NCBI RefSeq assembly: GCF_005938655.1
Contig: NZ_VCQT01000025.1
Coordinates: 124,001 to 188,000, forward strand
Reading direction: 5' to 3'
From: Alloalcanivorax gelatiniphagus
Lineage (GTDB): Bacteria > Pseudomonadota > Gammaproteobacteria > Pseudomonadales > Alcanivoracaceae
DNA: 64,000 nt
Below are positions 1 through 64,000 of this stretch, piece by piece. Within the stretch, counting starts at the first letter, position 1, and the number at the start of each line of letters is the position of its first letter. Under the pieces are notes generated by a model. It saw only the letters and a list, made by a program, of their open reading frames with translations, was not told the DNA's origin and did not search any database. Made by a program: the position numbers and the translations under genes.

Positions 1-1050
1 GCGCTGGGCGCGGAAGCCTTCCCAGCTGTCCTCGCCACGGAACGGCCAGCGCTGCTCGGGCAGCAACGGCACCGACGACACCAGGCATTTGATGCGCTCC
101 GGGCCGTCATTGAGCCAGGCCACCACCGCCTCTTCCTGCTCCCGGGACATGACGCGGCGCTGCCAGGGCCAGCGGCTCAGCACCCGCTCGGTGCGCAGAT
201 CCATCAGGAAGAAATCCGCGCCGCCCCAGCGATAGCTGTACCAGAGCCGCTCCGGGTCCCGGTCCAGGCGACTGCCTTCGGCGTTGAGCGGCACCGCCGG
301 GGAATGGGACGCCTGGTAGATCTGATAGGCCTTCATGGCCGCCGGGTATTTGCTGGTCCACAGGTCCGGGTTGGCCCGGGCCGGCCAGTTGTTCTCGATT
401 TCGTGGTCATCGAGGATCATATGGTGGTTGTGGTCGGCCATCAGCCGGCGGATGTGGGGCTGGCCGAAGCTCTGCCGATAGAGGTCGAAATACTGCTGCT
501 GGGAGGACGCCGCGCCCACCCGCCAGGTGGCGTCCGCATAGACCTGGTCGCCGGCGTACAGCACGAAGTCGGTGTGGCGCGCCCGGCCCTGCTCGGCCAT
601 CACCGCGAACACCCGGTCGGCGCGGTCGTCCTCCACCTGGTGGTCCAGGCCGGTGAAGCGGTAGCAGCAGGAGCCGAACAGAAAGCTCACCGGCTCCTGG
701 TCGGAGGCCGGCGCGGTGCGAAAATGCCCTTCCGTGGCGCGGTGCCAGTCCAGCGCCGCGTCCACCGTTTGCGGGTCGTCCACATAGCCGGCCTGGTACT
801 GGTAGCGGGTGCCGGGCTCCAGGTCGCGCAGCACCACCACCCCGCTGCTGTCGAAGTTGCCGTTGATGCGGAAGTGGCGCGGGCCCCGCCAGTGGCTTTG
901 CCCTTCCGCCCGCCAGCGGATGCGGCCGTGGGGGGCCTTGCGGCCGGCGCCCAGGGCGCCGCCGGGCATGGCCCCGAAAATACGAATACTGGTCTGGTCG
1001 GCGCTGCCGGCCAACGGTCCCACCGCGAACGGTGCCACGGTTCTGGTCAT
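1..1050 (-). CDS. PhoD-like metallophosphatase, 3' part cut by window edge
   Basis: The reverse strand reads open from an ATG at 1050 to the window edge (350 codons, no stop), so the C-terminus is outside. The protein begins MTRTVAPFAVGPLAGSAD and shows features of the alkaline phosphatase D / PhoD metallophosphatase family: an N-terminal beta-rich domain (about residues 1-115), then FGSCCYRF, then LYAGDQVYAD (metal-binding Asp), then MILDDHEIENNW (the DDHE metal motif). PhoD enzymes are phosphodiesterases/monoesterases that use Ca and Fe. No signal peptide precedes the start, so this is probably a cytoplasmic or atypical member. A GGAAGGA ribosome site precedes the ATG. Family is secure; substrate is unknown. 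Confidence 0.85.
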   Translation of the reverse strand, partial: MTRTVAPFAVGPLAGSADQTSIRIFGAMPGGALGAGRKAPHGRIRWRAEGQSHWRGPRHFRINGNFDSSGVVVLRDLEPGTRYQYQAGYVDDPQTVDAALDWHRATEGHFRTAPASDQEPVSFLFGSCCYRFTGLDHQVEDDRADRVFAVMAEQGRARHTDFVLYAGDQVYADATWRVGAASSQQQYFDLYRQSFGQPHIRRLMADHNHHMILDDHEIENNWPARANPDLWTSKYPAAMKAYQIYQASHSPAVPLNAEGSRLDRDPERLWYSYRWGGADFFLMDLRTERVLSRWPWQRRVMSREQEEAVVAWLNDGPERIKCLVSSVPLLPEQRWPFRGEDSWEGFRAQR

Positions 1051-1162
1051 GGTTCCTTCCCCCCTGTTCTCCATTCATTGAGCCCCCACGGAAGCACTGC
1101 TAGCATCCTGAAACAGTCAACACAGGATTCCACCCGGATCCGCGCACGGGGTACCCCTTATT

Positions 1163-3979
1163 TTGGTGCAGGACGCTGTTTCATTGCTCTCGCGGTTCGC
1201 CGTGCTGATCCTGGTGATCGGGCTGCTGCCCGCCACCGCCTGGAGCCAGCCCTCTCCGCAAAGAGAGCTGATCCTGGACGGCCAGGTCGATACCGTGCAG
1301 CCCTACTCAGCGCTGGACTACTTCTGCGCGCCCCGCGATCAGGCCCCGGACCTGGACAGCCTGCGCCGCGACCTGGACGCCTGGCCGTGGGTCAGCGCCC
1401 GGGGCATGCCCAACCTGGGGTTCACCGCCGACCGCTGCTGGTTCCGGCTGACGGTGCGCAACGCCACCGAACAGACGCTGGATTGGCGGCTGGTGGTGGA
1501 GTACGCCATGCTCGGCACCCTGGACGTTTACCTGCTCGGCGACGGCCAGCCACCGGTTCACTATCAGGCCGGCATGGACCGGGCCTTCGACGTGCGCCCG
1601 GGCGATCAGGCACTGCCCACCTTTCCGCTGGTCCTGCCCGCCGGCGCCGCGCGCACGGTGCTGATCGATATCACCTCGCCCCATAGCATTCAACTGCCTA
1701 TAAAGCTGATGAGCAAGCCGGCCCTGGATCAGAGCCTGCTCAGCCACACCCTGGTGCAGGGGCTGTTCTTCGGCGGCATGCTGGTGATGATTCTGTACAA
1801 CCTGTCGCTGTTCTTCTCGATCCGCGAGAAGGCCTATCTGCTCTATGTGTTCTGGTCCCTGGCGATCACCCTGTTCATGGCGATCCTGCACGGCTATGGG
1901 CAAAAGTACCTGTGGCCCGGCGCGCCGCTGCTCAGCCGTTACATCCTGCATTACCTGCTGCCGATGCTGGTGATTCTGCCCACCCTGTTCACCCTGCACT
2001 TTCTCGATCTGCCCCGGCGGGCGCCACCCCTGGCGCGGCTGCTCAAGGCGCTGGTCGGCACCGGCGTGGTGCTGCTGCTGGCGGCGCCCTTCGTGGAGCG
2101 ACAATGGCTGGTGCCGCTGGCGGTGCTGGCGATTCTGGCGATGGATTTCAGCATCCTGCTGGCCAGCCTGCTGCGTGCCGCCGCCGGTGACCCGGACGCG
2201 CGCATCTTCACCGCCGCCTGGCTGTGTTTTATTGTCGGCGCCGCCGCCATGTCACTGAACAAGTACGGGATACTGCCACGCACCGACCTCACCGAAAATC
2301 TGCTGCAGGCCGGCGTGTTCCTGGAAGTGGTACTGCTGTCGCTGGCCCTGGCGCGGCGCATCAACCGGCTCAAGGAAGCCCACGCCCTGTCGGTGCGCGA
2401 CAAGGCGGTGGCCGAGATGGACGCCTTCAAGGCCGGCGCCCGCAACCAGGCGAAGAGCGAATTCCTGGCCACCATGAGCCACGAAATCCGCACCCCCATG
2501 AACGGCATCATCGGCATGACCGACCTGCTGCGCCGCACCACCCTGAGCACCCAGCAGGCCCAGTACGTGGACACCATCCATCAGTCCACCCAGTCGCTGG
2601 TCACGGTGATCAACGACATCCTGGATTACTCACGCATCGAATCCGGCAAGCTGGAGCTGGAATATCAGGACGTGGACGTGGAGCAGCTGGTGGACGACTG
2701 CGTGCGGCTGTTCGCCCTGCGTGCCTCGGAAAGCGGCGTGCCCCTGTACACCTTTATCGACTCGCGGGTGCCACGCCGTATCCATACCGACCCGATCCGG
2801 GTCAAACAGCTGCTCACCAACCTGCTCAGCAACGCCTATAAGTTCACCGACCAGGGCCAGGTGGCGCTGCACCTGGGCGTGCGCCAGCCGCCGGACGACC
2901 AGGGCAACTGCGTGGTGATGCTGGAGGTGGTGGACACCGGCATCGGCCTGGACGAGGCCCAGCAGCAGAACCTGTTCCAGGTGTTCGGCCAGAACGGCGG
3001 CGGCAACCACCGCCATCGCATGCAGGGCTCCGGCCTGGGGCTGACCATCTGCAAGCGCCTGGCCGAGCTGCTGGGCGGCGAAATCGGCGTGTCCAGCTCG
3101 CTGGGCCGGGGCGCCACCTTCTGGCTCAGCCTGCCCACCGTGGTCCGCGAACCGGCGCGTCCGGAAAAGGCCCTGGCCGGCCACCAGGCGGTGATGATCA
3201 GCCACGACGCCTCCCTGGCGCTGAGCCTGTCGCAGTTGATGGCCCGCTGGGGCCTGTCGGTGCGGGAATACGCGGACTGTGACCAGGCCCTGGCGGCGCC
3301 GGACGGCGAGGAGGCCGCCGATATCCTGCTGGCCTCCGAGCCCAACCTGGCGCGCCGCGCCGAGCTGATGGAAGTGCGCCGGCGCCTGGGCGATCCGCCG
3401 CTGCTGATCCTGCAGGCCACCGGCGCCGAGATCACCGGTGAGCTGCCCATGGACATGCTGCTGGTGGAAACGCCGGTGTCGTCCCGGGCTCTCAAGCACA
3501 GCCTGTGCACGCAACTGCGCGAGCGGGAAGAAGCCAACGCCGAGGTGCCGCCAGAGCAAAACAGCGAACGGCTGCCACGGCTGTCGCGCCTGAACGTGAT
3601 GGTGGTGGAGGACAACGCGGTCAACCAGCTGGTGATCGACAGCATCCTGCGCTCCATCGGCATCCATGCCACCCTGCTCACCGACGGCGCCCAGGCGGTG
3701 CGGCGCATGGAGGACACCCCGGGCAACTGGGACGTGATCTTCATGGACTGCGAGATGCCGGTGCTGGACGGCTACGACGCCACCCGCGAGATCCGTCTGC
3801 TGGAGCAGGACCGCGACGTGGACCCGTGCTGGATCATCGCCCTGTCCGCCCATGCCACCGGCGACTATGTGCAGCGGGCCCGGGACGCCGGCGTCGACGA
3901 CTACCTGAGCAAGCCGGTATCCCGGGATCAGGTGCTGGAGGCACTGCAGCGCAACCGGGCGCTGAGCGGCGCCGGCTGA
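1163..3979 (+). CDS. RetS-like hybrid sensor histidine kinase (7TMR-DISM / HK / REC)
   Basis: The 938-aa protein has a signal peptide (about 1-28), a periplasmic 7TMR-DISMED2-type sensor domain (about 35-175), seven hydrophobic segments of a 7TMR-DISM module (about 190-395), a HisKA domain with H-box MSHEIRTP (phospho-acceptor His440), an HATPase domain (N-box [13 protein letters not shown]-boxes DTGIGLD and [11 protein letters not shown]), a receiver-like region without a phospho-Asp (about 673-790) and a C-terminal receiver with VVEDNAVN and Asp862 in FMDCEMP. This order and length resemble Pseudomonas RetS, which acts through GacS; orthology is inference. The first codon is TTG at 1163 or GTG at 1166; there is no clear ribosome site, so the start is uncertain. 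It stands alone, with no adjacent response regulator. Confidence 0.85.
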
Positions 3980-3982
3980 AGG

Positions 3983-4042
3983 GATCGCGGCTCAAGCCGC
4001 TGCTACAAACTCGCGTGCCGTAGGAGCGGCTTCAGCCGCGAT
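3983..4042. repeat. Pair of inverted GCGGCT hairpin repeats
   Basis: Two copies of the 23-bp palindromic unit GTAGGAGCGGCTTCAGCCGCGAT in opposite orientation (3983-4007, slightly degenerate, and 4020-4042) lie between the sensor kinase and metG. Arranged like a REP/BIME pair. Confidence 0.85.
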
Positions 4043-4121
4043 CCATCCAGGCACAGTTTCAACCACGCCCCGGGGCCAGTATCATAGCGGCCCTGTTTTC
4101 CCGTCGAAGATTGAAGGCCCC

Positions 4122-6143
4122 ATGAGCGACACACCCCGTAAGATCCTGGTCACCAGCGCCCTGCCCTACGCCAACGGCCCGATTCACCTGGGCCACCTGC
4201 TGGAGTACATCCAGACCGACATCTGGGTGCGCTTCCAGAAGCTGCGCGGGCAGCAATGCCTCTATGTTTGCGCCGACGACGCCCACGGCACCGCCATCAT
4301 GCTCAAGGCGGAGGAAAACGGCGTTACCCCGGAGCAGCAGATCGCCACGGTGAAAGCCGACCACGAGCGGGACTTCGCCGATTTCCAGATCCGCTTCGAC
4401 AACTACTACAGCACCCACAGTCCGGAAAACCGGATGTTCTCGGAGATGATTTTCCAGCGTAACAAGGACGCCGGCTACATCATCGAGAAGGAGATCACCC
4501 AGCTGTACGATCCGGAAAAGGGCATGTTCCTGTCCGACCGCTTCGTGCGCGGCACCTGCCCGAAATGCGGCGCCGCCGACCAGTACGGCGACAACTGCGA
4601 AGTGTGCGGCGCCACCTACTCGCCCTCGGAGCTGATCGAGCCCTACTCCGCGGTGAGCGGTGCCACCCCGGTGGAGAAGCAAACCACCCAGCTGTTCTTC
4701 GACCTGCCCCAGTTCGAGCCTCTGCTGCGCCAGTGGACCCGTTCCGGCTCACTGCAGGAAGGCGTCGCCAACAAGCTGCAGGAATGGATCGAGGACCTGC
4801 AACCCTGGGACATCTCCCGGGAAGCGCCCTACTTCGGCTTCGAGATCCCCGGTTACCCGGGCAAGTATTTCTATGTCTGGCTGGACGCGCCCATCGGCTA
4901 CATGGCCAGCTTCAAGAATCTGTGCGACCGGGAAGGCCTGGACTTCGACGATTACTGGAAAGCGGATTCCGACGCCGAGCTTTACCACTTTATCGGCAAG
5001 GACATCATCAACTTCCACGGCCTGTTCTGGCCGGCCATGCTGGATGGCGCCGGGCTGCGTAAACCCACGGCGATCTACAGCCACGGCTTCGTCACCGTCA
5101 ACGGCGCCAAGATGTCCAAGTCCCGGGGCACCTTTATCAAGGCGCGCACCTACCTGGACCATCTCAATCCGGAATACCTGCGCTATTACTTCGCCGCCAA
5201 GCTCAACAACCGGGTGGACGATTTCGACCTCAACCTGGAGGACTTCGCCCAGCGGGTGAATACCGACCTGGTGGGCAAGGTGGTCAATATCGCCAGCCGC
5301 ACCGGCAACTTCGTCAAGAAGTTCGGCGGCACCCTCAGTGACCATCCGGACAATCCGCTGCTGGTCCAGGAAGCGCAGCAGGCCGCCGCCGCCATCGCCG
5401 GCTTCTATGAGCAGCGCGAATTCGGCAAGGCCATGCGCGAGGTCATGCAGCTGGCCGACCACGCCAACGGCTACATCGCCGACAAGGCACCCTGGTCGCT
5501 GGCCAAGGAAGAAGGCCGCGAGCAGGAAGTGCTGGAGATCTGCACCACCGCCCTGAACGTGTTCCGCCTGCTGGTGCTGTACCTGAAGCCGGTGCTGCCG
5601 GGTCTGGCCGAACGGGCCGAGGCGTTTCTCAATATTCCGCCTTTGACCTGGGCGGACAGCGACGCCCTGCTGCTGGAGCACGAGATCAACAAGTTCACGC
5701 CGATGCTGGCGCGGGTGGACATGGCCCATATCGAAGCCATGCTGAGCGACTCCCGGGAAACCAACCCGGCCCCGGCGGCGGCCAAGGACGAGCAACCGGC
5801 GGAGGACGGTGACGACACCATCACCATCGACGACTTCCTCAAGGTCAAGCTGCGCGCCGCCCGCGTGGTGCAGGCCCAGCACGTGGAAGGCGCCGACAAG
5901 CTGCTGCAACTGACCCTGGATGTGGGCGAACTGGGCCAGCGCAATGTGTTCGCCGGCATCAAAGCGAAATACGCCCCCGAGGACCTGGCAGGCAAAATGG
6001 TGGTGCTGGTCGCCAACCTGGCGCCGCGCAAAATGAAGTTCGGCGTTTCCGAGGGCATGGTGCTGGCCGCCGGCCCCGGCGGCGAGGACATCTTCATCCT
6101 GTCACCGGACAACGGCGCCGAACCGGGCATGGAAGTCCGCTAA
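4122..6143 (+). CDS. metG: Methionyl-tRNA synthetase
   Basis: A 673-aa class I aminoacyl-tRNA synthetase that charges tRNA-Met in the cytoplasm. The HIGH-type motif is seen as PIHLGH (residues about 21-26) and the KMSKS loop as [11 protein letters not shown]. The zinc-knuckle region has [18 protein letters not shown]. The last ~110 residues form the EMAP/Trbp111-like tRNA-binding domain ([13 protein letters not shown] to the end), giving the long dimeric form usual in gammaproteobacteria. The ATG at 4122 begins [19 protein letters not shown], the expected N-terminus. Transcribed alone; followed by a repeat array and a terminator. Confidence 0.98.
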
Positions 6144-6158
6144 CCCCAGCGGTTTTAT

Positions 6159-6499
6159 GTAGGAGCGGCTTTAGCCGCGATGCGGATGGCAGCGCCTCTG
6201 ATCGCGGCTGAAGCCGCTCCTACAAAAACCTCGCCGTAGTGCCGGGGAATCCCCGTAGGAGCGGCTTTAGCCGCGATGCGGATGGCGGCGCCTTTGATCG
6301 CGGCTGAAGCCGCTCCTACAAAACCCTCGCCGTAGTGCCGGGGAATCCCCCGTACGCGATACGGATGGCGGCGCCTTTAATCGCGGCTAAAGCCGCTCCT
6401 ACAAAAACCTCGCCGTAGTGCGGGGAATTCCCCGTAGGAGCGGCTTTAGCCGCGATGCGGTTGGCTGCGCCTTTGATCGCGGCTGAAGCCGCTCCTACA
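6159..6499. repeat. Tandem array of four ~95-bp hairpin-pair units
   Basis: Left halves (GTAGGAGCGGCTTTAGCCGCGAT) start at 6159, 6254 and 6433, with a truncated one near 6352. Right halves in inverse orientation start near 6201, 6296, 6380 and 6476. Spacers share GCGGATGGC(A/G)GCGCCT and CTCGCCGTAGTGCCGGGGAAT, so whole pairs with linkers were tandemly duplicated. The third unit has lost the core of its left hairpin (GTACGCGAT remains). The array fills the metG downstream gap; no gene is seen in it. Confidence 0.9.
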
Positions 6500-6524
6500 A
6501 CAGCAGTTAGCGGTTCGTTATGGC

Positions 6525-6556
6525 AAAAAAAAGCGCCCCGAAGGGCGCTTTTTTTA
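6525..6556. terminator. Bidirectional rho-independent terminator
   Basis: Stem AGCGCCC / GGGCGCT with a CGAA loop, flanked by eight A on one side and seven T on the other. It can serve metG (plus) and the LTXXQ gene (minus), which converge here. Confidence 0.88.
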
Positions 6557-6575
6557 TTGCCGTGTGGGCCGACGG

Positions 6576-7034
6576 TTACTGCTGCTGCCCCTGCTGGCGC
6601 ATTTGCTCCTGCATCTGGCGCATCTGCTCGCGCTGCTGGCGGGCACGCTCTTCCAGGGTGTTACGCTGTTCCTCGGTCAGGCTGTCCTGAATCCGGGCTT
6701 GCAGCAGCACGCTCTCGGCGGCGATGTCGCCGGTGACTTCACCCAGTTCCTCGGCGTCGTCACGGATTTTGTCCTCATCGTAATCGGGACCGATCTGGCT
6801 GCTCAGGGATTGCTGCAGCGCCTGGGCCTCCTTACGTTTTTCGTTGATTTTGGCCTCGGAGTCCTGCATCAGAGAGCGCAGTTCCTTCTTCTGGTCGGCG
6901 CTCAGGCTCACCAGCTGATCAAGCTGCTCCACCTGGTCGCCCTGGGCCATTCCCGGGCCTTGCTGAGCCATGGCGGTGCCGGTTACACCCAGGGCCATCA
7001 GCAGCGCGATACTCAGTCGCTTTACGGTCGTCAT
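6576..7034 (-). CDS. Spy/CpxP-like LTXXQ periplasmic protein
   Basis: A 152-aa protein starting MTTVKRLSIALLMALGV, with a signal peptide cleaved near AMA-QQ. It has two LTXXQ-type motifs (LSADQKKEL and LTEEQRNTL) separated by a helical region, and a Gln/Met/Arg-rich tail (REQMRQMQEQMRQQGQQQ). LTXXQ proteins such as Spy and CpxP are periplasmic chaperones or envelope-stress modulators; the role here is inferred. The ATG at 7034 is preferred over an in-frame ATG four codons upstream, because GGAG lies 6 nt before it. Monocistronic. Confidence 0.75.
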   Translation of the reverse strand: MTTVKRLSIALLMALGVTGTAMAQQGPGMAQGDQVEQLDQLVSLSADQKKELRSLMQDSEAKINEKRKEAQALQQSLSSQIGPDYDEDKIRDDAEELGEVTGDIAAESVLLQARIQDSLTEEQRNTLEERARQQREQMRQMQEQMRQQGQQQ

Positions 7035-7265
7035 ATGGTTCTCCATTCAGCCAATCTCGAATCGGTGATCCGCAGTAAGTGCATCACCCTACCCGATGGG
7101 GCAACGGAACTTCATCCCCGTTCCCCAGGTTTTCACCACCCGGGGCGGTGTCCGCCTGGCGCTTCGCGGGCCCGGCCCGGTGATGACGGGGCCTCCAGGG
7201 GGTCTCTCGGAATCGGAAAATTTTGCTAAACTCACCGCCTCACAGCGCCAGGATCGAGGAAAACC

Positions 7266-7313
7266 ATGATCGAGACGCCGTTCTCCGTGGCCGGCACGGC
7301 CCGGCTACCATGA
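7266..7313 (+). CDS. Possible 15-codon leader ORF coupled to rnfB
   Basis: The ORF reads [15 protein letters not shown]. It has a good ribosome site (GAGG, 6 nt before its ATG), and its TGA overlaps the rnfB ATG as ATGA. rnfB itself has no clear Shine-Dalgarno. It may couple translation into rnfB. It is very short, so it could be chance. Confidence 0.3.
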
Positions 7314-8119
7314 GCGCCGGACAGGACATTCTGGTCCAGCGCATCGACGATCTTCTGCCACAAACCCAGTGCGGCAAGTGCGGCCACCCGGGCTGCCGGC
7401 CCTATGCCCGGGCGGTGGCCGATGGCGAGGCGCACAACCACTGCCCACCGGGCGGCCAGGCCACCGCCGACGCCCTGGCGGAACTGCTGGCGCGGCCGTC
7501 GCTGCCCCTGGACCCGCGTGGCTACCCGGACGCCGCCACCCGCCAGGTGGCGTTTATCCGCGAGGACGAGTGCATCGGCTGCACCAAGTGCATCCAGGCC
7601 TGCCCGGTGGACGCCATCGTCGGCGCCGCCAAGCGCATGCACACGGTGATCGCCGACGAATGCACCGGCTGCGACCTGTGCGTGGCGCCCTGCCCGGTGG
7701 ACTGCATCGATATGCTGACCGTTGGTGGCCCGGCCTTTGATCCCCGCAACCCGACGGAACGGCAGCGGGCGGACCAGGCCCGGGACCGTTTCCAGGCCCG
7801 CGAAGCCCGCCTGGCCCGGGAACAGGCCCGCAAGATGGAACGGCGGCAGGCGCGCCGCGCCGAACCGCCGACGGCGCCGCCACCGGCGCCCGCCGCCCCC
7901 GCCGGCGACGACCAGCGACGTCAGCGGCTCAAGCTCACCACCGCCTACAATATGGCCCATAAGCAATGCAAACAGGCCCGCGCCGCCCTGGAGCGCGCGC
8001 AACGCCAGGGCAGCGGCGATCTGGACGCCATGCGCGCCCGGGTGGAGGCCATGCAGGCCCGCGCCGACCAGGCCCGGCGGCGCCTGGATGACCTGGGCCC
8101 GTCCGATCAGGCCGATTGA
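7310..8119 (+). CDS. rnfB: Orphan RnfB-type ferredoxin subunit
   Basis: A 269-aa iron-sulfur protein starting [18 protein letters not shown]. It has the RnfB-type 4Fe-4S domain ([16 protein letters not shown]...NHCPPGG), then two ferredoxin motifs, [16 protein letters not shown] and [16 protein letters not shown], then a charged coiled-coil-like C-terminal tail (about residues 150-269). The N-terminal membrane helix of complete RnfB is missing, and no rnfA/C/D/G/E genes are nearby, so it is a soluble stand-alone electron carrier. The rnfB-nth association matches the remnant Rnf locus known in some Pseudomonas. The start follows the conserved MSxxQDxL beginning; upstream in-frame codons look non-coding. 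Confidence 0.85.
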
Positions 8120-8203
8120 GGGGCGTTTAACCACCTTATACAACGTTCACGCCGGTTTTCCGTTAAAAAAGCAGCGATGCCAATAAGGAATAAGGAGGCC
8201 GTC

Positions 8204-8734
8204 ATGAATACTCCCGCAACGCTGGCCCTGACCGTGGCCGGCACCCTGGCGGTGGTCGGTGTGGGTTACGCCGGCTATCAGGCCCTCGGTGGCGACGCGG
8301 ATCGCTATGCCGAGGTGGTGAAGGTGGAACAGGCCACCAAGAGCTACCAGGAGCCGGAGCAACGCTGCGAGCAGGTCACCGTGCAGCGCCAGAAGCCCGT
8401 GAAGGATGAACACCAGATCGCCGGCAGCGCCATCGGCGCGGTGGTCGGCGGGGTCATTGGCCACCAGTTCGGCGGCGGCAGCGGTAAGGACGCGGCCACG
8501 GCGGCGGGCGCCATCGCCGGCGGCTACGCCGGCAACAAGGCCCAGGAACGGATGCAGCAGAACAACACCTACACCACCACCGAGGAACGCTGCCAGACGG
8601 TGATGAATACCCGCACCGAGAAAAACGGCTACAACGTTACCTACCGGCTGGATGGCCAGACCCACACCGTGCACATGGACGACAAGCCCGGCGACCGGCT
8701 GCCGGTGGAAAACGGCCAGGTGGTTACCGACTGA
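8204..8734 (+). CDS. Glycine-zipper 2TM-domain envelope protein
   Basis: A 176-aa protein starting MNTPATLALTVAGTLAVVG after a strong AAGGAGG site. An N-terminal hydrophobic anchor/signal (about 5-25) is followed by a soluble stretch with a Cys, then a glycine zipper (about 77-110: GSAIGAVVGGVIGHQFGGG and GAIAGGYAGNKAQERM), then a C-terminal region with YNVTYRLDGQTHTVHM. This is the Rick_17kDa_Anti/YMGG-like family of membrane-associated envelope proteins; no specific function is known. It lies between rnfB and nth but is separated from nth by a repeat element. Confidence 0.8.
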   Translation: MNTPATLALTVAGTLAVVGVGYAGYQALGGDADRYAEVVKVEQATKSYQEPEQRCEQVTVQRQKPVKDEHQIAGSAIGAVVGGVIGHQFGGGSGKDAATAAGAIAGGYAGNKAQERMQQNNTYTTTEERCQTVMNTRTEKNGYNVTYRLDGQTHTVHMDDKPGDRLPVENGQVVTD

Positions 8735-8744
8735 CAGGCTGATA

Positions 8745-8878
8745 CAGGATGCAGGATACAGCGCGGGCCGGGGCCCCTGAGGCGGAAAGGCCGTGCCCGC
8801 GCTTAAAGCATTCTGGGCCGTGCATACCTTTACCGGCCGAAGGTCGCGGGAACGTCTCGCCCTGAATCCTGCATCCTG
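8745..8878. repeat. Element with CAGGATGCAGGAT inverted ends
   Basis: CAGGATGCAGGAT (8745-8757) is repeated in inverse orientation as ATCCTGCATCCTG (8866-8878). The 108-bp interior holds no ORF. A second, shorter element with the same ends lies at 62531-62589. Confidence 0.6.
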
Positions 8879-8935
8879 GATCCATTCTCTCTATACTGCG
8901 CGTTTCATTGATCGGACAGGCCGGAAGCGCCCATC

Positions 8936-9574
8936 ATGAACCGCGAAAAACGCACCGAGATCTTCCGCCGGCTGCGCGACCAGCGCCCGGTACCCACCAC
9001 TGAACTTCACTACGACACCCCTTTCGAGCTGCTGGTGGCCGTGGTGCTGTCCGCCCAGGCCACCGACGTGGGCGTCAACAAGGCCACCGCGCGCCTGTTC
9101 CCGGTGGCCAATACGCCGGCGGCGATCCGCGCCCTGGGGGTGGACGGTCTGAAGGAGTACATCAAGACCATCGGCCTGTTCAATTCCAAGGCCAACAACG
9201 TGATCAAGCTGTGCGATCAGCTGATCGAGAAGCACGATGGCCAGGTGCCGCGCTCCCGCGCCGCCCTGGAGGCACTGCCCGGGGTGGGCCGCAAAACCGC
9301 CAATGTGGTGCTCAATACCGCCTTCGGTGAACCCACCATCGCCGTGGATACGCACATCTTCCGGGTCAGCAACCGTACCCGCATCGCCCCGGGCAAGAAT
9401 GTGGTGGAAGTGGAAAACCGGCTGATGCGCGTGGTGCCCGAGGAGTTCAAACGGGACTGCCACCACTGGCTGATCCTGCACGGCCGCTATACCTGCACCG
9501 CCCGCAAACCGAAATGCGGCGAATGCGTCATCGCGGACCTGTGCGAGTTTCCCCCAAGCCAGCGCCCGGTCTGA
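8936..9574 (+). CDS. nth: Endonuclease III
   Basis: A 212-aa DNA glycosylase/AP lyase for oxidised pyrimidines. It has a helix-hairpin-helix LPGVGRKTANVV containing the catalytic Lys, the catalytic Asp in AVDTHIFRV, and the C-terminal 4Fe-4S ligands C-x6-C-x2-C-x5-C (CTARKPKCGECVIADLC). The start MNREKRTEIFRRL is typical. Located after rnfB and the glycine-zipper gene, the remnant of the usual rnf-nth order. Confidence 0.97.
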   Translation: MNREKRTEIFRRLRDQRPVPTTELHYDTPFELLVAVVLSAQATDVGVNKATARLFPVANTPAAIRALGVDGLKEYIKTIGLFNSKANNVIKLCDQLIEKHDGQVPRSRAALEALPGVGRKTANVVLNTAFGEPTIAVDTHIFRVSNRTRIAPGKNVVEVENRLMRVVPEEFKRDCHHWLILHGRYTCTARKPKCGECVIADLCEFPPSQRPV

Positions 9575-9631
9575 GGCGGCTGCAAGCTGCAAGCCAGGGC
9601 AGGATGGAGGTGGTGCCGTGCCGAGCAAAAG

Positions 9632-9766
9632 CCAGTTGAAAGTTGAAAGTTAAAGAGAGATAGCCGGTCGGCTTTCCCGCGGCCTGCGGCCGGGAGCGCG
9701 GGCACGGCCCCGCCGTATCGTCGGCCCCACCCGCGTTTCAACTTTCAACTTTCAACTTGTAACTGG
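9632..9766. repeat. MITE-like element with TTGAAAGTT inverted ends (copy A)
   Basis: The left end CCAGTTGAAAGTTGAAAGTT (from 9632) matches the inverse of the right end (9736-9766). The interior contains CGGCTTTCCCGCGGCCTGCGGCC, also present in copy B at 24152-24272. No coding sequence is seen inside. Confidence 0.7.
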
Positions 9767-9803
9767 CGCCCCGCCACCGTTACGGCCGTCGTGTGCAGCC
9801 CAT

Positions 9804-9837
9804 AAAAAGCCGGCTATCCCGGGGCAGGATAGCCGGA
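9804..9837 (-). terminator. Rho-independent terminator of the comEA-like gene
   Basis: A perfect 10-bp stem CCGGCTATCC / GGATAGCCGG. On the minus strand it is followed by CTTTTTATG, placing it about 90 nt after the comEA-like stop. Confidence 0.82.
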
Positions 9838-9928
9838 CGCGTGGAGCCAAGGAGTAGCAGCCTGCCATGGACCCACAAGCGCACGCTCCACGCAAAACAC
9901 CGTCAGCGCGGGGAGACCGCGCCCACCG

Positions 9929-10336
9929 TCAGAGCGTCAGCCGGTCGCGGAAACGGGCCAGGGTTTTCTCGCCGATGCCCTTGATCGCCATCAGTTGATC
10001 AACGGATTTGAACGGCCCTTCCTGTTCCCGCCAGGCCACGATGCGCGCCGCCGTGGCGGGTCCCACGCCGCGCAGCTGTTGCAGCTCCTCCACGGTGGCG
10101 GTGTTCAGGTTGATCGGCGCGATGGCCGCCGCCGGGGCGGCATCGTCCGCGGGCTGGGCCGCCTGGGCCGGGGGCAGGCCGGCGGTCAGCAAGGCGCCCA
10201 GCAGCAGCACCGGGGCCAGCCGCGCGCGGGTGGCGCTGGTCCGGCGGCGGGCGGCGCCGTTCGAGGGAAGGTCCTGCGGGATAAAGGGTTGCGGGGTGAT
10301 TCCTTTGCGGGCGATTGCTTTCCGAATAAGTCCCAT
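9929..10336 (-). CDS. ComEA-like helix-hairpin-helix protein
   Basis: A 135-aa protein. The ATG at 10336 (MGLIRKAIARKG) has AGGAG 7 nt upstream and is preferred over an ATG seven codons earlier. A basic N-terminus and hydrophobic stretch (about 38-60, LAPVLLLGALLTAGLPPAQA) suggest a long signal peptide. The C-terminal half is two helix-hairpin-helix motifs (INLNTATVEELQQLRGVGPA and LMAIKGIGEKTLARFRDRL). This family includes ComEA, the periplasmic DNA receptor of natural transformation; small ComEA-like proteins also occur where competence is unproven. No other com genes are in the window. Confidence 0.8.
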   Translation of the reverse strand: MGLIRKAIARKGITPQPFIPQDLPSNGAARRRTSATRARLAPVLLLGALLTAGLPPAQAAQPADDAAPAAAIAPINLNTATVEELQQLRGVGPATAARIVAWREQEGPFKSVDQLMAIKGIGEKTLARFRDRLTL

Positions 10337-10391
10337 GTTTTTTCTCCTGTCAGTCATCCTTAATTGAAGGTGACTTCACTGTAGGAGAAAC

Positions 10392-10425
10392 GGATCAGGC
10401 CGGCTGTAGGCTACCGGCCTGATCC
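10392..10425. other. 12-bp perfect stem-loop between comEA-like gene and pyrF
   Basis: GGATCAGGCCGG ... CCGGCCTGATCC with a 10-nt loop lies just downstream of pyrF. There is no T-run in either direction, so it may be an mRNA 3'-end hairpin rather than a classical terminator. Confidence 0.5.
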
Positions 10426-10437
10426 AATGCCGGACAT

Positions 10438-11133
10438 CTAGGTCAGGCTTTGTAGGATATCGTCCACCACCGCTGTAGGATTTTGCGCACGGGTAATGGG
10501 CCGGCCGATCACCATATGGCTTACGCCCAGCTCCCGGGCCCGGGCCGGCGTCACCACCCGCCGTTGATCGTCGCCGGCGCTGCCGGCGGGCCGGATGCCC
10601 GGCGTTACCAGATCGAAGTCGGCGCCGCAGATCTCGCGCAGCATGGGCGCTTCCCGGGCGGAACAAACCACGCCATCCAGGCCATGGTCACGGGTCAACA
10701 GGGCCAGCCGGCGCACCTGCTCCTCGGCGCTGACGGTAACGCCGATCTCGCGGAGATCGTCCTCGGTCTGGCTGGTCAGCACGGTCACCGCGATCAGCCG
10801 GGGGCGCTCGCTGCAATTGGCCAGGGCTTCCCGGGCGGCGTCCATCATGCGCCCGCCGCCGCTGGCGTGCACATTGACCATCCACACTCCCAGGTCGGCG
10901 GCGGCGCGCACGGCACCGGCCACGGTATTGGGAATATCGTGGAATTTGAGATCCAGGAACACCTCGAAACCGCGCTGGCGCAGGGCTTCCACCACCGCCG
11001 GGCCGGCGCGGGTGAACAGCTCCTTGCCCACCTTCACGCGCACCCGTGCCGGGTCCAGCCGCTCCGCCATGGCCAGGGCCTGGTCGGCCTCCGGGTAGTC
11101 CAGGGCAACGATAATGGGGCTGTCGGCGGTCAC
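10438..11133 (-). CDS. pyrF: Orotidine 5'-phosphate decarboxylase
   Basis: A 231-aa class I OMP decarboxylase, the last step of UMP synthesis. The active-site motif is [10 protein letters not shown]; the phosphate-binding region is VTPGIRP and MVIGRPIT. The start is GTG at 11133 ([14 protein letters not shown]), with AAGGAGG 6 nt upstream; the GTG overlaps the lapB stop as GTGA, so the two are translationally coupled. End of the ihfB-lapA-lapB-pyrF order known from Pseudomonas. Confidence 0.97.
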
Positions 11134-12305
11134 GATTTGCCTCCTTCGGAGCGCGGTTTGATGGTGCCCCAGCGGCGGCAGCTCGGGCAGCGCCATTGCA
11201 TCAGCGGGGTCTGGAAGCCGCAGCGGCGGCACTGGTACGTGGTTTTGTCCGAGGCCAGGCGCTCGGTGAGTTCCCGGAGCATGCCCAGGTGTTCGCGGGC
11301 CTCGCCCTGGGCGGACACCTGCAGATTCATGTCGATGATGCGTTGCAGCCCGCGCACCGACGGGTTGGCTTTCATGTAATCGGCGATAAAGTCCGCCGCC
11401 TCGCGGTCACCGTAGCGCTCACGCAGCTGTTCCGAGAGCAGCAATACCCGGGCGGTGGAGGGTTGCTCGGCGCTGAAATCGGCCAGCAGGCGGATAAACT
11501 CTTCTTCTTTTTCCAGGTGCTGGTAACACTGGCGCAACTCGCCGAGCACCTCGTCGAAGAAATCCTTGTCCTGCTGCCAGATGCGCTTGAAGGCTTCGAT
11601 GGCGTCGCCCCACTGCTCCTCGCGCATTTCCAGCCGGCCCTGCACCACGCTGGCGCGCACGCACTGCCGGTCGAACCCCAGGGCCCGGCGCAACATGCGG
11701 CGCGCCGGGGTCAGTTCGCCCCGGGCGATTTGCGAGTCGGCTTCCTCACAGCAGTAATGGGCCAGGATCGGCGCCATCTTGGGGTCGGATTTGACCAGCT
11801 GCTCGCCCATGGAAATGGCGCTGGTCCAGTCCCGTTCCTGCTCGTACAGGTGGGTGAGCTGGCGGATCACCTGCTCGCGCTTCTCGCAGTCCTGGTCGAG
11901 CATCTCCAGCAGCACTTCCTCGGCCCGGTCGAACAGGCCGCCGGCCAGGTAATCCTCGGCCAGTTCCAGCTGGATCTGTTCCTGGGTGGCGCGCGGCAGC
12001 TCGCCCTGCTCCAGCAGGTGGGAGTGAATCAGGGTGGCACGGTCGAATTCGCCGCGTTTGCGGAACAGCCGCGCCATGCTGAGGTGGGTTTCCAGGGTCT
12101 GGTCGGTGACTTCCAGGCTGCTGAGCAAGGCTTCCACCGCCTTGTCCGGCTCTTCATTGAGCAGAAAGTTGAGCCCGGCCACGTATTCCTGGGACAGGGA
12201 CTCCATGCGCCGGCGCTGGCGGCGCTTACCTTCCCGTCGCCCCAGATAGAAGCCGGTGGCGATGGCGAAGAAGAACAGCGGAATCAGCCAAAGCGGTTCG
12301 CTCAT
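11130..12305 (-). CDS. lapB: LPS assembly regulator LapB (YciM)
   Basis: A 391-aa inner-membrane protein that in E. coli recruits LpxC to FtsH and so limits LPS synthesis. It has a single N-terminal helix ([20 protein letters not shown]), then nine or so TPR repeats, then a rubredoxin-like metal domain with CRRCG and CPSCRRWG. The start at 12305 is fixed by the ATGA overlap with lapA. Length matches the family (~389 aa). Confidence 0.96.
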
Positions 12306-12541
12306 GAACGGGACCCGAACAGACCACGTACTCCTCGCAGGCCCAGTCCGGTCAGCAGCCCCAGCAACAGCCCCAGGGCCAGCAGCAGCACCGCCATGGC
12401 GCCCAGGGTGACCTGCCATTGCCAGCCGGTGACCGGCAGCGCCAGGGTCACCAGCTGCGTGTTGGCGGTGACAAACAGAAACGCCGCGACGAACACCGCC
12501 AGCAGCGCAACGATCAAACAAATTCGGTAGAGATTTCGCAT
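12302..12541 (-). CDS. lapA: LapA-domain small membrane protein
   Basis: A 79-aa protein with two transmembrane helices (RICLIVALLAVFVAAFLFV and a second from about 38 to 68) and a basic C-terminus ([13 protein letters not shown]). It matches LapA (YciS), co-transcribed with lapB and involved in LPS assembly. The ATG at 12541 (MRNLYRICL) follows AGGATGAAGTG; an upstream in-frame start is rejected because it lies in the ihfB end. Stop overlaps lapB as ATGA. Confidence 0.9.
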   Translation of the reverse strand: MRNLYRICLIVALLAVFVAAFLFVTANTQLVTLALPVTGWQWQVTLGAMAVLLLALGLLLGLLTGLGLRGVRGLFGSRS

Positions 12542-12563
12542 CACTTCATCCTGCCCGGTGGAA

Positions 12564-12914
12564 TCAGCCGTGGGCGGCCTGGCCCCGGGAATCACCGTGG
12601 TCGTCGGTTTCATCATCGACCATGGATTCGTTGACCCGTTCGCGCAGTTCCTTGCCGGACTTGAAGTGCGGAACGTATTTACCGTCCAGCTTCACGCTGG
12701 CGCCGGTTTTGGGATTGCGGCCCACTCGGGGGGCGCGGAAATGAAGGGAAAAGCTGCCAAACCCGCGGATTTCGATACGGCCTCCCTCGGAAAGGGTGTC
12801 GGCCATGTAATCGATCAGGGTTTTGACGGCGAGCTCCACATCCCTGGGAGACAAGTGGTCATTCTGCTTGGAAATCCGGGCTATCAGTTTCGACTTCGTT
12901 AACGCTGACGCCAT
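12564..12914 (-). CDS. ihfB: Integration host factor beta subunit
   Basis: A 116-aa DNA-bending protein of the HU/IHF family. The DNA-binding beta arm contains [26 protein letters not shown]. The last ~20 residues ([19 protein letters not shown]) are an acidic extension beyond the usual ~94-100 aa. It lies between rpsA and lapA, as in other gammaproteobacteria. Confidence 0.96.
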
Positions 12915-12945
12915 TGCAACCTTCTCCCCTGGGCTCCCTGCCCAG

Positions 12946-12971
12946 GGGGGCCGGCCGGTTGGCCGGCCCCC
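12946..12971. other. GC-rich stem-loop between rpsA and ihfB
   Basis: GGGGGCCGGCC GGTT GGCCGGCCCCC, a very stable hairpin without a T-run. It sits directly after the rpsA stop and before the ihfB ribosome site, so it may attenuate or process the rpsA-ihfB transcript. Confidence 0.6.
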
Positions 12972-12983
12972 GGGGAGGAGCCG

Positions 12984-14663
12984 TTATGACTCGTTGCTGT
13001 TTTCCATTTGCTGCTTGATCAGGTCACCGATGGTTTTCGGTGAATTGGCGTCCTGACCTTGCAGGTTGTCCATGGCTTCACGATCTTGTACCTGATCCTT
13101 GGCACGCACGGACAGATTGATGATGCGGTTCTTGCGGTCGATGTTGGTGATACGTGCTTCCACCTCGTCGCCCACCTTGAGAACTTCGGATGCATCGTTG
13201 ACGCGGTCGCGGCTGATTTCGCTGGCACGCAGGGTGCCTTCCACGTTCTCGGCCAGGTCCAGGGTGGCGCCTTTGGCGTCCACTTCCCTTACCGTGCCCT
13301 TAACGATGGTGCCCTTCTCATTGGCAGCAACATACTGAGCAAACGGATCGTCTGTCAACTGCTTGATTCCAAGGGAAATTCTTTCCCGCTCGGCATCAAT
13401 GGACAGAACCACGGTTTCCAGTTCATCGCCCTTGTTGAAGTTGCGCACCGCTTCCTCGCCCTGCTCTTCCCAGGAGATGTCGGACAGGTGCACCAGACCG
13501 TCGATACCGCCTTCCAGGCCAATGAAGATGCCGAAGTCGGTGATGGACTTGATCTTGCCGCTGATGCGGTCGCCCTTCTGGTAGTTCTCGGCGAAGGATT
13601 CCCACGGGTTGGACATGCACTGCTTGATACCCAGGGAAATACGGCGGCGGTCCTCGTCGATGTCGAGGATCATCACTTCCACTTCGTCGCCAATCTCTAC
13701 CACCTTGGACGGGTGGATGTTCTTGTTGGTCCAGTCCATTTCGGATACGTGAACCAGGCCTTCCACGCCTTCCTCGATCTCGGCGAAGCAGCCGTAATCG
13801 GTGAGGTTGGTGACGCGGGCACGGACCTTGGAACCTTCCGGGTACTTCTGCACGATGTCGTGCCACGGATCCTCGCCCAGCTGCTTGAGGCCCAGGGAGA
13901 CGCGCATTTTCTCGCGGTCGAACTTGAGAACCTTGATCTCGATTTCCTGGCCCACTTCGACGATTTCGCTGGGATGCTTGATGCGCTTCCAGGCCATGTC
14001 GGTGATGTGCAGCAGGCCGTCGATGCCGCCCAGGTCCACGAACGCACCGTAGTCGGTGAGGTTCTTGACGATCCCCTTGACCACCATGCCTTCCTGCAGG
14101 GACTCCAGCAGCGCTTCGCGCTCGGCGGAGTGTTCGGCTTCCATGACTGCGCGGCGGGAAACCACCACGTTGTTGCGCTTCGGATCCAGCTTGATGACCT
14201 TGAAGTCCAGGTCCTTGCCTTCCAGGTGGGTAACATCGCGTACCGGACGGATGTCCACCAGGGAGCCGGGCAGGAACGCGCGGATCGGGCCGATATCGAC
14301 GGTGAAGCCGCCCTTGACCTTGCCGGAGATCTGACCTTTGACGATTTCGTCCTTGTCGAAAGCCACTTCCAGCTCGGCCCATACTTCGGCGCGCTTGGCT
14401 TTCTCACGGGACAGGCGGGTGAAGCCCATGCCGTCGTCGATGGCGTCGACCGCCACTTCCACTTCGTCGCCTTCGGCGATTTCCAGCTCACCGCTTTCGC
14501 TGATGAATTCGTTGCGGGCGATGATGCCTTCGGACTTCAGACCGGCGTTGACGGTGACCCAGTCACTGTCGATGGCGACCACGGTACCTTTGATGATGGA
14601 ACCGCGGGCAACGTCCAGGTCCTTAAGGCTTTCTTCGAAAAGTTCGGCAAAAGATTCAGTCAT
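12984..14663 (-). CDS. rpsA: 30S ribosomal protein S1
   Basis: A 559-aa protein with six S1 RNA-binding repeats (for example [37 protein letters not shown] and [18 protein letters not shown]). S1 brings mRNA to the ribosome. The ATG at 14663 ([13 protein letters not shown]) lacks a strong Shine-Dalgarno, as is known for rpsA, whose own translation is autoregulated by S1. Flanked by cmk and ihfB in the conserved order. Confidence 0.98.
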
Positions 14664-14784
14664 GGATAATCTCGTGATACACATACCAACCAGCAGGCAT
14701 GGGTTATTCATAAAAGGCCGCGGTTCCAAGCTGGTTTACTGTAAGAAACCGGGCGACCTGTTTTCAGAAAAGTCAGAACACCAT

Positions 14785-14850
14785 TGTAGGAGCGGCTTCA
14801 GCCGCGATACTGGCCGGCCGGCGAGATATCGCGGCTGAAGCCGCTCCTAC
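14785..14850. repeat. Pair of inverted GCGGCT hairpin repeats
   Basis: GTAGGAGCGGCTTCAGCCGCGAT (to 14808) and its inverse (14828-14850) lie in the rpsA 5' region downstream of cmk. Confidence 0.88.
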
Positions 14851-14874
14851 GGGGTAATCTGGACAACCGCTGCC

Positions 14875-15546
14875 TCAGGTCAGGGACCGGGCACCGGCTT
14901 CGTCGAGAATCCGCTCCACCACCTGATCCACGCTGAGCTCGGTGGAATCAATCTCCACCGCGTCCGGCGCCGGCTTCAGGGGGGCGACGGCACGCTGCAT
15001 GTCGCGCTCGTCCCGGGTGCGGATGTCTTCGATAAGGGTGGCGAGGTTAGCATCAAAGCCCTTTTCCTTCAACTGGCCCAGGCGCCGCCGGGCCCGTTCC
15101 TCGGCGCTGGCGGTGAGGAAGATCTTCAGCGGCGCGTCACGGAACACCACGGTGCCCATATCGCGGCCGTCGGCCACCAGCCCCGGGCGCTGGGCAAAGG
15201 CCCGCTGGCGGGCGAACAGGGCATCGCGCACCGGCTGCAGCACCGCCACCTGGCTGGCCAGTTCGCCGACCCGCTCCTCGCGGATGATCTGGCCCACGTC
15301 CTCGCCGTCCAGCAGCACCGCGGTGTCGTTCCCTCCTTCCCGGAATTCCACCGGCAGCTGCTCGGCCAGGTCCACCAGACGCATTTCGTCGTCCAGGGCC
15401 ACGCCGCGCCGTTCCGCGTGCAGGCCCAGCACCCGGTAGAGTGCCCCGGAGTCCAGCAGATGCCAGCCCAGCCCGGTGGCCACCCGCCGCGCCACGGTGC
15501 CCTTGCCGGAGGACACCGGGCCGTCGATGGTGATTACCGGGATCAT
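14875..15546 (-). CDS. cmk: Cytidylate kinase
   Basis: A 223-aa CMP/dCMP kinase with P-loop [13 protein letters not shown] near the N-terminus and the CMP-binding [10 protein letters not shown]. The ATG at 15546 overlaps the stop of the tyrA-aroA fusion gene (ATGA). Part of the serC-to-rpsA block. Confidence 0.97.
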
Positions 15547-17813
15547 GAGCCCTCTCCGGCCGGCACCGCCGCGCCCTGCACGTCCAGGGCCAGGCCGGCG
15601 CCGGCGGCCAGCGTGGCGAAGCCGGGGAAGCTGGTGGCCACGTTGGCGCAGTGGTGGATGGTAATCGGCGCGCCGGCGCGCAGCGCCGCCATGGCGAAGC
15701 TCATGGCGATGCGGTGATCGCCGTGGGATTCCACCTGGCCGCCGCCGAAGGCGCCGCCAACGATGCGGATGCCGTCTTCATAGACCTGATGCTCCACCCC
15801 CAGGGTGGCCAGCCCGTCGGCCATCACCTGGATGCGGTCGGACTCCTTGACGCGCAGCTCCTCGGCGCCGCGCAGCACGGTCTCGCCGTCGGCGCAGGCG
15901 GCGGCGATAAACACCGCCGGCAGCTCATCGATGGCCAGGGGCACCAGCTCCTCGGGGATGGTGATGCCCTTCAGGGGGGCACTGCGCACGACCAGGTCGG
16001 CCACCGGCTCACCACCGGCATCCCGTTGATTTTCCAGGCGAATGTCCGCGCCCATCAGCTTGAGAATATCGATCACGCCGGTGCGGGTGGGGTTCACGCC
16101 CACATGGGGAAGCGTCACTTCGCTGCCCTCGGCGATGCTGGCGCCCACCAGAAAGAAGGCCGCCGAGGAGATATCCGCGGGCACGTCCAGCCGGCCGCCG
16201 CTGAGAGCGCCGCCGCCGTGCACCGTGGCGGTGGCGCCGTCCCGGCCCACCGGGTAGCCGAAGCCGGTCAGCATCCGCTCGGTATGGTCACGGGTGGGCG
16301 CAGGTTCGGTCACCGAGGTGGCGCCCTCGGCGTACAGGCCGGCCAGCAGCACCGCGGATTTGACCTGGGCGGAGGCCATCGGCAGGTGGTAATGAATGCC
16401 CTTCAGGGTATGGCCGCCGTGAATACGCACCGGCGGGCGGCCGCCCTCGCCGGTGTCGATGACGGCGCCCATTTCCCGCAGCGGTGCCGCCACCCGTTCC
16501 ATGGGGCGCTTGGAAAGCGACTCGTCGCCGGTCAGCTCGGTGTCGAAGCTCTGGCCGGCCAGCAGGCCGGTGAGCAGCCGCATGGAGGTGCCGGAGTTGC
16601 CCATATAGAGCGGCTTGCCGGGATCACGCAGACCATGCAGGCCGACCCCGTGCACCACCACCCGGCCGTTGTGCGGGCCCTCGATCACCACGCCCATGTC
16701 ACGGAACGCCTGCAGCGTGGCCAGGGCGTCCTCGCCCTCCAGAAAGCCACTGATCTCGGTGCTGCCCTCGGCCAGGGAGGCCAGCATGATCGAGCGGTGC
16801 GACATGGATTTGTCGCCGGGCACCCGCAACCGGCCCTGCAACCGGCCGCCGGGGGATACCACGAAGGTGGGATCGGAATCGTGTGTCATGCCTGTCTCGT
16901 CGTCGGAATGACGCGCCCGGGTATAGGACGAGCGCGTGTTCATGGCCAGGAAATGGGCCCGGGCGGTGTTCGCCCGGCTCATGATACCCATCATGGCCTC
17001 GGAATCCTGGTCGCTCACCGCCCGGCGGAAGCGTTCGATGCCGTCACTGAACAGATCCAGGGCATCGAGCACCGCCTGGCGATTCTCACGGAAGATATCG
17101 TGCCACATCACCGGGTCGGACCCGGCGATACGGGTGAAGTCGCGGAAGCCACCGGCGGCGTAGCGGAAAATCTCGGTGGAGTCCCCCTGGCGGGCCAGGG
17201 TATCCACCAGCGAAAACGCCAGCAGATGCGGCAGGTGGCTGGTTTCCGCCAGCACCCGGTCGTGGTGCTCCGGGGCCATGGTCAGCACTTCCGCGCCCAG
17301 GGCGCTCCACAGCTCCGCCACCCGGCGGGCGGCGTCGGCATCGGTGTCGGCCACCGGCGTCAGGATCACCCGGTGATGCTGGTAGAGTTCCGCGTCGGCG
17401 GCCTCCACCCCGCTTTTTTCCTTGCCGGCGATGGGATGGCCGGGCACGAAGCGGGCAAACCCGGCGCCCAGGGTGCGCCTGGCCTGCTCGATCACCGCGC
17501 CCTTGACGCTGCCGCCGTCGGTGACGATGGCGCCCTCCGCCAGCCCCGGGGCCAGCGCCTGGAACACCGCCTCCATGGCCGACACCGGCGTGGACACGAA
17601 CACCAGGTCGGCGCCGCGCACCGCCAGCGCCAGATCCTGGCTGCCTTCGTCGATCAGGCCCAGGGCCATGCCCTGCTCCAGGGTGCGCGCGGAGCGCGAG
17701 CCGGCCACCACGGTGCCGGCCAATCCTCGCTCACGGAGGGCGGCGGCGAAGGAGCCGCCGATCAGCCCCAGGCCGATCACCGTCACCCGCCGGAACAGCG
17801 GCCCGGCGCTCAT
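15543..17813 (-). CDS. Fused prephenate dehydrogenase / EPSP synthase
   Basis: A 756-aa bifunctional protein. Residues 1 to about 310 are TyrA (NAD-binding [15 protein letters not shown]; catalytic region [16 protein letters not shown] and [11 protein letters not shown]), converting prephenate to 4-hydroxyphenylpyruvate. Residues about 320-756 are AroA ([45 protein letters not shown]), making EPSP for chorismate. The linker is near [15 protein letters not shown]. The same TyrA-AroA fusion occurs in Pseudomonas (PA3164 type). The ATG overlaps the hisC stop, and its own stop overlaps cmk. An in-frame internal ATG at the linker could give a free AroA. Confidence 0.95.
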
Positions 17814-18916
17814 CGGGCGCTCAGAACCTTGCCCAGGGCCGCCAGGAAGCGTTCGTTGTCGCGGGCGGTGCCGGCGGTCACACGCAGATGGCGGGGCATG
17901 CCGTAGCCGCCCAGCGGCCGCACGATCACGCCTTCGCGCAGCAGCGCCTCATATACGGGCTGGGCGTCACCGCCGCAGTCGAAGGCGACGAAGTTGGCCA
18001 CCGACGGAATCTGCTCGAGATTCAGGGCCGCCAGCCCCTCGGCCAGCTGCACCAGGCCGGTGGTGTTCTCGCTCTTGGAGTTCTCGATATGATCGCTGTC
18101 GTCCAGGGCCGCCTCGGCGGCGGCCAGGGCCGGAATGTTCACGTTGAACGGCTGGCGCACCCGGTTGAGCACGTCCGCCACCTGCGGATGGGCCACGCCG
18201 TAGCCCACCCGCAGCCCGGCCAGGCCATGAATCTTGGAAAAGGTGCGCGTCACGATCAGGTTCGGGTAGCGCGCCATGCGCCGCAGCCCGTCCGGGTAAT
18301 GGCTCTCTTCCACGTACTCGAAGTAGGCTTCGTCGAGCACCACCAGCACGTTTTCCGGTACCCGGGCCAGAAAAGCGTCCAGGGCATGGTCATTGAACCA
18401 GGTGCCGGTGGGGTTGTTGGGGTTGGCCAGGAACACCACCCGGGTGCGCTCGGTGATGGCGTCGGCCATGGCCGCCAGGTCGTGGCCGAACAGGTGCGAC
18501 TCCACCTGCACCGGTTTGGCGGAACAGGCCAGGGTCACCAGCGGGTAGATGGCGAAGGCGAATTCCGAGAACACCGCCTCGTCGCCGGGCTGCAGGTAGG
18601 CCCGGGCGATCAGTTCCAGCACGTCGTTGGAGCCGTTGCCCAGCACCAGCTGGTCCGCGCCCACGCCCAGCCGTTCCGCCAGGGCCGCCTTCAGCGAGAA
18701 GCCGGCGCCGTCCGGGTACAGGTGAATCTGGTCCAGAGCGTGGCGGGCGGCGTCCAGCGCCCTGTGACTGGGGCCCAGCGGGTTTTCGTTGCTGGCCAGC
18801 TTGATCACGTCGCGGATGCCCAGCTCACGCTGCAGCTCCTCGATGGGTTTGCCGGGCTGATAAGGCCGCAGCCGCTGCACGCCGTCGTTGGCCAGTTGGG
18901 TGTAATCGCAGGTCAT
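17810..18916 (-). CDS. hisC: Histidinol-phosphate aminotransferase
   Basis: A 368-aa PLP enzyme of fold type I. It has KLASNENPLGPS near the N-terminus, NPNNPTGT, and the PLP-lysine region RTFSKIHGLAGLRVGYG. In this context, between pheA and tyrA/aroA, such HisC paralogues (HisC2) may also act as aromatic aminotransferases; that second role is inference. The ATG at 18916 follows AAGGA. Confidence 0.94.
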   Translation of the reverse strand: MTCDYTQLANDGVQRLRPYQPGKPIEELQRELGIRDVIKLASNENPLGPSHRALDAARHALDQIHLYPDGAGFSLKAALAERLGVGADQLVLGNGSNDVLELIARAYLQPGDEAVFSEFAFAIYPLVTLACSAKPVQVESHLFGHDLAAMADAITERTRVVFLANPNNPTGTWFNDHALDAFLARVPENVLVVLDEAYFEYVEESHYPDGLRRMARYPNLIVTRTFSKIHGLAGLRVGYGVAHPQVADVLNRVRQPFNVNIPALAAAEAALDDSDHIENSKSENTTGLVQLAEGLAALNLEQIPSVANFVAFDCGGDAQPVYEALLREGVIVRPLGGYGMPRHLRVTAGTARDNERFLAALGKVLSAR

Positions 18917-18947
18917 GGTTTTTCCTTGTGCTCTGGTCCGCTGCCTT

Positions 18948-19012
18948 GATCGCGGCTAAAGCCGCTCGCGCCTACGGATTCACTGCAGGAGCGCGATCCT
19001 CGGCGCTCCTGC
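18948..19012. repeat. Degenerate hairpin repeat plus 10-bp stem-loop between pheA and hisC
   Basis: A GCGGCT-type repeat (18948-18975) is followed by a perfect stem GCAGGAGCGC / GCGCTCCTGC (18985-19012), which looks like a decayed inverted partner. It sits in the only sizeable gap inside the serC-cmk block and could act as an attenuator. Confidence 0.65.
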
Positions 19013-19016
19013 TTCC

Positions 19017-20096
19017 TTATAGAACCGCCTTGGGGTAGGAGCCGAGCACCTTGATGGTGGTGCCGTCGCTGTCCAGGGCGTCGAGCACTTCGGTCAGGGC
19101 CGGGTCTTCCTTGTGGCCTTCACAGTCCACGAAGAACACATAGCTCCAGTTGGCGATGCGCGACGGCCGGCTTTCCAGGCGGGTCAGGTTGATGTCTTTT
19201 TCCCGGAACGGGCGCAGCAGGTCGGACAGCAGGCCCGGACGGTTCTTGCCGGACACCAGCAGGCTGGTTTTGTCGTGGCCGGAGGGCGGCGTGTCCTGGC
19301 GGCCGATGATCAGGAACCGGGTGGTGTTGTCCGGCCGGTCCTCGATGTTCACCTGCACCTTGTCCAGGTTATACAGCTCGCAGGCCATGTCGCCGGCGAT
19401 GGCCATGGCGTTCCATTCATCACGCAGGCGACGGGCCGCTTCCGCGTTGGAGCTTACCGCCACCCGTTCCACCGCCGGCATGTGCGCGTCCAGCCACTGG
19501 CGGCACTGGGCCAAAGTCTGCTGGTGGGAATAGATGCGCGTCACCTTGTCCCGGCGCGTGTGCGGCCCGGATAACAGATGATGGTGGATGCGCAGCTCCA
19601 CCTCGCCGCAGATCTTCAGGTCCGAATTCATGAACGAATCCAGGGTATGGTTGACCATGCCCTCGGTGGAGTTTTCCACCGGCACCACGCCGAAATGCAC
19701 CGCACCGGATTCCACTTCCCGGAACACCTCGTCGATGGCGCCCAGGGGCACGCTCTCCACGGCGTGGCCGAAATGCTTGATCGCCGCCTGCTGGGTGAAG
19801 GTGCCCTCCGGGCCCAGAAACGCCACCCGCATGGGTTGTTCCAGGGCCAGACAGACGCTCATCACCTCGCGGAACAGGCGCGCCATTTCCTCGGCGCCGA
19901 TGGGGCCGGCATTGCGCTCCTTGATCCGGCGCAGCACCTGGGCCTCACGCTCGGGCCGGTAGAACACCGGCTCCGGGTCCTCGGCGCGCTTCACCTCCGC
20001 CACCTGATGGGCCAGGTCGGCGCGCTTGTTGAGCAGGTCCTGGAGCTGCTGGTCCAGGGCGTCGATCTGGTCCCTGAGTGCGTTGAGATCCGTCAT
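19017..20096 (-). CDS. pheA: Chorismate mutase / prephenate dehydratase
   Basis: A 359-aa bifunctional P-protein of phenylalanine synthesis. It has an AroQ chorismate mutase domain (about 1-90: LRDQIDALDQQLQDLLNKRA), a prephenate dehydratase domain (about 95-270: VAFLGPEGTFTQQAA; VPVENSTEGMV; DNTTRFLIIG) and a C-terminal ACT domain (from about 278: KTSLLVSGKNRPGLLSDLL) for phenylalanine feedback. The ATG overlaps the serC stop by one base (TGATG). Confidence 0.97.
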   Translation of the reverse strand: MTDLNALRDQIDALDQQLQDLLNKRADLAHQVAEVKRAEDPEPVFYRPEREAQVLRRIKERNAGPIGAEEMARLFREVMSVCLALEQPMRVAFLGPEGTFTQQAAIKHFGHAVESVPLGAIDEVFREVESGAVHFGVVPVENSTEGMVNHTLDSFMNSDLKICGEVELRIHHHLLSGPHTRRDKVTRIYSHQQTLAQCRQWLDAHMPAVERVAVSSNAEAARRLRDEWNAMAIAGDMACELYNLDKVQVNIEDRPDNTTRFLIIGRQDTPPSGHDKTSLLVSGKNRPGLLSDLLRPFREKDINLTRLESRPSRIANWSYVFFVDCEGHKEDPALTEVLDALDSDGTTIKVLGSYPKAVL

Positions 20097-21175
20097 CAGG
20101 CTTTCCGTTTTTCGAAGTCCGACATGAACCCGATCAGAGCGTCCACCGCCGCCTCGGGCACCGCGTTGTAAATGCTGGCGCGCATGCCGCCGACACTGCG
20201 GTGGCCCTTGAGGTTGCGCAGGCCGGCGGCGTCCGCCTCGGCCAGGAATGCCTTGTCCAGGGCACTGTCGGCGAGCACGAAGGGTACGTTCATCCGGCTG
20301 CGCTGGCCGGGGCGCACCGGGTTGCCGTAAAAATCGCTGCCATCGATGAAATCATACAGCTTGGCCGCCTTGCGGCCATTGATCTCACCCATGGTTTGCA
20401 GGCCGCCCTGCTCCTTGAGCCATTCGAACACCAGGCCGGCCAGATACCAGGCGAAGGTGGGCGGCGTGTTGTACATGGAGCCGTTGTCCGCGTGGATCTG
20501 GTAGTTGAGCATGGCCGGCACCGTTGGGCCGGCGCGGCCGAGAAGATCCTTGCGCACCATCACCAGGGTCAGGCCCGCCGGGCCGATGTTCTTCTGGGCG
20601 CCGGCATAGATCAGCGCGAAGCGGTTCACGTCCATCGGCCGCGACAGAATGGTGGAGCTCATGTCCGCCACCAGCGGCTTGTCCACCTCCGGAATGAAGT
20701 CGAACTCCAGGCCGCCGATGGTCTCGTTGGGGCAGTAATGCACATAGGCGGCGTCGTCGGACAGCCGCCATTCGCTTTGCGCCGGCGCGTAGCTGAAGTT
20801 GGCGTCCTCGCTGGACGCCGCCACGTTCACCTCGCAGAAGCGGCGCGCTTCCTGGATCGCCTTGGTGGACCACTGGCCGGTGTTGACGTAATCCGCCTTG
20901 CCGGCGTCGCCCAACAGGTTGAGCGGCACCATGGAGAACTGGGCACTGGCGCCGCCCTGCAAAAACAGCACCGCATAGTCGTCGGAAATGCCCAGCAGGT
21001 CGCGCAGGTCGCGCTCCGCCTTTTCCGCCATGTGCACGATCACATCGTCACGGTGGCTCATTTCCATCACCGACATGCCGGTGCCCTGATAATCCAGCAT
21101 TTCCTCGCGGGCCCGTTGCAGCACCGGCTCCGGCAGCGCCGCTGGCCCGGCGCAGAAGTTATACGCGCGGCTCAT
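20096..21175 (-). CDS. serC: Phosphoserine aminotransferase
   Basis: A 359-aa PLP enzyme of serine and pyridoxal phosphate synthesis. It shows the N-terminal NFCAGPAALPEPVL, the cofactor-binding FLQGGASAQF and the PLP lysine in AGAQKNIGPAGLTLV. The ATG at 21175 follows GGGAGAAC. First gene of the serC-pheA-hisC-tyrA/aroA-cmk-rpsA string; a repeat pair separates it from gyrA. Confidence 0.97.
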   Translation of the reverse strand: MSRAYNFCAGPAALPEPVLQRAREEMLDYQGTGMSVMEMSHRDDVIVHMAEKAERDLRDLLGISDDYAVLFLQGGASAQFSMVPLNLLGDAGKADYVNTGQWSTKAIQEARRFCEVNVAASSEDANFSYAPAQSEWRLSDDAAYVHYCPNETIGGLEFDFIPEVDKPLVADMSSTILSRPMDVNRFALIYAGAQKNIGPAGLTLVMVRKDLLGRAGPTVPAMLNYQIHADNGSMYNTPPTFAWYLAGLVFEWLKEQGGLQTMGEINGRKAAKLYDFIDGSDFYGNPVRPGQRSRMNVPFVLADSALDKAFLAEADAAGLRNLKGHRSVGGMRASIYNAVPEAAVDALIGFMSDFEKRKA

Positions 21176-21193
21176 TCATTGTTCTCCCGTTGG

Positions 21194-21257
21194 TTCGCGG
21201 CTGAAGCCGCTCCTACCACGCGGACTCCCCGCCGCAGGAGCGGCTTCAGCCGCGATC
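21194..21257. repeat. Pair of inverted GCGGCT hairpin repeats downstream of gyrA
   Basis: TCGCGGCTGAAGCCGCTCCTAC (21194-21216) and its inverse (21234-21257). A short stem GCCGGC-AAAA-GCCGGC (21267-21282) directly follows the gyrA stop on the minus strand. Confidence 0.88.
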
Positions 21258-21282
21258 AATCCACACGCCGGCAAAAGCCGGC

Positions 21283-24015
<2,733 letters not shown>

Positions 24016-24151
24016 GGCGTTCCTTTATAAGAGTCCAGGTACAGTCCGGAAAGCCCCGGATCATAGCACAGCGCCGGCTCGCCGGGCGATACGGACAAAC
24101 GGACCAGGGTACCGATGCCAACGGGAAGGTCGGGGCACCGGCCAGTCGGTC

Positions 24152-24272
24152 GCAAGTTACAAGTTAAAAGTTGCAAGGCTGAGCCGACCGGGCGGCTTTC
24201 CCGTGGCCTGCGGCCAGCCCGGCCGTGGCCGCGCCGCCCCTTTCAACTTGCAACTTTTAACTTTCAACTGCC
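24152..24272. repeat. MITE-like element with TTGAAAGTT inverted ends (copy B)
   Basis: The left end CAAGTTACAAGTTAAAAGTT and the inverse right end (24240-24272) match the ends of copy A at 9632-9766. The core CGGCTTTCCCGTGGCCTGCGGCC is shared with one mismatch. It occupies the gap between the divergent gyrA and mtaD starts, so it may carry or interrupt promoter sequence. Confidence 0.7.
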
Positions 24273-24313
24273 GGACGGCTATACTCGCGGCCTGACCAAA
24301 CAGGGAGCCTTGC

Positions 24314-25666
24314 ATGAGCGATAACCACGCGGATCTGATCATCCAGGCCCGCTGGGTGGCCCCGGTGGCGCCCGCCGACGCCGGTGTGCTGGCCGACCAC
24401 GCCCTGGTGGTACGCGGCGGCGTCATCGCCGACCTGCTGCCCACCGCCCTGGCCGCCCAGAAATGGACCGCCACGGAGACCGTCACCCTGGACCGCCACC
24501 TGCTCATTCCAGGGCTGATCAACGCCCACACCCATGCCGCCATGAACCTGTTCCGGGGTCTGGCCGACGATCTGCCCCTGATGACCTGGCTGGAAAAGCA
24601 CATCTGGCCCGCCGAGGGCCGTTGGGTGGGCGAGGAAGGTTTCGTGCGCGACGGCGCCCGGCTGGCGGCGGCGGAGATGATCCGCTCCGGCACCACCTGC
24701 TTCGGCGACATGTACTTCTTTCCGGAAACCACCGCCCGGGTGGCCATGGAGGCGGGCCTGCGGGCGGTGCTGTTCGCGCCGATCATGGACTTCCCCACGC
24801 CCATGGGCGACGGCCCGGACGACTATCTGGGCCAGGCCACCCGCGCCGCCGACGCCTGGCGCCATGAGCCGCGCCTGACCATCGGCTTCGGCCCGCACGC
24901 TCCCTATACCGTGTCCGACGAGCCACTGGGCAAGATCCTGACCCTGGCCGAGGAGTTGGACGCGCCGGTGATGATGCATGTGCACGAGACCGCCGGCGAG
25001 ATCCACTCGGCGGTGGAGGCCAGCGGCGAACGCCCCCTGACCCGGCTCAAGCAGCTGGGCCTGCTCAATCCCCGCCTGCTGGCGGTGCACATGACCCAGC
25101 TGCTGGACGAGGAAATCCAGTGGCTGGTGGACACCGGCACCCAGGTGGTGCACTGCCCGGAATCCAACCTCAAGCTGGCCAGCGGCTTCTGCCCGGTGCA
25201 GCGGCTGCTGGAGGCCGGCGTCAACGTGGCCCTGGGCACCGACGGCGCCGCCAGCAACAACGACCTGGATATGATCGGCGAGATGCGCACCGCCGCCCTG
25301 CTGGCCAAGGGCGTGAGCCTGCGCGCCGAGGCGGTGTCCGCCGCCACCGCCCTGCGCATGGCCACCCTCAACGGCGCCCGCGCCCTGGGCCTGGAGGAGC
25401 GCACCGGTTCACTGGAGATTGGCAAGCAGGCGGATATGGTGGCCGTGGACCTGAGCGCCCTGGAAACCCAACCGGTCTATGACCCGGTGGCACAATTGGT
25501 GTACGCCGCCACCCGCGACCAGGTGACCCACAGCTGGGTGGCCGGCCGCTGCCTGATGCAAGACCGCCAACTGACCACGCTTAACGCCGTCCTGATCGCC
25601 AAGAACGCCGGCGAATGGCGGGAAAGGATTGCCCGGGCCGACCAATCACCGGAGAACGAACAATGA
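24314..25666 (+). CDS. mtaD: 5-methylthioadenosine/S-adenosylhomocysteine deaminase
   Basis: A 450-aa amidohydrolase of the TRZ/ATZ family. Zinc ligands are seen in [33 protein letters not shown] and [14 protein letters not shown]. In Pseudomonas aeruginosa the equivalent gene (PA3170), also upstream of ubiG, deaminates methylthioadenosine. The stop overlaps ubiG (ATGA). Family is certain; exact substrate rests on synteny. Confidence 0.9.
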
Positions 25667-26367
25667 GCCAAGCCAACGTCGATAGCGCCGAGATCGCTAA
25701 ATTCAACGCCCTGGCGGAACGCTGGTGGGACCCGAACTCCGAGTTCCGGCCCCTGCACGAAATCAATCCGCTGCGCCTCAACTACATCGATGAGCGCCTG
25801 AGCCTGCCGGGCAAGAAGGTGATCGACATCGGCTGCGGCGGTGGCCTGCTCTCCGAGGGCATGGCCCGGCGCGGCGCCGAGGTCACCGGCATCGACCTGG
25901 GCGAGGCGCCCCTGGCGGTGGCCCGGCTGCACGCGGAACAGAGCGGCGTGGAAGTGGAATACCGGCAAATCTCCGCCGAGGACATCGCCGCCGAGCGGGC
26001 CGGCCAGTACGACGCCGTCACCTGCCTGGAAATGCTCGAACACGTGCCCGACCCGTCCTCGGTGATCCGCGCCTGCTTCACCCTGGTGAAACCCGGCGGC
26101 CAGGTGTTCTTCAGCACCATCAACCGCAATCCCAAGGCGTTCCTGTTCGCCATCGTCGGCGCCGAGTACGTGCTGCGCCTGCTGCCCCGGGGCACCCACG
26201 AATACGCCAAGCTGATCCGCCCGTCGGAACTGGCCGGCTGGGCCCGGGACGCGGGCCTGGAGGTGCGCGACACCACCGGCATGACCTACAACCCGCTGAC
26301 CCAGGTCTACAAACTGAACCGGGACGTGTCGGTGAACTACCTGATGCACGCGGTGCGGCATGCTTAA
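25663..26367 (+). CDS. ubiG: Ubiquinone biosynthesis O-methyltransferase
   Basis: A 234-aa class I SAM methyltransferase performing both O-methylations in ubiquinone synthesis. It shows [19 protein letters not shown] (typical UbiG start region), SAM motif [17 protein letters not shown] and [13 protein letters not shown] near the end. The ATG at 25663 has GGAG upstream and overlaps the mtaD stop. Confidence 0.97.
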
Positions 26368-27022
26368 AGGGGTGTTCTTCGACCTGGACGGCACCCTGGT
26401 GGATACCGCGCCGGACTTCCACGTGGTGCTCAACCAGGTGCTGGCCGACCATGGCCGCGACGCGGTGAGCTACGCGGCGGTGCGCGCCACCGTGTCCAAC
26501 GGGGCCCGCGCGCTCACCGAACTGGGCTTTGGCCTGGCGCCGGGGGATGCGGACTTCGACCGCTATCTGCAGCAGCTGCTGGACGCCTACGCCGGCCGCC
26601 TGGACGTGGACACCCGCCTGTTCGACGGCATGGCCGAGTCGCTGGACTGGATGGACCGCCGGGGCCTGCCCTGGGGCGTGGTCACCAACAAGCCGGAGCG
26701 TTTCACCGGCCCGGTGCTGGCCGGCCTGGGCCTGCTCGACCGGGCGGTGGCGGTGATCTGCCCGGACCATGTACGCGAGCGCAAACCGGACCCGGAAGGC
26801 CTGCTGATGGCCGCCGCCGCCGCCAACGCCGACCCGGCCCGCTGCCTTTATGTGGGCGACCACCTGCGCGACATCCAGGCCGGCATTAACGCCGGCATGC
26901 TCACCGCCACCGCCGCGTTCGGCTATGTGGACCCGGATGACAACCCGCGGGCCTGGGCGGCGGATTATTATCTGGAGCGTGGCGACCAGCTGCCACCGCT
27001 GTTGCAACGTCTGATGCAGTAA
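26360..27022 (+). CDS. mupP: HAD phosphatase MupP (N-acetylmuramic acid 6-phosphate phosphatase)
   Basis: A 220-aa HAD hydrolase with motif [15 protein letters not shown], motif II VVTNKPE, motif III Lys in RKPDPEG and motif [14 protein letters not shown]. Such genes were long called gph, but the Pseudomonas homologue at this position (after ubiG, before an SDR) is MupP of the peptidoglycan-recycling route that bypasses fosfomycin-sensitive MurA. The symbol rests on synteny. It overlaps ubiG by 8 bp. Confidence 0.85.
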
Positions 27023-27036
27023 CGAGGAACACCCGT

Positions 27037-27810
27037 ATGGACATCCAAGGGATCAACGACCGCGCCGTGGGCTATCAATGCGCCACCGACGCCTTCAAGG
27101 ACCGCGTTATCCTGGTCACCGGCGCCGGAGCGGGTATCGGCCGCGCCGTGGCCCTGGCCCTGGCCGCCCACGGCGCCACCGTGATCCTGCTGGGCCGCAC
27201 CCAGGCCAAACTGGAAGCGGTCTACGACCAGATCAAGGCCGCCGGCGGCGCCGAGCCAGCCATGGCGCCGGTGAACATGGAAGTGGCCCGCCCGGAGGAC
27301 TACCACGAACTGGCCAACCTGTTCGACCGGGAGTTCGGCCGCCTGGACGGCGTGCTGCACAACGCCTCGGTGCTCGGCGACCTGACTCCCCTGGACCGCT
27401 ACGGCCCGGACACCTGGGACTCGGTGATGCGGGTCAACGTGAACAGCGCCTTCTATCTGACCCAGGCGCTGCTGCCGCTGCTGCGCCGCAGCGAGGACGG
27501 CCGCATCCTGTTCACCTCGTCCAGCGTGGGCCGCCGGGGCCGTGCCTTCTGGGGCGCCTACGCCGCCTCCAAGGCGGCCACCGAAAACCTGGCCCAGACC
27601 CTGGCCGATGAACTGGAAAACACCAGCCGCATCCGCACCAATACCATTAACCCCGGCGCCACCCGCACCGACATGCGCGCCCTCGCCTACCCCGGCGAAA
27701 ACCCGGCCACCCTGAAAACCCCGGCGGACATCGTTGCCCCCTATTTGTTTTTGCTGGGCCCGGACAGCGCCGACATCAACGGTGTGTCGCTGGACGCGCA
27801 ACCGAAATAA
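27037..27810 (+). CDS. YciK-family short-chain dehydrogenase
   Basis: A 257-aa SDR oxidoreductase with the NAD(P)-binding TGAGAGIGRA, NNAG-equivalent LHNASVLGD, catalytic Ser region FTSSSVGRRG and YAASK. It matches the YciK group, whose substrate is not established. It is the last gene of mtaD-ubiG-mupP-SDR (14-bp gap from mupP), the same order as in Pseudomonas. GAGGA precedes the ATG. Confidence 0.9.
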   Translation: MDIQGINDRAVGYQCATDAFKDRVILVTGAGAGIGRAVALALAAHGATVILLGRTQAKLEAVYDQIKAAGGAEPAMAPVNMEVARPEDYHELANLFDREFGRLDGVLHNASVLGDLTPLDRYGPDTWDSVMRVNVNSAFYLTQALLPLLRRSEDGRILFTSSSVGRRGRAFWGAYAASKAATENLAQTLADELENTSRIRTNTINPGATRTDMRALAYPGENPATLKTPADIVAPYLFLLGPDSADINGVSLDAQPK

Positions 27811-27829
27811 GCGCCCCAACCGTATAATT

Positions 27830-27894
27830 GTAGGAGCGGCTTCAGCCGCGATCAGCGTCGGTGCCACCGGCATCGCGGCTGAAGCCGCTCCTAC
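27830..27894. repeat. Pair of inverted GCGGCT hairpin repeats
   Basis: GTAGGAGCGGCTTCAGCCGCGAT (27830-27852) and its inverse (27872-27894), downstream of the SDR gene. Confidence 0.9.
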
Positions 27895-28025
27895 ACTCGG
27901 GCTTTCAACGCCTCCGCCCCCTTTGGCCGCCGCGCCATCCGCCCTCGTCCTACCGGCATCTTCCCGCCCGGAACGCCGTGCTTTACTCCGCGCATCACCC
28001 TCTAAAAACAACAGCAGGGATTAAT

Positions 28026-29213
28026 ATGCGCCGATTTTTTCTCATTATTTTTGCAATGGTATTCACCGGTTTTTGCGCGGTGAGCGCGCAGGAGCTGCGT
28101 CTTAATAATGACCAGCGCGCGGCCATGGAAAAACTGCTGCCCGGGGTCACCATCGATGACCGGCTGGTAAAAGGGCTCTCGGATATTTTCTATTCCCGGG
28201 ACATGCCGGTGCGGGTGCGGCTCAAGGCCATCGCCAAACTGGTGGGCATTGATCAGATGCCACCGGGCACCGCGCTCAGCCGCAAGATCTGTATCTGGGA
28301 CATCGCCGGCCGGGCCGGGCCGGTGTTCCAGGCGGCCATGGACCAGCGCGCCCTGGCCATGGAATACGGCGTCAATCTGGAAATGGTGCCGTTCACCAAC
28401 GAGACCGTGATGGTGGAGGAGCTCAAGGCCGGGCGTTGCGACGCGGCCCTGATGAGCGGCTTCCGCGCCCGCCTGTTCAATAACTACACCGGCTCCATCG
28501 ATGCCATCGGCGGGGTGCCGGACAACCAACATATGCGCACCCTGTTGCAGGTCCTCGCCCACCCCAGCCAGGCGGACAAGATGGTTCAGGGTGAATACGT
28601 GATCATGGGCATGTTCTCCGGCGGCGGTATTCATATCTTCGTCAACGACAAGCGCATCAGTTCCCTGGCCAAGGCCGCCGGCAAGAAAGTGGCGGTGCTG
28701 GACTACGACCAGACCCAGGCGGAAATGGTGGCCGGCATCGGCGCCACCCCGGTGCCCTCCGACATCGTCAGCGCCCCCAACAAGTTCAACAACGGCGTGG
28801 TGGATATTCTCGCCGCGCCGCTGGTGGCCTATGAGCTGCTGGAACTGTACAAGGGCATGGACCCCAAGGGCGGCATCGTTGACTACCCCATCGCCCAGCT
28901 CAGCATGCAGCTGGTGGGGCGGCTGGATAAGTTTCCCAATGAAATCGCCCAGTTGATCCGGGAAGCCTCCTTCGAGGCCTACGACCAGGTGCGCGAGCGG
29001 GTCAAGGTGGAGGAAGACCGGGTACCGAAACACTGGTGGATTCATATTCCCGACGACGAACGCCGGGTCTATGAAAGCATGATGCAGGACGCCCGCGACG
29101 TGCTGCGCAAGGAAGGCTACTACAACGGCGACATGCTGGACCTGCAACGGCGCATCCGCTGCAAATTCGACAGCTCCCGGGGCGAGTGCGCCGGCGAAGG
29201 GGGCAACCCATGA
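28026..29213 (+). CDS. AdeT1/2-like periplasmic solute-binding protein, long form (SBP1)
   Basis: A 395-aa secreted protein; signal peptide MRRFFLIIFAMVFTGFCAVS, cleaved near SA-QE. About 60 extra residues (rich in D, R and L) precede the family core, which begins at RKICIWDIAGRAGPVF (Cys89). Core blocks shared with three other proteins in this window are LKAGRCDAALMSGFRARLFN, FNNGVVDILAAP, ELYKG and a C-terminal Cys pair (IRCKFDSSRGEC). I recognise the core as the AdeT1/AdeT2-like family of putative solute-binding proteins; the efflux role once claimed for the Acinetobacter namesakes is doubtful. GGGA precedes the ATG; the stop overlaps SBP2 (ATGA). The ligand is unknown. Confidence 0.75.
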   Translation: MRRFFLIIFAMVFTGFCAVSAQELRLNNDQRAAMEKLLPGVTIDDRLVKGLSDIFYSRDMPVRVRLKAIAKLVGIDQMPPGTALSRKICIWDIAGRAGPVFQAAMDQRALAMEYGVNLEMVPFTNETVMVEELKAGRCDAALMSGFRARLFNNYTGSIDAIGGVPDNQHMRTLLQVLAHPSQADKMVQGEYVIMGMFSGGGIHIFVNDKRISSLAKAAGKKVAVLDYDQTQAEMVAGIGATPVPSDIVSAPNKFNNGVVDILAAPLVAYELLELYKGMDPKGGIVDYPIAQLSMQLVGRLDKFPNEIAQLIREASFEAYDQVRERVKVEEDRVPKHWWIHIPDDERRVYESMMQDARDVLRKEGYYNGDMLDLQRRIRCKFDSSRGECAGEGGNP

Positions 29214-30244
29214 AGGCGGCGCTGCTCAGCACCCTGTTGATCCTGGCCGGCGCCCTGGCCTCCCCCGCCGGCGCCGATGAGCGCCCGCTGCGCGAACGCC
29301 TGGCGGAACGCCGCGAGGTGAACATCTGCATCTGGGATCTGGTGGGACGCCACGGGCCGATCTTCACCGCCGCCCAGGATCAAACCACCCGGTTCCTGGA
29401 GTACGGCATCAAGGTCAATTTGGAGCCGTACACCAACGAGGGGGTAATGGTGGAGGAACTCAAGGCCGGCCGCTGCGATGCCGCCCTGATGACCGGCATG
29501 CGCGCGCGGCTGTTCAATCAATACACCGGCACCATCGATTCCATCGGCGGCCTGCCCACCTCCGAGCACCTGCGTCTGCTGCTCAAGGTGCTGGCCGATC
29601 CGCGCTCGGCGCCGCGCATGACCCAGGGTGAGTACGTGATACTGGGCGTGGCCCCCGCCGGCGGCGCCTATATCTTCGTCAACGACAAGCGCATCAACAC
29701 CCTGGGCAAGGCCGCCGGCAAGAAAGTGGCGGTGCTGGATTACGACCCGGTGCAGGCGGAAATGGTCGGCGACCTGGGCGCCGCGCCGGTGCCCACGGAC
29801 ATCGTTCATGCCCCCGGCCTGTTCAACAACGGCGTGGTGGACGTGCTGGCCGCGCCGCTGGCCGCCTATCAGCTGATGGAGCTGTACAAGGGGTTGAAAC
29901 CCAATGGCGGCATCATCGATTACCCACTTGCGCAGATCACCCTGCAGCTGGTGGGCCACCGGGACCGGGTGACCCCGGAACTGGCGCAGATTACCCGGGA
30001 GCTGTTTTTCCAGAGCTACGACGACTTCCTGGGCCGGGTGCACCAGGAAACCAAGGTGGTGCCCAAGCACTGGTTCGTGGACATCCCCGAGGAAGACAAA
30101 CGGGAGTACGAGGTGATGATGCGGGAGGCGCGCGAGGAGTTGCGCCAGCGCGGCTACTACAGTGGCGACATGCTGGCGCTGCAGAAGAAGATCCGCTGCA
30201 AGCTGGATAATACCCGTGCGGAGTGTTCGGATATCAAGCGATGA
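29210..30244 (+). CDS. AdeT1/2-like periplasmic solute-binding protein (SBP2)
   Basis: A 344-aa protein with signal peptide (cleavage near AGA-DE, residue 22) and the family core: VNICIWDLVGRHGPIF (Cys40), YTNEGVMVEELKAGRCDAAL, GAAPVPTDIVHAPGLFNNGV, and a terminal Cys pair IRCKLDNTRAEC. It is close to SBP1 but lacks the N-terminal extension. The ATG overlaps the SBP1 stop, so both are made together. No permease is in this two-gene unit; the nearest is 4 kb downstream. Confidence 0.75.
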   Translation: MKAALLSTLLILAGALASPAGADERPLRERLAERREVNICIWDLVGRHGPIFTAAQDQTTRFLEYGIKVNLEPYTNEGVMVEELKAGRCDAALMTGMRARLFNQYTGTIDSIGGLPTSEHLRLLLKVLADPRSAPRMTQGEYVILGVAPAGGAYIFVNDKRINTLGKAAGKKVAVLDYDPVQAEMVGDLGAAPVPTDIVHAPGLFNNGVVDVLAAPLAAYQLMELYKGLKPNGGIIDYPLAQITLQLVGHRDRVTPELAQITRELFFQSYDDFLGRVHQETKVVPKHWFVDIPEEDKREYEVMMREAREELRQRGYYSGDMLALQKKIRCKLDNTRAECSDIKR

Positions 30245-30255
30245 AATCCGTGTGT

Positions 30256-30319
30256 GATCGCGACTGAAGTCGCTCCTACCCCGCCACGGCGCGATGTAGG
30301 AGCGACTTCAGTCGCGATC
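30256..30319. repeat. Pair of inverted GCGACT hairpin repeats
   Basis: GATCGCGACTGAAGTCGCTCCTAC and its inverse. This is the GCGACT/AGTCGC version of the hairpin; relative to the GCGGCT version both stem positions changed together. It separates the convergent SBP2 and UbiB-type genes. Confidence 0.9.
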
Positions 30320-30328
30320 AACCCCCCC

Positions 30329-31696
30329 TCAATGCAGCGGCTCATCCCCACCCGGCAGCTGATCCAGAGCACCGAACATATCCACCCGGCCGTCGCTGAA
30401 CATGTCCAGCTCCGGGGCCAACGCCTGCACATAGCGGTCGAAATACAAGAACTGCTTGAGCAACAGCGCGAACTCCCGGGGAAAACGGATGCCGTGGCCT
30501 TCGCCGATGCGCACCAGATCGGTGAGCAGCTGGTTCACCTCCCGGTCGTTGCGGTCCGCCTGCACCAGGGAACTGGCGTCCACATCGGTGAGCCGGTCCT
30601 GCAGGGCCCCGATGTCCCGGGCCAGGGCGGCCACGTCCACCTCCTCCCGGGTCATGCCAACCATGGCCATGGCCCGCGCCATGCTGTCCACGTCGCCGTG
30701 GCCGATGGCTTCGAACAGCTCCATCATGCCCGCCCAGGTTTCCCGGCGAATGCGGCCGACCATGCCGAAGTCGATAAAGCCCACGCGGCCGTCCTCCAGC
30801 AGCATCAGGTTGCCGGCGTGCAGGTCGGCGTGGAAGAAGTCGCACATCATCAGGCTGGAGAACCAGGTATTGAGCGCGGTGATCAGGGTGCCGGCCGGGT
30901 CGTCGGTGTAGGCGCGCAGCACCTCCAGGTCGGTGAGCGGCACGCCGTGGAAGCGTTCCATGGTCAGCACCCGTGCGGTGGTGTGGCTGGCCACCGGGCG
31001 CGGCGCCGCCACGGCATTATTGCCGCTTTCCACCAGGAACCGGTTGAACGCCTCCAGATTGCGGGCCTCCTGCAGGAAGTCGCACTCCTCCAGCATGCCC
31101 GCCTGCAACTCCTCGATCACCCCGGACAGGGCCGAGCGCGACAGGCCCGGCGCCAGGGATTCCAACACCCGCGCCGAGAAATACAGAAAGTTGAAATCGG
31201 TGAGCAGCACATGGCGCACGCCGGGGCGCTGCACCTTGATCACCACATCGGCGCCATTGTGCAGCCGGGCCGCGTGCACCTGGGCGATGGAGGCGCTCGC
31301 CAGGGGCTCCGGGTCCACCCACTCATAGAGAGCGCTCAGCGGCTGGCCCAGCTCCTGCTCCACGGTGTCGCGGATATAGTGAAACGGCATCGGCGGGGTG
31401 CGATCCAGGCATTTCTGGAACTCGCGGACATAGTCCTCGGGAAACAGGGACGGGGAACTGGCGATGAACTGGCCGAGCTTGATGTAGGTGGCCCCCAGCG
31501 ACTCAAAGGTGCGCCGCAGGCGAACCGGCAGCTCGTCCCGGTCACCGAGCAGCCAGCCCATGCCCTGGCGGCCCACCACGCCCACGGTTTCCATCACGCG
31601 CAGGGCGCCACGGGCGGTGTTACGCATCAGCGCCAGACCTTCCCGTTCGCGGGCCAGATCACCGCGACCGGTTTTCAGGGTGGATTCCTTGCTCAT
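30329..31696 (-). CDS. ABC1/AarF/UbiB-family atypical kinase
   Basis: A 455-aa protein with the family signature KLGQFIASSPSLFP (KxGQ motif), ATP-binding Lys in VVIKVQRPG, catalytic HADLHAGN and metal-binding DFGM. It lacks the two C-terminal transmembrane helices of UbiB, and ubiE/ubiJ are absent nearby, so it is probably a paralogue rather than the ubiquinone-pathway UbiB. UbiB-type proteins are ATPases acting on isoprenoid or lipid substrates. It sits alone, inverted, between the SBP genes. The ATG at 31696 is the first in frame. Confidence 0.88.
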   Translation of the reverse strand: MSKESTLKTGRGDLAREREGLALMRNTARGALRVMETVGVVGRQGMGWLLGDRDELPVRLRRTFESLGATYIKLGQFIASSPSLFPEDYVREFQKCLDRTPPMPFHYIRDTVEQELGQPLSALYEWVDPEPLASASIAQVHAARLHNGADVVIKVQRPGVRHVLLTDFNFLYFSARVLESLAPGLSRSALSGVIEELQAGMLEECDFLQEARNLEAFNRFLVESGNNAVAAPRPVASHTTARVLTMERFHGVPLTDLEVLRAYTDDPAGTLITALNTWFSSLMMCDFFHADLHAGNLMLLEDGRVGFIDFGMVGRIRRETWAGMMELFEAIGHGDVDSMARAMAMVGMTREEVDVAALARDIGALQDRLTDVDASSLVQADRNDREVNQLLTDLVRIGEGHGIRFPREFALLLKQFLYFDRYVQALAPELDMFSDGRVDMFGALDQLPGGDEPLH

Positions 31697-32058
31697 TTAA
31701 ACTCCGTTCAATGGCCAATCCGTTGATCGACAGGGTCCTCCTTTGTTGTTGTTTTTCGGACAGCTCTTTCGAAAACAGGCGTTCACTATTCCGGCGCCCC
31801 GCCACGCTCTCGCCAACACCTTGAAAAACAAGGCTTTCAGCAGGCCACCACGAGGATTCACATGAAGGCATTGACTATTTTGACAGTAGAGCCGAGACGC
31901 AGGGTCATTATCACCGGCGTGCCGCAAACCGATCATCGCAAGGCTAGCATCATGTTTGTAATGACTTACAGGCATTTATGTAATTGGCGCTTGTGCCAAC
32001 TCAGAGCCTTTCTGTAATGTTGCCCGCGCCGAGAGAACAATAAAAAGGAGCTCATGGA
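31697..32058. promoter_or_regulatory. Divergent intergenic region with inverted repeat TTGGC-N6-GCCAA
   Basis: A 362-bp gap between the divergent UbiB-type gene and the lipoprotein gene; no convincing gene is seen. It holds an inverted repeat TTGGCGCTTGTGCCAA (31984-31999), about 60 nt before the lipoprotein start, and a TTGACA hexamer at 31880 without a well-placed -10. An AAAAAGGAG ribosome site lies at 32042-32050. Presumed promoter region. Confidence 0.35.
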
Positions 32059-33081
32059 ATGCGTTCTCTACTCGATAAGATCATCCGTTCCTCGCGTCTT
32101 GTGCTGGCGGGGGGGATGGTTGTAGCGCTCTCCGGTTGTGCCATGATCTGGAAAAGCACCGGGGACATCCTGGTCACCTTCGGCGAAGCCGAAATGGCCC
32201 CGTACCTGTTCACCTACGACGATATCCGCATGGGCTGCATGACCGGCGAAGCTCAGACTCCGCTGCTCATGTCGTTCGCCGAAGTCGGCTCCTGGCCCGA
32301 AAAACTGGGCGTGCTGACCTTCACCACCGCCGCCGTCTGCATGCAGCAACAGGCTCTCGAGGAAGAACTGCGTTACCACCGTGAAGTCCGTGCCGGCAAC
32401 GTCTCCAGTGCCCAGGACGCACGTATCGCCCAGAAACGTCTGTCCGCCGTGGCCGCCAAGCGGCTGTACAAAGCCTACACCCTGATGAACGAGAAATTCG
32501 GTCCCCTGGAAGAGGGCCAGTGCCCCTACCTGCGCAAGGATCTGGATGAACTGGTCTGGCTGGTGGGCAACATCTCCGGCGTCCAGGCGCTGGTGGCCGA
32601 CGGCGCCGCCGACGGTACCGTGGGCGTGCCCCGCGACATCGTCGCCAAGGTCGAGCGTCGCATGAAGTGTCTCGACAACGAAAAATGGTGGGGCGCCCCC
32701 ATGGGCGTGCGAGCCACCATCTGGTCGATCCTGCCCCAGCTGGCTCCGGAAGGTGCCGAGCCGTGGAAAGTCCTGCATGAGTCCGAACAGATGGGCTTCG
32801 AGCAGGGTGTTCGTCTGGGCAGCGCCTTCTACGCCATGAGCGCCTACAGCAAGGGCGACAACGAGCGCCTGCGCGACGCGATCCGCAACTTCGCCGCCAA
32901 CGGCGACAACGTGGACCCGCAGTACATGATGATGGACACCATCGCCGGCGTGCTGGTGACCGGTCTGTCCGACCTGCTGTGGACCGAGAACACCGGCAAG
33001 CGTACCCCCATCGGCGCCCTGGGCACCTTCTGGGATGACGAGCCGGAAGAGTCCGAGGTCGATATCGACGACCTGCTTTAA
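32059..33081 (+). CDS. Unrecognised lipoprotein linked to the AdeT/TRAP genes
   Basis: A 340-aa protein with a lipoprotein signal (VVALSGC, lipidated Cys27). The mature part is mostly predicted helical and contains several Cys (MGCMTGE, AVCMQQQALEEEL, EGQCPYLRKD, MKCLDNEKWWG) and an acidic end (DDEPEESEVDIDDLL). I do not recognise the family. It is followed 75 bp later by SBP3 and then a TRAP permease, so it may be an outer-membrane or periplasmic partner, in the manner of the TatT lipoprotein of TPR-associated TRAP systems; that is only an analogy. The start is the second of two nearby ATGs, chosen because it alone gives the long frame; GGAG lies 8 nt upstream. Confidence 0.7.
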   Translation: MRSLLDKIIRSSRLVLAGGMVVALSGCAMIWKSTGDILVTFGEAEMAPYLFTYDDIRMGCMTGEAQTPLLMSFAEVGSWPEKLGVLTFTTAAVCMQQQALEEELRYHREVRAGNVSSAQDARIAQKRLSAVAAKRLYKAYTLMNEKFGPLEEGQCPYLRKDLDELVWLVGNISGVQALVADGAADGTVGVPRDIVAKVERRMKCLDNEKWWGAPMGVRATIWSILPQLAPEGAEPWKVLHESEQMGFEQGVRLGSAFYAMSAYSKGDNERLRDAIRNFAANGDNVDPQYMMMDTIAGVLVTGLSDLLWTENTGKRTPIGALGTFWDDEPEESEVDIDDLL

Positions 33082-33094
33082 TCCGCACCCTGCG

Positions 33095-33122
33095 GGCGGG
33101 ACCACCCCGAGCCGGTCCCGCC
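33095..33122 (+). other. Stem-loop between lipoprotein gene and SBP3
   Basis: GGCGGGACC ... GGTCCCGCC with a 10-nt loop and no T-run, just before the SBP3 ribosome site. It may attenuate or stabilise the transcript and set the ratio of lipoprotein to binding protein. Confidence 0.5.
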
Positions 33123-33155
33123 TATTCCAAGAAGTATTCGCAAGGAGATACCGTG

Positions 33156-34163
33156 ATGCGCGTTTTCAAGACTTTCGCCCTGGCCGCGGCAGCCTCTCTG
33201 GGCCTGAGCGCCCTGTCCCCGGCCCAGGCGGCCGTGGACCGCAGCCTGTGCGTGTTCGACATCATTGGCGCCAACGGTGACGTGTTCAACGTCATGAAGG
33301 ACCTCAAAACCCAGGCAGCGGGCTGGGGCGTCAACCTGACGCTGAAACCCTACACCGACGAGAAAATCGCCGCCGAGGACCTGAAAGCAGGTCAGTGCGA
33401 CGGCGCGGTGCTCACCGGCCTGCGTGTGCGCCAGTTCAACAGCTTCTCCGGGAGCATGGAGGCCATTGGCGCCATCCCCACCTACGAAGAGCTGAAAACG
33501 GTGATGCAGGTCATGGCCAGCGACTCACCGAAGATCACCGAGAAAATGAGAACCGGCAACTACACCATGGGCGGCATGATTCCCATGGGCGCCGCCTATC
33601 TGTTCGTGAAGGACAAGTCCATCGACACCGTCGGTGAACTGTCCGGCAAGTCCATCTCGGTGATGGAATACGACCCGGCCCAGGCGGAAATGGCCGCCAA
33701 GGTGGGCATGTCCCCGGTGCTGTCCGACATCACCAACTTCGCCGGTCGTTTCAACAACAACTCCGTGGACATCTGCTTCGCGCCGGTGGTGGCCTACTCC
33801 GCCCTGGAGCTCTACAAGGGCATGCAGCCGGACGGCGGCATCGTGCGCTACACCCTGGGCATGCTGACCACCCAGATCGTGCTTCGCGCCGACCGCTTCC
33901 CGGAAGGTTTCGATCAGAAGTCCCGCAAATTCATGTATGGCCAGTTCGACCGCGCCATGAACGTGATCCACAACGCGGAAAACGAAGTGGATAAGAAGTG
34001 GTGGATCGATATTCCCCATGACGACAAGCTGCGCTACGACGAAATGCTCCGCGAAGCGCGCATGGAAATGACCGAGGACGGTATTTACAACAAGGACCTG
34101 ATTTCCCTGCTCAAGAAAGTGCGTTGCCGCTACGAGCCCTCCCGGGCCGAATGCACCCTTTGA
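33156..34163 (+). CDS. AdeT1/2-like periplasmic solute-binding protein (SBP3)
   Basis: A 335-aa protein; signal peptide MRVFKTFALAAAASLGLSAL, cleaved near AQA-A. The core shows RSLCVFDIIGANGDVF (Cys32), YTDEKIAAEDLKAGQCDGAV, DITNFAGRFNNNSVDI and terminal VRCRYEPSRAEC. It keeps the family Cys pattern but differs from SBP1/2 in the ligand-facing stretch (for example GGMIPMGAAYLF). AAGGAG precedes GTG-ATG; the ATG at 33156 was chosen, though GTG at 33153 is possible. Followed by a terminator and then the first permease gene, so binding protein and permease may be separately expressed. Confidence 0.78.
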   Translation: MRVFKTFALAAAASLGLSALSPAQAAVDRSLCVFDIIGANGDVFNVMKDLKTQAAGWGVNLTLKPYTDEKIAAEDLKAGQCDGAVLTGLRVRQFNSFSGSMEAIGAIPTYEELKTVMQVMASDSPKITEKMRTGNYTMGGMIPMGAAYLFVKDKSIDTVGELSGKSISVMEYDPAQAEMAAKVGMSPVLSDITNFAGRFNNNSVDICFAPVVAYSALELYKGMQPDGGIVRYTLGMLTTQIVLRADRFPEGFDQKSRKFMYGQFDRAMNVIHNAENEVDKKWWIDIPHDDKLRYDEMLREARMEMTEDGIYNKDLISLLKKVRCRYEPSRAECTL

Positions 34164-34188
34164 TGGGGTAACGTGATCGACCAGCCCA

Positions 34189-34215
34189 CGGGGCCCTTCC
34201 GGGCCCCGTTTCTTA
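34189..34215 (+). terminator. Rho-independent terminator after SBP3
   Basis: ACGGGGCCC TTCC GGGCCCCGT followed by TTCTT. It lies between SBP3 and the permease gene, so it may let the abundant binding protein be made in excess of the permease. Confidence 0.75.
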
Positions 34216-34271
34216 ATCCCCTCCGCGCCCCATGCCGCCAATCCGGCGGTGAACCAGTAACCGGGTGAAAA

Positions 34272-36596
34272 ATGGAAAAACCAACCTTTACCGTGGCCAG
34301 ACGTTCGGTGGGCGAGTGGCTTTCGTCACTGCCAACGCTGTTTATCCTTCTGATCGTGATCTTTCTTTCCTCCGGTCAGATCATTCATTCCCAGCTTCTC
34401 AAGATTGGTGAGTCCACCTGGGATGAATATTTTCTGCTGAGGGGCGCCGGCATGGTGGCCGAGCCCAGCTGCAACCCGGACCCGGATATCAACCAGCGCG
34501 TGCGCGAAATCGTCGAGCAGCGCCAGGCCCAGGCGGACGACGCCCTGGCCGATATCCTCGGTGGTTCCGAGGTGGACGAGGACGCCATCCGCCAGTCCCT
34601 GGAGGCCTCCCGCGCCAACTGCCGCGCCAAGTGGATGCGCTATAAAACGGTGCAGGAAAAAGTCACCCCCGGGGTCATTGCCTTCCGCAATATCGAGGGC
34701 GGCGTGGCCAGCGTGGTGTCCACCCTGGGTGACTACAAACGGCTGCTGCTGTGTCTGCTGGTGATTATCTGCGCCGCCACCGCCACCCTGGCGCGCCACC
34801 ATATCGCCCTGCGGCCGCCACGGACCCGCAAGGACCATTACGTCTCCACCATCGCTCAGTTGGCCGCCAACGGCCTGCTGCTGATGTCGGCTTCGGTGTA
34901 TCGCGCCGAGGATACCCAGGCCATGGCCTCCGGGGTCACGGTGGGCAATTTCTATTTGCATGCCTTCTGGATGGCCGGCTTCGCCCTGCTCACCGCCGCG
35001 TCCCTGTATCAGTTGATACGGCCGCCCCGGGATCTGGAAGCCGGCGGCTCCTGGCCCAAGGCATTCCTGACCATTCCGCTGTACACCTTCATGTGTCTGA
35101 CGGCGTCGGCCCAGTTCATCAGCCAGGGCTACTACCACGGCATCAGCGTCTATCTGAACATGATGATGGAACTGTCCACCCTGTTCCTGAACCTGGCGCT
35201 GTACATCTGGATCGGCATGCTGCTCAAGCAGACCCGGCTGGCCCATCTGGTGTTCGATGTGCTGCGGCCCTGGAAAATGTCCCCGGAGCTGATGTGCTTC
35301 GTGGTGTTGGCGGTGGCCGCTATCCCCACCGCCTACACCGGTGCCTCCGGTATCTTCGTGATCGCCGCCGGTGCCACCATTTACCAGGAACTGATCCGCG
35401 TGGGCGCCCGCAAGCAGCTGGCCCTGGCGGCCACCGCCATGTCCGGCTCCATGGGCGTGGTGCTGCGCCCCTGTCTGCTGGTGGTGATCATCGCCGCGCT
35501 CAATAAGAGCGTGACCACCGCCGAGCTGTTCGCGTCCGGCTACAAGATCTTCTTCCTGAGCCTGTTCCTGTTCTTTATCTACAGCCAGTTCGCGCGCACC
35601 TCACCGGCGCGCATCGCGCCGTTCTCCGAAGCCCTGCCCCGCAGCCTCAAGCGGCTGGTACCGCTGATGCCCTACGGCATCATCGTGGGCGCCATTCTGG
35701 TGCTGTTCAGCGACCTGCTGGGCCGGCACCTGGACGAGTTTTCCGCGCCCATCATTCTGCCGGTGATGCTGCTGGCGGTGTTGCTGTTCGAAAAACTCAG
35801 CCGCCATCTGCTGCATCTGTTCAGCCTGTTCCTGGGTGTGATGGTGGTGCTGTCGTTCATGGGCATCTGGGAAGGCTACCAGGCCCTGAGCAGCGGCAAT
35901 GTGCCGGCGGGCGTTTCCGCCGCCCAGCTGGAAGATGTGTTGTGGGCGGAGTTCTGGCGTAACCTGGTGCTGGGCGGCTTCCTGGTGATTCATTACCTGG
36001 TGAAAACCGGTGATCAGGACCCGCACTACGCGCCGGAAAAAGGCGTGTCGGAAAAAATGGAAGGCGCCCTGCGGCTGGCCACCAACGAAACCACCGGGCA
36101 TATCGGTGCCCTGCTGATGCTGATGGCGCTGTCGGTGAGCACCGGCGGCATCATCGAGCGTTCCGGTGTGCTGGAGATGCTGCCGGAGACCTTCTCCTCG
36201 ATCTGGGTGGCGATGGCCATTCTGGTGGTGACCATGGTGATCATCGGCATGTTCATGGACCCCTATGGGGCCGTGATTCTGGTGAACGCCACCATCGCCC
36301 AGGTGGCCTTCGACAACGGCATCGCGCCGCTGCACTTCTGGATGATCACCTTGGTGGCATTCGAACTCGGGTATCTGACACCACCGGTGGCGCTCAACCA
36401 TCTATTGACACGACAGGTGGTCGGCGACGACGAGGTGGAGAGTGCCAAGCTCACCACCGGCAGCTTCTTCCGCCGGTACGAGAAGTTCATCCTGCCAATC
36501 GCGGTGATGCTCACCGCCCTGTTGATCGTGTCGTTCCTGCCGCTGATCTCGGACAGCCTGCACGACTGGCTGTTCCACCGGATCCAGGTGGGCTGA
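34272..36596 (+). CDS. TRAP-type transporter, fused small and large permease (TRAP-1)
   Basis: A 774-aa membrane protein. The N-terminal part looks DctQ-like: helix about 19-38, a ~110-residue soluble loop, then helices near 157-176, 195-211 and 228-248. The rest is DctM-like: TGASGIFVIAAGATIYQELI, AATAMSGSMGVVLRP, and the hallmark HFWMITLVAFELGYLTPPVALN (residue E698 and following; quoted in overlapping parts HFWMITLVAFELG and ELGYLTPPVALN). TRAP permeases import organic acids with Na+ using a periplasmic binding protein; here SBP3 immediately upstream is the likely partner. The substrate is unknown. A weak GGGTG precedes the ATG. Confidence 0.85.
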   Translation: MEKPTFTVARRSVGEWLSSLPTLFILLIVIFLSSGQIIHSQLLKIGESTWDEYFLLRGAGMVAEPSCNPDPDINQRVREIVEQRQAQADDALADILGGSEVDEDAIRQSLEASRANCRAKWMRYKTVQEKVTPGVIAFRNIEGGVASVVSTLGDYKRLLLCLLVIICAATATLARHHIALRPPRTRKDHYVSTIAQLAANGLLLMSASVYRAEDTQAMASGVTVGNFYLHAFWMAGFALLTAASLYQLIRPPRDLEAGGSWPKAFLTIPLYTFMCLTASAQFISQGYYHGISVYLNMMMELSTLFLNLALYIWIGMLLKQTRLAHLVFDVLRPWKMSPELMCFVVLAVAAIPTAYTGASGIFVIAAGATIYQELIRVGARKQLALAATAMSGSMGVVLRPCLLVVIIAALNKSVTTAELFASGYKIFFLSLFLFFIYSQFARTSPARIAPFSEALPRSLKRLVPLMPYGIIVGAILVLFSDLLGRHLDEFSAPIILPVMLLAVLLFEKLSRHLLHLFSLFLGVMVVLSFMGIWEGYQALSSGNVPAGVSAAQLEDVLWAEFWRNLVLGGFLVIHYLVKTGDQDPHYAPEKGVSEKMEGALRLATNETTGHIGALLMLMALSVSTGGIIERSGVLEMLPETFSSIWVAMAILVVTMVIIGMFMDPYGAVILVNATIAQVAFDNGIAPLHFWMITLVAFELGYLTPPVALNHLLTRQVVGDDEVESAKLTTGSFFRRYEKFILPIAVMLTALLIVSFLPLISDSLHDWLFHRIQVG

Positions 36597-36626
36597 CGGT
36601 TAACGGAGAAAAAACGGAGAAAGGAA

Positions 36627-36653
36627 AAAGCGGGCCTCGGCCCGCTTTTTTTT
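36627..36653. terminator. Bidirectional rho-independent terminator
   Basis: AAAAAGCGGGCC-TC-GGCCCGCTTTTTTTT between the convergent TRAP-1 and acyl-CoA ligase genes. Confidence 0.88.
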
Positions 36654-36674
36654 CGCGGCTAAAGCCGCTCCTAC
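36653..36674. repeat. Single GCGGCT hairpin repeat
   Basis: TCGCGGCTAAAGCCGCTCCTAC abuts the terminator T-run. It is unpaired, unlike the other copies. Confidence 0.8.
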
Positions 36675-36688
36675 ATGGATCGATGGTG

Positions 36689-38518
36689 TCAGAAACGGTA
36701 CCGACCGCTATCGATGCCCTTCTGGATTTCCGGTGTGAGCGGCTGATAAACCCGCTCCCCGGGCAGCAGTACATAAACCGGGTCACCCACCCGTTCCAGG
36801 TCGTACTTTTCTTCCTTGAGCTTGTTCTTCTGGTGCTTGAAGGTCCCGGTGGTTTCCACGCCCTGGTCGTTGATGCGCAGAAACACCGGCACCGCGAACG
36901 GCGGCAGTTGCTCGCCCAGGGCGGCGGTAAAGGCGGCCCAGTCCACTTCCCCGTGGGCCCGGTCCAGGCGCAGTTCGGCCATGCCGGCACGGCCATTGGT
37001 GCCGGGAATTTCCACCCCGTAGACCACCGATTCCACCACCGGACCGGTGTCGTCCAAGATCTGCTCCACCTCGGTGGTGGACACGTTCTCCCCTTTCCAG
37101 CGGAAGGTGTCCCCCAGCCGGTCCACGAACTGGGCATGGCGGAAACCGATATCGCGCATCAGGTCGCCGGTGTTGAACCAGGCGTCGCCCTTCTTGAACA
37201 CATCGCGGAAGATCGCCTTCTCGGTTTTTTCCGGATCGGTATAGCCATCGAAGGGGGTCTTGTCGGTGATTTCGCCGAGCATCAAACCGGCCTCGCCCTT
37301 GCCCACCCGGATCATGCGGCCCCGCCGGTCGCGCAGCGGGCGGTCACCGTCCTTGTCATAGCGGACGATGGCATAGCTCACCGGCGAGAAGCCCACGGTG
37401 TTGTCGAAGTTGAACACATTGGTGAACGCCACATTGCTTTCCGAGGCGGTGTAGAACTCGGCCACCCGCTCGATGCCGAAGCGCTGCTTGAACCCTTTCC
37501 AGATCCCCGGCCGCAGGCCGTTGCCGACGATGGTATGCACCGGGTTATCGGCGTCGTCCGGCCGTTCCGGCTGTTCGTACAGATAGCGGCAAAGCTCACC
37601 CACATAGCCGAAGGCGGTGCAGTTGTGCTTGCGCACCTCGTGCCAGAAAGCGCTGGCGGAAAACCGCCGCGCCAACACCAGACCACCTTGGCCGGCGATC
37701 ACCGAGGCCCAGCACACCACCAGGCCGGTGGCATGGTAGAACGGCAGGGTGCAGTACAGGCGGTCCTGCTCCCCCAAACGCACGGAGGAATAACCAAAGC
37801 CGCCGTAGGCTTTTTCCCAGCGGCCATGATTGAACACCACCGCCTTGGGCAGGCCGGTGGTGCCGGAGGTGTAGATGTGAAACAGCGGATCGCGCAGATA
37901 GGTGTGGTAGGTGCTGGCCGGGTTTTCATCGGGCCGGCCGTGGATCACTTCGGCCAGATTGATATAGCCCTCCGGCGCCGGCCCCGGGTCCGCCAGGGTG
38001 TCCTGGTCGGCGAAATACAGGAACGGACCGTCCACCGCCAGTTGTCCGCGCACCGCCTCCACCACCGCCAGTTGCTCGGCGCCGATGATCGCCGCCTTCG
38101 GCGTCACCAGATTGATGCTGTGCACCAGCACCTTGCCTTTCTGGGAGGTATTCAGCAGCGCCGCGCACACCCCCAGCTTGGCGCAGGCGATCACCGTGGC
38201 GATCAGCTCCGGCCGGTTTTCCAGGTTCACCGCCACGGTGTCGCCCTTGCTCAGACCCAGCCCGGCCAGATAGTGGCAAATGCGATTGGCCCAGGCATTC
38301 AACGTGCGGTAGGTGAAAGCGCGCTCGTCCTGAATCAGCGCGATCCCCGCCGGGTGCAGCTTGGCGGTGCGCTCGAAGGCCACGCCCAAGCCCACCGGCT
38401 TTTGGGTATCGGTGATTTTGCTCATCCGCGATCCCTTGATCAGCCCGGGCAGGTGTCCGATCACGTCGGGCACCCGGGCCAGCAGCTTTGGCAAGGTAAT
38501 CACATCCGTATGGCGCAT
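36689..38518 (-). CDS. Long-chain acyl-CoA synthetase (FATP/FadD6-like)
   Basis: A 609-aa adenylate-forming enzyme. It has the AMP-binding motif IYTSGTTGLPKAVV, PFYHATGLVV, the YTASESN substrate region, GDLMRDIGFRHAQFVDRLGD and the C-terminal lysine region TGTFKHQKNKLKEEKYD. The length, the N-terminal hydrophobic stretch and LPFYHATGLV fit the very-long-chain/FATP (SLC27-like, FadD6) branch rather than E. coli FadD. It activates fatty acids to acyl-CoA. It lies inverted between the two TRAP permease genes, which is the main hint at a lipid-related substrate. The ATG at 38518 is the first in frame; MSKITD at 38425 is an alternative. Confidence 0.88.
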   Translation of the reverse strand: MRHTDVITLPKLLARVPDVIGHLPGLIKGSRMSKITDTQKPVGLGVAFERTAKLHPAGIALIQDERAFTYRTLNAWANRICHYLAGLGLSKGDTVAVNLENRPELIATVIACAKLGVCAALLNTSQKGKVLVHSINLVTPKAAIIGAEQLAVVEAVRGQLAVDGPFLYFADQDTLADPGPAPEGYINLAEVIHGRPDENPASTYHTYLRDPLFHIYTSGTTGLPKAVVFNHGRWEKAYGGFGYSSVRLGEQDRLYCTLPFYHATGLVVCWASVIAGQGGLVLARRFSASAFWHEVRKHNCTAFGYVGELCRYLYEQPERPDDADNPVHTIVGNGLRPGIWKGFKQRFGIERVAEFYTASESNVAFTNVFNFDNTVGFSPVSYAIVRYDKDGDRPLRDRRGRMIRVGKGEAGLMLGEITDKTPFDGYTDPEKTEKAIFRDVFKKGDAWFNTGDLMRDIGFRHAQFVDRLGDTFRWKGENVSTTEVEQILDDTGPVVESVVYGVEIPGTNGRAGMAELRLDRAHGEVDWAAFTAALGEQLPPFAVPVFLRINDQGVETTGTFKHQKNKLKEEKYDLERVGDPVYVLLPGERVYQPLTPEIQKGIDSGRYRF

Positions 38519-38715
38519 GGTTTGTCCCCCATTATCGGTATTGTTCTAATGTTCGTTGACTGAAAACACGGGCCGGGCGTGTGGCTTCGGTCAATCCACC
38601 GCGTTGCGGTACAGGGGACGAATCTATAGCATCAATGTTTATAGTTGTACACATAGAAAAAAGCGAACCACCACAACAAAAATCAAGAACACATAAACAA
38701 AAAAGGAATCGCTTC
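38519..38715. promoter_or_regulatory. AT-rich divergent promoter region
   Basis: A 197-bp gap between the acyl-CoA ligase (minus) and TRAP-2 (plus) starts, markedly richer in A/T than its surroundings from about 38626 to 38715. TTGCGG (38614) with TATAGC 15 bp later is a weak promoter candidate for TRAP-2. No clear operator was seen. Confidence 0.35.
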
Positions 38716-41043
38716 ATGGAAACAAGGAATCCGGAAATACTCCGCCGTTCCCCCCAGGAATGGCTCTCCACGCTGCCGGTGTTCCTGCTGTTGCTGCTGG
38801 TGGTTTTCCTCTCTTCCGGTCAGATCATTCACTCCCAATTGCTGAAAATCGGCGAAACCACCTGGGACGAATATTTCCTGCTGCGCACCGCCGGTCTGAC
38901 GCCGCCGCCCACCTGCGAGCGCGACCCGGACATCGAAGCCCGCACCGAGGAAATCGTGCAACGCCGTCAGGCGGATGCCAGCGCCGACCCGCTCGCCGAC
39001 ATTCTCGGCGGCGGCAGCGTTGACCGTGACGCGGTGCGCCAGTCGCTGACCGCCGCCCGTGCCAATTGCCGGGCCAAGTGGGAGCGCTTCCAGACCGTGC
39101 AGGAAAAGGTCACGCCAGGGGTGGTGGCGTTCCGCAACCTGGAAGGCGGCGTGGCCACCCTGGTGGCCACCCTGGGGGACTACAAGCGCCTGCTGCTGGC
39201 CTTGCTGCTGCTGATCTGCGCCACCACCACCACCCTCCAGCGCCACCACATTTGCCTGCGGCCATCGCGCACCCGCAAGGACCACCTGATCTCCATGGGC
39301 GCCCAGGTGATTTCCAATTCGCTGCTGCTGGTCTCCGCCATCGTCTACCGCAACGCGGACCTGCGCGCCGCCAACGCCGGCGTCACCGTGGATGCGCTGT
39401 ACCTGCACTGGGTCTGGGTGATCGGCTTCGCGATACTGGCGCTGGCCGCGCTGTATCAATTGCTCAAGCCGCCCCGTGATCTGGAAACCGGCGGCTCCTG
39501 GGGCAAGGCCCTGCTCACCATTCCGCTGTTCAGCTTCATGTGCATCTCGGCGTCGGTGCAGTTCTACGGCCAGGGCTATTTCCACGGCGTCAGCGTCTAC
39601 ATGAACATGATGATGGAACTGTCCACTCTGTTCCTGAACCTGGCGCTGTACATCTGGATCGGCATGATGCTCAAGCAAACCCGTTTGACGCACATCGTGT
39701 TCGACCTGATGCGCCCCTGGAACCTGTCACCGGAACTGATGTGTCTGGTGGTGCTGTCGTTCGCCGCGGTACTCACCGCCTATACCGGTGCCTCCGGTAT
39801 TTTCGTGATCGCCGCCGGTGCCACCATCTATCGGGAACTGATCCGCGTGGGCGCCCGCAAGCAGCTGGCCCTGGCGGCCACCGCCATGTCCGGTTCCATG
39901 GGCGTGGTGTTGCGCCCCTGCCTGATCGTGGTGGTAATCGCCGCGCTCAACAAGAGCGTGACCACCGCCGAGATGTTCTCCGCCGGCGGCAAGGTGTTCT
40001 TCCTCAGCCTGCTGGTGTTTTTCCTGTACAGCCAGTTCGCGCGCACCACCCCGGCGCGGGTGGCGCCGTTCGCCAAGGCGCTGCCGGCCAGCCTCAAGCG
40101 CGCCGTGCCGCTAATGCCCTACGGCATCGTGGTGGGCGCCGTGGCGTTGTTCTTCAATGACCTGCTGGCCCGCCAACTGGATGAGTTTTCCGCGCCGATC
40201 ATTCTGCCGGTGATGCTGATCGCCATCCTGGTGTACGAAAAATTCAGCCGCCACGTGGTGCATCTGTTCGCCCTGTTCATGGCCGGCATGCTGATCAGTT
40301 CCTACATGGGCATCTGGGATGGCTATCAGGCGATCAGCGGCGGCACCCTGCCCGCCGGTGTCAACGCCACCGAACTGGAGTCGGCACTGTGGGGCGACCT
40401 GTGGCGCAACCTGCTGTTCACCCTGTTCCTGGTGGTGCACTACCTGGTGCCCACCGGCGACCAGGACCCGCACTATGCGCCAGAAAAAGGCATCTCGGAA
40501 AAACTGGAAGGCTCCATGCGCTTCGCCACCACCGAGACCACCGGCCATATCGGCGCCCTGCTGCTGCTGATGGCCATGTCCATGGCCGCCTCCGGCATCA
40601 TTGAGCGTTCCGGGGTACTGGACGCGCTGCCCAGCGCCTTCAGCTCGGTGTGGATCGCCGCCGCCTTCTTCGTGGTGGCCCTGGTGCTGGTGGGCATGTT
40701 CATCGACCCGCTGGGCGCGGTGATTCTGGTCAACGCCGCCATGGCGCCCATGGCCCAGGCCAACGGCATCAGCGCCCTGCACTTCTGGATGATCGCGCTG
40801 GTGGCCTTTGAATTGGGCTATCTGACGCCGCCGGTGGCGCTCAACCACCTGTTGACCCGACAGGTGGTGGGCGACGACGAAGTGGAAAGCGCGAAACTCA
40901 AGACCGGCAGTTTCTTCCGCCGCTACGAGAAGTTCCTGCTGCCCATTTCGGTGATGCTGACGGTGCTGTTGATCGTGGCGTTTCTGCCGCTGCTCTCGGA
41001 TAGCGTGCACGGTTGGGTGTTCCAGAAAATTCAGGCCGGATAA
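38716..41043 (+). CDS. TRAP-type transporter, fused small and large permease (TRAP-2)
   Basis: A 775-aa paralogue of TRAP-1 with the same layout: one N-terminal helix (PVFLLLLLVVFLSSGQIIHS), a soluble loop with LADILGG and TPGVVAFRNLEGG, three further helices of a DctQ-like part, then the DctM-like part with TGASGIFVIAAGATIY, AATAMSGSMGVVLRP and FELGYLTPPVALNHLL. Long blocks are nearly identical to TRAP-1, but the loop and middle differ, indicating an older duplication under selection. AAGGA precedes the ATG at 38716. There is no SBP directly beside it, so it probably shares the nearby SBPs. Confidence 0.85.
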   Translation: METRNPEILRRSPQEWLSTLPVFLLLLLVVFLSSGQIIHSQLLKIGETTWDEYFLLRTAGLTPPPTCERDPDIEARTEEIVQRRQADASADPLADILGGGSVDRDAVRQSLTAARANCRAKWERFQTVQEKVTPGVVAFRNLEGGVATLVATLGDYKRLLLALLLLICATTTTLQRHHICLRPSRTRKDHLISMGAQVISNSLLLVSAIVYRNADLRAANAGVTVDALYLHWVWVIGFAILALAALYQLLKPPRDLETGGSWGKALLTIPLFSFMCISASVQFYGQGYFHGVSVYMNMMMELSTLFLNLALYIWIGMMLKQTRLTHIVFDLMRPWNLSPELMCLVVLSFAAVLTAYTGASGIFVIAAGATIYRELIRVGARKQLALAATAMSGSMGVVLRPCLIVVVIAALNKSVTTAEMFSAGGKVFFLSLLVFFLYSQFARTTPARVAPFAKALPASLKRAVPLMPYGIVVGAVALFFNDLLARQLDEFSAPIILPVMLIAILVYEKFSRHVVHLFALFMAGMLISSYMGIWDGYQAISGGTLPAGVNATELESALWGDLWRNLLFTLFLVVHYLVPTGDQDPHYAPEKGISEKLEGSMRFATTETTGHIGALLLLMAMSMAASGIIERSGVLDALPSAFSSVWIAAAFFVVALVLVGMFIDPLGAVILVNAAMAPMAQANGISALHFWMIALVAFELGYLTPPVALNHLLTRQVVGDDEVESAKLKTGSFFRRYEKFLLPISVMLTVLLIVAFLPLLSDSVHGWVFQKIQAG

Positions 41044-41118
41044 GGGCGCCGGTGTCTGGCCTCGGGCAAGCCCTATGCGCTAATCTGCGGAGATGTTTTT
41101 CCGCCATGCGAGGCCGTC

Positions 41119-41274
41119 ATGAAACGCCCGGAATCTGATCGCACGCCGCTGCGCGCCACTGAACCCCTGCCCAAAAGCTGGCGGCCGGCCCTCACCCTGC
41201 TGGGGGCCCTGCTGGCGGTGACCGCGGCCATCGCCGTGGCCGCCGCGGTGGTGGACCGGCTGATCTACGGCTGA
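41119..41274 (+). CDS. Small single-pass membrane protein
   Basis: A 51-aa ORF starting MKRPESDRTPLRATEPLPKS, with GAGG 5 nt upstream. A basic N-terminus is followed by one transmembrane helix (LTLLGALLAVTAAIAVAAAV) and DRLIYG. It is too short for family assignment. It ends 4 bp before the PilZ gene, suggesting one operon with the PilZ and methyltransferase genes. Confidence 0.6.
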   Translation: MKRPESDRTPLRATEPLPKSWRPALTLLGALLAVTAAIAVAAAVVDRLIYG

Positions 41275-41278
41275 ACCC

Positions 41279-41629
41279 ATGGGCGCCAGCGACGAGCACC
41301 GCCAGCATCCCCGCCACGACGCCCCCGGGGGCGTCACCCTGATCCTGCGCCCGGAGCGCGGGGATGATCAGGAACCCCTGGAGCTGCTTTGCCGGGACCT
41401 GTCACGCACCGGTCTCGGCGTCCGCTTTCCCCACTCCATCCCCCCGGACACCGACGTGGAACTGTGGGTACACCTGCCCGAGCCCGGCGCTGGCACGCTG
41501 CACCTGTTCGGCACCGTGGCCTGGTGCGCCGCCCCCCTGGGCCAGTGGCGCGCCGGCATCGCCCTGAATCTGGAGCGCGGCGACGGTGCCGGCTGGGAGG
41601 CGCGCTTCGCCCCTGGCGTGGCGTCATGA
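41279..41629 (+). CDS. PilZ-domain protein
   Basis: A 116-aa protein. It has the c-di-GMP binding pattern of PilZ domains: Arg pair in HRQHPRHDAPG followed by DLSRTGLGV (D/NxSxxG). It probably responds to cyclic di-GMP. Its partner is unknown. It overlaps the downstream methyltransferase (ATGA). Confidence 0.82.
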   Translation: MGASDEHRQHPRHDAPGGVTLILRPERGDDQEPLELLCRDLSRTGLGVRFPHSIPPDTDVELWVHLPEPGAGTLHLFGTVAWCAAPLGQWRAGIALNLERGDGAGWEARFAPGVAS

Positions 41630-42363
41630 AGGACGATGCGGAGCGCCTGTTCCAGCGCGGCGCCCGCTACCAGAACCACCGGCCCGACTACCCCGACAGT
41701 CTGTTCGCCGCCCTGGCCCAACGGGCCCCGGCGCGCCGCCTGGCCCTGGACCTGGGGTGCGGCAGCGGCCAGGCCTGCCGCGCCCTGGGCGCGCACTTCC
41801 AGCAGGTGCTGGGCGCCGATGTCAGCCTGGAACAGCTGCGTGCCGCCCCGCCGGGCGGCGCCCACTATCTGGCCGCCCGCGCCGATGCCCTGCCGCTGGC
41901 GGACGCCAGCCTGGATCTGATCACCGTGGCCCAGGCCCTGCACTGGTTTCCGTTACCCGCTTTTTTCCATGAAGCCGGCCGGGTGCTGCGCCCGGGCGGG
42001 GTGCTGGCGATCATCAGCTATGGCCTGTGCATGGTGCAGGGGCTGGAGGGTCTGGTGGAGGACTTCCACGACCGCACCCTGCGGCCCTGGTGGCCGGCGG
42101 CCCGTTGGCTGGTGGTGGACGGTTATCGTGGCCTGCCCCTGCCCTGGCCGGAACTGCCCGACCTGGCGACCGCGCCGATCCGGCGCCAATGGGGCTGGCG
42201 GGATATGGCCGGTTACCTGGATACCTGGTCGGCGCTGGTCAGCGCCCGCGCCGCCGGGGAGGACCCGCTGGCGGCCTTTGTGCCGGCCCTGCGGGCGGCC
42301 TGGGGTGAAGGGAAAAGAACCGTGTGCTGGCCGTTGCGGGTGCGTTGTTGCGCGCGGCCTTGA
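41626..42363 (+). CDS. Class I SAM-dependent methyltransferase
   Basis: A 245-aa protein starting MKDDAERLFQRGARYQNHRP. SAM motif I is LALDLGCGSGQACRAL, the motif II/III region is GADVSLEQLR, and the post-I acidic region and ALHWFPLPAFFHEAGRVL resemble the UbiE/TAM-like Methyltransf_11 group. Substrate unknown. The ATG overlaps the PilZ stop. Confidence 0.85.
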   Translation: MKDDAERLFQRGARYQNHRPDYPDSLFAALAQRAPARRLALDLGCGSGQACRALGAHFQQVLGADVSLEQLRAAPPGGAHYLAARADALPLADASLDLITVAQALHWFPLPAFFHEAGRVLRPGGVLAIISYGLCMVQGLEGLVEDFHDRTLRPWWPAARWLVVDGYRGLPLPWPELPDLATAPIRRQWGWRDMAGYLDTWSALVSARAAGEDPLAAFVPALRAAWGEGKRTVCWPLRVRCCARP

Positions 42364-42370
42364 GGGGTTG

Positions 42371-42453
42371 GATCGCGACTGAAGCGGAACGCCGCCCGGT
42401 CGCTCCTACAGCGCCCTGTTCACGCTACTGTAGGAGCGACTTCAGTCGCGATC
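42371..42453. repeat. Pair of GCGACT hairpin repeats, one split by 15 bp
   Basis: The first copy reads GATCGCGACTGAAG, then a 15-bp insert CGGAACGCCGCCCGG (42385-42399), then TCGCTCCTAC. The second copy (42430-42453) is intact and inverted. Located between the convergent methyltransferase and HIT genes. Confidence 0.8.
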
Positions 42454-42463
42454 CCACGCGAGA

Positions 42464-42913
42464 TCAGGCCTTGGGAAAATGCTCGGCCAGCAAACCAGCC
42501 AGCCGATCAAGCCGGTGGCGGCGCTTGGCCAGGCCGAAGATGTTCATCATGCGCGTGCCCCAGGTCAGCGCCGTGGCCAGGGTGTCGCCGCCGCGCCGGG
42601 GGATCACGTGGATGTGCACATGGGGCACGTGCTGGTTGGCCTCGCGGCCATCGTTGACCATCACATTGTGCGCCAGCACATCCAGCCCGGCCCGCTTCTG
42701 GGCGCGGATGGTGCGCCGCGCCAGCTCGAACAGATGGGCGGTCAGTTCCGGCGACAGATCCTGCAGCAGCGGGTGGTGGTCCAGGGGAATCACCAGGCAA
42801 TGGCCTTCGCGCACCGGAAACAGATCCAGCAGCACGATGGCCCGTTCGTCCCGGTAGACCACGCTGCCCGGCAACTCACCATCGCGGATGCGGCAGAAAA
42901 CGCAATCGCTCAC
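42464..42913 (-). CDS. HIT-family nucleotide hydrolase/transferase
   Basis: A 149-aa protein with the histidine triad HVPHVHIHVIPR and a Cys pair near the N-terminus (CVFCRI). HIT proteins cleave or transfer nucleotidyl groups; this member looks Ap4A-hydrolase/Hint-like, with substrate unknown. Its ATG overlaps the upstream gene (ATGA), making it last in the rnd-ycgL-ycgN-membrane protein-HIT string. Confidence 0.9.
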   Translation of the reverse strand: MSDCVFCRIRDGELPGSVVYRDERAIVLLDLFPVREGHCLVIPLDHHPLLQDLSPELTAHLFELARRTIRAQKRAGLDVLAHNVMVNDGREANQHVPHVHIHVIPRRGGDTLATALTWGTRMMNIFGLAKRRHRLDRLAGLLAEHFPKA

Positions 42914-43290
42914 TCCGCCCCCGCGTACCGGTCATCGTCGTCATCATGGTGGTGATCGTATTGGCCATACTTGCGCCGCCGGCGCCAGATCTCGGCCGTC
43001 GCCACCAGCACCGCCACCACCAGGATCGCCAGCAGCGGCGCGCCGGCCCGCCACGGGCTGGTGTCTTCCTGGAACAGCCCGTCGAACACCACCACCACCC
43101 AGGCCGGCGCCAGCTCGCCGTGTTCCGGCGACACCGACCAGGGCGTCAGCAGCAGTGCCGCGCCCACCGCGCGCAGTGGCAGGCGCACGGCGGTGGCGAA
43201 CGGCCGGGTGATGTACCACAGCACGAACAGCACTCCCACACATCCCAGCAAATAGGCGAACCATCCCCACATATAGGCTTTCGTCGTCAC
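42910..43290 (-). CDS. Conserved three-helix membrane protein, unknown
   Basis: A 126-aa protein. A GTG at 43290 (VTTKAYMWGWFAYLL) is chosen because GGAG lies 5 nt upstream. It has three hydrophobic segments (about 10-27, 37-50 and 87-105) and a His/Asp-rich tail (YDHHHDDDDDRY) that could bind metal. No function is recognised; similar genes follow ycgN in Pseudomonas. Confidence 0.65.
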   Translation of the reverse strand: MTTKAYMWGWFAYLLGCVGVLFVLWYITRPFATAVRLPLRAVGAALLLTPWSVSPEHGELAPAWVVVVFDGLFQEDTSPWRAGAPLLAILVVAVLVATAEIWRRRRKYGQYDHHHDDDDDRYAGAE

Positions 43291-43318
43291 GGTTACTCCA
43301 GTTAATCGAAGGGCGGCG

Positions 43319-43756
43319 TCAGCCCACCCAGTGCACAATATGCTCTTCCAGGTCGTCGTCGGCCACCCCGCGCTCGGACACTACCCGGCCGGCCACGCTG
43401 ATGCCCGCTTCGCGCACCGAATCGGCGCGCCCGGAAATCAGCGGATGCCAGGCGTTCAGAGCCTGGCCATGGGCCCGCCGCCGGTAGGCGCAGGTCACCG
43501 GCAACCAATCGAAATGCTCGGCCAGATCCGGGGTCACCCGCATACAATCCGGCACATAACGTTGGCGCTCGGCGTACACCGTGCAGCGGCAGCCCTGGTC
43601 GTCCAGGTAGGCGCAGGCCACGTTGGTGAACGCCACCTCGCCACTGTCCTCATCCTGCAGTTTAACCAGACAACAACGCCCGCAGCCATCGCAGAGCGCT
43701 TCCCATTCGTCGGCGTCCAGTTCCGCCAGGGGCAATTCCCAGAACCGTTCACGCAT
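43319..43756 (-). CDS. YcgN-type cysteine cluster protein (UPF0260)
   Basis: A 145-aa protein with cysteine clusters LCDGCGRCCLVKL and GCRCTVYAERQRYVPDC, plus WLPVTCAYR, typical of the YkgJ/YcgN group, thought to bind Zn or Fe. Function is unknown. Five bp separate it from ycgL, as part of the rnd operon. Confidence 0.92.
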   Translation of the reverse strand: MRERFWELPLAELDADEWEALCDGCGRCCLVKLQDEDSGEVAFTNVACAYLDDQGCRCTVYAERQRYVPDCMRVTPDLAEHFDWLPVTCAYRRRAHGQALNAWHPLISGRADSVREAGISVAGRVVSERGVADDDLEEHIVHWVG

Positions 43757-43761
43757 AACGT

Positions 43762-44088
43762 TCAGTCTCTGCTCCGGTCCGGGCGGGTCTGGTCCGGTCT
43801 TGGCCGGTCCGGGTGCCCTTCCGCCAGGTACAGGTCCTGATCCGGCGGCGGTGGCATCTGCAGGTAAAAGCCCTGCTCACGGATGCGGGCCATCACCTGG
43901 TTCACGTCCGCGCGGCTCAGCGGCCGGGCCGGATCGAGAATCAGGTCGCTGACATGGCGGGGCGTGCCGAACCGCTCGCGCAGGGCGTCCGGCAGGTCCT
44001 TGAGGCCTTTGCTCCGTTCCACGTAAAGGTACATACCCTCGCGGCGCGGGCTTTTATAGATCGAACAAAACAGCTTGCCTTGCAGCAT
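43762..44088 (-). CDS. YcgL-domain protein
   Basis: A 108-aa protein starting [20 protein letters not shown], with the YcgL fold signatures [10 protein letters not shown] and [15 protein letters not shown]. The tail ([12 protein letters not shown]) is low-complexity and encoded by GGTCCGG-like repeats at 43773-43815, probably strain-variable. Function unknown. GGAG precedes the ATG. Sits between rnd and ycgN, the usual Pseudomonas order. Confidence 0.9.
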
Positions 44089-44109
44089 GGGAATCTCCGT
44101 CGAATCGGC

Positions 44110-45183
44110 TCAGAGCCGTTCCAGCAGCGGTTTGGCCACCAGCTCGTGGCGCCAGCCGGTGAGCGGCTCGGGCAACCGGGACGGGTCGCGCACCAGCGCT
44201 TCCAGCCAGCGACGGCGCACCAGCACATCGGGCTTGAGATCCAACTGCTCGGCGATGGCGCCGACCCGCTCGCGCAGCGCCTTGACCTGCTGGCGCTGGG
44301 CCGGGTCCAGCGGCGCCGGCAACGGCGCCGGCGGCGTGGCGGTGGCGGCCCGCGCCATCAGCGCCAGCACCTGCTCACCGTCGCGGCGGATCGCCTTGGG
44401 GTGCATGCCGGCCTGGCGCAGGGCCTCCTCGGAGGGCCGCGTCACCCGGCTCAGTTCCAGCAGCTCCGGATCGCGCAGCACGAACCCCTTGGGCAGGTCG
44501 CGCTCCCGGGCACAGGCCTCGCGCCACTCCGCCAGAGCCTCCAGCACCGCCAGCTCCTGGCCGCGCAGGGCCCCGGCGCCCTTCACCTGACGCCAGGCGT
44601 CACCGGGGGCGGCACGGCGCAGGGCGTCCTCGCGCAGGCGCTCGCATTCCTCGTGCCACCAGTCCAGCCGGCCCAGCCGCGCCAGTTGCTCGCGCAGCCC
44701 CTCGGCCACCTCGATCAGGTACTTCACGTCGTCCACCGCGTAACGCAGCTGCTCCTCGCTCAATGGCCGCTTGAGCCAGTCGGTGCGGGTGGCGCCCTTG
44801 GGCAGGCTCACTCCCAACCGGTCCTCCACCAGCCGCTGGTAGCTCATCTGCATGTCCTCGCCGGTGAGGGCGGCGGCGATCTGGGTGTCTTCCACCCGCG
44901 CCGGGTAGTCGCCGGTGAAGGTGGCCAGCGCTTCCAGATCCTCCGAGCAGGCGTGCATCACCAGCACCCGGCCGGCCAGCGCCGTCGCCAGGTCCGCCGC
45001 CGCCACCCGGGTGGTGTCGATCAGACGGATGGCCTGGCCGTCGTGCACCTGTACCAGCGCCAGGCGCGGATAATAGGTGCGCTCGCGCATGAATTCGGTG
45101 TCCAGGTACAGGGGCGCGCCGGCGGGCAACGCGGCGGCCCATTCGGCGATGGCATCGGTGCTCTCGCACCAGAGATAACTCAT
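44110..45183 (-). CDS. rnd: Ribonuclease D
   Basis: A 357-aa 3'-5' exoribonuclease of tRNA maturation. DEDD exonuclease motifs are seen in [14 protein letters not shown] (DxE), [11 protein letters not shown] and [11 protein letters not shown]; one HRDC domain follows ([20 protein letters not shown]-like region, about 205-285) and a second helical domain ends the protein. The start MSYLWCEST at 45183 is preferred over an in-frame upstream ATG that falls too close to gpmA. Confidence 0.95.
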
Positions 45184-45331
45184 TTCGGTCCAGGGCTTGC
45201 GAATGATCCGCCGCATTATACGGGTCGCGGGCGGCGGCTGGAACGGCGCCGGCCGACGGCATTTCGGCCTCCCGGAGGTTTCTGGTAAGATTCGCGGCCT
45301 TTACGTTCATCGAAACCCACAGGACATCCCC

Positions 45332-46078
45332 ATGACCACCAAACTGGTACTGGTCCGTCACGGCCAAAGCGTCTGGAACAAGGAAAACCGTTTCACCGGC
45401 TGGAAAGACGTGGACCTGACCGAACAGGGCCGCGAGGAGGCCCGTCAGGCCGGCGTGCTGCTGCAGGAAGCAGGCTTTGAGTTCGACATGGCTTATACCT
45501 CGGTGCTGAAACGCGCCATCCGCACCCTGTGGACGATTCTCGACAACATGGATCAGATGTGGATTCCGGTGATCCGTGACTACCGCCTCAACGAGCGCCA
45601 CTACGGCGCCCTGCAGGGCCTCAACAAGGCCGAAACCGCCGAGAAATACGGTGATGAGCAGGTGCTGATCTGGCGTCGCAGCTACGACACCCCGCCGCCG
45701 AAGATGGACCGGGACGACGAGCGTTACGCCGGCCGGCTGCGCGTTTACAAGGATCTGGAGGAAGAACGCATTCCCCTGTCCGAGAGCCTCAAGGACACCG
45801 TGGCCCGCTTCCTGCCCTACTACCAGGCGGAAATCGAGCCCCAGGTGCGCGCCGGCAAGCAGGTGCTGATCTGCGCCCACGGCAACAGCCTGCGCGCCCT
45901 GGTCAAGCACCTCAGCGGCATCTCCGACGAGGATATCGTCAAGCTCAATATCCCCACCGGCATTCCCATGGTCTATGAACTGGACGACGATCTGAAACCG
46001 ATCCGCAATTACTACCTGGGCGACGAGGAAGCCGCCGCCAAGGCCGCCGAAGCGGTGGCCAATCAGACCAAGGGCTGA
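45332..46078 (+). CDS. gpmA: 2,3-bisphosphoglycerate-dependent phosphoglycerate mutase
   Basis: A 248-aa histidine phosphatase of glycolysis. The phospho-His is in [20 protein letters not shown]; further catalytic residues are in [13 protein letters not shown] and [15 protein letters not shown] precedes the ATG. Its last 45 codons lie inside copy 1 of a 313-bp tandem duplication, but the gene itself is intact. Confidence 0.97.
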
Positions 46079-46084
46079 GAATTA

Positions 46085-46144
46085 ATCGCGACTGAAGTCG
46101 CTCCTACAAGGTGACCTACTGTAGGAGCGACTTCAGTCGCGATC
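46085..46144. repeat. GCGACT hairpin pair in duplication copy 1
   Basis: ATCGCGACTGAAGTCGCTCCTAC and its inverse, just after the gpmA stop. Confidence 0.9.
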
Positions 46145-46154
46145 CCCCAGAGCG

Positions 46155-46256
46155 TCACCGAACACCATCCAACGCCTCCACCCGACGCCGCTCCCCTTCA
46201 TCGAACAGCCGCGCCCGCAACGCCTCCACCTCGGCGTCCCGGTCCGCCGGTGCCAG
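46155..46256 (-). pseudogene. lifO 3'-end remnant (duplication copy 1)
   Basis: It encodes the last ~33 codons of lifO ([18 protein letters not shown]... to VEALDGVR and stop) with no upstream part. It differs from the intact lifO by E/Q, A/T and R/L changes. Confidence 0.85.
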
Positions 46257-46391
46257 CTCAATATCCCCACCGGCATTCCCATGGTCTACGAGCTGGACGA
46301 CGATCTGAAACCGATCCGCGATTACTACCTGGGCGACGAGGAAGCCGCCGCCAAGGCCGCCGAAGCGGTGGCGAATCAGACCAAGGGCTGA
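46257..46391 (+). pseudogene. gpmA 3'-end remnant (duplication copy 2)
   Basis: It carries the last ~44 codons of gpmA ([20 protein letters not shown], then [10 protein letters not shown] to NQTKG and stop) with no start. Three of its four differences from gpmA are synonymous; the fourth changes Asn to Asp. Confidence 0.88.
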
Positions 46392-46397
46392 GAATTA

Positions 46398-46455
46398 ATC
46401 GCGACTGAAGTCGCTCCTACAAGGTGTCCCGAGTAGGAGCGACTTCAGTCGCGAT
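46398..46455. repeat. GCGACT hairpin pair in duplication copy 2
   Basis: A second copy of the pair at 46085-46144, with a changed spacer, between the gpmA ghost and the lifO stop. Confidence 0.9.
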
Positions 46456-46467
46456 CCCCCCGGAGCA

Positions 46468-47463
46468 TCACCGAACACCATCCAACGCCTCCACCCGACG
46501 CAGCTCCCCTTCATCGAACAGCCGCGTCCGCAACGCCTCCACCTGGGCGTCCCGGTCCGCCGGTGCCAGGCCGCTGTCCAGAATCGCCCGGCGCTGCTCG
46601 CGGTATTCACGGTAACGGCGCTCCCATTCCGCCTGTTGCCGGTCCAGAGCCGCCAGCCGCTCCGCGGCCTCCGCCCCCAGCTCCCGCTCGCGCAACTGAT
46701 AGACGCGCGAATCCGACGCCCCTTGCTGGCGCAGGGCCGCCACCTGGGAGGCCACCTCCACGGGCTGCCGCGACGCCGCCACCATGTCACGCATATGCTC
46801 CGGCAGGGAGGCTTCCAGCTCGGCGATGCGGGCCGCCTTCTGGTCCGCGTCCAGCCCTTGGTTTTCCAGGATTTTCCGGCGCGCCAGGGCGAACTGGTCA
46901 TAACGGTCGCGGAAGCCGAAAAACGCCTCCCGGGTGGTGGCGTCGAACCACTGGGCGCGCAACGCCTGGCGTTGCTCCAGGCTACGCCGCAGTGACTCCG
47001 GTTCCCGGTTCGGCTCCTCCAGCTGGCGCAGCGCCGCCCGATAACCGATGTATTGCTCGAACAGCGCCCAGGCCTGGTGCGCCGCCTTATCCGGCAGCGC
47101 CTGGGCCAGATGGGCGGCCAGCCGGGCGCGCAGCACGTTCAGGTCTTCCTCGCCGAGGGCGGAAAGAAAATAGTCGAATCGCCGCCGCACCCCTTCGCTG
47201 ACCACCAGGTCGCCGTTGTCGTCGTGGCGCAGTTCACCGTCCGGCACCGTGCCCCGCCAGGACGCGGGGGTCTCTTTCAGTTTCTCGCCGCGTGCCACGA
47301 AGGTATCGAAATCATTGCCCTGGCTGTCCGCCCTCACCGGACTTTTTGGTGCAGAAGTGGGCGTCACGGACGGCCTGTCGTCGTCGCCGGAGAATGGCGC
47401 CAGCGTCCAGGCCAATACCGCCAAAGCCAGCAAAATCAGTAGTCCCGGGAGCCATACCCGCAT
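46468..47463 (-). CDS. lifO: Lipase-specific foldase (lipase chaperone)
   Basis: A 331-aa membrane-anchored periplasmic chaperone that folds the divergent lipase before secretion. It has an N-terminal anchor helix (MRVWLPGLLILLALAVLAW), a Pro/Ser-rich linker, the Lif signature RRRFDYFLSALGEED (RxxFDY(F/C)L(S/T)A) and a long helical arm. The ATG at 47463 has AAGGAG 7 nt upstream; earlier in-frame ATGs are rejected. Its 3' end lies in copy 2 of the tandem duplication, the last codons being intact. Confidence 0.95.
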   Translation of the reverse strand: MRVWLPGLLILLALAVLAWTLAPFSGDDDRPSVTPTSAPKSPVRADSQGNDFDTFVARGEKLKETPASWRGTVPDGELRHDDNGDLVVSEGVRRRFDYFLSALGEEDLNVLRARLAAHLAQALPDKAAHQAWALFEQYIGYRAALRQLEEPNREPESLRRSLEQRQALRAQWFDATTREAFFGFRDRYDQFALARRKILENQGLDADQKAARIAELEASLPEHMRDMVAASRQPVEVASQVAALRQQGASDSRVYQLRERELGAEAAERLAALDRQQAEWERRYREYREQRRAILDSGLAPADRDAQVEALRTRLFDEGELRRVEALDGVR

Positions 47464-47642
47464 CCATGTTCTCCTTATTGTCCATCCCTGTTCACCGACC
47501 ATTAATCGGATTACTACTTTTTTATTAATGAAATCCAATGGACAGCCGAATTAGGCTGTTTGCACGCCCGGTCAATGGCCGGGAGTTTCCCAATAGGACA
47601 TTGGCAAGAAATACATTTCAACAACAACGACCAGGGAAGCTT

Positions 47643-48566
47643 ATGAAAATCGTCATTCACGCGCTGCTGGGCGCCCTGCTTCTGCTCGGCCTGAGCGGCC
47701 CCGCCACCGCCGGCTACACCGAGACCCGCCACCCCATCGTGCTGGTGCATGGCCTGTTCGGTTTCGACACCGCCGCCGGCGTCGATTACTGGTACCGGAT
47801 TCCCGAAGAACTGCGCCGCAGCGGCGCCCAGGTGTACGTGGCCCAGGTCAGTGCCGCCGAGGACACCGTGGTGCGCGGCGAACAGCTGGCCCGCCAGGTG
47901 GAAACCATCCTCGCCAGCACCGGCGCCGACAGCGTCAACCTGATCGGCCACAGCCACGGCGGGCCCACCATCCGTTACGTGGCCTCGGTGTATCCGCAGT
48001 ATGTGAGTTCGGTGACCAGCGTGGGCGGCGTCAACTGGGGCGCCCGGCTGGCGGACGTGCTGCAGGGCGTGGCCGACAATGTGCCCTTCTCCGGCAACCT
48101 GATCGCCTACCTGGGCAATTCCCTGGCCGGTCTTATCGACCTGTTCAGCAGCGGTGGCAACGAACAGGACATCCTGGCCGCGCTCAAGGCGCTGACCACC
48201 GCCGAGACCGTGGCGTTCAACCAGCAGTATCCGGAAGGGGTACCGGCACGGTACTGCGGCGATGCCCCACGGGTGGCATCCAACGGCATTTCCTACTTCT
48301 CCTGGAGTGGCGCCAAGCCGCTCACCAACGTCCTGGACCCGTCCGACGTGTTGCTCGGCGCCACCTCCATCGTCTTTCTCGGCGAGCCCAACGATGGCCT
48401 GGTGAGCAGCTGCTCCAGCCACCTGGGCATGGTGATCCGCGACGACTACCGCATGAACCACCTGGACGAGGTGAACCAGGTTCTCGGGCTGCACGACCTG
48501 TGGAGCACCGACCCGGTGACCCTCTATCGCCAGCAGGCGAACCGGCTCAAGAACTACAATTTCTGA
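47643..48566 (+). CDS. lipA: Secreted triacylglycerol lipase, family I.1
   Basis: A 307-aa lipase with signal peptide (cleavage ATA-GYT, mature from Gly24). The catalytic Ser104 is in GHSHGG, the Asp in EPNDGLV and the His in RMNHLDEVNQVLGL. A disulfide is expected between the Cys in ARYCGD and in SSCSSH. It closely resembles Pseudomonas aeruginosa LipA, which needs a Lif foldase and type II secretion. It is divergent from lifO, an inverted arrangement compared with the usual lipA-lif operon. Confidence 0.96.
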   Translation: MKIVIHALLGALLLLGLSGPATAGYTETRHPIVLVHGLFGFDTAAGVDYWYRIPEELRRSGAQVYVAQVSAAEDTVVRGEQLARQVETILASTGADSVNLIGHSHGGPTIRYVASVYPQYVSSVTSVGGVNWGARLADVLQGVADNVPFSGNLIAYLGNSLAGLIDLFSSGGNEQDILAALKALTTAETVAFNQQYPEGVPARYCGDAPRVASNGISYFSWSGAKPLTNVLDPSDVLLGATSIVFLGEPNDGLVSSCSSHLGMVIRDDYRMNHLDEVNQVLGLHDLWSTDPVTLYRQQANRLKNYNF

Positions 48567-48591
48567 GTGACCGAAACGCTTTGTGAAGCGG

Positions 48592-48617
48592 GCGCCAGGG
48601 TTTTGTGTCCTGGCGCC
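48592..48617 (+). terminator. Possible terminator after lipA
   Basis: Stem GGCGCCAGG / CCTGGCGCC with a T-rich loop; no T-tail follows, so efficiency is doubtful. Confidence 0.4.
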
Positions 48618-48662
48618 ACCCGCCTACCATCCATGGGATCACCACATGGATGAAGGACCAGA

Positions 48663-49667
48663 ATGATGATAAAACGCGTAACCGCCCTGTGTGCGGCGCT
48701 GGCCCTGTCGCTGGCCGGCACCGCCGCGGCCCAGGCGCCGATTGAGCGTACCATCTGCGTTTTCGATATCGCCGGCCAGGCCGGTCCCACCATGGCCGCC
48801 ATGCAGGACTGGCGCGCCGCCGCCCTGGGCTGGGGCCTGAAGGCCAATCTCCGTGTTTACACCAACGAACAGGTGGCCGCCGAGGACCTCAAGGCCGGCC
48901 AGTGCGACGCTTCCCTGATGACCGGCCTGCGCGCCCGCCAGTTCAACAAGTACTCCGGCACCCTGGATTCCATTGGCGCCCTGCCCACCATGGAGCATAT
49001 GAAGCTGGCCCTGCAGGTGCTCGCCCACCCGAGCCGGGCGGAGAAGCTCACCGCCAACTCCTACGAGGTGATCGGCATCGCCCCGATCGGCCCCGCCTAC
49101 CTGTTCGTCAACGACCGGGAAATCAACACCCTGGCCAAGGCCGCCGGCAAGAAAGTGGCGGTGCTCGATTTCGACCCCACCCAGGCCAAGATGGTGGCCG
49201 CCGCCGGCGCCACCCCGGTGCCCTCGGACATCACCAACTTCGCCGGCAAGTTCAACAACGGCTCGGTGGATGTGATCGCCGCGCCGCTGGTGGCCTATAG
49301 CGTGCTGGAGCTGTACAAGGGTCTGCAGCCGGACGGTGGCATCATCGATTACCCGCTGGTGCAGCTGACCATTCAGGTGGTCGCCAGGGAAGATCGCATC
49401 CCCGCCGACATCGCCCAGAAATCCCGGGAATATTTCTACCAGAACCTGGACCGGGTGCTGGAACAGCTGGACCGGGAAGCCCAGGCGGTGGACGACAAAT
49501 GGTGGGTGGACATCCCCGACAACGACAAGCGTGAATACGAGCTGATGATGCAGGACGCCCGCGACCAGATGCGCAAGGAAGGCTACTACGACGGCGACAT
49601 GCTGGATCTGCTGCACAAGATCCGCTGCAAGCTCGACGGCTCCCGGGCGGAATGCACCGGCGGCTGA
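48663..49667 (+). CDS. AdeT1/2-like periplasmic solute-binding protein (SBP4)
   Basis: A 334-aa protein with signal peptide (cleavage AAA-QA, residue 23). Core blocks are RTICVFDIAGQAGPTM (Cys32), YTNEQVAAEDLKAGQCDASL, DITNFAGKFNNGSVDVIAAP and terminal IRCKLDGSRAEC. Sequence is intermediate between SBP2 and SBP3. It is isolated from the permeases by 8 kb and lies 97 bp downstream of the lipase gene on the same strand, perhaps co-transcribed. AAGGA precedes the ATG-ATG start; either could be used. Confidence 0.78.
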   Translation: MMIKRVTALCAALALSLAGTAAAQAPIERTICVFDIAGQAGPTMAAMQDWRAAALGWGLKANLRVYTNEQVAAEDLKAGQCDASLMTGLRARQFNKYSGTLDSIGALPTMEHMKLALQVLAHPSRAEKLTANSYEVIGIAPIGPAYLFVNDREINTLAKAAGKKVAVLDFDPTQAKMVAAAGATPVPSDITNFAGKFNNGSVDVIAAPLVAYSVLELYKGLQPDGGIIDYPLVQLTIQVVAREDRIPADIAQKSREYFYQNLDRVLEQLDREAQAVDDKWWVDIPDNDKREYELMMQDARDQMRKEGYYDGDMLDLLHKIRCKLDGSRAECTGG

Positions 49668-49690
49668 ACCGCGCCGGCTGACCGCACCGA

Positions 49691-52600
49691 TTAGCCGCCC
49701 GCCTCCACTGGCGCCGGACGGGCCCGTCCCGCCCGGCGCAGATCCTGGCCCGCCACCAGCAGACACGGCACCAGCAGCAGGCTGACCAGGGTGGCGAACA
49801 GCACCCCGAACGCCAGCGCCACCGCCATGGGAATCAGGAAGCGTGCCTGGGCGCTGGTCTCCAGCATCAGCGGCGCCACCCCGGCGAAGGTGGTCAGCGA
49901 GGTCAGCAGAATCGGCCGCAACCGTTCGCTGGCGCCCTCCACCACCGCATCCATGAACGGCAGCCCCTCCTCACGACGGGCATTGATGCCATCGATCAGC
50001 ACCAGGTTATCGTTGACCACCACCCCGCTCACCGCGATCACCCCCACCAGGGACCACAGGGTCAGGCTGTAGCCGAGCAGGAAGTGACCCAGGAACGCGC
50101 CCACCAGACCGAACGGAATCGCCATCATCACCAGCAGCGGCTGACCATAGCCGCCGAACAGCACGGTGAGCAGGAAGAAGATGCAGCACAGCGCCAGCAA
50201 ATAGCCCAGGGACAGGCGGTCCAGGAACCGTTCTATGGCGGCCGGCTTGCCGGCCACGTCCCAGTCCGCACTGGGGTCCTCGGCGCGCATCGGGTCCAGC
50301 ACCGAGGCGCGCAGCGCCGCCATCACCCGGGCCGGTGAGGTCACCTTCTCGTCCACATAGGCACTGACCGTGGCATTGCGGCGGGTGTCGTAGTGGCCGA
50401 TGGTGGCCGGCGACGGGTGCCGGTGCACTTCCGCCACCGCCCCCAGCAGGGTCACATCGCCGTTGGGCAGACGCACCGGCAGACGCTCCAGGTCCCGCAG
50501 CCGGCGGCTGTCCGCCTCCGCCAGGCGCAGCATCACCGGCACCTCCCGGTCCTGCTCGAACCAGTGATCCAACTGCACGCCATGGAAGGCATCGCGCACC
50601 TGCGCCCCCAGCCGTTCGGTATCCAACCCGGCCAGCCGCCCTTCCTCGCGCAGCTCGATGTCCACCACCGTGCGCCGGGCGCGGGTGCTGTTGGCCACCT
50701 CGTGGACCCCGTTCATGCGTTCCAGGGTCAGCGCCAGCCGGTCACTGAGGGCCTGCAGCCGCTCCAGGTCCGGGTGGAACAGATTGATATGGATGTCCGG
50801 CTTCACGGTCATCAGGTTGGCGTGGAACTTCAACGACAGGGCGTCCGGCACGGTGCCGTGCAGGTCCCGCCACAGCGCCGCCACCCGCCGTGGCCGCAGG
50901 GCGCTGCCCTGGTCATGCTCCAGGGCCAGGCTCACCCGCACCCGGTAGCGGGCACCGGGGTCGCGGGCATTGGACACCTTGCGGCGCACCCCCTGTTCGG
51001 CGAACACCCGGGTCACCCGCATGCCGCTGTCGCCGTCCGCCAGATCCGCCGCCAGGCGCCGGGCGGACTCCTCCAGGGCCGTCACTTCCCGGCGCAGGCG
51101 CTCCTCGCCGGTGCCCTGGGGAAACACCGCCTCGGCCACCACCCGGTCGCCCTGCACCCGGGAGAACAGCACCATGGTCAGCCAGCCGCTGTGCACCAGC
51201 GCCACGCAAAACAGAAACAGGCCCACGAAGCCCAGGATCACCACATAGCGCCAGCGCAGGCAGGCGCGCAGCAGCGGCTGCACCTGGCGGCTCAGCCACA
51301 GTTCCAGGCCATCGTTGACCCGTCCGGCCAGGGCCTCGGAGCGAGCTATCCAGCCCCGCGCCGGCCGCTGGCTGACCAGGTGGGCGGGCAGGATCCACAG
51401 CGACTCCACCAGCGACAGCAGCAGAATGGCGATGGCGACAATCGGGATCACCCGCATCAGGGCGCCTTCCGGGCCCGGCAGAAACAGCAGCGGCGCGAAC
51501 GCCACCAGGGTGGTGAGCACCGCGAACAGCAACGGCCGCGCCACCCGCAGGGCACCGGTCACCGCCGCCTCCCGGCCGTGCAGGCCCTGGCGGCGGCAGC
51601 GGTCCACGCTTTCGCCGACGATCACCGCGTCGTCCACCACGATGCCCAGCACCAGCATGAAGGCAAACAGGGAGATGGTATTGAAGGACTCGCCCAGCAG
51701 CGGCAACACCGCGCAGGCGCCCAGCATGCACACCGGAATGCCCAGCGCCACCCAGCCGGCCAGTCGCAGGGTCAGAAACACCCCCAGCAGCAGGGTCAGT
51801 AGCACCAGCCCCTGCAGGCCATTACGCCATAGCAAATCGGAACGGTCGCGGAACTGGCGGGCATCGTCCCGCCACAGGGTCAGGCTCACGCCGGCGGGCA
51901 GGTCGGCGCTGTCCATCCAGGTATTCACCGCCTTGGCCACATCCAGCACGTTCTGGCCACCGGTGCGGTACACGTCCAGGGCCACCGCCGGCTCGCCGTC
52001 CAGCCAGGCCGCCATGGTGTCCCGGGAAAAGCCGTCGTCGATGGTGGCCACATCGCCCAGGCGCAGCAGGTCGCCGTCCTCGGACTGGCGGATCACCAGG
52101 CGGCCGTAAGCGGCCGCGTCCCGGGGCTGGTTACCGGTTTCCAGCATCCATTCGCCGTCGCCGGCGCGCAGCAGCCCGCCGGCCACCCGGCGGGCGCCAT
52201 CGCCGGCGGCGGCGGCGATTTCACTCAGGCTCAGGTCGTAGCGGTAAAGGTCGTCGCGGCGCACCGAAGCCACCATCTCCCGGGCCGGCAGGTTCTCGAT
52301 GTCGACGCTGGACACCGCCTCCCCGGCCAGCAATTGCCGGCGGGCGTCCTGGGCCAGCCGGTACAGGTCGGCGCGGGGCACGTTGCCGCTGAGCAGCAGC
52401 CGGGCCACCCGGTTACGCACGATCAACTCACGCACCCGGGGCCGGCTGGCGCCCTGGGGCAAGGTGTCCAGGGCGTCCATGCGGGTGCGGATCTGCTCCA
52501 GCACCCGGGCGGTGTCGTAGCCTTCCAGCACATCCAGCTGCACCGTGCACAGCCCTTCCCGGGCCTCGCTGATCAGCTCGGTGCCGCCTTCCACGTCGTC

Positions 52601-52816
52601 CACCGCGTTTTCCAGCGGCGTGCACACCAGCGCTTCCACGGTTTCCGGGGTGGCCTGCGGGTAACCCACATAGATGCCGATGCGGTCCAGGGGCACGTTG
52701 GGCAGGGTTTCCTGGCGGGTATGGGGAATCGCCAGCGCCCCGGCCAGCAGCAACCCCACCATCAGCAGATTGGCCACCGCCGGGTTGGCGGTGAACCAGC
52801 GGATACCGCCGTTCAT
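49691..52816 (-). CDS. RND-superfamily efflux permease
   Basis: A 1041-aa inner-membrane proton-driven pump of the AcrB/HAE1-like type: one N-terminal helix, a large periplasmic domain, helices 2-6 (about 340-470), a second periplasmic domain, and helices 8-12. The proton-relay Asp395-Asp396 lie in VLGIVVDDAVIVGE. Its ATG overlaps the adaptor-gene stop (ATGA). No outer-membrane factor gene is present, so it probably uses a chromosomal TolC/OprM-like channel. Clustered with acyl-transfer enzymes, so the likely cargo is their product (inference). Confidence 0.93.
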   Translation of the reverse strand: MNGGIRWFTANPAVANLLMVGLLLAGALAIPHTRQETLPNVPLDRIGIYVGYPQATPETVEALVCTPLENAVDDVEGGTELISEAREGLCTVQLDVLEGYDTARVLEQIRTRMDALDTLPQGASRPRVRELIVRNRVARLLLSGNVPRADLYRLAQDARRQLLAGEAVSSVDIENLPAREMVASVRRDDLYRYDLSLSEIAAAAGDGARRVAGGLLRAGDGEWMLETGNQPRDAAAYGRLVIRQSEDGDLLRLGDVATIDDGFSRDTMAAWLDGEPAVALDVYRTGGQNVLDVAKAVNTWMDSADLPAGVSLTLWRDDARQFRDRSDLLWRNGLQGLVLLTLLLGVFLTLRLAGWVALGIPVCMLGACAVLPLLGESFNTISLFAFMLVLGIVVDDAVIVGESVDRCRRQGLHGREAAVTGALRVARPLLFAVLTTLVAFAPLLFLPGPEGALMRVIPIVAIAILLLSLVESLWILPAHLVSQRPARGWIARSEALAGRVNDGLELWLSRQVQPLLRACLRWRYVVILGFVGLFLFCVALVHSGWLTMVLFSRVQGDRVVAEAVFPQGTGEERLRREVTALEESARRLAADLADGDSGMRVTRVFAEQGVRRKVSNARDPGARYRVRVSLALEHDQGSALRPRRVAALWRDLHGTVPDALSLKFHANLMTVKPDIHINLFHPDLERLQALSDRLALTLERMNGVHEVANSTRARRTVVDIELREEGRLAGLDTERLGAQVRDAFHGVQLDHWFEQDREVPVMLRLAEADSRRLRDLERLPVRLPNGDVTLLGAVAEVHRHPSPATIGHYDTRRNATVSAYVDEKVTSPARVMAALRASVLDPMRAEDPSADWDVAGKPAAIERFLDRLSLGYLLALCCIFFLLTVLFGGYGQPLLVMMAIPFGLVGAFLGHFLLGYSLTLWSLVGVIAVSGVVVNDNLVLIDGINARREEGLPFMDAVVEGASERLRPILLTSLTTFAGVAPLMLETSAQARFLIPMAVALAFGVLFATLVSLLLVPCLLVAGQDLRRAGRARPAPVEAGG

Positions 52817-53982
52817 GGCGTCTCTCCGTCGGCCCGGGCGTCAGGGTGGGCGTCGGCGTGGGCCACGCCGTCGGCGGCGGTTCGCGGCGTAATCCGCATG
52901 CCTTCCAGCAGGTGGCGGCCGTCGGCCAGCACCAGCGGCTGCTCCGGCGCCTTTTCCACGTACAGGTGGTCGGCGTCGCTGTGCAGGATCGACACCGTCC
53001 GGCGATGCACGCGACCGTCCTCGTCCACCACCCAGACCGCCTCGTCACCGGCCCGCGCCGCCCGGGGCAGCACCGCCACCCCGCTCAGGGGCGGGCCGCG
53101 CAGCTCCGCGCTCACGAACACCCCGGGCTCCAGCGGCAGCGACTGCTCCTCGTTGTCCACCGCCACGATCAGGTAGGCCATGCGGTTACGGTTGACGCCG
53201 CCCTCCCGGCGCACCACCCGCGCCGGCCATTCACCATCGCGGCCGGCGAAGCGGCCCCGCAGGCGCACCTCCACCGGCGCCAGGCTGGCCGGGTCGCCGG
53301 GGTCGATGCCGAGCAGCGCCAGCCAGTCATCGCGCACCGGCAGACGCACCTCCACCGTGGCCAGGCCGTACAGCCGGGCCAGGGTCTGGCCGGCCTGCAG
53401 ATGCTGGCCGGTTTCCACCTTGACCGCTTCCAGGGCACCGTCGAACGGCGCCCGCAGGGTAGCCTGCTCGCGCTGACGGCGGGCCTCGCGCAAGCCGGCC
53501 CGGGCCGACGCCAGCCGGCCCTGGGCCTCCTGCAGCTGCGGCTCATGGCGGGCCAGCGGCGTGGAGGTGCTGTTGCGGCCCCGTGCCACGCTGGCCTGGG
53601 CGCGGGTGCGCGCCAGGTGCAATTGAGCGGTCTGCACATCGTTAAGACGGTGGGTCACCGCCAGATCGAAGGGCTCCGGGTCCAGGCGCAGCAGCACCTG
53701 GCCGGCGCTGACCCGGCCGCCGTCGGCCAGGGCCTGGTCGGCCTCCACCACCCGCCCGGACACTTCCATGCTCAGCGGAATATGCCGGCTGGCACGTACC
53801 CGCCCCTGGCTGTACACCGGTATCACGGTGTCGGCCCGCGTTGCCTCGCGCACCTCCAGGGCCAGCGGCGGCGGTGCCTCGGTGGGGGTGGGCGCCGCCG
53901 GCGGTACCGCGTAGAGCGCGCCCAGGGCGCCAGCGGTAACCAGCAGCACCACTACCGTTACGATCGGTCTGCCGATCCTCAT
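52813..53982 (-). CDS. RND efflux periplasmic adaptor (membrane fusion protein)
   Basis: A 389-aa adaptor with an N-terminal membrane anchor (PIVTVVVLLVTAGALGALY), a barrel/lipoyl half (VYSQGRVRASRHIPLSMEVS), an alpha-hairpin with repeats of QEAQGRLASARAGLREARRQ, the second lipoyl half (TLRAPFDGALEAVKVETGQH) and a beta-barrel domain. The ATG at 53982 overlaps the acyltransferase stop; the alternative ATG six bases earlier sits too close to GGAGG. It pairs with the RND pump. Confidence 0.92.
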   Translation of the reverse strand: MRIGRPIVTVVVLLVTAGALGALYAVPPAAPTPTEAPPPLALEVREATRADTVIPVYSQGRVRASRHIPLSMEVSGRVVEADQALADGGRVSAGQVLLRLDPEPFDLAVTHRLNDVQTAQLHLARTRAQASVARGRNSTSTPLARHEPQLQEAQGRLASARAGLREARRQREQATLRAPFDGALEAVKVETGQHLQAGQTLARLYGLATVEVRLPVRDDWLALLGIDPGDPASLAPVEVRLRGRFAGRDGEWPARVVRREGGVNRNRMAYLIVAVDNEEQSLPLEPGVFVSAELRGPPLSGVAVLPRAARAGDEAVWVVDEDGRVHRRTVSILHSDADHLYVEKAPEQPLVLADGRHLLEGMRITPRTAADGVAHADAHPDARADGETP

Positions 53983-54914
53983 CGCCATTCCTCCAGTCCG
54001 GACCGCCAGCACGCCAGGCACTCCTCGGCCCGGGCCCGGTCGGCGCCCAGCGACGGGTCCAGTTTCAGGGACAGAGTGAGCCGGCCATTGACGATCATCA
54101 CGCCGTTGGAGACCGGATGGTTGGGGCTGCCCGGGCCGCACAGGGTCACCAGCGCCCGGGAGGAGAAGCCGGCGGAACGCAGGTCCAGCCACCACTCGCC
54201 CAGGCTGGTGAACGAACCCAGGCTCGGCGTGCCTTTCAGAAAGCGGTCGCACAGCCAGTCCACGCCGCCCTGCCCCACCCAGCGTCCGACCCGGGCACCG
54301 TGCCAGAACAACCAGTGGCGCTGGGCGCGCAGGGCCCGGCGCACGGCCTGGTCCAGCACCGCCGGGTGGTCGTCCGGCGACACCGGCAAGTAGAAGCCAC
54401 TGGACAGGTTCATGTCGTCCCGGGGGCCGCTCACCGCCCCGCGCATATTCACCGGATACAGCCAACGGCCCGGCGCCGGCCGCCACACCAGGGTCTCCAT
54501 CACCGCCCGGTTAAGGGTGCTCAGCAATACCGAGTTCAACGACACCCCGGCGGCCTCCGCCCGGCGGCGCAGGGCATCGGTGGGCGCGCGGTCCAGCCAG
54601 TCGCTCACCAAGGTGTCCTCGCCGCTGCCGGAGAACAGGCGCCAGTCCGGTGCCGGCACCGGTGCCTCCCGCACCGGCCGCAGCCAGCGCCACCAGGGCG
54701 GCGGTCCGCTCTGACGGCTTACCGGCATGGTCGGCAGCGGCACCTGCCAACCGCGCAGCAAATGAAACAGGCCGCCGATGCCGTCGTGCTCCCGGTGGCG
54801 CACCGGAAACTCGAAACGCCGACCGGAACCCGGTTCCAGCACCGCGAAATGAATGGTGTCGTCGATACCGTGGCGCGCCCTCGCCCGGTACCACATGCCC
54901 AGATAATCGGTCAT
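53979..54914 (-). CDS. Condensation-superfamily acyltransferase-like protein
   Basis: A 311-aa protein starting MTDYLGMWYRARARHG. It shows HREHDG at residues 40-45, matching the HxxxDG catalytic motif of the CAT/condensation/WES-DGAT superfamily; LYPVNMRGAVSG; and VSNGVMIVNGRLTLSL, like the C-terminal structural motifs. It is shorter than wax-ester synthases (~450 aa) and the first His of HHxxxDG is Arg. It probably esterifies or amidates an acyl donor made by the neighbouring enzymes. Overlaps on both sides are ATGA. Confidence 0.65.
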   Translation of the reverse strand: MTDYLGMWYRARARHGIDDTIHFAVLEPGSGRRFEFPVRHREHDGIGGLFHLLRGWQVPLPTMPVSRQSGPPPWWRWLRPVREAPVPAPDWRLFSGSGEDTLVSDWLDRAPTDALRRRAEAAGVSLNSVLLSTLNRAVMETLVWRPAPGRWLYPVNMRGAVSGPRDDMNLSSGFYLPVSPDDHPAVLDQAVRRALRAQRHWLFWHGARVGRWVGQGGVDWLCDRFLKGTPSLGSFTSLGEWWLDLRSAGFSSRALVTLCGPGSPNHPVSNGVMIVNGRLTLSLKLDPSLGADRARAEECLACWRSGLEEWR

Positions 54915-55972
54915 AGCCGCGCCACGTCCACATAGGACAGCCGCCCGCTGTCCAGGTCGTCCCGGGGGTCGCCGTCGAAACTGACCAGGAAGTGGTCGCT
55001 GTACAGACATTGGCGCCGGTAGCGGGCCGGCACCCGGGCCAGCGGGTCATCGTTGAAGAAGCCGCACACCAGCGCGTCGTAGCGGCCATGGAACAGGGTC
55101 ACCGCCTGGTCCAGCAGGGCGCGCAACCAAAGCGGATCGTTGTCGGCCACCACCGCGGTGTGCAGGGTCAGGTAGGACAGGTAGCCCCCCGGCGGCGGCA
55201 AGCGGAAACCGCCGCGCACCCGGCTGTGCAGGTTGTACAACGGCCGCAGCCAGGCCAGCCCGCCCCGGTAATTCAGCACCCGGGTTTGCTTGATGTCCTT
55301 TTGATCCCAGAACCCCAGCAGCCCCACCAGTTGTTCACCGCGACAGGCCACCAGAAAGCCGGACGGGTCCAGGGTCTCGTAATAGGGAAAGAACTGTTTG
55401 CGGCGCCCTTCCCGGTGCAGCAACGACAACATGGCGGGCAGATCCGCCGCCGTGGCCAGACGCACGGTGGCCCCCTCCGACGCCGGCCGGCGACGGCGCC
55501 CGGTGTAGATCAGGCTGGTCTCGATGGTGCCGCTCGGGTAGTACACCGGCAATCCTGCCCGGCCGCTGGCCACGGTGGCCAGAGAGGTATGGTTGTCACG
55601 CAGAATCACCGTGTGCATCCACTCCCCCGCCGTCAGTCGCCGGCGCAGGTGCCGGAACAAGCGGTGCAGCAGCAAGCCATTGCGGCAGCGCGGGTCGATG
55701 CGCAGATCATGGGCATAGCGGACCCGTTGCACCTCGCCGTTCACCCACAGGCGCCGCCAGCCAATGTTGTACACCGCGTCCACCTGTTCCCCGGCGTCCC
55801 CGGGGCAGGCCACCCAGACGTCCGGTTCCTCGCAGCTGACCCGCGCGCCCCGGAAATAGTCCGGGCGGCGCTCGAAGTTGAGCGACACCGCGCCCTCCTG
55901 GGGGGTGCTCTCCAACAACGCCAGGATCGCCGCGTTGTCGTCCGGGTGGGCCGGGCGAATCCGGTGACTCAT
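54911..55972 (-). CDS. Tandem GNAT-like acyltransferase
   Basis: A 353-aa protein starting MSHRIRPAHPDDNAAILALL, a typical GNAT beginning. A first GNAT-like half (1-175) contains RYAHDLRIDPRCRNGLLLHR, close to an acetyl-CoA binding loop. A second half begins ATVRLATAADLPAMLSLLHR (about 190) and ends in the Tyr-rich C-terminus. The substrate is unknown. It overlaps GH3 and the next acyltransferase (ATGA both), so stoichiometric production is expected. Confidence 0.72.
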   Translation of the reverse strand: MSHRIRPAHPDDNAAILALLESTPQEGAVSLNFERRPDYFRGARVSCEEPDVWVACPGDAGEQVDAVYNIGWRRLWVNGEVQRVRYAHDLRIDPRCRNGLLLHRLFRHLRRRLTAGEWMHTVILRDNHTSLATVASGRAGLPVYYPSGTIETSLIYTGRRRRPASEGATVRLATAADLPAMLSLLHREGRRKQFFPYYETLDPSGFLVACRGEQLVGLLGFWDQKDIKQTRVLNYRGGLAWLRPLYNLHSRVRGGFRLPPPGGYLSYLTLHTAVVADNDPLWLRALLDQAVTLFHGRYDALVCGFFNDDPLARVPARYRRQCLYSDHFLVSFDGDPRDDLDSGRLSYVDVARL

Positions 55973-57582
55973 GACAGCGCCTCGACACCGGCCGCCGGCG
56001 CCCGCAACGAGGCCGGCAACTCGCCACGCCAATGCTGCAGGGTCTCCATCTTGATATTGCCCTCGATCATGCCGCGCCGCCGGCATTGCTCCAGGTAGAG
56101 GTCACGCATGCCCGGCCGCGCCAGGCAGCGCACCGGCGCCAACTGCTGGAGATTGCGCGCCAACTGATAGTGGAAGTTGGCCTGCAGGGCCTGCTCCAGA
56201 ATGCCACCCAGCTCCGCCGGCGAACCGTCGCCGTCGCCATCCAGCAACAGCACATAACCGGGCCGCCCGTCGCCGCTGTCGTCCAGCGCCACCACGCTCA
56301 CCGGCGCCAGGCCGGCGGGCACCGGCACCGCCTCCAGGGCCCGGTGCACCGCCTGGCCGGTGAGCTTTTCGCCCACCAGGTCGGTGCTGCCCAGGCGGCC
56401 CAGGAAGCTGAGCGCGGGCACCTGGCCCAGGTGACCCTCCACGCGCACCAGATCATTGAGCCGGTAACGCAGCAGGCCGGCGCCGGTGCTCATCAGCGGC
56501 ATCACCCGCTGGCCGGTGCGCAGCTCCCAGGGGGCATAGACCCGGTCGTCCTCCGGGTCCTGGAATTCATAGACATGGCTGCGGTAGGCCAGCAAATGGT
56601 GGTCACGGTAGGGGAAGGTCACTACCCCCTCGGTGGCCCACAGCCCCTTGCCCTGAAAGGCCGCCTGGGGCAGACGTTCGCTGAGACGCCGCGCCCAGGG
56701 CGCCGAGGCGGAGGTGTCCCAGGCGCTGACCACCGCCAGCCCCGGCCAGAGACGGGTGAAGAACTCCGGGTCCTGGCCATCCCAGGCACTCAACAAGGCG
56801 GCACCGCGGGCCGAGCGCGGGCAGCGCTGGCCGGCCATGGCGGCGCTGCGTGGCCCCCAGTCGCCGGCGCGCAGTGCCCGGGCCAGCTCTTCCCGCCAGG
56901 TGGCCAGGGCGTCCAGCAGCCCCAGCCCGAAGGTGGGGCTCCACACCGACAGCAGGCTCAGGGAGCGGTCCGCCACCAGATACGCCAGGGTGGCGAACAG
57001 GGAATCATCGGAGCTGCGCGCCAGCGATACCGTCTGCGGCACGCTCTGGGTGGCGCCGGCCAGCAGCCGCTTGCCCAGGGACATCAGCTGCAGGTCGTCG
57101 TTGACGTCCTCGCGCATGGAATCGCGCAATTCCGTGGGCATCCACGACATGGACCAGTAATGGCCGCCCCGGCGCAGCCGGGGGTGGGCCCGGTACAGAT
57201 CCGCGATCCAGGGGCTGATGGCGGCGTCCAGTTCGGCCAGGAAACGTTTGCTGTAGGGAATCCACTTGATCGCCGAGGTGGAACCGCTGGTGGGCTGGTA
57301 ACGCACCACCGGCGAATCGATCAGGGCGCCGCCCTGGCCGGCGCGGGCCTCCTCGATGGGCGCCCGCCAGTGCTCGTAATCGGTGACCGGCAGGCGATCA
57401 CGGAAGGTCTCCCAGCTCCAGTCCGGCCGCACGCCCAGGCGCCGGCCACTGTCCGAAGCGGCCACCAGGCCGACCAGCTCCGCCAGCTTCTGCCGCTGCA
57501 CCCGCTCCAGCTGACGCAGCCCGGCGGCGAAACGCCGGTGCCCGGGCGCCGCCGCCGCTTGCAACAAACGATGTCCCAGCAT
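55969..57582 (-). CDS. GH3-family acyl-adenylating enzyme
   Basis: A 537-aa protein of the GH3 (JAR1-like) family, which in plants adenylates an acyl acid and joins it to an amino acid. The ATP motif is QPTSGSTSAIKWIPYS (residues 96-111); further landmarks are AWDTSASAPWARRL, LWATEGVVTFPYRDHHLLAY, VMPLMSTGAGLLRYRLNDLV and LGSTDLVGEKLT. ATG at 57582 has GGAGG 5 nt upstream. In bacteria, GH3-type enzymes occur in poorly characterised acyl-conjugation clusters. Acyl and acceptor substrates cannot be read from the sequence. Confidence 0.88.
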   Translation of the reverse strand: MLGHRLLQAAAAPGHRRFAAGLRQLERVQRQKLAELVGLVAASDSGRRLGVRPDWSWETFRDRLPVTDYEHWRAPIEEARAGQGGALIDSPVVRYQPTSGSTSAIKWIPYSKRFLAELDAAISPWIADLYRAHPRLRRGGHYWSMSWMPTELRDSMREDVNDDLQLMSLGKRLLAGATQSVPQTVSLARSSDDSLFATLAYLVADRSLSLLSVWSPTFGLGLLDALATWREELARALRAGDWGPRSAAMAGQRCPRSARGAALLSAWDGQDPEFFTRLWPGLAVVSAWDTSASAPWARRLSERLPQAAFQGKGLWATEGVVTFPYRDHHLLAYRSHVYEFQDPEDDRVYAPWELRTGQRVMPLMSTGAGLLRYRLNDLVRVEGHLGQVPALSFLGRLGSTDLVGEKLTGQAVHRALEAVPVPAGLAPVSVVALDDSGDGRPGYVLLLDGDGDGSPAELGGILEQALQANFHYQLARNLQQLAPVRCLARPGMRDLYLEQCRRRGMIEGNIKMETLQHWRGELPASLRAPAAGVEALS

Positions 57583-57594
57583 GGCCACCTCCGC

Positions 57595-58368
57595 TCAATC
57601 GTAGGCGACGGAGCGCGTCGCCAGCGTCGAGGACCGGCGGCGCTTGCGCCACACGTCGAGGGGATAACGCAGCAGAAGATGGGCATCCACCAAACCGATG
57701 CAGGGTAACTCGGTGCCCCGTTCCCAGGACGGATTGCACTGCTCGAAGAAGCGGATTTTGGCATTTTTTTCGCGCATCTCCTTGGTGATCATCGCCACGT
57801 CCTGCTTCAGGTGCGTGTAGCCATTACCGAAGTCCAGCAGCCGGCGCTGATCGCAGAAGGAGTCCGGAAAAAGAGTGTGGCAATAATTCGCCACATAATC
57901 CGCAAGATGATCGCAACGGCCTTCCGGGTGCGGATAATAGCTATAAAAATTATTGGCCAAGAGCAGATAGGTTTTGTAGCCCTTGGAAATCAACAACCAG
58001 TACAAAGGTCGGTACGGTCGTTTCAGTTTTTCCTTCACCATGCGCAGGAAAAATTGCACCTGAAGAACACGGGTGCCCCAGAATTCCTTTTCGATGATGG
58101 TGTCGCCGCTGAATACACCGGTTACCGTTTTTCCACCCACTTCCATATCCAGTACTTTTAGTGTGGAAAAGCCCACGGTGCGACGGCTTTCACGCTCCTG
58201 AATGAGAAAAACGCCATTTTTCTCAACCATGTCCTTGCAAAAAAGATCAACGCTGATGTTCTCGTAGTAGCGCCGGTAAAGATCGTACATCCGCAGCATC
58301 TGATCCACGGAAACCTTTGAAATAGGCACGTAGCGCGCTTTCAGGCGCGCTTTCTTTTTACTGGCCAT
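57595..58368 (-). CDS. Unrecognised 257-aa protein, possibly GNAT-like
   Basis: It starts MASKKKARLKARYVPISK after GGAGGG. Predicted mixed alpha/beta: KVSVDQMLRMYDLYRRYYEN, GVFLIQERESRRTVGFSTLK (beta-hairpin, like the GNAT core), then a hydrophobic WLLISKGYKTYLLLANNFYS region. I do not recognise the family with certainty; the pattern resembles acyl-CoA N-acyltransferases. It is less GC-rich than its neighbours, and it is the first gene of the operon, 13 bp before GH3. Confidence 0.55.
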   Translation of the reverse strand: MASKKKARLKARYVPISKVSVDQMLRMYDLYRRYYENISVDLFCKDMVEKNGVFLIQERESRRTVGFSTLKVLDMEVGGKTVTGVFSGDTIIEKEFWGTRVLQVQFFLRMVKEKLKRPYRPLYWLLISKGYKTYLLLANNFYSYYPHPEGRCDHLADYVANYCHTLFPDSFCDQRRLLDFGNGYTHLKQDVAMITKEMREKNAKIRFFEQCNPSWERGTELPCIGLVDAHLLLRYPLDVWRKRRRSSTLATRSVAYD

Positions 58369-58437
58369 GACTTCCCTCCATGTCATCCCGCTGACTTGTG
58401 GCGAGGGAAATTCTGTCTTCGCACCTGGAAATTTTTA

Positions 58438-58465
58438 ATAGTAAAAGTGGCCAGTTTTTTGTTAA
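58438..58465 (-). promoter_or_regulatory. Candidate sigma-70 promoter of the GH3/RND operon
   Basis: On the minus strand TTAACA, 16 bp, TACTAT, in an AT-rich stretch about 70 nt upstream of the first operon gene. The divergent AraC-type gene lies 80 bp away, so its product may bind here. Confidence 0.45.
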
Positions 58466-58544
58466 AAGGGGCAACCTCGCAAACAGATCGGGAAACAACG
58501 GACCGGAAGTGAGACCCACGTCATAATTAATCCAGGTGAAGAAT

Positions 58545-59501
58545 ATGGAAGGGACGACAAAGGACTGCTCGCACTTGCCCATGATCGCCGCGCGTTATGG
58601 ACGCCGGTTGATGCATTTTCTGCGGCAACGTCAGATCAGTGGTGACCTGGTACTGGCGGGGACCGGACTGGACCAGGAAATGCTCGATCATCCGGAGTGT
58701 TATTTAACCATTGAACAAGTGCGCCGCATTCTGGAACAAACCAAGCGATTGCTAGGTGATGAACTGGCACCGTTTCAGTTCGGCCAGTTGCTGGATCTGG
58801 AGGGTCACGGGCTGAGAGGTTTCACCGAACACAACAGCCGCGCCGACCGGCGCAGCCTGGCCGACACCATCGTGCACTACTTTCGCGTCACCCTGCCGAT
58901 CATGGACCTGCATCTCCATTGCGACGGGCATAGCGCCCGCATTCAACTGGTCGACACCTGGGAGCTGGGCTCCCTCCGTGAATTCGTTATCAAGATCTAC
59001 CTGGGCAGCATCCAATCACTGACCCGACCCTTCGGCGGCACCCGCGCCATCGAATTCGATTTCCCCACCACCTTGTGCGGCAGCCAATGGCGGACCGTGG
59101 CCCGGGGCGCGCCGATCCGCTTCGGCGGCACCTGCAACCAGGTGGTGCTGACGGTGGAGCCACCGGACATGGCCGATCAGGTGCTCGGCCGCGCCCGCGC
59201 ACGGATCACCGAGCACCCCGGCCGCGACAGTACCCTGCAGCGGGTCGCCCACCACCTGGGCATGAGCCCGCGCAGCCTGCGCCGTCATCTGGCGCTGGCC
59301 GGCTATTCCTTCAGTGAAATTCGCAATGAAGTGCGCCGCCAGTTCGCCACCCGCTACCTCACCGAAACCGGCGACTCCCTGGAGAGCATCGCGGACCGGT
59401 TGGGCTACAGCGATCAGGCCAGTTTCAGCAAGGCGTACCGATCCTGGACCGGACAGACCCCGGGCCAGGTGCGCCGCGCCGGGCGGCCCGACCGCGGCTG
59501 A
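58545..59501 (+). CDS. AraC-family transcriptional regulator
   Basis: A 318-aa regulator. The N-terminal ~220 residues match the AraC arabinose-binding-like domain 2 type (LTIEQVRRILEQTKRLLGDE; RGFTEHNSRADRRSL); the C-terminal two helix-turn-helix motifs are seen in VAHHLGMSPRSLRRHL and ESIADRLGYSDQASFSKAYR. The ATG at 58545 is preferred, with GTG at 58536 as alternative. Divergent from the GH3/RND operon, which it probably controls. Confidence 0.9.
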   Translation: MEGTTKDCSHLPMIAARYGRRLMHFLRQRQISGDLVLAGTGLDQEMLDHPECYLTIEQVRRILEQTKRLLGDELAPFQFGQLLDLEGHGLRGFTEHNSRADRRSLADTIVHYFRVTLPIMDLHLHCDGHSARIQLVDTWELGSLREFVIKIYLGSIQSLTRPFGGTRAIEFDFPTTLCGSQWRTVARGAPIRFGGTCNQVVLTVEPPDMADQVLGRARARITEHPGRDSTLQRVAHHLGMSPRSLRRHLALAGYSFSEIRNEVRRQFATRYLTETGDSLESIADRLGYSDQASFSKAYRSWTGQTPGQVRRAGRPDRG

Positions 59502-59532
59502 CGGCGGCCCGCCCCGGTGACGATCGCGGGGA

Positions 59533-60675
59533 TTACAGCCCCAGGCGCTTGGCGATCACCTCGTTCATGATCTCGTAGGTGCCGCCACCGATGGACAGAA
59601 TGCGGTTGTCCCGGAACAGCCGCTCCACCACGGTGCCGCGCATGTAGCCGGCGCCGCCGAAGATCTGCACCGCATCCCAGGTGACCCGGTCGGCGCACTG
59701 GGTGGCCTGGTTCTTGGCCATGGACACATCCAGCACGCAGTCCTCGCCGTTGGCGATGCGCGCCGCCGTGCGGTAGGTGAACTCGCGGCTCACCGCCACC
59801 TGGGTGGCCATCTCCGCCAGCTTGTGCCGGGTCACCTGGAAGCCGGCGATGGGCCGCCCAAACGCCTGGCGGTCACGGGCATAGGCCATGGCCTCCTCCA
59901 ACGCCACCTGGGCGGTCATGTTGGCGGTCACCGCCAGCACCAGACGCTCCATCTGGAAGTTGCTCATGATGCAGTAGAAGCCGCCGTTCTCCGGGCCGAT
60001 CAGATTTTCCACCGGCACCCGGCAATCCTCGAAGAACAGCTCGGCGGTGTCCGAGGCCCACCAGCCCATCTTCTTGAGTTTGCGCCCCACCGAGAAACCG
60101 GGGGTGCCCTTCTCCACCAGCAACAGGGAAATGCCGCCGAACCCCGGGTCGCCGGTGCGCACCGCCACCGTATAGAAATCGGCGCGCACGCCGCTGGTGA
60201 TAAAGGTCTTGGCGCCGTTGACCACGAAATGGTCGCCGTCACGGACCGCCCGGGTACGCAGGTTGGCCACATCGGAACCGCCACCGGGCTCGGTGATCGC
60301 CAGGGCGGCAATCTTATCGCCGCCCAGCACCGGCGGCACCACCCGCCCCTGCAACTCCTCGCTGCCCCACTTCCAAACCGGTGGCAGCCCGATATCCAGC
60401 GACCCCAGGCTGGCGCCCACCCCGCCGGAGGTGCAGCGCACCATCTCCTCGCAGGCGGCCACCTTCATAAACACATCCTCGCCGCTGCCACCCCAACGCT
60501 CCGGCGCGCCGATCCCCAGAATGCCGGCCTCGGCAGCCTTCTTGTACAACTCACGGGGAAACTCCCCGGCCTCCTCCCACTCATCCACCGAGGGCAGAAT
60601 CTCCCGCTCGACGAACTTGCGCACCGTCTCGCGCACCATGCCGTGGGTCTCATTGAAATAGGACAAATCCGCCAC
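59533..60675 (-). CDS. Acyl-CoA dehydrogenase, LCAD-like
   Basis: A 380-aa FAD enzyme of beta-oxidation. FAD/substrate motifs are ALAITEPGGGSDVANL and VVNGAKTFITSG. The C-terminal YEGT-type Glu of MCAD is absent (SIGGGTYEI); instead Glu243 in FQMERLVLA is placed like the catalytic Glu of LCAD. GTG at 60675 has AGGAGGT upstream. A 20-bp palindromic operator at 60694-60713 overlaps its presumed promoter. Confidence 0.9.
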   Translation of the reverse strand: MADLSYFNETHGMVRETVRKFVEREILPSVDEWEEAGEFPRELYKKAAEAGILGIGAPERWGGSGEDVFMKVAACEEMVRCTSGGVGASLGSLDIGLPPVWKWGSEELQGRVVPPVLGGDKIAALAITEPGGGSDVANLRTRAVRDGDHFVVNGAKTFITSGVRADFYTVAVRTGDPGFGGISLLLVEKGTPGFSVGRKLKKMGWWASDTAELFFEDCRVPVENLIGPENGGFYCIMSNFQMERLVLAVTANMTAQVALEEAMAYARDRQAFGRPIAGFQVTRHKLAEMATQVAVSREFTYRTAARIANGEDCVLDVSMAKNQATQCADRVTWDAVQIFGGAGYMRGTVVERLFRDNRILSIGGGTYEIMNEVIAKRLGL

Positions 60676-60693
60676 ACTACCTCCTCACAAATA

Positions 60694-60713
60694 AACCAAG
60701 CGCTTGCTTGGTT
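60694..60713 (-). promoter_or_regulatory. Palindromic operator upstream of acyl-CoA dehydrogenase
   Basis: AACCAAGCGCTTGCTTGGTT is a perfect 8-4-8 inverted repeat; inside it CAAGCGCTTG is itself a perfect 10-bp palindrome. The stretch ACCAAGCGCTTGCT fits the AnCAAGnnCTTGnT pattern known for the TetR-family regulator KstR2. It lies 19 bp before the GTG start. Confidence 0.7.
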
Positions 60714-60778
60714 CGAGGATAACAGAGAGTTGTTGCGGTGTGCTATTCGGTTGGGCGCTTTCAGAGAACCCCGGGGAA

Positions 60779-61025
60779 CCCCGGGGTCGGACCACGGCTA
60801 CTTATTGATTTATAAGGGATTTTCTCTTTTTTAGGCGTATCTGGAGGGCTTAGGGGGTGTGTTTACCGGCAAAAAACGACCTCAAAGGGTCCGGGCTTGA
60901 AGAAACGGCCCGCCGTCCTTAGAGGCTGATTTCGACCCCCCAAACGCGTCTCTAAGCACCTGAAACACCGCTTCAAGAGGTGAAATATCCATGAAATCAG
61001 TGGGTTACTGTGGTCCGACCCCGGT
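60779..61025. repeat. Element with GGTCGGACCACGG inverted ends
   Basis: The left end CCGGGGTCGGACCACGG (60781-60797) and the inverse right end TGGTCCGACCCCGG (61011-61024) frame ~245 bp with no ORF. Interior contains TTATTGATTTATAAGGGATT. I associate such ends with RAYT/REP-like elements from memory only. Confidence 0.6.
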
Positions 61026-61073
61026 AGCGGCCGCCGCTAAGCCCCGGTAACGCCACTCTGGGAGGACAAAAGT

Positions 61074-61111
61074 CCATAAAATCAGCGGGTTACCGTGGTC
61101 CGACCCCGGTA
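61074..61111. repeat. Extra partial copy of the GGTCGGACC element end
   Basis: CCATAAAATCAGCGGGTTAC and CGTGGTCCGACCCCGGTA repeat the right end at 60989-61025 with three mismatches, giving two direct copies about 85 bp apart between this element and algC. Confidence 0.7.
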
Positions 61112-61115
61112 GGGG

Positions 61116-62489
61116 TTAGCCGGCGGCTTGGATGGCTTGTTGGATGGCGGTTTCGAAGCGTTCCCGGATTTGGGCCAGGGTGGCTTTGTCGCGGGCTTCG
61201 TAGCGGGTCACCAGTTTGGGGGAGGTGTTGGAGGCGCGGCACAGGCCCCAGCCGTCCGGGTAGTCCATGCGGATGCCGTCGATCACGCAGGGTTCGCCGT
61301 CACCCAGGTCGGCGTTTTGTTGCAGGTACTCGATGATGCGGAATTTGTTTTCCTCGGTGACCTGGATCTGGATTTCCGGGGTCGAGTGCAGCTTCGGAAA
61401 GCGGTCGAAAAAGCGCTCCGCGTCGCCGTCGAAGCGGCTCAGGATCACCAGCAGCCGGGCCGCCGCCAGGGTGGCGTCGTCGAAGCCGTACCAGTCCTCG
61501 GCGAAGAAGATATGGCCGCTCATCTCGCCGGCCAGCAAGGCGCCGGTTTCCTTCATGCGCGCCTTGATCAGCGAATGGCCGGTGCGCCACATTTCCGGTT
61601 CACCGCCGGCCTGGCGGATCACGTCGAAGAGACCGCCGGTGCACTTCACGTCGAAGATCACCTTGGCGCCGGGTACCCGCCCGACCAGGTCCTCGGCCAG
61701 GGCCATCAGCAGAATGTCCGGATAGACCACCTCTCCGTTCGGCAGCACCACGCCCAGCCGGTCGCCGTCGCCGTCGAACGCCAGGCCCAGGTCGGCGTCA
61801 TGGGCGCGCACCGCCTCGGTCAGGTCCTTGAGGGTCTCGATGTCGCCCGGGTCCGGGTGGTGATTGGGGAAGGTGCCGTCCACGTCCGCGTACAGCGGCG
61901 TCACGTCGCAGCCCAGCAGCATCAGCGCTTCCGGGGCACACACCCCGGCGGCGCCGTTGCCGCAGTCCACCACCACTTTCAGGGGGCGCGCCAGCTGGTG
62001 GCGGCGCTGTATCGCATTCAGGTAGGAGGGCAACACATCGCGCTGGTCACGGCTGCCTTCACCGGCGCTGAAGTCCTGCTCTTCAATGCGCTTCCTGAGC
62101 GCCTGAATGGCGTCCCCGGACAGCGCGGTGCCCTGGATCACCACCTTGAAGCCGTTGTAGTCCGGCGGGTTGTGGCTGCCGGTGACCATCACGCCGGAAT
62201 CCGCGTCATGGTAATGGTGGGTGGCGAAGTACAGCACCGGGGTGGGCACCAGGCCCACGTCCACCACATTGCAGCCGCTGGCCTGGAGGCCGGCGGACAG
62301 GGCTTCCACCAGCGCCGGCGAGGACAGCCGTCCGTCGCGGCCCACCGCCACGGTGTCACCGCCCCGGGTGCGCACCTCGGAGCCGATGGAGAGGCCGATC
62401 AGCCGCGCCACGTCGTCGCTCAGGGTGTCCTGGTAGATGCCGCGGATGTCGTAGGCGCGGAACAGGGAATCGGAAATCTCGGTGGTCAT
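61116..62489 (-). CDS. algC: Phosphomannomutase / phosphoglucomutase
   Basis: A 457-aa alpha-D-phosphohexomutase giving mannose-1-P and glucose-1-P for surface polysaccharide and LPS. It has the phospho-Ser in GVMVTGSHNPPDYNGFK, the Mg site LAFDGDGDRLGVV, the sugar site GEMSGHIFF and the phosphate site CRASNTSPKLVTRYEA. The start at 62489 (MTTEISDSLFRAYDIRG) follows AAGGAC; upstream in-frame sequence is rejected. Confidence 0.95.
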   Translation of the reverse strand: MTTEISDSLFRAYDIRGIYQDTLSDDVARLIGLSIGSEVRTRGGDTVAVGRDGRLSSPALVEALSAGLQASGCNVVDVGLVPTPVLYFATHHYHDADSGVMVTGSHNPPDYNGFKVVIQGTALSGDAIQALRKRIEEQDFSAGEGSRDQRDVLPSYLNAIQRRHQLARPLKVVVDCGNGAAGVCAPEALMLLGCDVTPLYADVDGTFPNHHPDPGDIETLKDLTEAVRAHDADLGLAFDGDGDRLGVVLPNGEVVYPDILLMALAEDLVGRVPGAKVIFDVKCTGGLFDVIRQAGGEPEMWRTGHSLIKARMKETGALLAGEMSGHIFFAEDWYGFDDATLAAARLLVILSRFDGDAERFFDRFPKLHSTPEIQIQVTEENKFRIIEYLQQNADLGDGEPCVIDGIRMDYPDGWGLCRASNTSPKLVTRYEARDKATLAQIRERFETAIQQAIQAAG

Positions 62490-62530
62490 GGTAAGTCCTT
62501 TTGTGTAGAGCGCGGCTGCACGGCGAGTTA

Positions 62531-62589
62531 CAGGATGCAGGATCGGATGAAGGGACCGGCACGGTGCCATGCCTGTGTCCCGCATCCTG
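62531..62589. repeat. Short element with CAGGATGCAGGAT inverted ends
   Basis: CAGGATGCAGGAT and inverse TCCCGCATCCTG, the same ends as at 8745-8878 with one mismatch, in the pgi-algC gap. Confidence 0.55.
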
Positions 62590-62609
62590 AACCGAGCCGC
62601 CTTGCGGCT

Positions 62610-64000
62610 CTAGGCCTGCCGTTCTCGCACGTAGCGTGCCAGGGCACGGGTGGAAGCATCGAGCCCGTCACCACCGTCGCCATTGCCCAGGACCTGAATC
62701 ATATCCGTGGCGATCTTCTTGCCCATTTCCACGCCCCACTGGTCGAAGGGGTTGATGCCCCACAGCACCGCCTGCACGAACACCTTGTGTTCATAGAGTG
62801 CCACCAGCGCGCCCAGATGGCGGGGCGTGAGTTCGTCCAGCAGCAAGGTGGTGCTGGGTTGGTTGCCCCGGTAGCGTTTGTAGGTGGGGGTATCGTCGTC
62901 CTCCGCCAGCGCCCGGTCGCCCAGGGCCAGCAGGCGCGATTGCGCCAGGCAGTTGGCCAGGGTAAGGATGTGCTGCTCTTCCAGCGGCTGCAGCTCGGCG
63001 CTGCTGCCCTGGCGGCGGCCGTGGCGGGCGGCGGCGATGAATTCGCAGGCCACCGGCCGGGTGCCCTGGTGCAGCAGCTGGTAGAAAGCATGCTGGGCGT
63101 TGGGCCCGACCTCGCCCCAGATCACCGGGCAGGTGTGGTAGTCCACCAGCTGGCCGTCGCGGTCCACGGACTTGCCGTTGGATTCCATCTCCAGCTGTTC
63201 CACATAGGAAGGCCAGTGCTTGAGGCGGCCATCGTAGGGCAGCACCGCGCGGGCGGTGATGTTCAGGAAGTTCAGGTTCCACACATCCACCAGCCCCAGC
63301 AGCACCGGCAGGTTGCGCTCCCAGGGCGCGTCCTGGAAGTGCCGGTCCATCTCGTTGGCGCCGGCCAGCAACTCACGGAAGCCGTCCATGCCGATGGTCA
63401 GGGCAATCGGCAGGCCGATGGCCGACCACAGGGAATAGCGGCCCCCCACCCAGTCCCAGAACAGCAGCTGGTTGTCGCCGTGGATACCCCATTCGCTCAT
63501 GCGCTCCGGCTTCGCCGAAATGCCCACGAAATGGCAGCGCAGGACCGCGCCGTTGCGGTCCGGGAACGCCTTCTCCAGCCAGTAGCGGGCGGTGGCCGCG
63601 TTGCTCAAGGTGTCCACGGTGGTGAAGGATTTGGACGACACCACGATCAGGGTGGTGGCCGGGTTCAGTTCGTCCAGCAGCGGCGCGATCTGGCTGCCGT
63701 CCATGGACGACACGAAATGCACCCGTGGCCGGCGCCCTTCCGGCGGCTGGTTTTCATGCAGTGCCACCGAGGCCATCAGCGGGCCCAGGTCGGAGCCGCC
63801 CACGCCCACGTTGACCACGTCGGTGATGGCGTCCCCTTCGCAGCCGCGCCATTGGCCGGACAGAATCCGTTTGACGATGCGTTCCATGCGCAGCAGCTGC
63901 GCCTGCACCGGGTCCTGCTCGCCATCGTCGCGGGCCGGCTGGCGCAGCCGCCAGTGCATGGCGGCGCGGCCTTCGGTCCAGTTCACCTCACCGCCTTCGA
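62610..64000 (-). CDS. pgi: Glucose-6-phosphate isomerase, 5' part cut by window edge
   Basis: The frame is open to the right edge; the N-terminal ~80 residues are outside. Signatures are [57 protein letters not shown] and the C-terminal [17 protein letters not shown]. It interconverts glucose-6-P and fructose-6-P. It runs toward algC, which draws on the same hexose-phosphate pool. Confidence 0.97.

Follow-up and report, generated by a model that had tools for sequence, protein, structure and literature searches.

The window analyzed here is a stretch of 64,000 nucleotides from contig NZ_VCQT01000025.1 of Alloalcanivorax gelatiniphagus, and all positions are given relative to its first nucleotide. 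The original prediction, made from the sequence without database searches, described six genes and a divergent AraC-type regulator, and all seven are present in the window:

58536..59501, forward strand: divergent AraC-family regulator, 321 aa, PF12625 ligand domain (HTH_18, Arabinose_bd)
58369..58535, no strand: gap of 167 bp separating g1 from the divergent regulator gene, presumably the control region
57595..58368, reverse strand: g1, GNAT-fold acyltransferase, 257 aa, with no named sequence family
55969..57582, reverse strand: g2 (GH3), acyl-adenylating amido synthetase, 537 aa from the putative start
54911..55972, reverse strand: g3, tandem-GNAT acyltransferase with a predicted N-myristoyltransferase (NMT)-type shape, 353 aa, C-terminus ...VARL
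53979..54914, reverse strand: g4, short condensation/PapA-like acyltransferase, 311 aa, HxxxDG at residue 40
52813..53982, reverse strand: g5, RND periplasmic adaptor, 389 aa (TIGR01730, HlyD_3)
49691..52816, reverse strand: g6, RND permease, 1041 aa (ACR_tran), VDDA at residue 394

ATGA couplings join GH3 through the pump, as predicted (g2/g3, TCATGAGT; g3/g4, CTATGACC; g4/g5, CGATGAGG; g5/g6, CCATGAAC). The description of all six genes as overlapping is correct for g2 to g6, but g1 and GH3 lie apart if GH3 starts at ATG 57582. We think that this ATG is the probable start, giving a protein of 537 aa; it follows the stop codon of g1 by 12 nt and a GGAGG by 5 nt, and 7 of 16 aligned rows have Met in its column. 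The longest frame begins at GTG 57588. The neighboring genes for an acyl-CoA dehydrogenase and an AdeT-like protein were rejected as cluster members, since both also border an eroded site in another genome (locus L066 of genome G001). A lipase-like protein (47538-48566) is encoded on the other strand, outside the operon.

The assignment of g2 to the acyl-acid-activating GH3 family is supported, with the N-terminal, middle and C-terminal GH3 domains all above the Pfam cut-offs of 23.6 bits (PF03321, 117.6; PF23571, 44.7; PF23572, 30.8). It is the single PF03321 match in the A. gelatiniphagus genome and aligns with a plant GH3 (GH3.5) around motifs 1 and 3. Across 80 loci, motif 2 (ATEG) and motif 3 are present in every case, while motif 1 is found in 77 with a relaxed pattern and 67 with a strict one; the relaxed pattern misses L101, L145 (truncated) and L148. 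Lipid chemistry by a GH3 has a bacterial precedent in OlsH, which is known to convert free fatty acid, ornithine and ATP to N-acyl-ornithine (PMC12493201).

The exporter and regulator were also identified correctly: g6 scores 450.6 bits against ACR_tran, g5 scores 124.5 bits against TIGR01730 (cut-off 94.9), and the HTH_18 and Arabinose_bd domains of the regulator are both above their Pfam cut-offs. Of 33 further GH3-carrying genomes in the family, 28 likewise have the divergent AraC-family regulator. Pfam searches of the six operon proteins returned no OEP-type outer-membrane factor; many RND systems borrow TolC. The one Acinetobacter baumannii record examined carries an outer-membrane efflux protein between GH3 and g3. 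Any connection with the ArpAB pump of A. baumannii was rejected, as the paper on it has no occurrence of GH3 and describes a divergent regulator of the TetR type (PMC5387308).

The reading of g4 as a condensation-superfamily acyltransferase stands in part. The HxxxDG motif is conserved in 22/22 aligned g4-type sequences (including g4 of this window) and g4 matches PapA5 (1q9j) with an E value of 0.005, but the PapA_C score of 24.4 bits is under the cut-off of 30. At 311 aa, g4 is shorter than the condensation-like proteins of the Aquabacterium loci (457-591 aa for the called frames shown). It was found in only 31/80 loci in six-frame searches, the method used for all presence counts of genes and exporters at loci. 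In Moritella, g4 and the adaptor form one frame in 3/3 loci, with the domains checked in one of them.

The GNAT character of g1 and g3 is upheld by predicted structure, but is not derivable from sequence families. g1 has no match in Pfam or NCBIfam; the sole Pfam match of g3 at E values up to 1 is a sub-threshold hit to Acetyltransf_1 (15.8 vs. 20.7 bits). PHROGs (one weak acetyltransferase match, for g3) was of little use, as were PDB sequence searches, whose best E value was 0.047 for the g1 profile and 0.23 for that of g3. The predicted structure of g3 comprises two GNAT domains in one chain with an NMT-like overall fold, and the model aligns with NMT along its full length. NMT, an enzyme long believed to be restricted to eukaryotes, transfers C14 acyl chains. 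In the structural alignment of the predicted model, the last residue of g3 (353) falls opposite residue 496 of human NMT1; the g3 chain end is fixed in 76/79 loci, and the C-terminal carboxylate is a likely candidate for the catalytic base. In a Foldseek search with g3, Eis-like and glucosamine acetyltransferase tandem GNATs rank as high as NMT, and the FeeM structure, which is among the fold matches listed for g1, matches it no better than other GNATs do. The absence of a family from these fold lists is not evidence against it, and the fold likeness of g1 and g3 does not show function.

The cluster was expected to be conserved as a unit; it is conserved, with an exporter associated, but its core is g1-GH3-g3 rather than the set of six genes. 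Hosts include Alcanivorax, Marinobacter, Thalassolituus, Aquabacterium, Pseudomonas and Moritella, and a related form occurs in A. baumannii. The three core genes co-occur (naive P ~3e-13 and ~1e-15, relatedness ignored), and a chance grouping was rejected on the basis of conservation and co-occurrence across the family and class genomes. In a draw of 369 genomes from the class, 10 of the 19 genomes with GH3 have neither g1 nor g3, and every genome with g3 has g1 and GH3 as well. Incomplete sets are found in Burkholderia arboris (L199; GH3 and g3 within 19 kb, no g1 match), at L195 (g1 and GH3, no g3) and at L196 (a weak g1 match, no GH3). The restriction of g3 to genomes with g1 and GH3 fits a pathway enzyme, and it is one reason to consider it very improbable that g3 acts as a protein N-myristoyltransferase in bacteria, lipidating a protein, with the other genes supplying or exporting acyl donors. 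The NMT-type shape and fixed C-terminus of g3 agree with such a role, but Pfam gives no match of g3 to the NMT sequence family at E values up to 1.

A downstream exporter of the RND, ABC-2, MFS or MMPL type was found in 56/80 loci (six-frame search). Among the 74 loci not ended by a contig end, 18 have no recognized exporter within 8.5 kb downstream, and 16 of these 18 belong to Aquabacterium or other Burkholderiales. With absence counted as a state, the exporter state changes at least 9 times on the GH3 tree. The pump is an exchangeable module, and an RND pump was rejected as an obligatory part of the cluster, since other kinds of exporter, or none recognized, take its place across loci.

We propose that the product of the operon is a secreted acylated amide of the lipoamino-acid or lipo-amine type (probability roughly 0.58), and infer its substrates, the order of steps, the lipid nature of the product and the cargo of the pump as follows. 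GH3 would activate a carboxylic acid by adenylation, with a fatty acid as the most likely substrate, and acylate an amino acid or amine at its amino group. Proximity to fatty-acid desaturases, which favors a fatty acyl substrate, is seen only in distant triads. The single GNAT g1 and the NMT-type tandem GNAT g3 may then carry out two more acyl transfers to nitrogen on the same scaffold, with acyl-CoA or acyl-ACP as putative donors, and g4 (through its HxxxDG motif), where present, may attach an acyl group through an ester or amide bond. Export across the envelope would fall to the adaptor and pump or to a substitute exporter, and the AraC regulator would gate expression, perhaps in response to the acid or the product. 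The proposal is favored by the co-occurrence of the core genes, the conserved GH3 motifs, the chemistry of OlsH, the alignment of g3 with NMT, the downstream exporters, the g4-adaptor fusion in Moritella and the outer-membrane efflux protein in A. baumannii. The loci with no recognized exporter, the limited occurrence of g4, the incomplete triads and the Foldseek ranking of other tandem GNATs beside NMT speak against it.

The RND, MFS and ABC pumps may instead serve detoxification rather than product secretion, and RND, MFS and ABC-2 pumps include drug exporters. The substrate of GH3 would then be a toxic carboxylic acid, aromatic or naphthenic, that oil degraders encounter. The enzyme would link it to an amino acid, with the GNATs acylating amines, the pump removing the conjugate and the regulator sensing the acid. 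Several host genera are hydrocarbon degraders, which suits this explanation. Plant GH3s conjugate indole-3-acetic acid and benzoates, judging from molecule names, and mammalian glycine acyltransferases likewise have a double-GNAT fold, according to the excerpt of PMC12219266. One conjugating enzyme would suffice for detoxification, however, whereas three co-occur here together with an HxxxDG acyltransferase. In addition, distant triads adjoin fatty-acid desaturases, SnoaL-like and Rieske proteins, with radical-SAM proteins likewise nearby, and the desaturases, Rieske and radical-SAM proteins look biosynthetic. On balance we regard detoxification as unlikely.

Somewhat less likely again is a pathway like that of OlsH, for ornithine lipid or a related aminolipid of the membrane, in which the pump would transfer lipid to the outer membrane rather than secrete it. 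The N-acyl-ornithine chemistry of OlsH, itself a GH3 (PMC12493201), and the joint use of MmpL8, FadD23 and PapA1 in the mycobacterial sulfolipid pathway (excerpt of PMC9989471) speak for it, but Pfam finds no OlsI-type alpha/beta-hydrolase among the six operon proteins. Also, an overlapping pair of OlsB-like and OlsA-like genes (both under the equivalog cut-offs) lies on another contig; ornithine lipid is therefore probably made elsewhere in the genome, and ornithine is a less likely acceptor for GH3. A secreted signal or a siderophore-like compound, with an acyl-homoserine-lactone-like or chelating head group made by the GNATs, is an improbable product.

The proposal of a secreted acylated amide can be extended, tentatively, to the triad as a whole. 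GH3, a GNAT and an NMT-type tandem GNAT with its C-terminal carboxylate as base could possibly form an undescribed natural-product core that makes a multiply acylated amide in several bacterial orders and uses any available exporter. If so, it would provide a pathway for the bacterial NMT-type enzymes, so far reported as structures, and would place long-chain N-acylation of small molecules by an NMT-type fold outside the eukaryotes. The cluster is in any case a compact and easily recognized class with no described product in the literature searched, and offers a genetic handle on the role of bacterial GH3 and NMT-type double-GNAT enzymes. Alcanivorax is an oil-degrading bacterium, and the product, if it is a surface-active lipoamino acid, may bear on oil handling by oil degraders; if it is a detoxification conjugate, bacteria would have an equivalent of the hormone conjugation known from plants.

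As originally predicted, no described cluster of equal composition was found in a full-text literature search (open-access papers only), although several known systems share parts of it. FeeM-type N-acyl amino acid synthase clusters, in which GNAT-fold N-acylation is tied to a small biosynthetic cluster, resemble it in having a GNAT-fold protein in such a setting. Mycobacterial sulfolipid has a trehalose core; MmpL8 belongs to the RND superfamily, and the system is not known to include an HlyD-type adaptor. The FadD23-PapA1-MmpL8 system is similar in that its pathway combines an enzyme forming acyl adenylates with PapA1 and MmpL8, but has a FadD in place of GH3, plus the polyketide synthase Pks2 (excerpt of PMC9989471). 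A comparative-genomics paper on N-acyl tyrosines has no occurrence of GH3 (PMC12479983), and the text of the OlsH/OlsI paper has none of GNAT, RND or Alcanivorax (PMC12493201). In the OlsH/OlsI system of Singulisphaera acidiphila a GH3 likewise N-acylates an amino acid with ATP and free fatty acid, followed by an acyltransferase, but this second enzyme is an alpha/beta-hydrolase, which is missing from the operon studied here (PMC12493201). NMT-type structures were reported in bacteria in 2025, with no pathway named for them in the excerpt of that paper (PMC12219266). While g3 has 10-14% identity in the 50 matches listed and lacks an NMT sequence-family match, it resembles eukaryotic NMT and the bacterial ‘NMT-type’ double GNATs, as described in excerpts of PMC7048800 and PMC12219266, in its predicted tandem GNAT fold, which spans the whole protein.

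The operon runs on the minus strand through a GNAT-fold acyltransferase (g1), an acyl-adenylating amido synthetase (GH3), a tandem GNAT (g3), a condensation/PapA-like acyltransferase (g4) and an RND exporter.

58368 to 49691, minus strand: operon g1-GH3-g3-g4-adaptor-permease (g1, 257 aa; g3, 353 aa; g4, 311 aa; RND adaptor, 389 aa)
ATG at 57582, minus strand: start of GH3, 537 aa counted from this codon
49691-52816, minus strand: RND permease, 1041 aa
58536-59501, divergent: AraC regulator, 321 aa

Four ATGA overlaps couple the genes from GH3 through the pump, whereas g1 and GH3 are separated by 12 nt; the original prediction of six overlapping genes therefore holds from GH3 onward, and the divergent AraC-type regulator that it described was located. 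In sequence profile searches (Pfam/NCBIfam) GH3 exceeds all three Pfam domain cut-offs and the adaptor and pump exceed theirs; g1 matched no family, and g3 and g4 gave only sub-threshold family matches. The operon GH3 is the single PF03321 match in the 4.2-Mb genome. The permease retains the VDD sequence and has no lysine in residues 901-980, where we presume the counterpart of AcrB Lys940 to lie. Elsewhere in the window (46468-48566), a minus-strand gene for a lipase chaperone (PF03280) adjoins a plus-strand gene for a lipase-like alpha/beta-hydrolase, and the longest frames of the two begin at one common base.

Within the family, 35 of 46 genomes searched have a GH3 match, one of just 86 residues, leaving 34 with a full-length gene (the window's own counted) and 12 without. 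In neighbourhoods taken from the 33 besides the window's, g1 and g3 lie beside GH3 in 33/33 (g3 partial at a contig end in locus L038), g4 in 30/33 (missing from L059, L064 and, at its contig end, L038), an adaptor and RND pump in 32/33 and the divergent regulator in 28/33. In 28 loci the pump shares 52-81% identity with that of the window; L043, L044, L046 and L049 carry a different pair on the opposite strand (adaptor 30%, pump 34%). In genome G001 (3,120,143 bp; L066, 10058-10492), one of the 12 without a full-length GH3, the operon is eroded: what is left is the tail of GH3 and a regulator match of 30 residues, flanked by the same conserved AdeT-like and acyl-CoA dehydrogenase genes as elsewhere. 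One genome (G039; L065, 8992-18836) holds a second, distant GH3 in a different cluster with a phosphopantetheinyl transferase, an AMP-binding and carrier protein, an FAD-binding protein, an adaptor-like gene and an RND pump.

When the class was sampled evenly in a draw of 369 genomes, PF03321 was present in 19, g1 in 9 and g3 in 8, each count including the window's genome. All nine g1 genomes fall within the 19 with GH3, and all eight g3 genomes within those nine (naive hypergeometric P = 2.9e-13 and 1.1e-15, relatedness ignored); the other 10 GH3 genomes of this draw lack both g1 and g3. Among the neighbourhoods of the 18 GH3 genes other than the window's, g1-GH3-g3 is contiguous in G302, G242 and G080. 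In G255 g3 is near GH3 on the other strand; in G199 and G346 it lies ~2.7 kb off with genes intervening, g1 of G346 being on a separate contig; in G212 GH3-g3 and g1 sit at the ends of two contigs; and in G046 the contig ends in another gene after g1-GH3, with no g3 found. A second draw of 398 phylum genomes, partly overlapping the first, gave g1 in six, with GH3 adjoining in 5/6 and g3 nearby in 4/6; the sixth (G728) is a weak match without GH3. Outside both draws, Burkholderia arboris (L199) has g3 upstream of GH3 and no g1 match within 19 kb. The triad is thus strongly linked yet not inseparable. As a conserved unit, the predicted gene set stands for g1-GH3-g3 in all 33 family loci; g4, the pump and the regulator vary.

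A wider scan, in which a GH3 alignment was searched against one genome per species, kept the best 80 of 186 related stretches, some from genomes shared with the family set; among these 80, the closest GH3 relative of the window's gene is that of Alcanivorax sp. UBA4485 (77%). Hosts are Alcanivorax, Alloalcanivorax, Aquabacterium and other Burkholderiales, Marinobacter, Thalassolituus/Oleibacter, Pseudomonas, Moritella and Moraxellaceae, with single records of others, including one Myxococcota bin; a record labelled Pedobacter clusters with Moraxellaceae on the GH3 tree and may be misbinned. Six-frame profile searches found g1 and g3 in 79/80 loci each, the misses (L145 and L120) being where contigs end. 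The g4 profile matches 31/80; a different condensation-like protein, this one full-length, is near the triad in 24 loci (27 proteins; L158 and Aquabacterium-type), with HxxxDG in 27/27 and a Pfam Condensation score of 18.1 bits, below cut-off, for the one scanned. Distant triads neighbour Rieske (L168), desaturase and SnoaL-like (L193) or all three kinds of protein (L173, 309-11456, which also holds a protein that carries both NqrB-type and FG-GAP domains), and these three perhaps represent a second product class. Radical-SAM proteins stand beside the triads of L177, L193 and L198, the last on a Citrobacter portucalensis IncF-type plasmid (NZ_CP134684.1, 51417-63512) in the order g1, GH3, two radical-SAM, g3, two radical-SAM, PAP2 phosphatase, radical-SAM and fatty-acid desaturase.

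The exporter is a module of the cluster. In each of the 80 loci we searched up to 8.5 kb downstream of GH3 with representatives of exporter kinds already seen, and found RND genes in the same direction in 38 and the opposite direction in three, ABC-2 with an HlyD adaptor in 12, MFS with HlyD in two (Pseudomonas segetis and P. benzenivorans) and MMPL in one; 24 had no recognised exporter in this range, where other kinds would escape. Contig ends truncate six of these 24 (L089, L093, L103, L120, L145, L164), which leaves 18 of 74 uncut loci with no recognised exporter; among the 18, L118 and L143 show just ~4.2 and ~7.8 kb downstream. Directly after the triad of L115 comes a conserved gene of the neighbourhood, whose L109 counterpart is uroporphyrinogen decarboxylase. 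With absence counted as a state and contig-cut loci left out, the exporter changed state at least nine times on the GH3 tree, a quick tree with long-branch warnings. In all three Moritella loci (L149, L150, L152) g4 and the adaptor form one open frame (795 aa in L149, 12920-15304; adaptor domain verified at residues 584-634), a natural link from acyl transfer to export. Two A. baumannii 'plasmids' in PLSDB, each with a triad-family GH3 (42% identical), look like chromosomes at nearly 4 Mb; one (NZ_CP064203.1, 1503729-1523186; L197) reads HlyD, MFS, g1, GH3, outer-membrane efflux protein, g3, SurE-like. Exporter occurrence, the Moritella fusion and this gene order thus connect the triad with export, as predicted, in the majority of hosts but not in every one.

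GH3 would form an acyl-adenylate and then an amide, both GNATs would put acyl groups on nitrogen, g4, where present, would add one further acyl group, and the exporter would move the product out of the cell. We infer a fatty acyl group from OlsH (a bacterial GH3 making N-acyl-ornithine), the N-myristoyltransferase (NMT)-like g3, the PapA-like g4 and the distant triads with desaturase, SnoaL-like, Rieske and radical-SAM proteins. The organism's ornithine lipid is probably made by an OlsB/OlsA-like pair, whose frames overlap on contig 41 (L185, 362-1989) and were called from best NCBIfam matches under equivalog cut-offs. This pair, on another contig, would represent the classical synthesis, and the operon would then make something other than ornithine lipid.

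The biosynthesis-and-export unit is real and widespread, and its component enzymes belong to already known kinds; the most surprising part is g3, a tandem GNAT with a predicted NMT-like shape and a fixed C-terminus. The unit is apparently undescribed so far: in line with the original prediction, searches of the open-access literature aimed at such a cluster yielded none described with the same composition. Among systems characterised by experiment, OlsH of Singulisphaera acidiphila (PMC12493201) comes closest. The terms GNAT, RND and Alcanivorax do not occur in that paper, and the ten proteobacterial sequences in its tree include none from the genera of our best-80 GH3 scan. It also suggests other N-acyl amino acids as products of other bacterial GH3s, which agrees with our reading of the operon.
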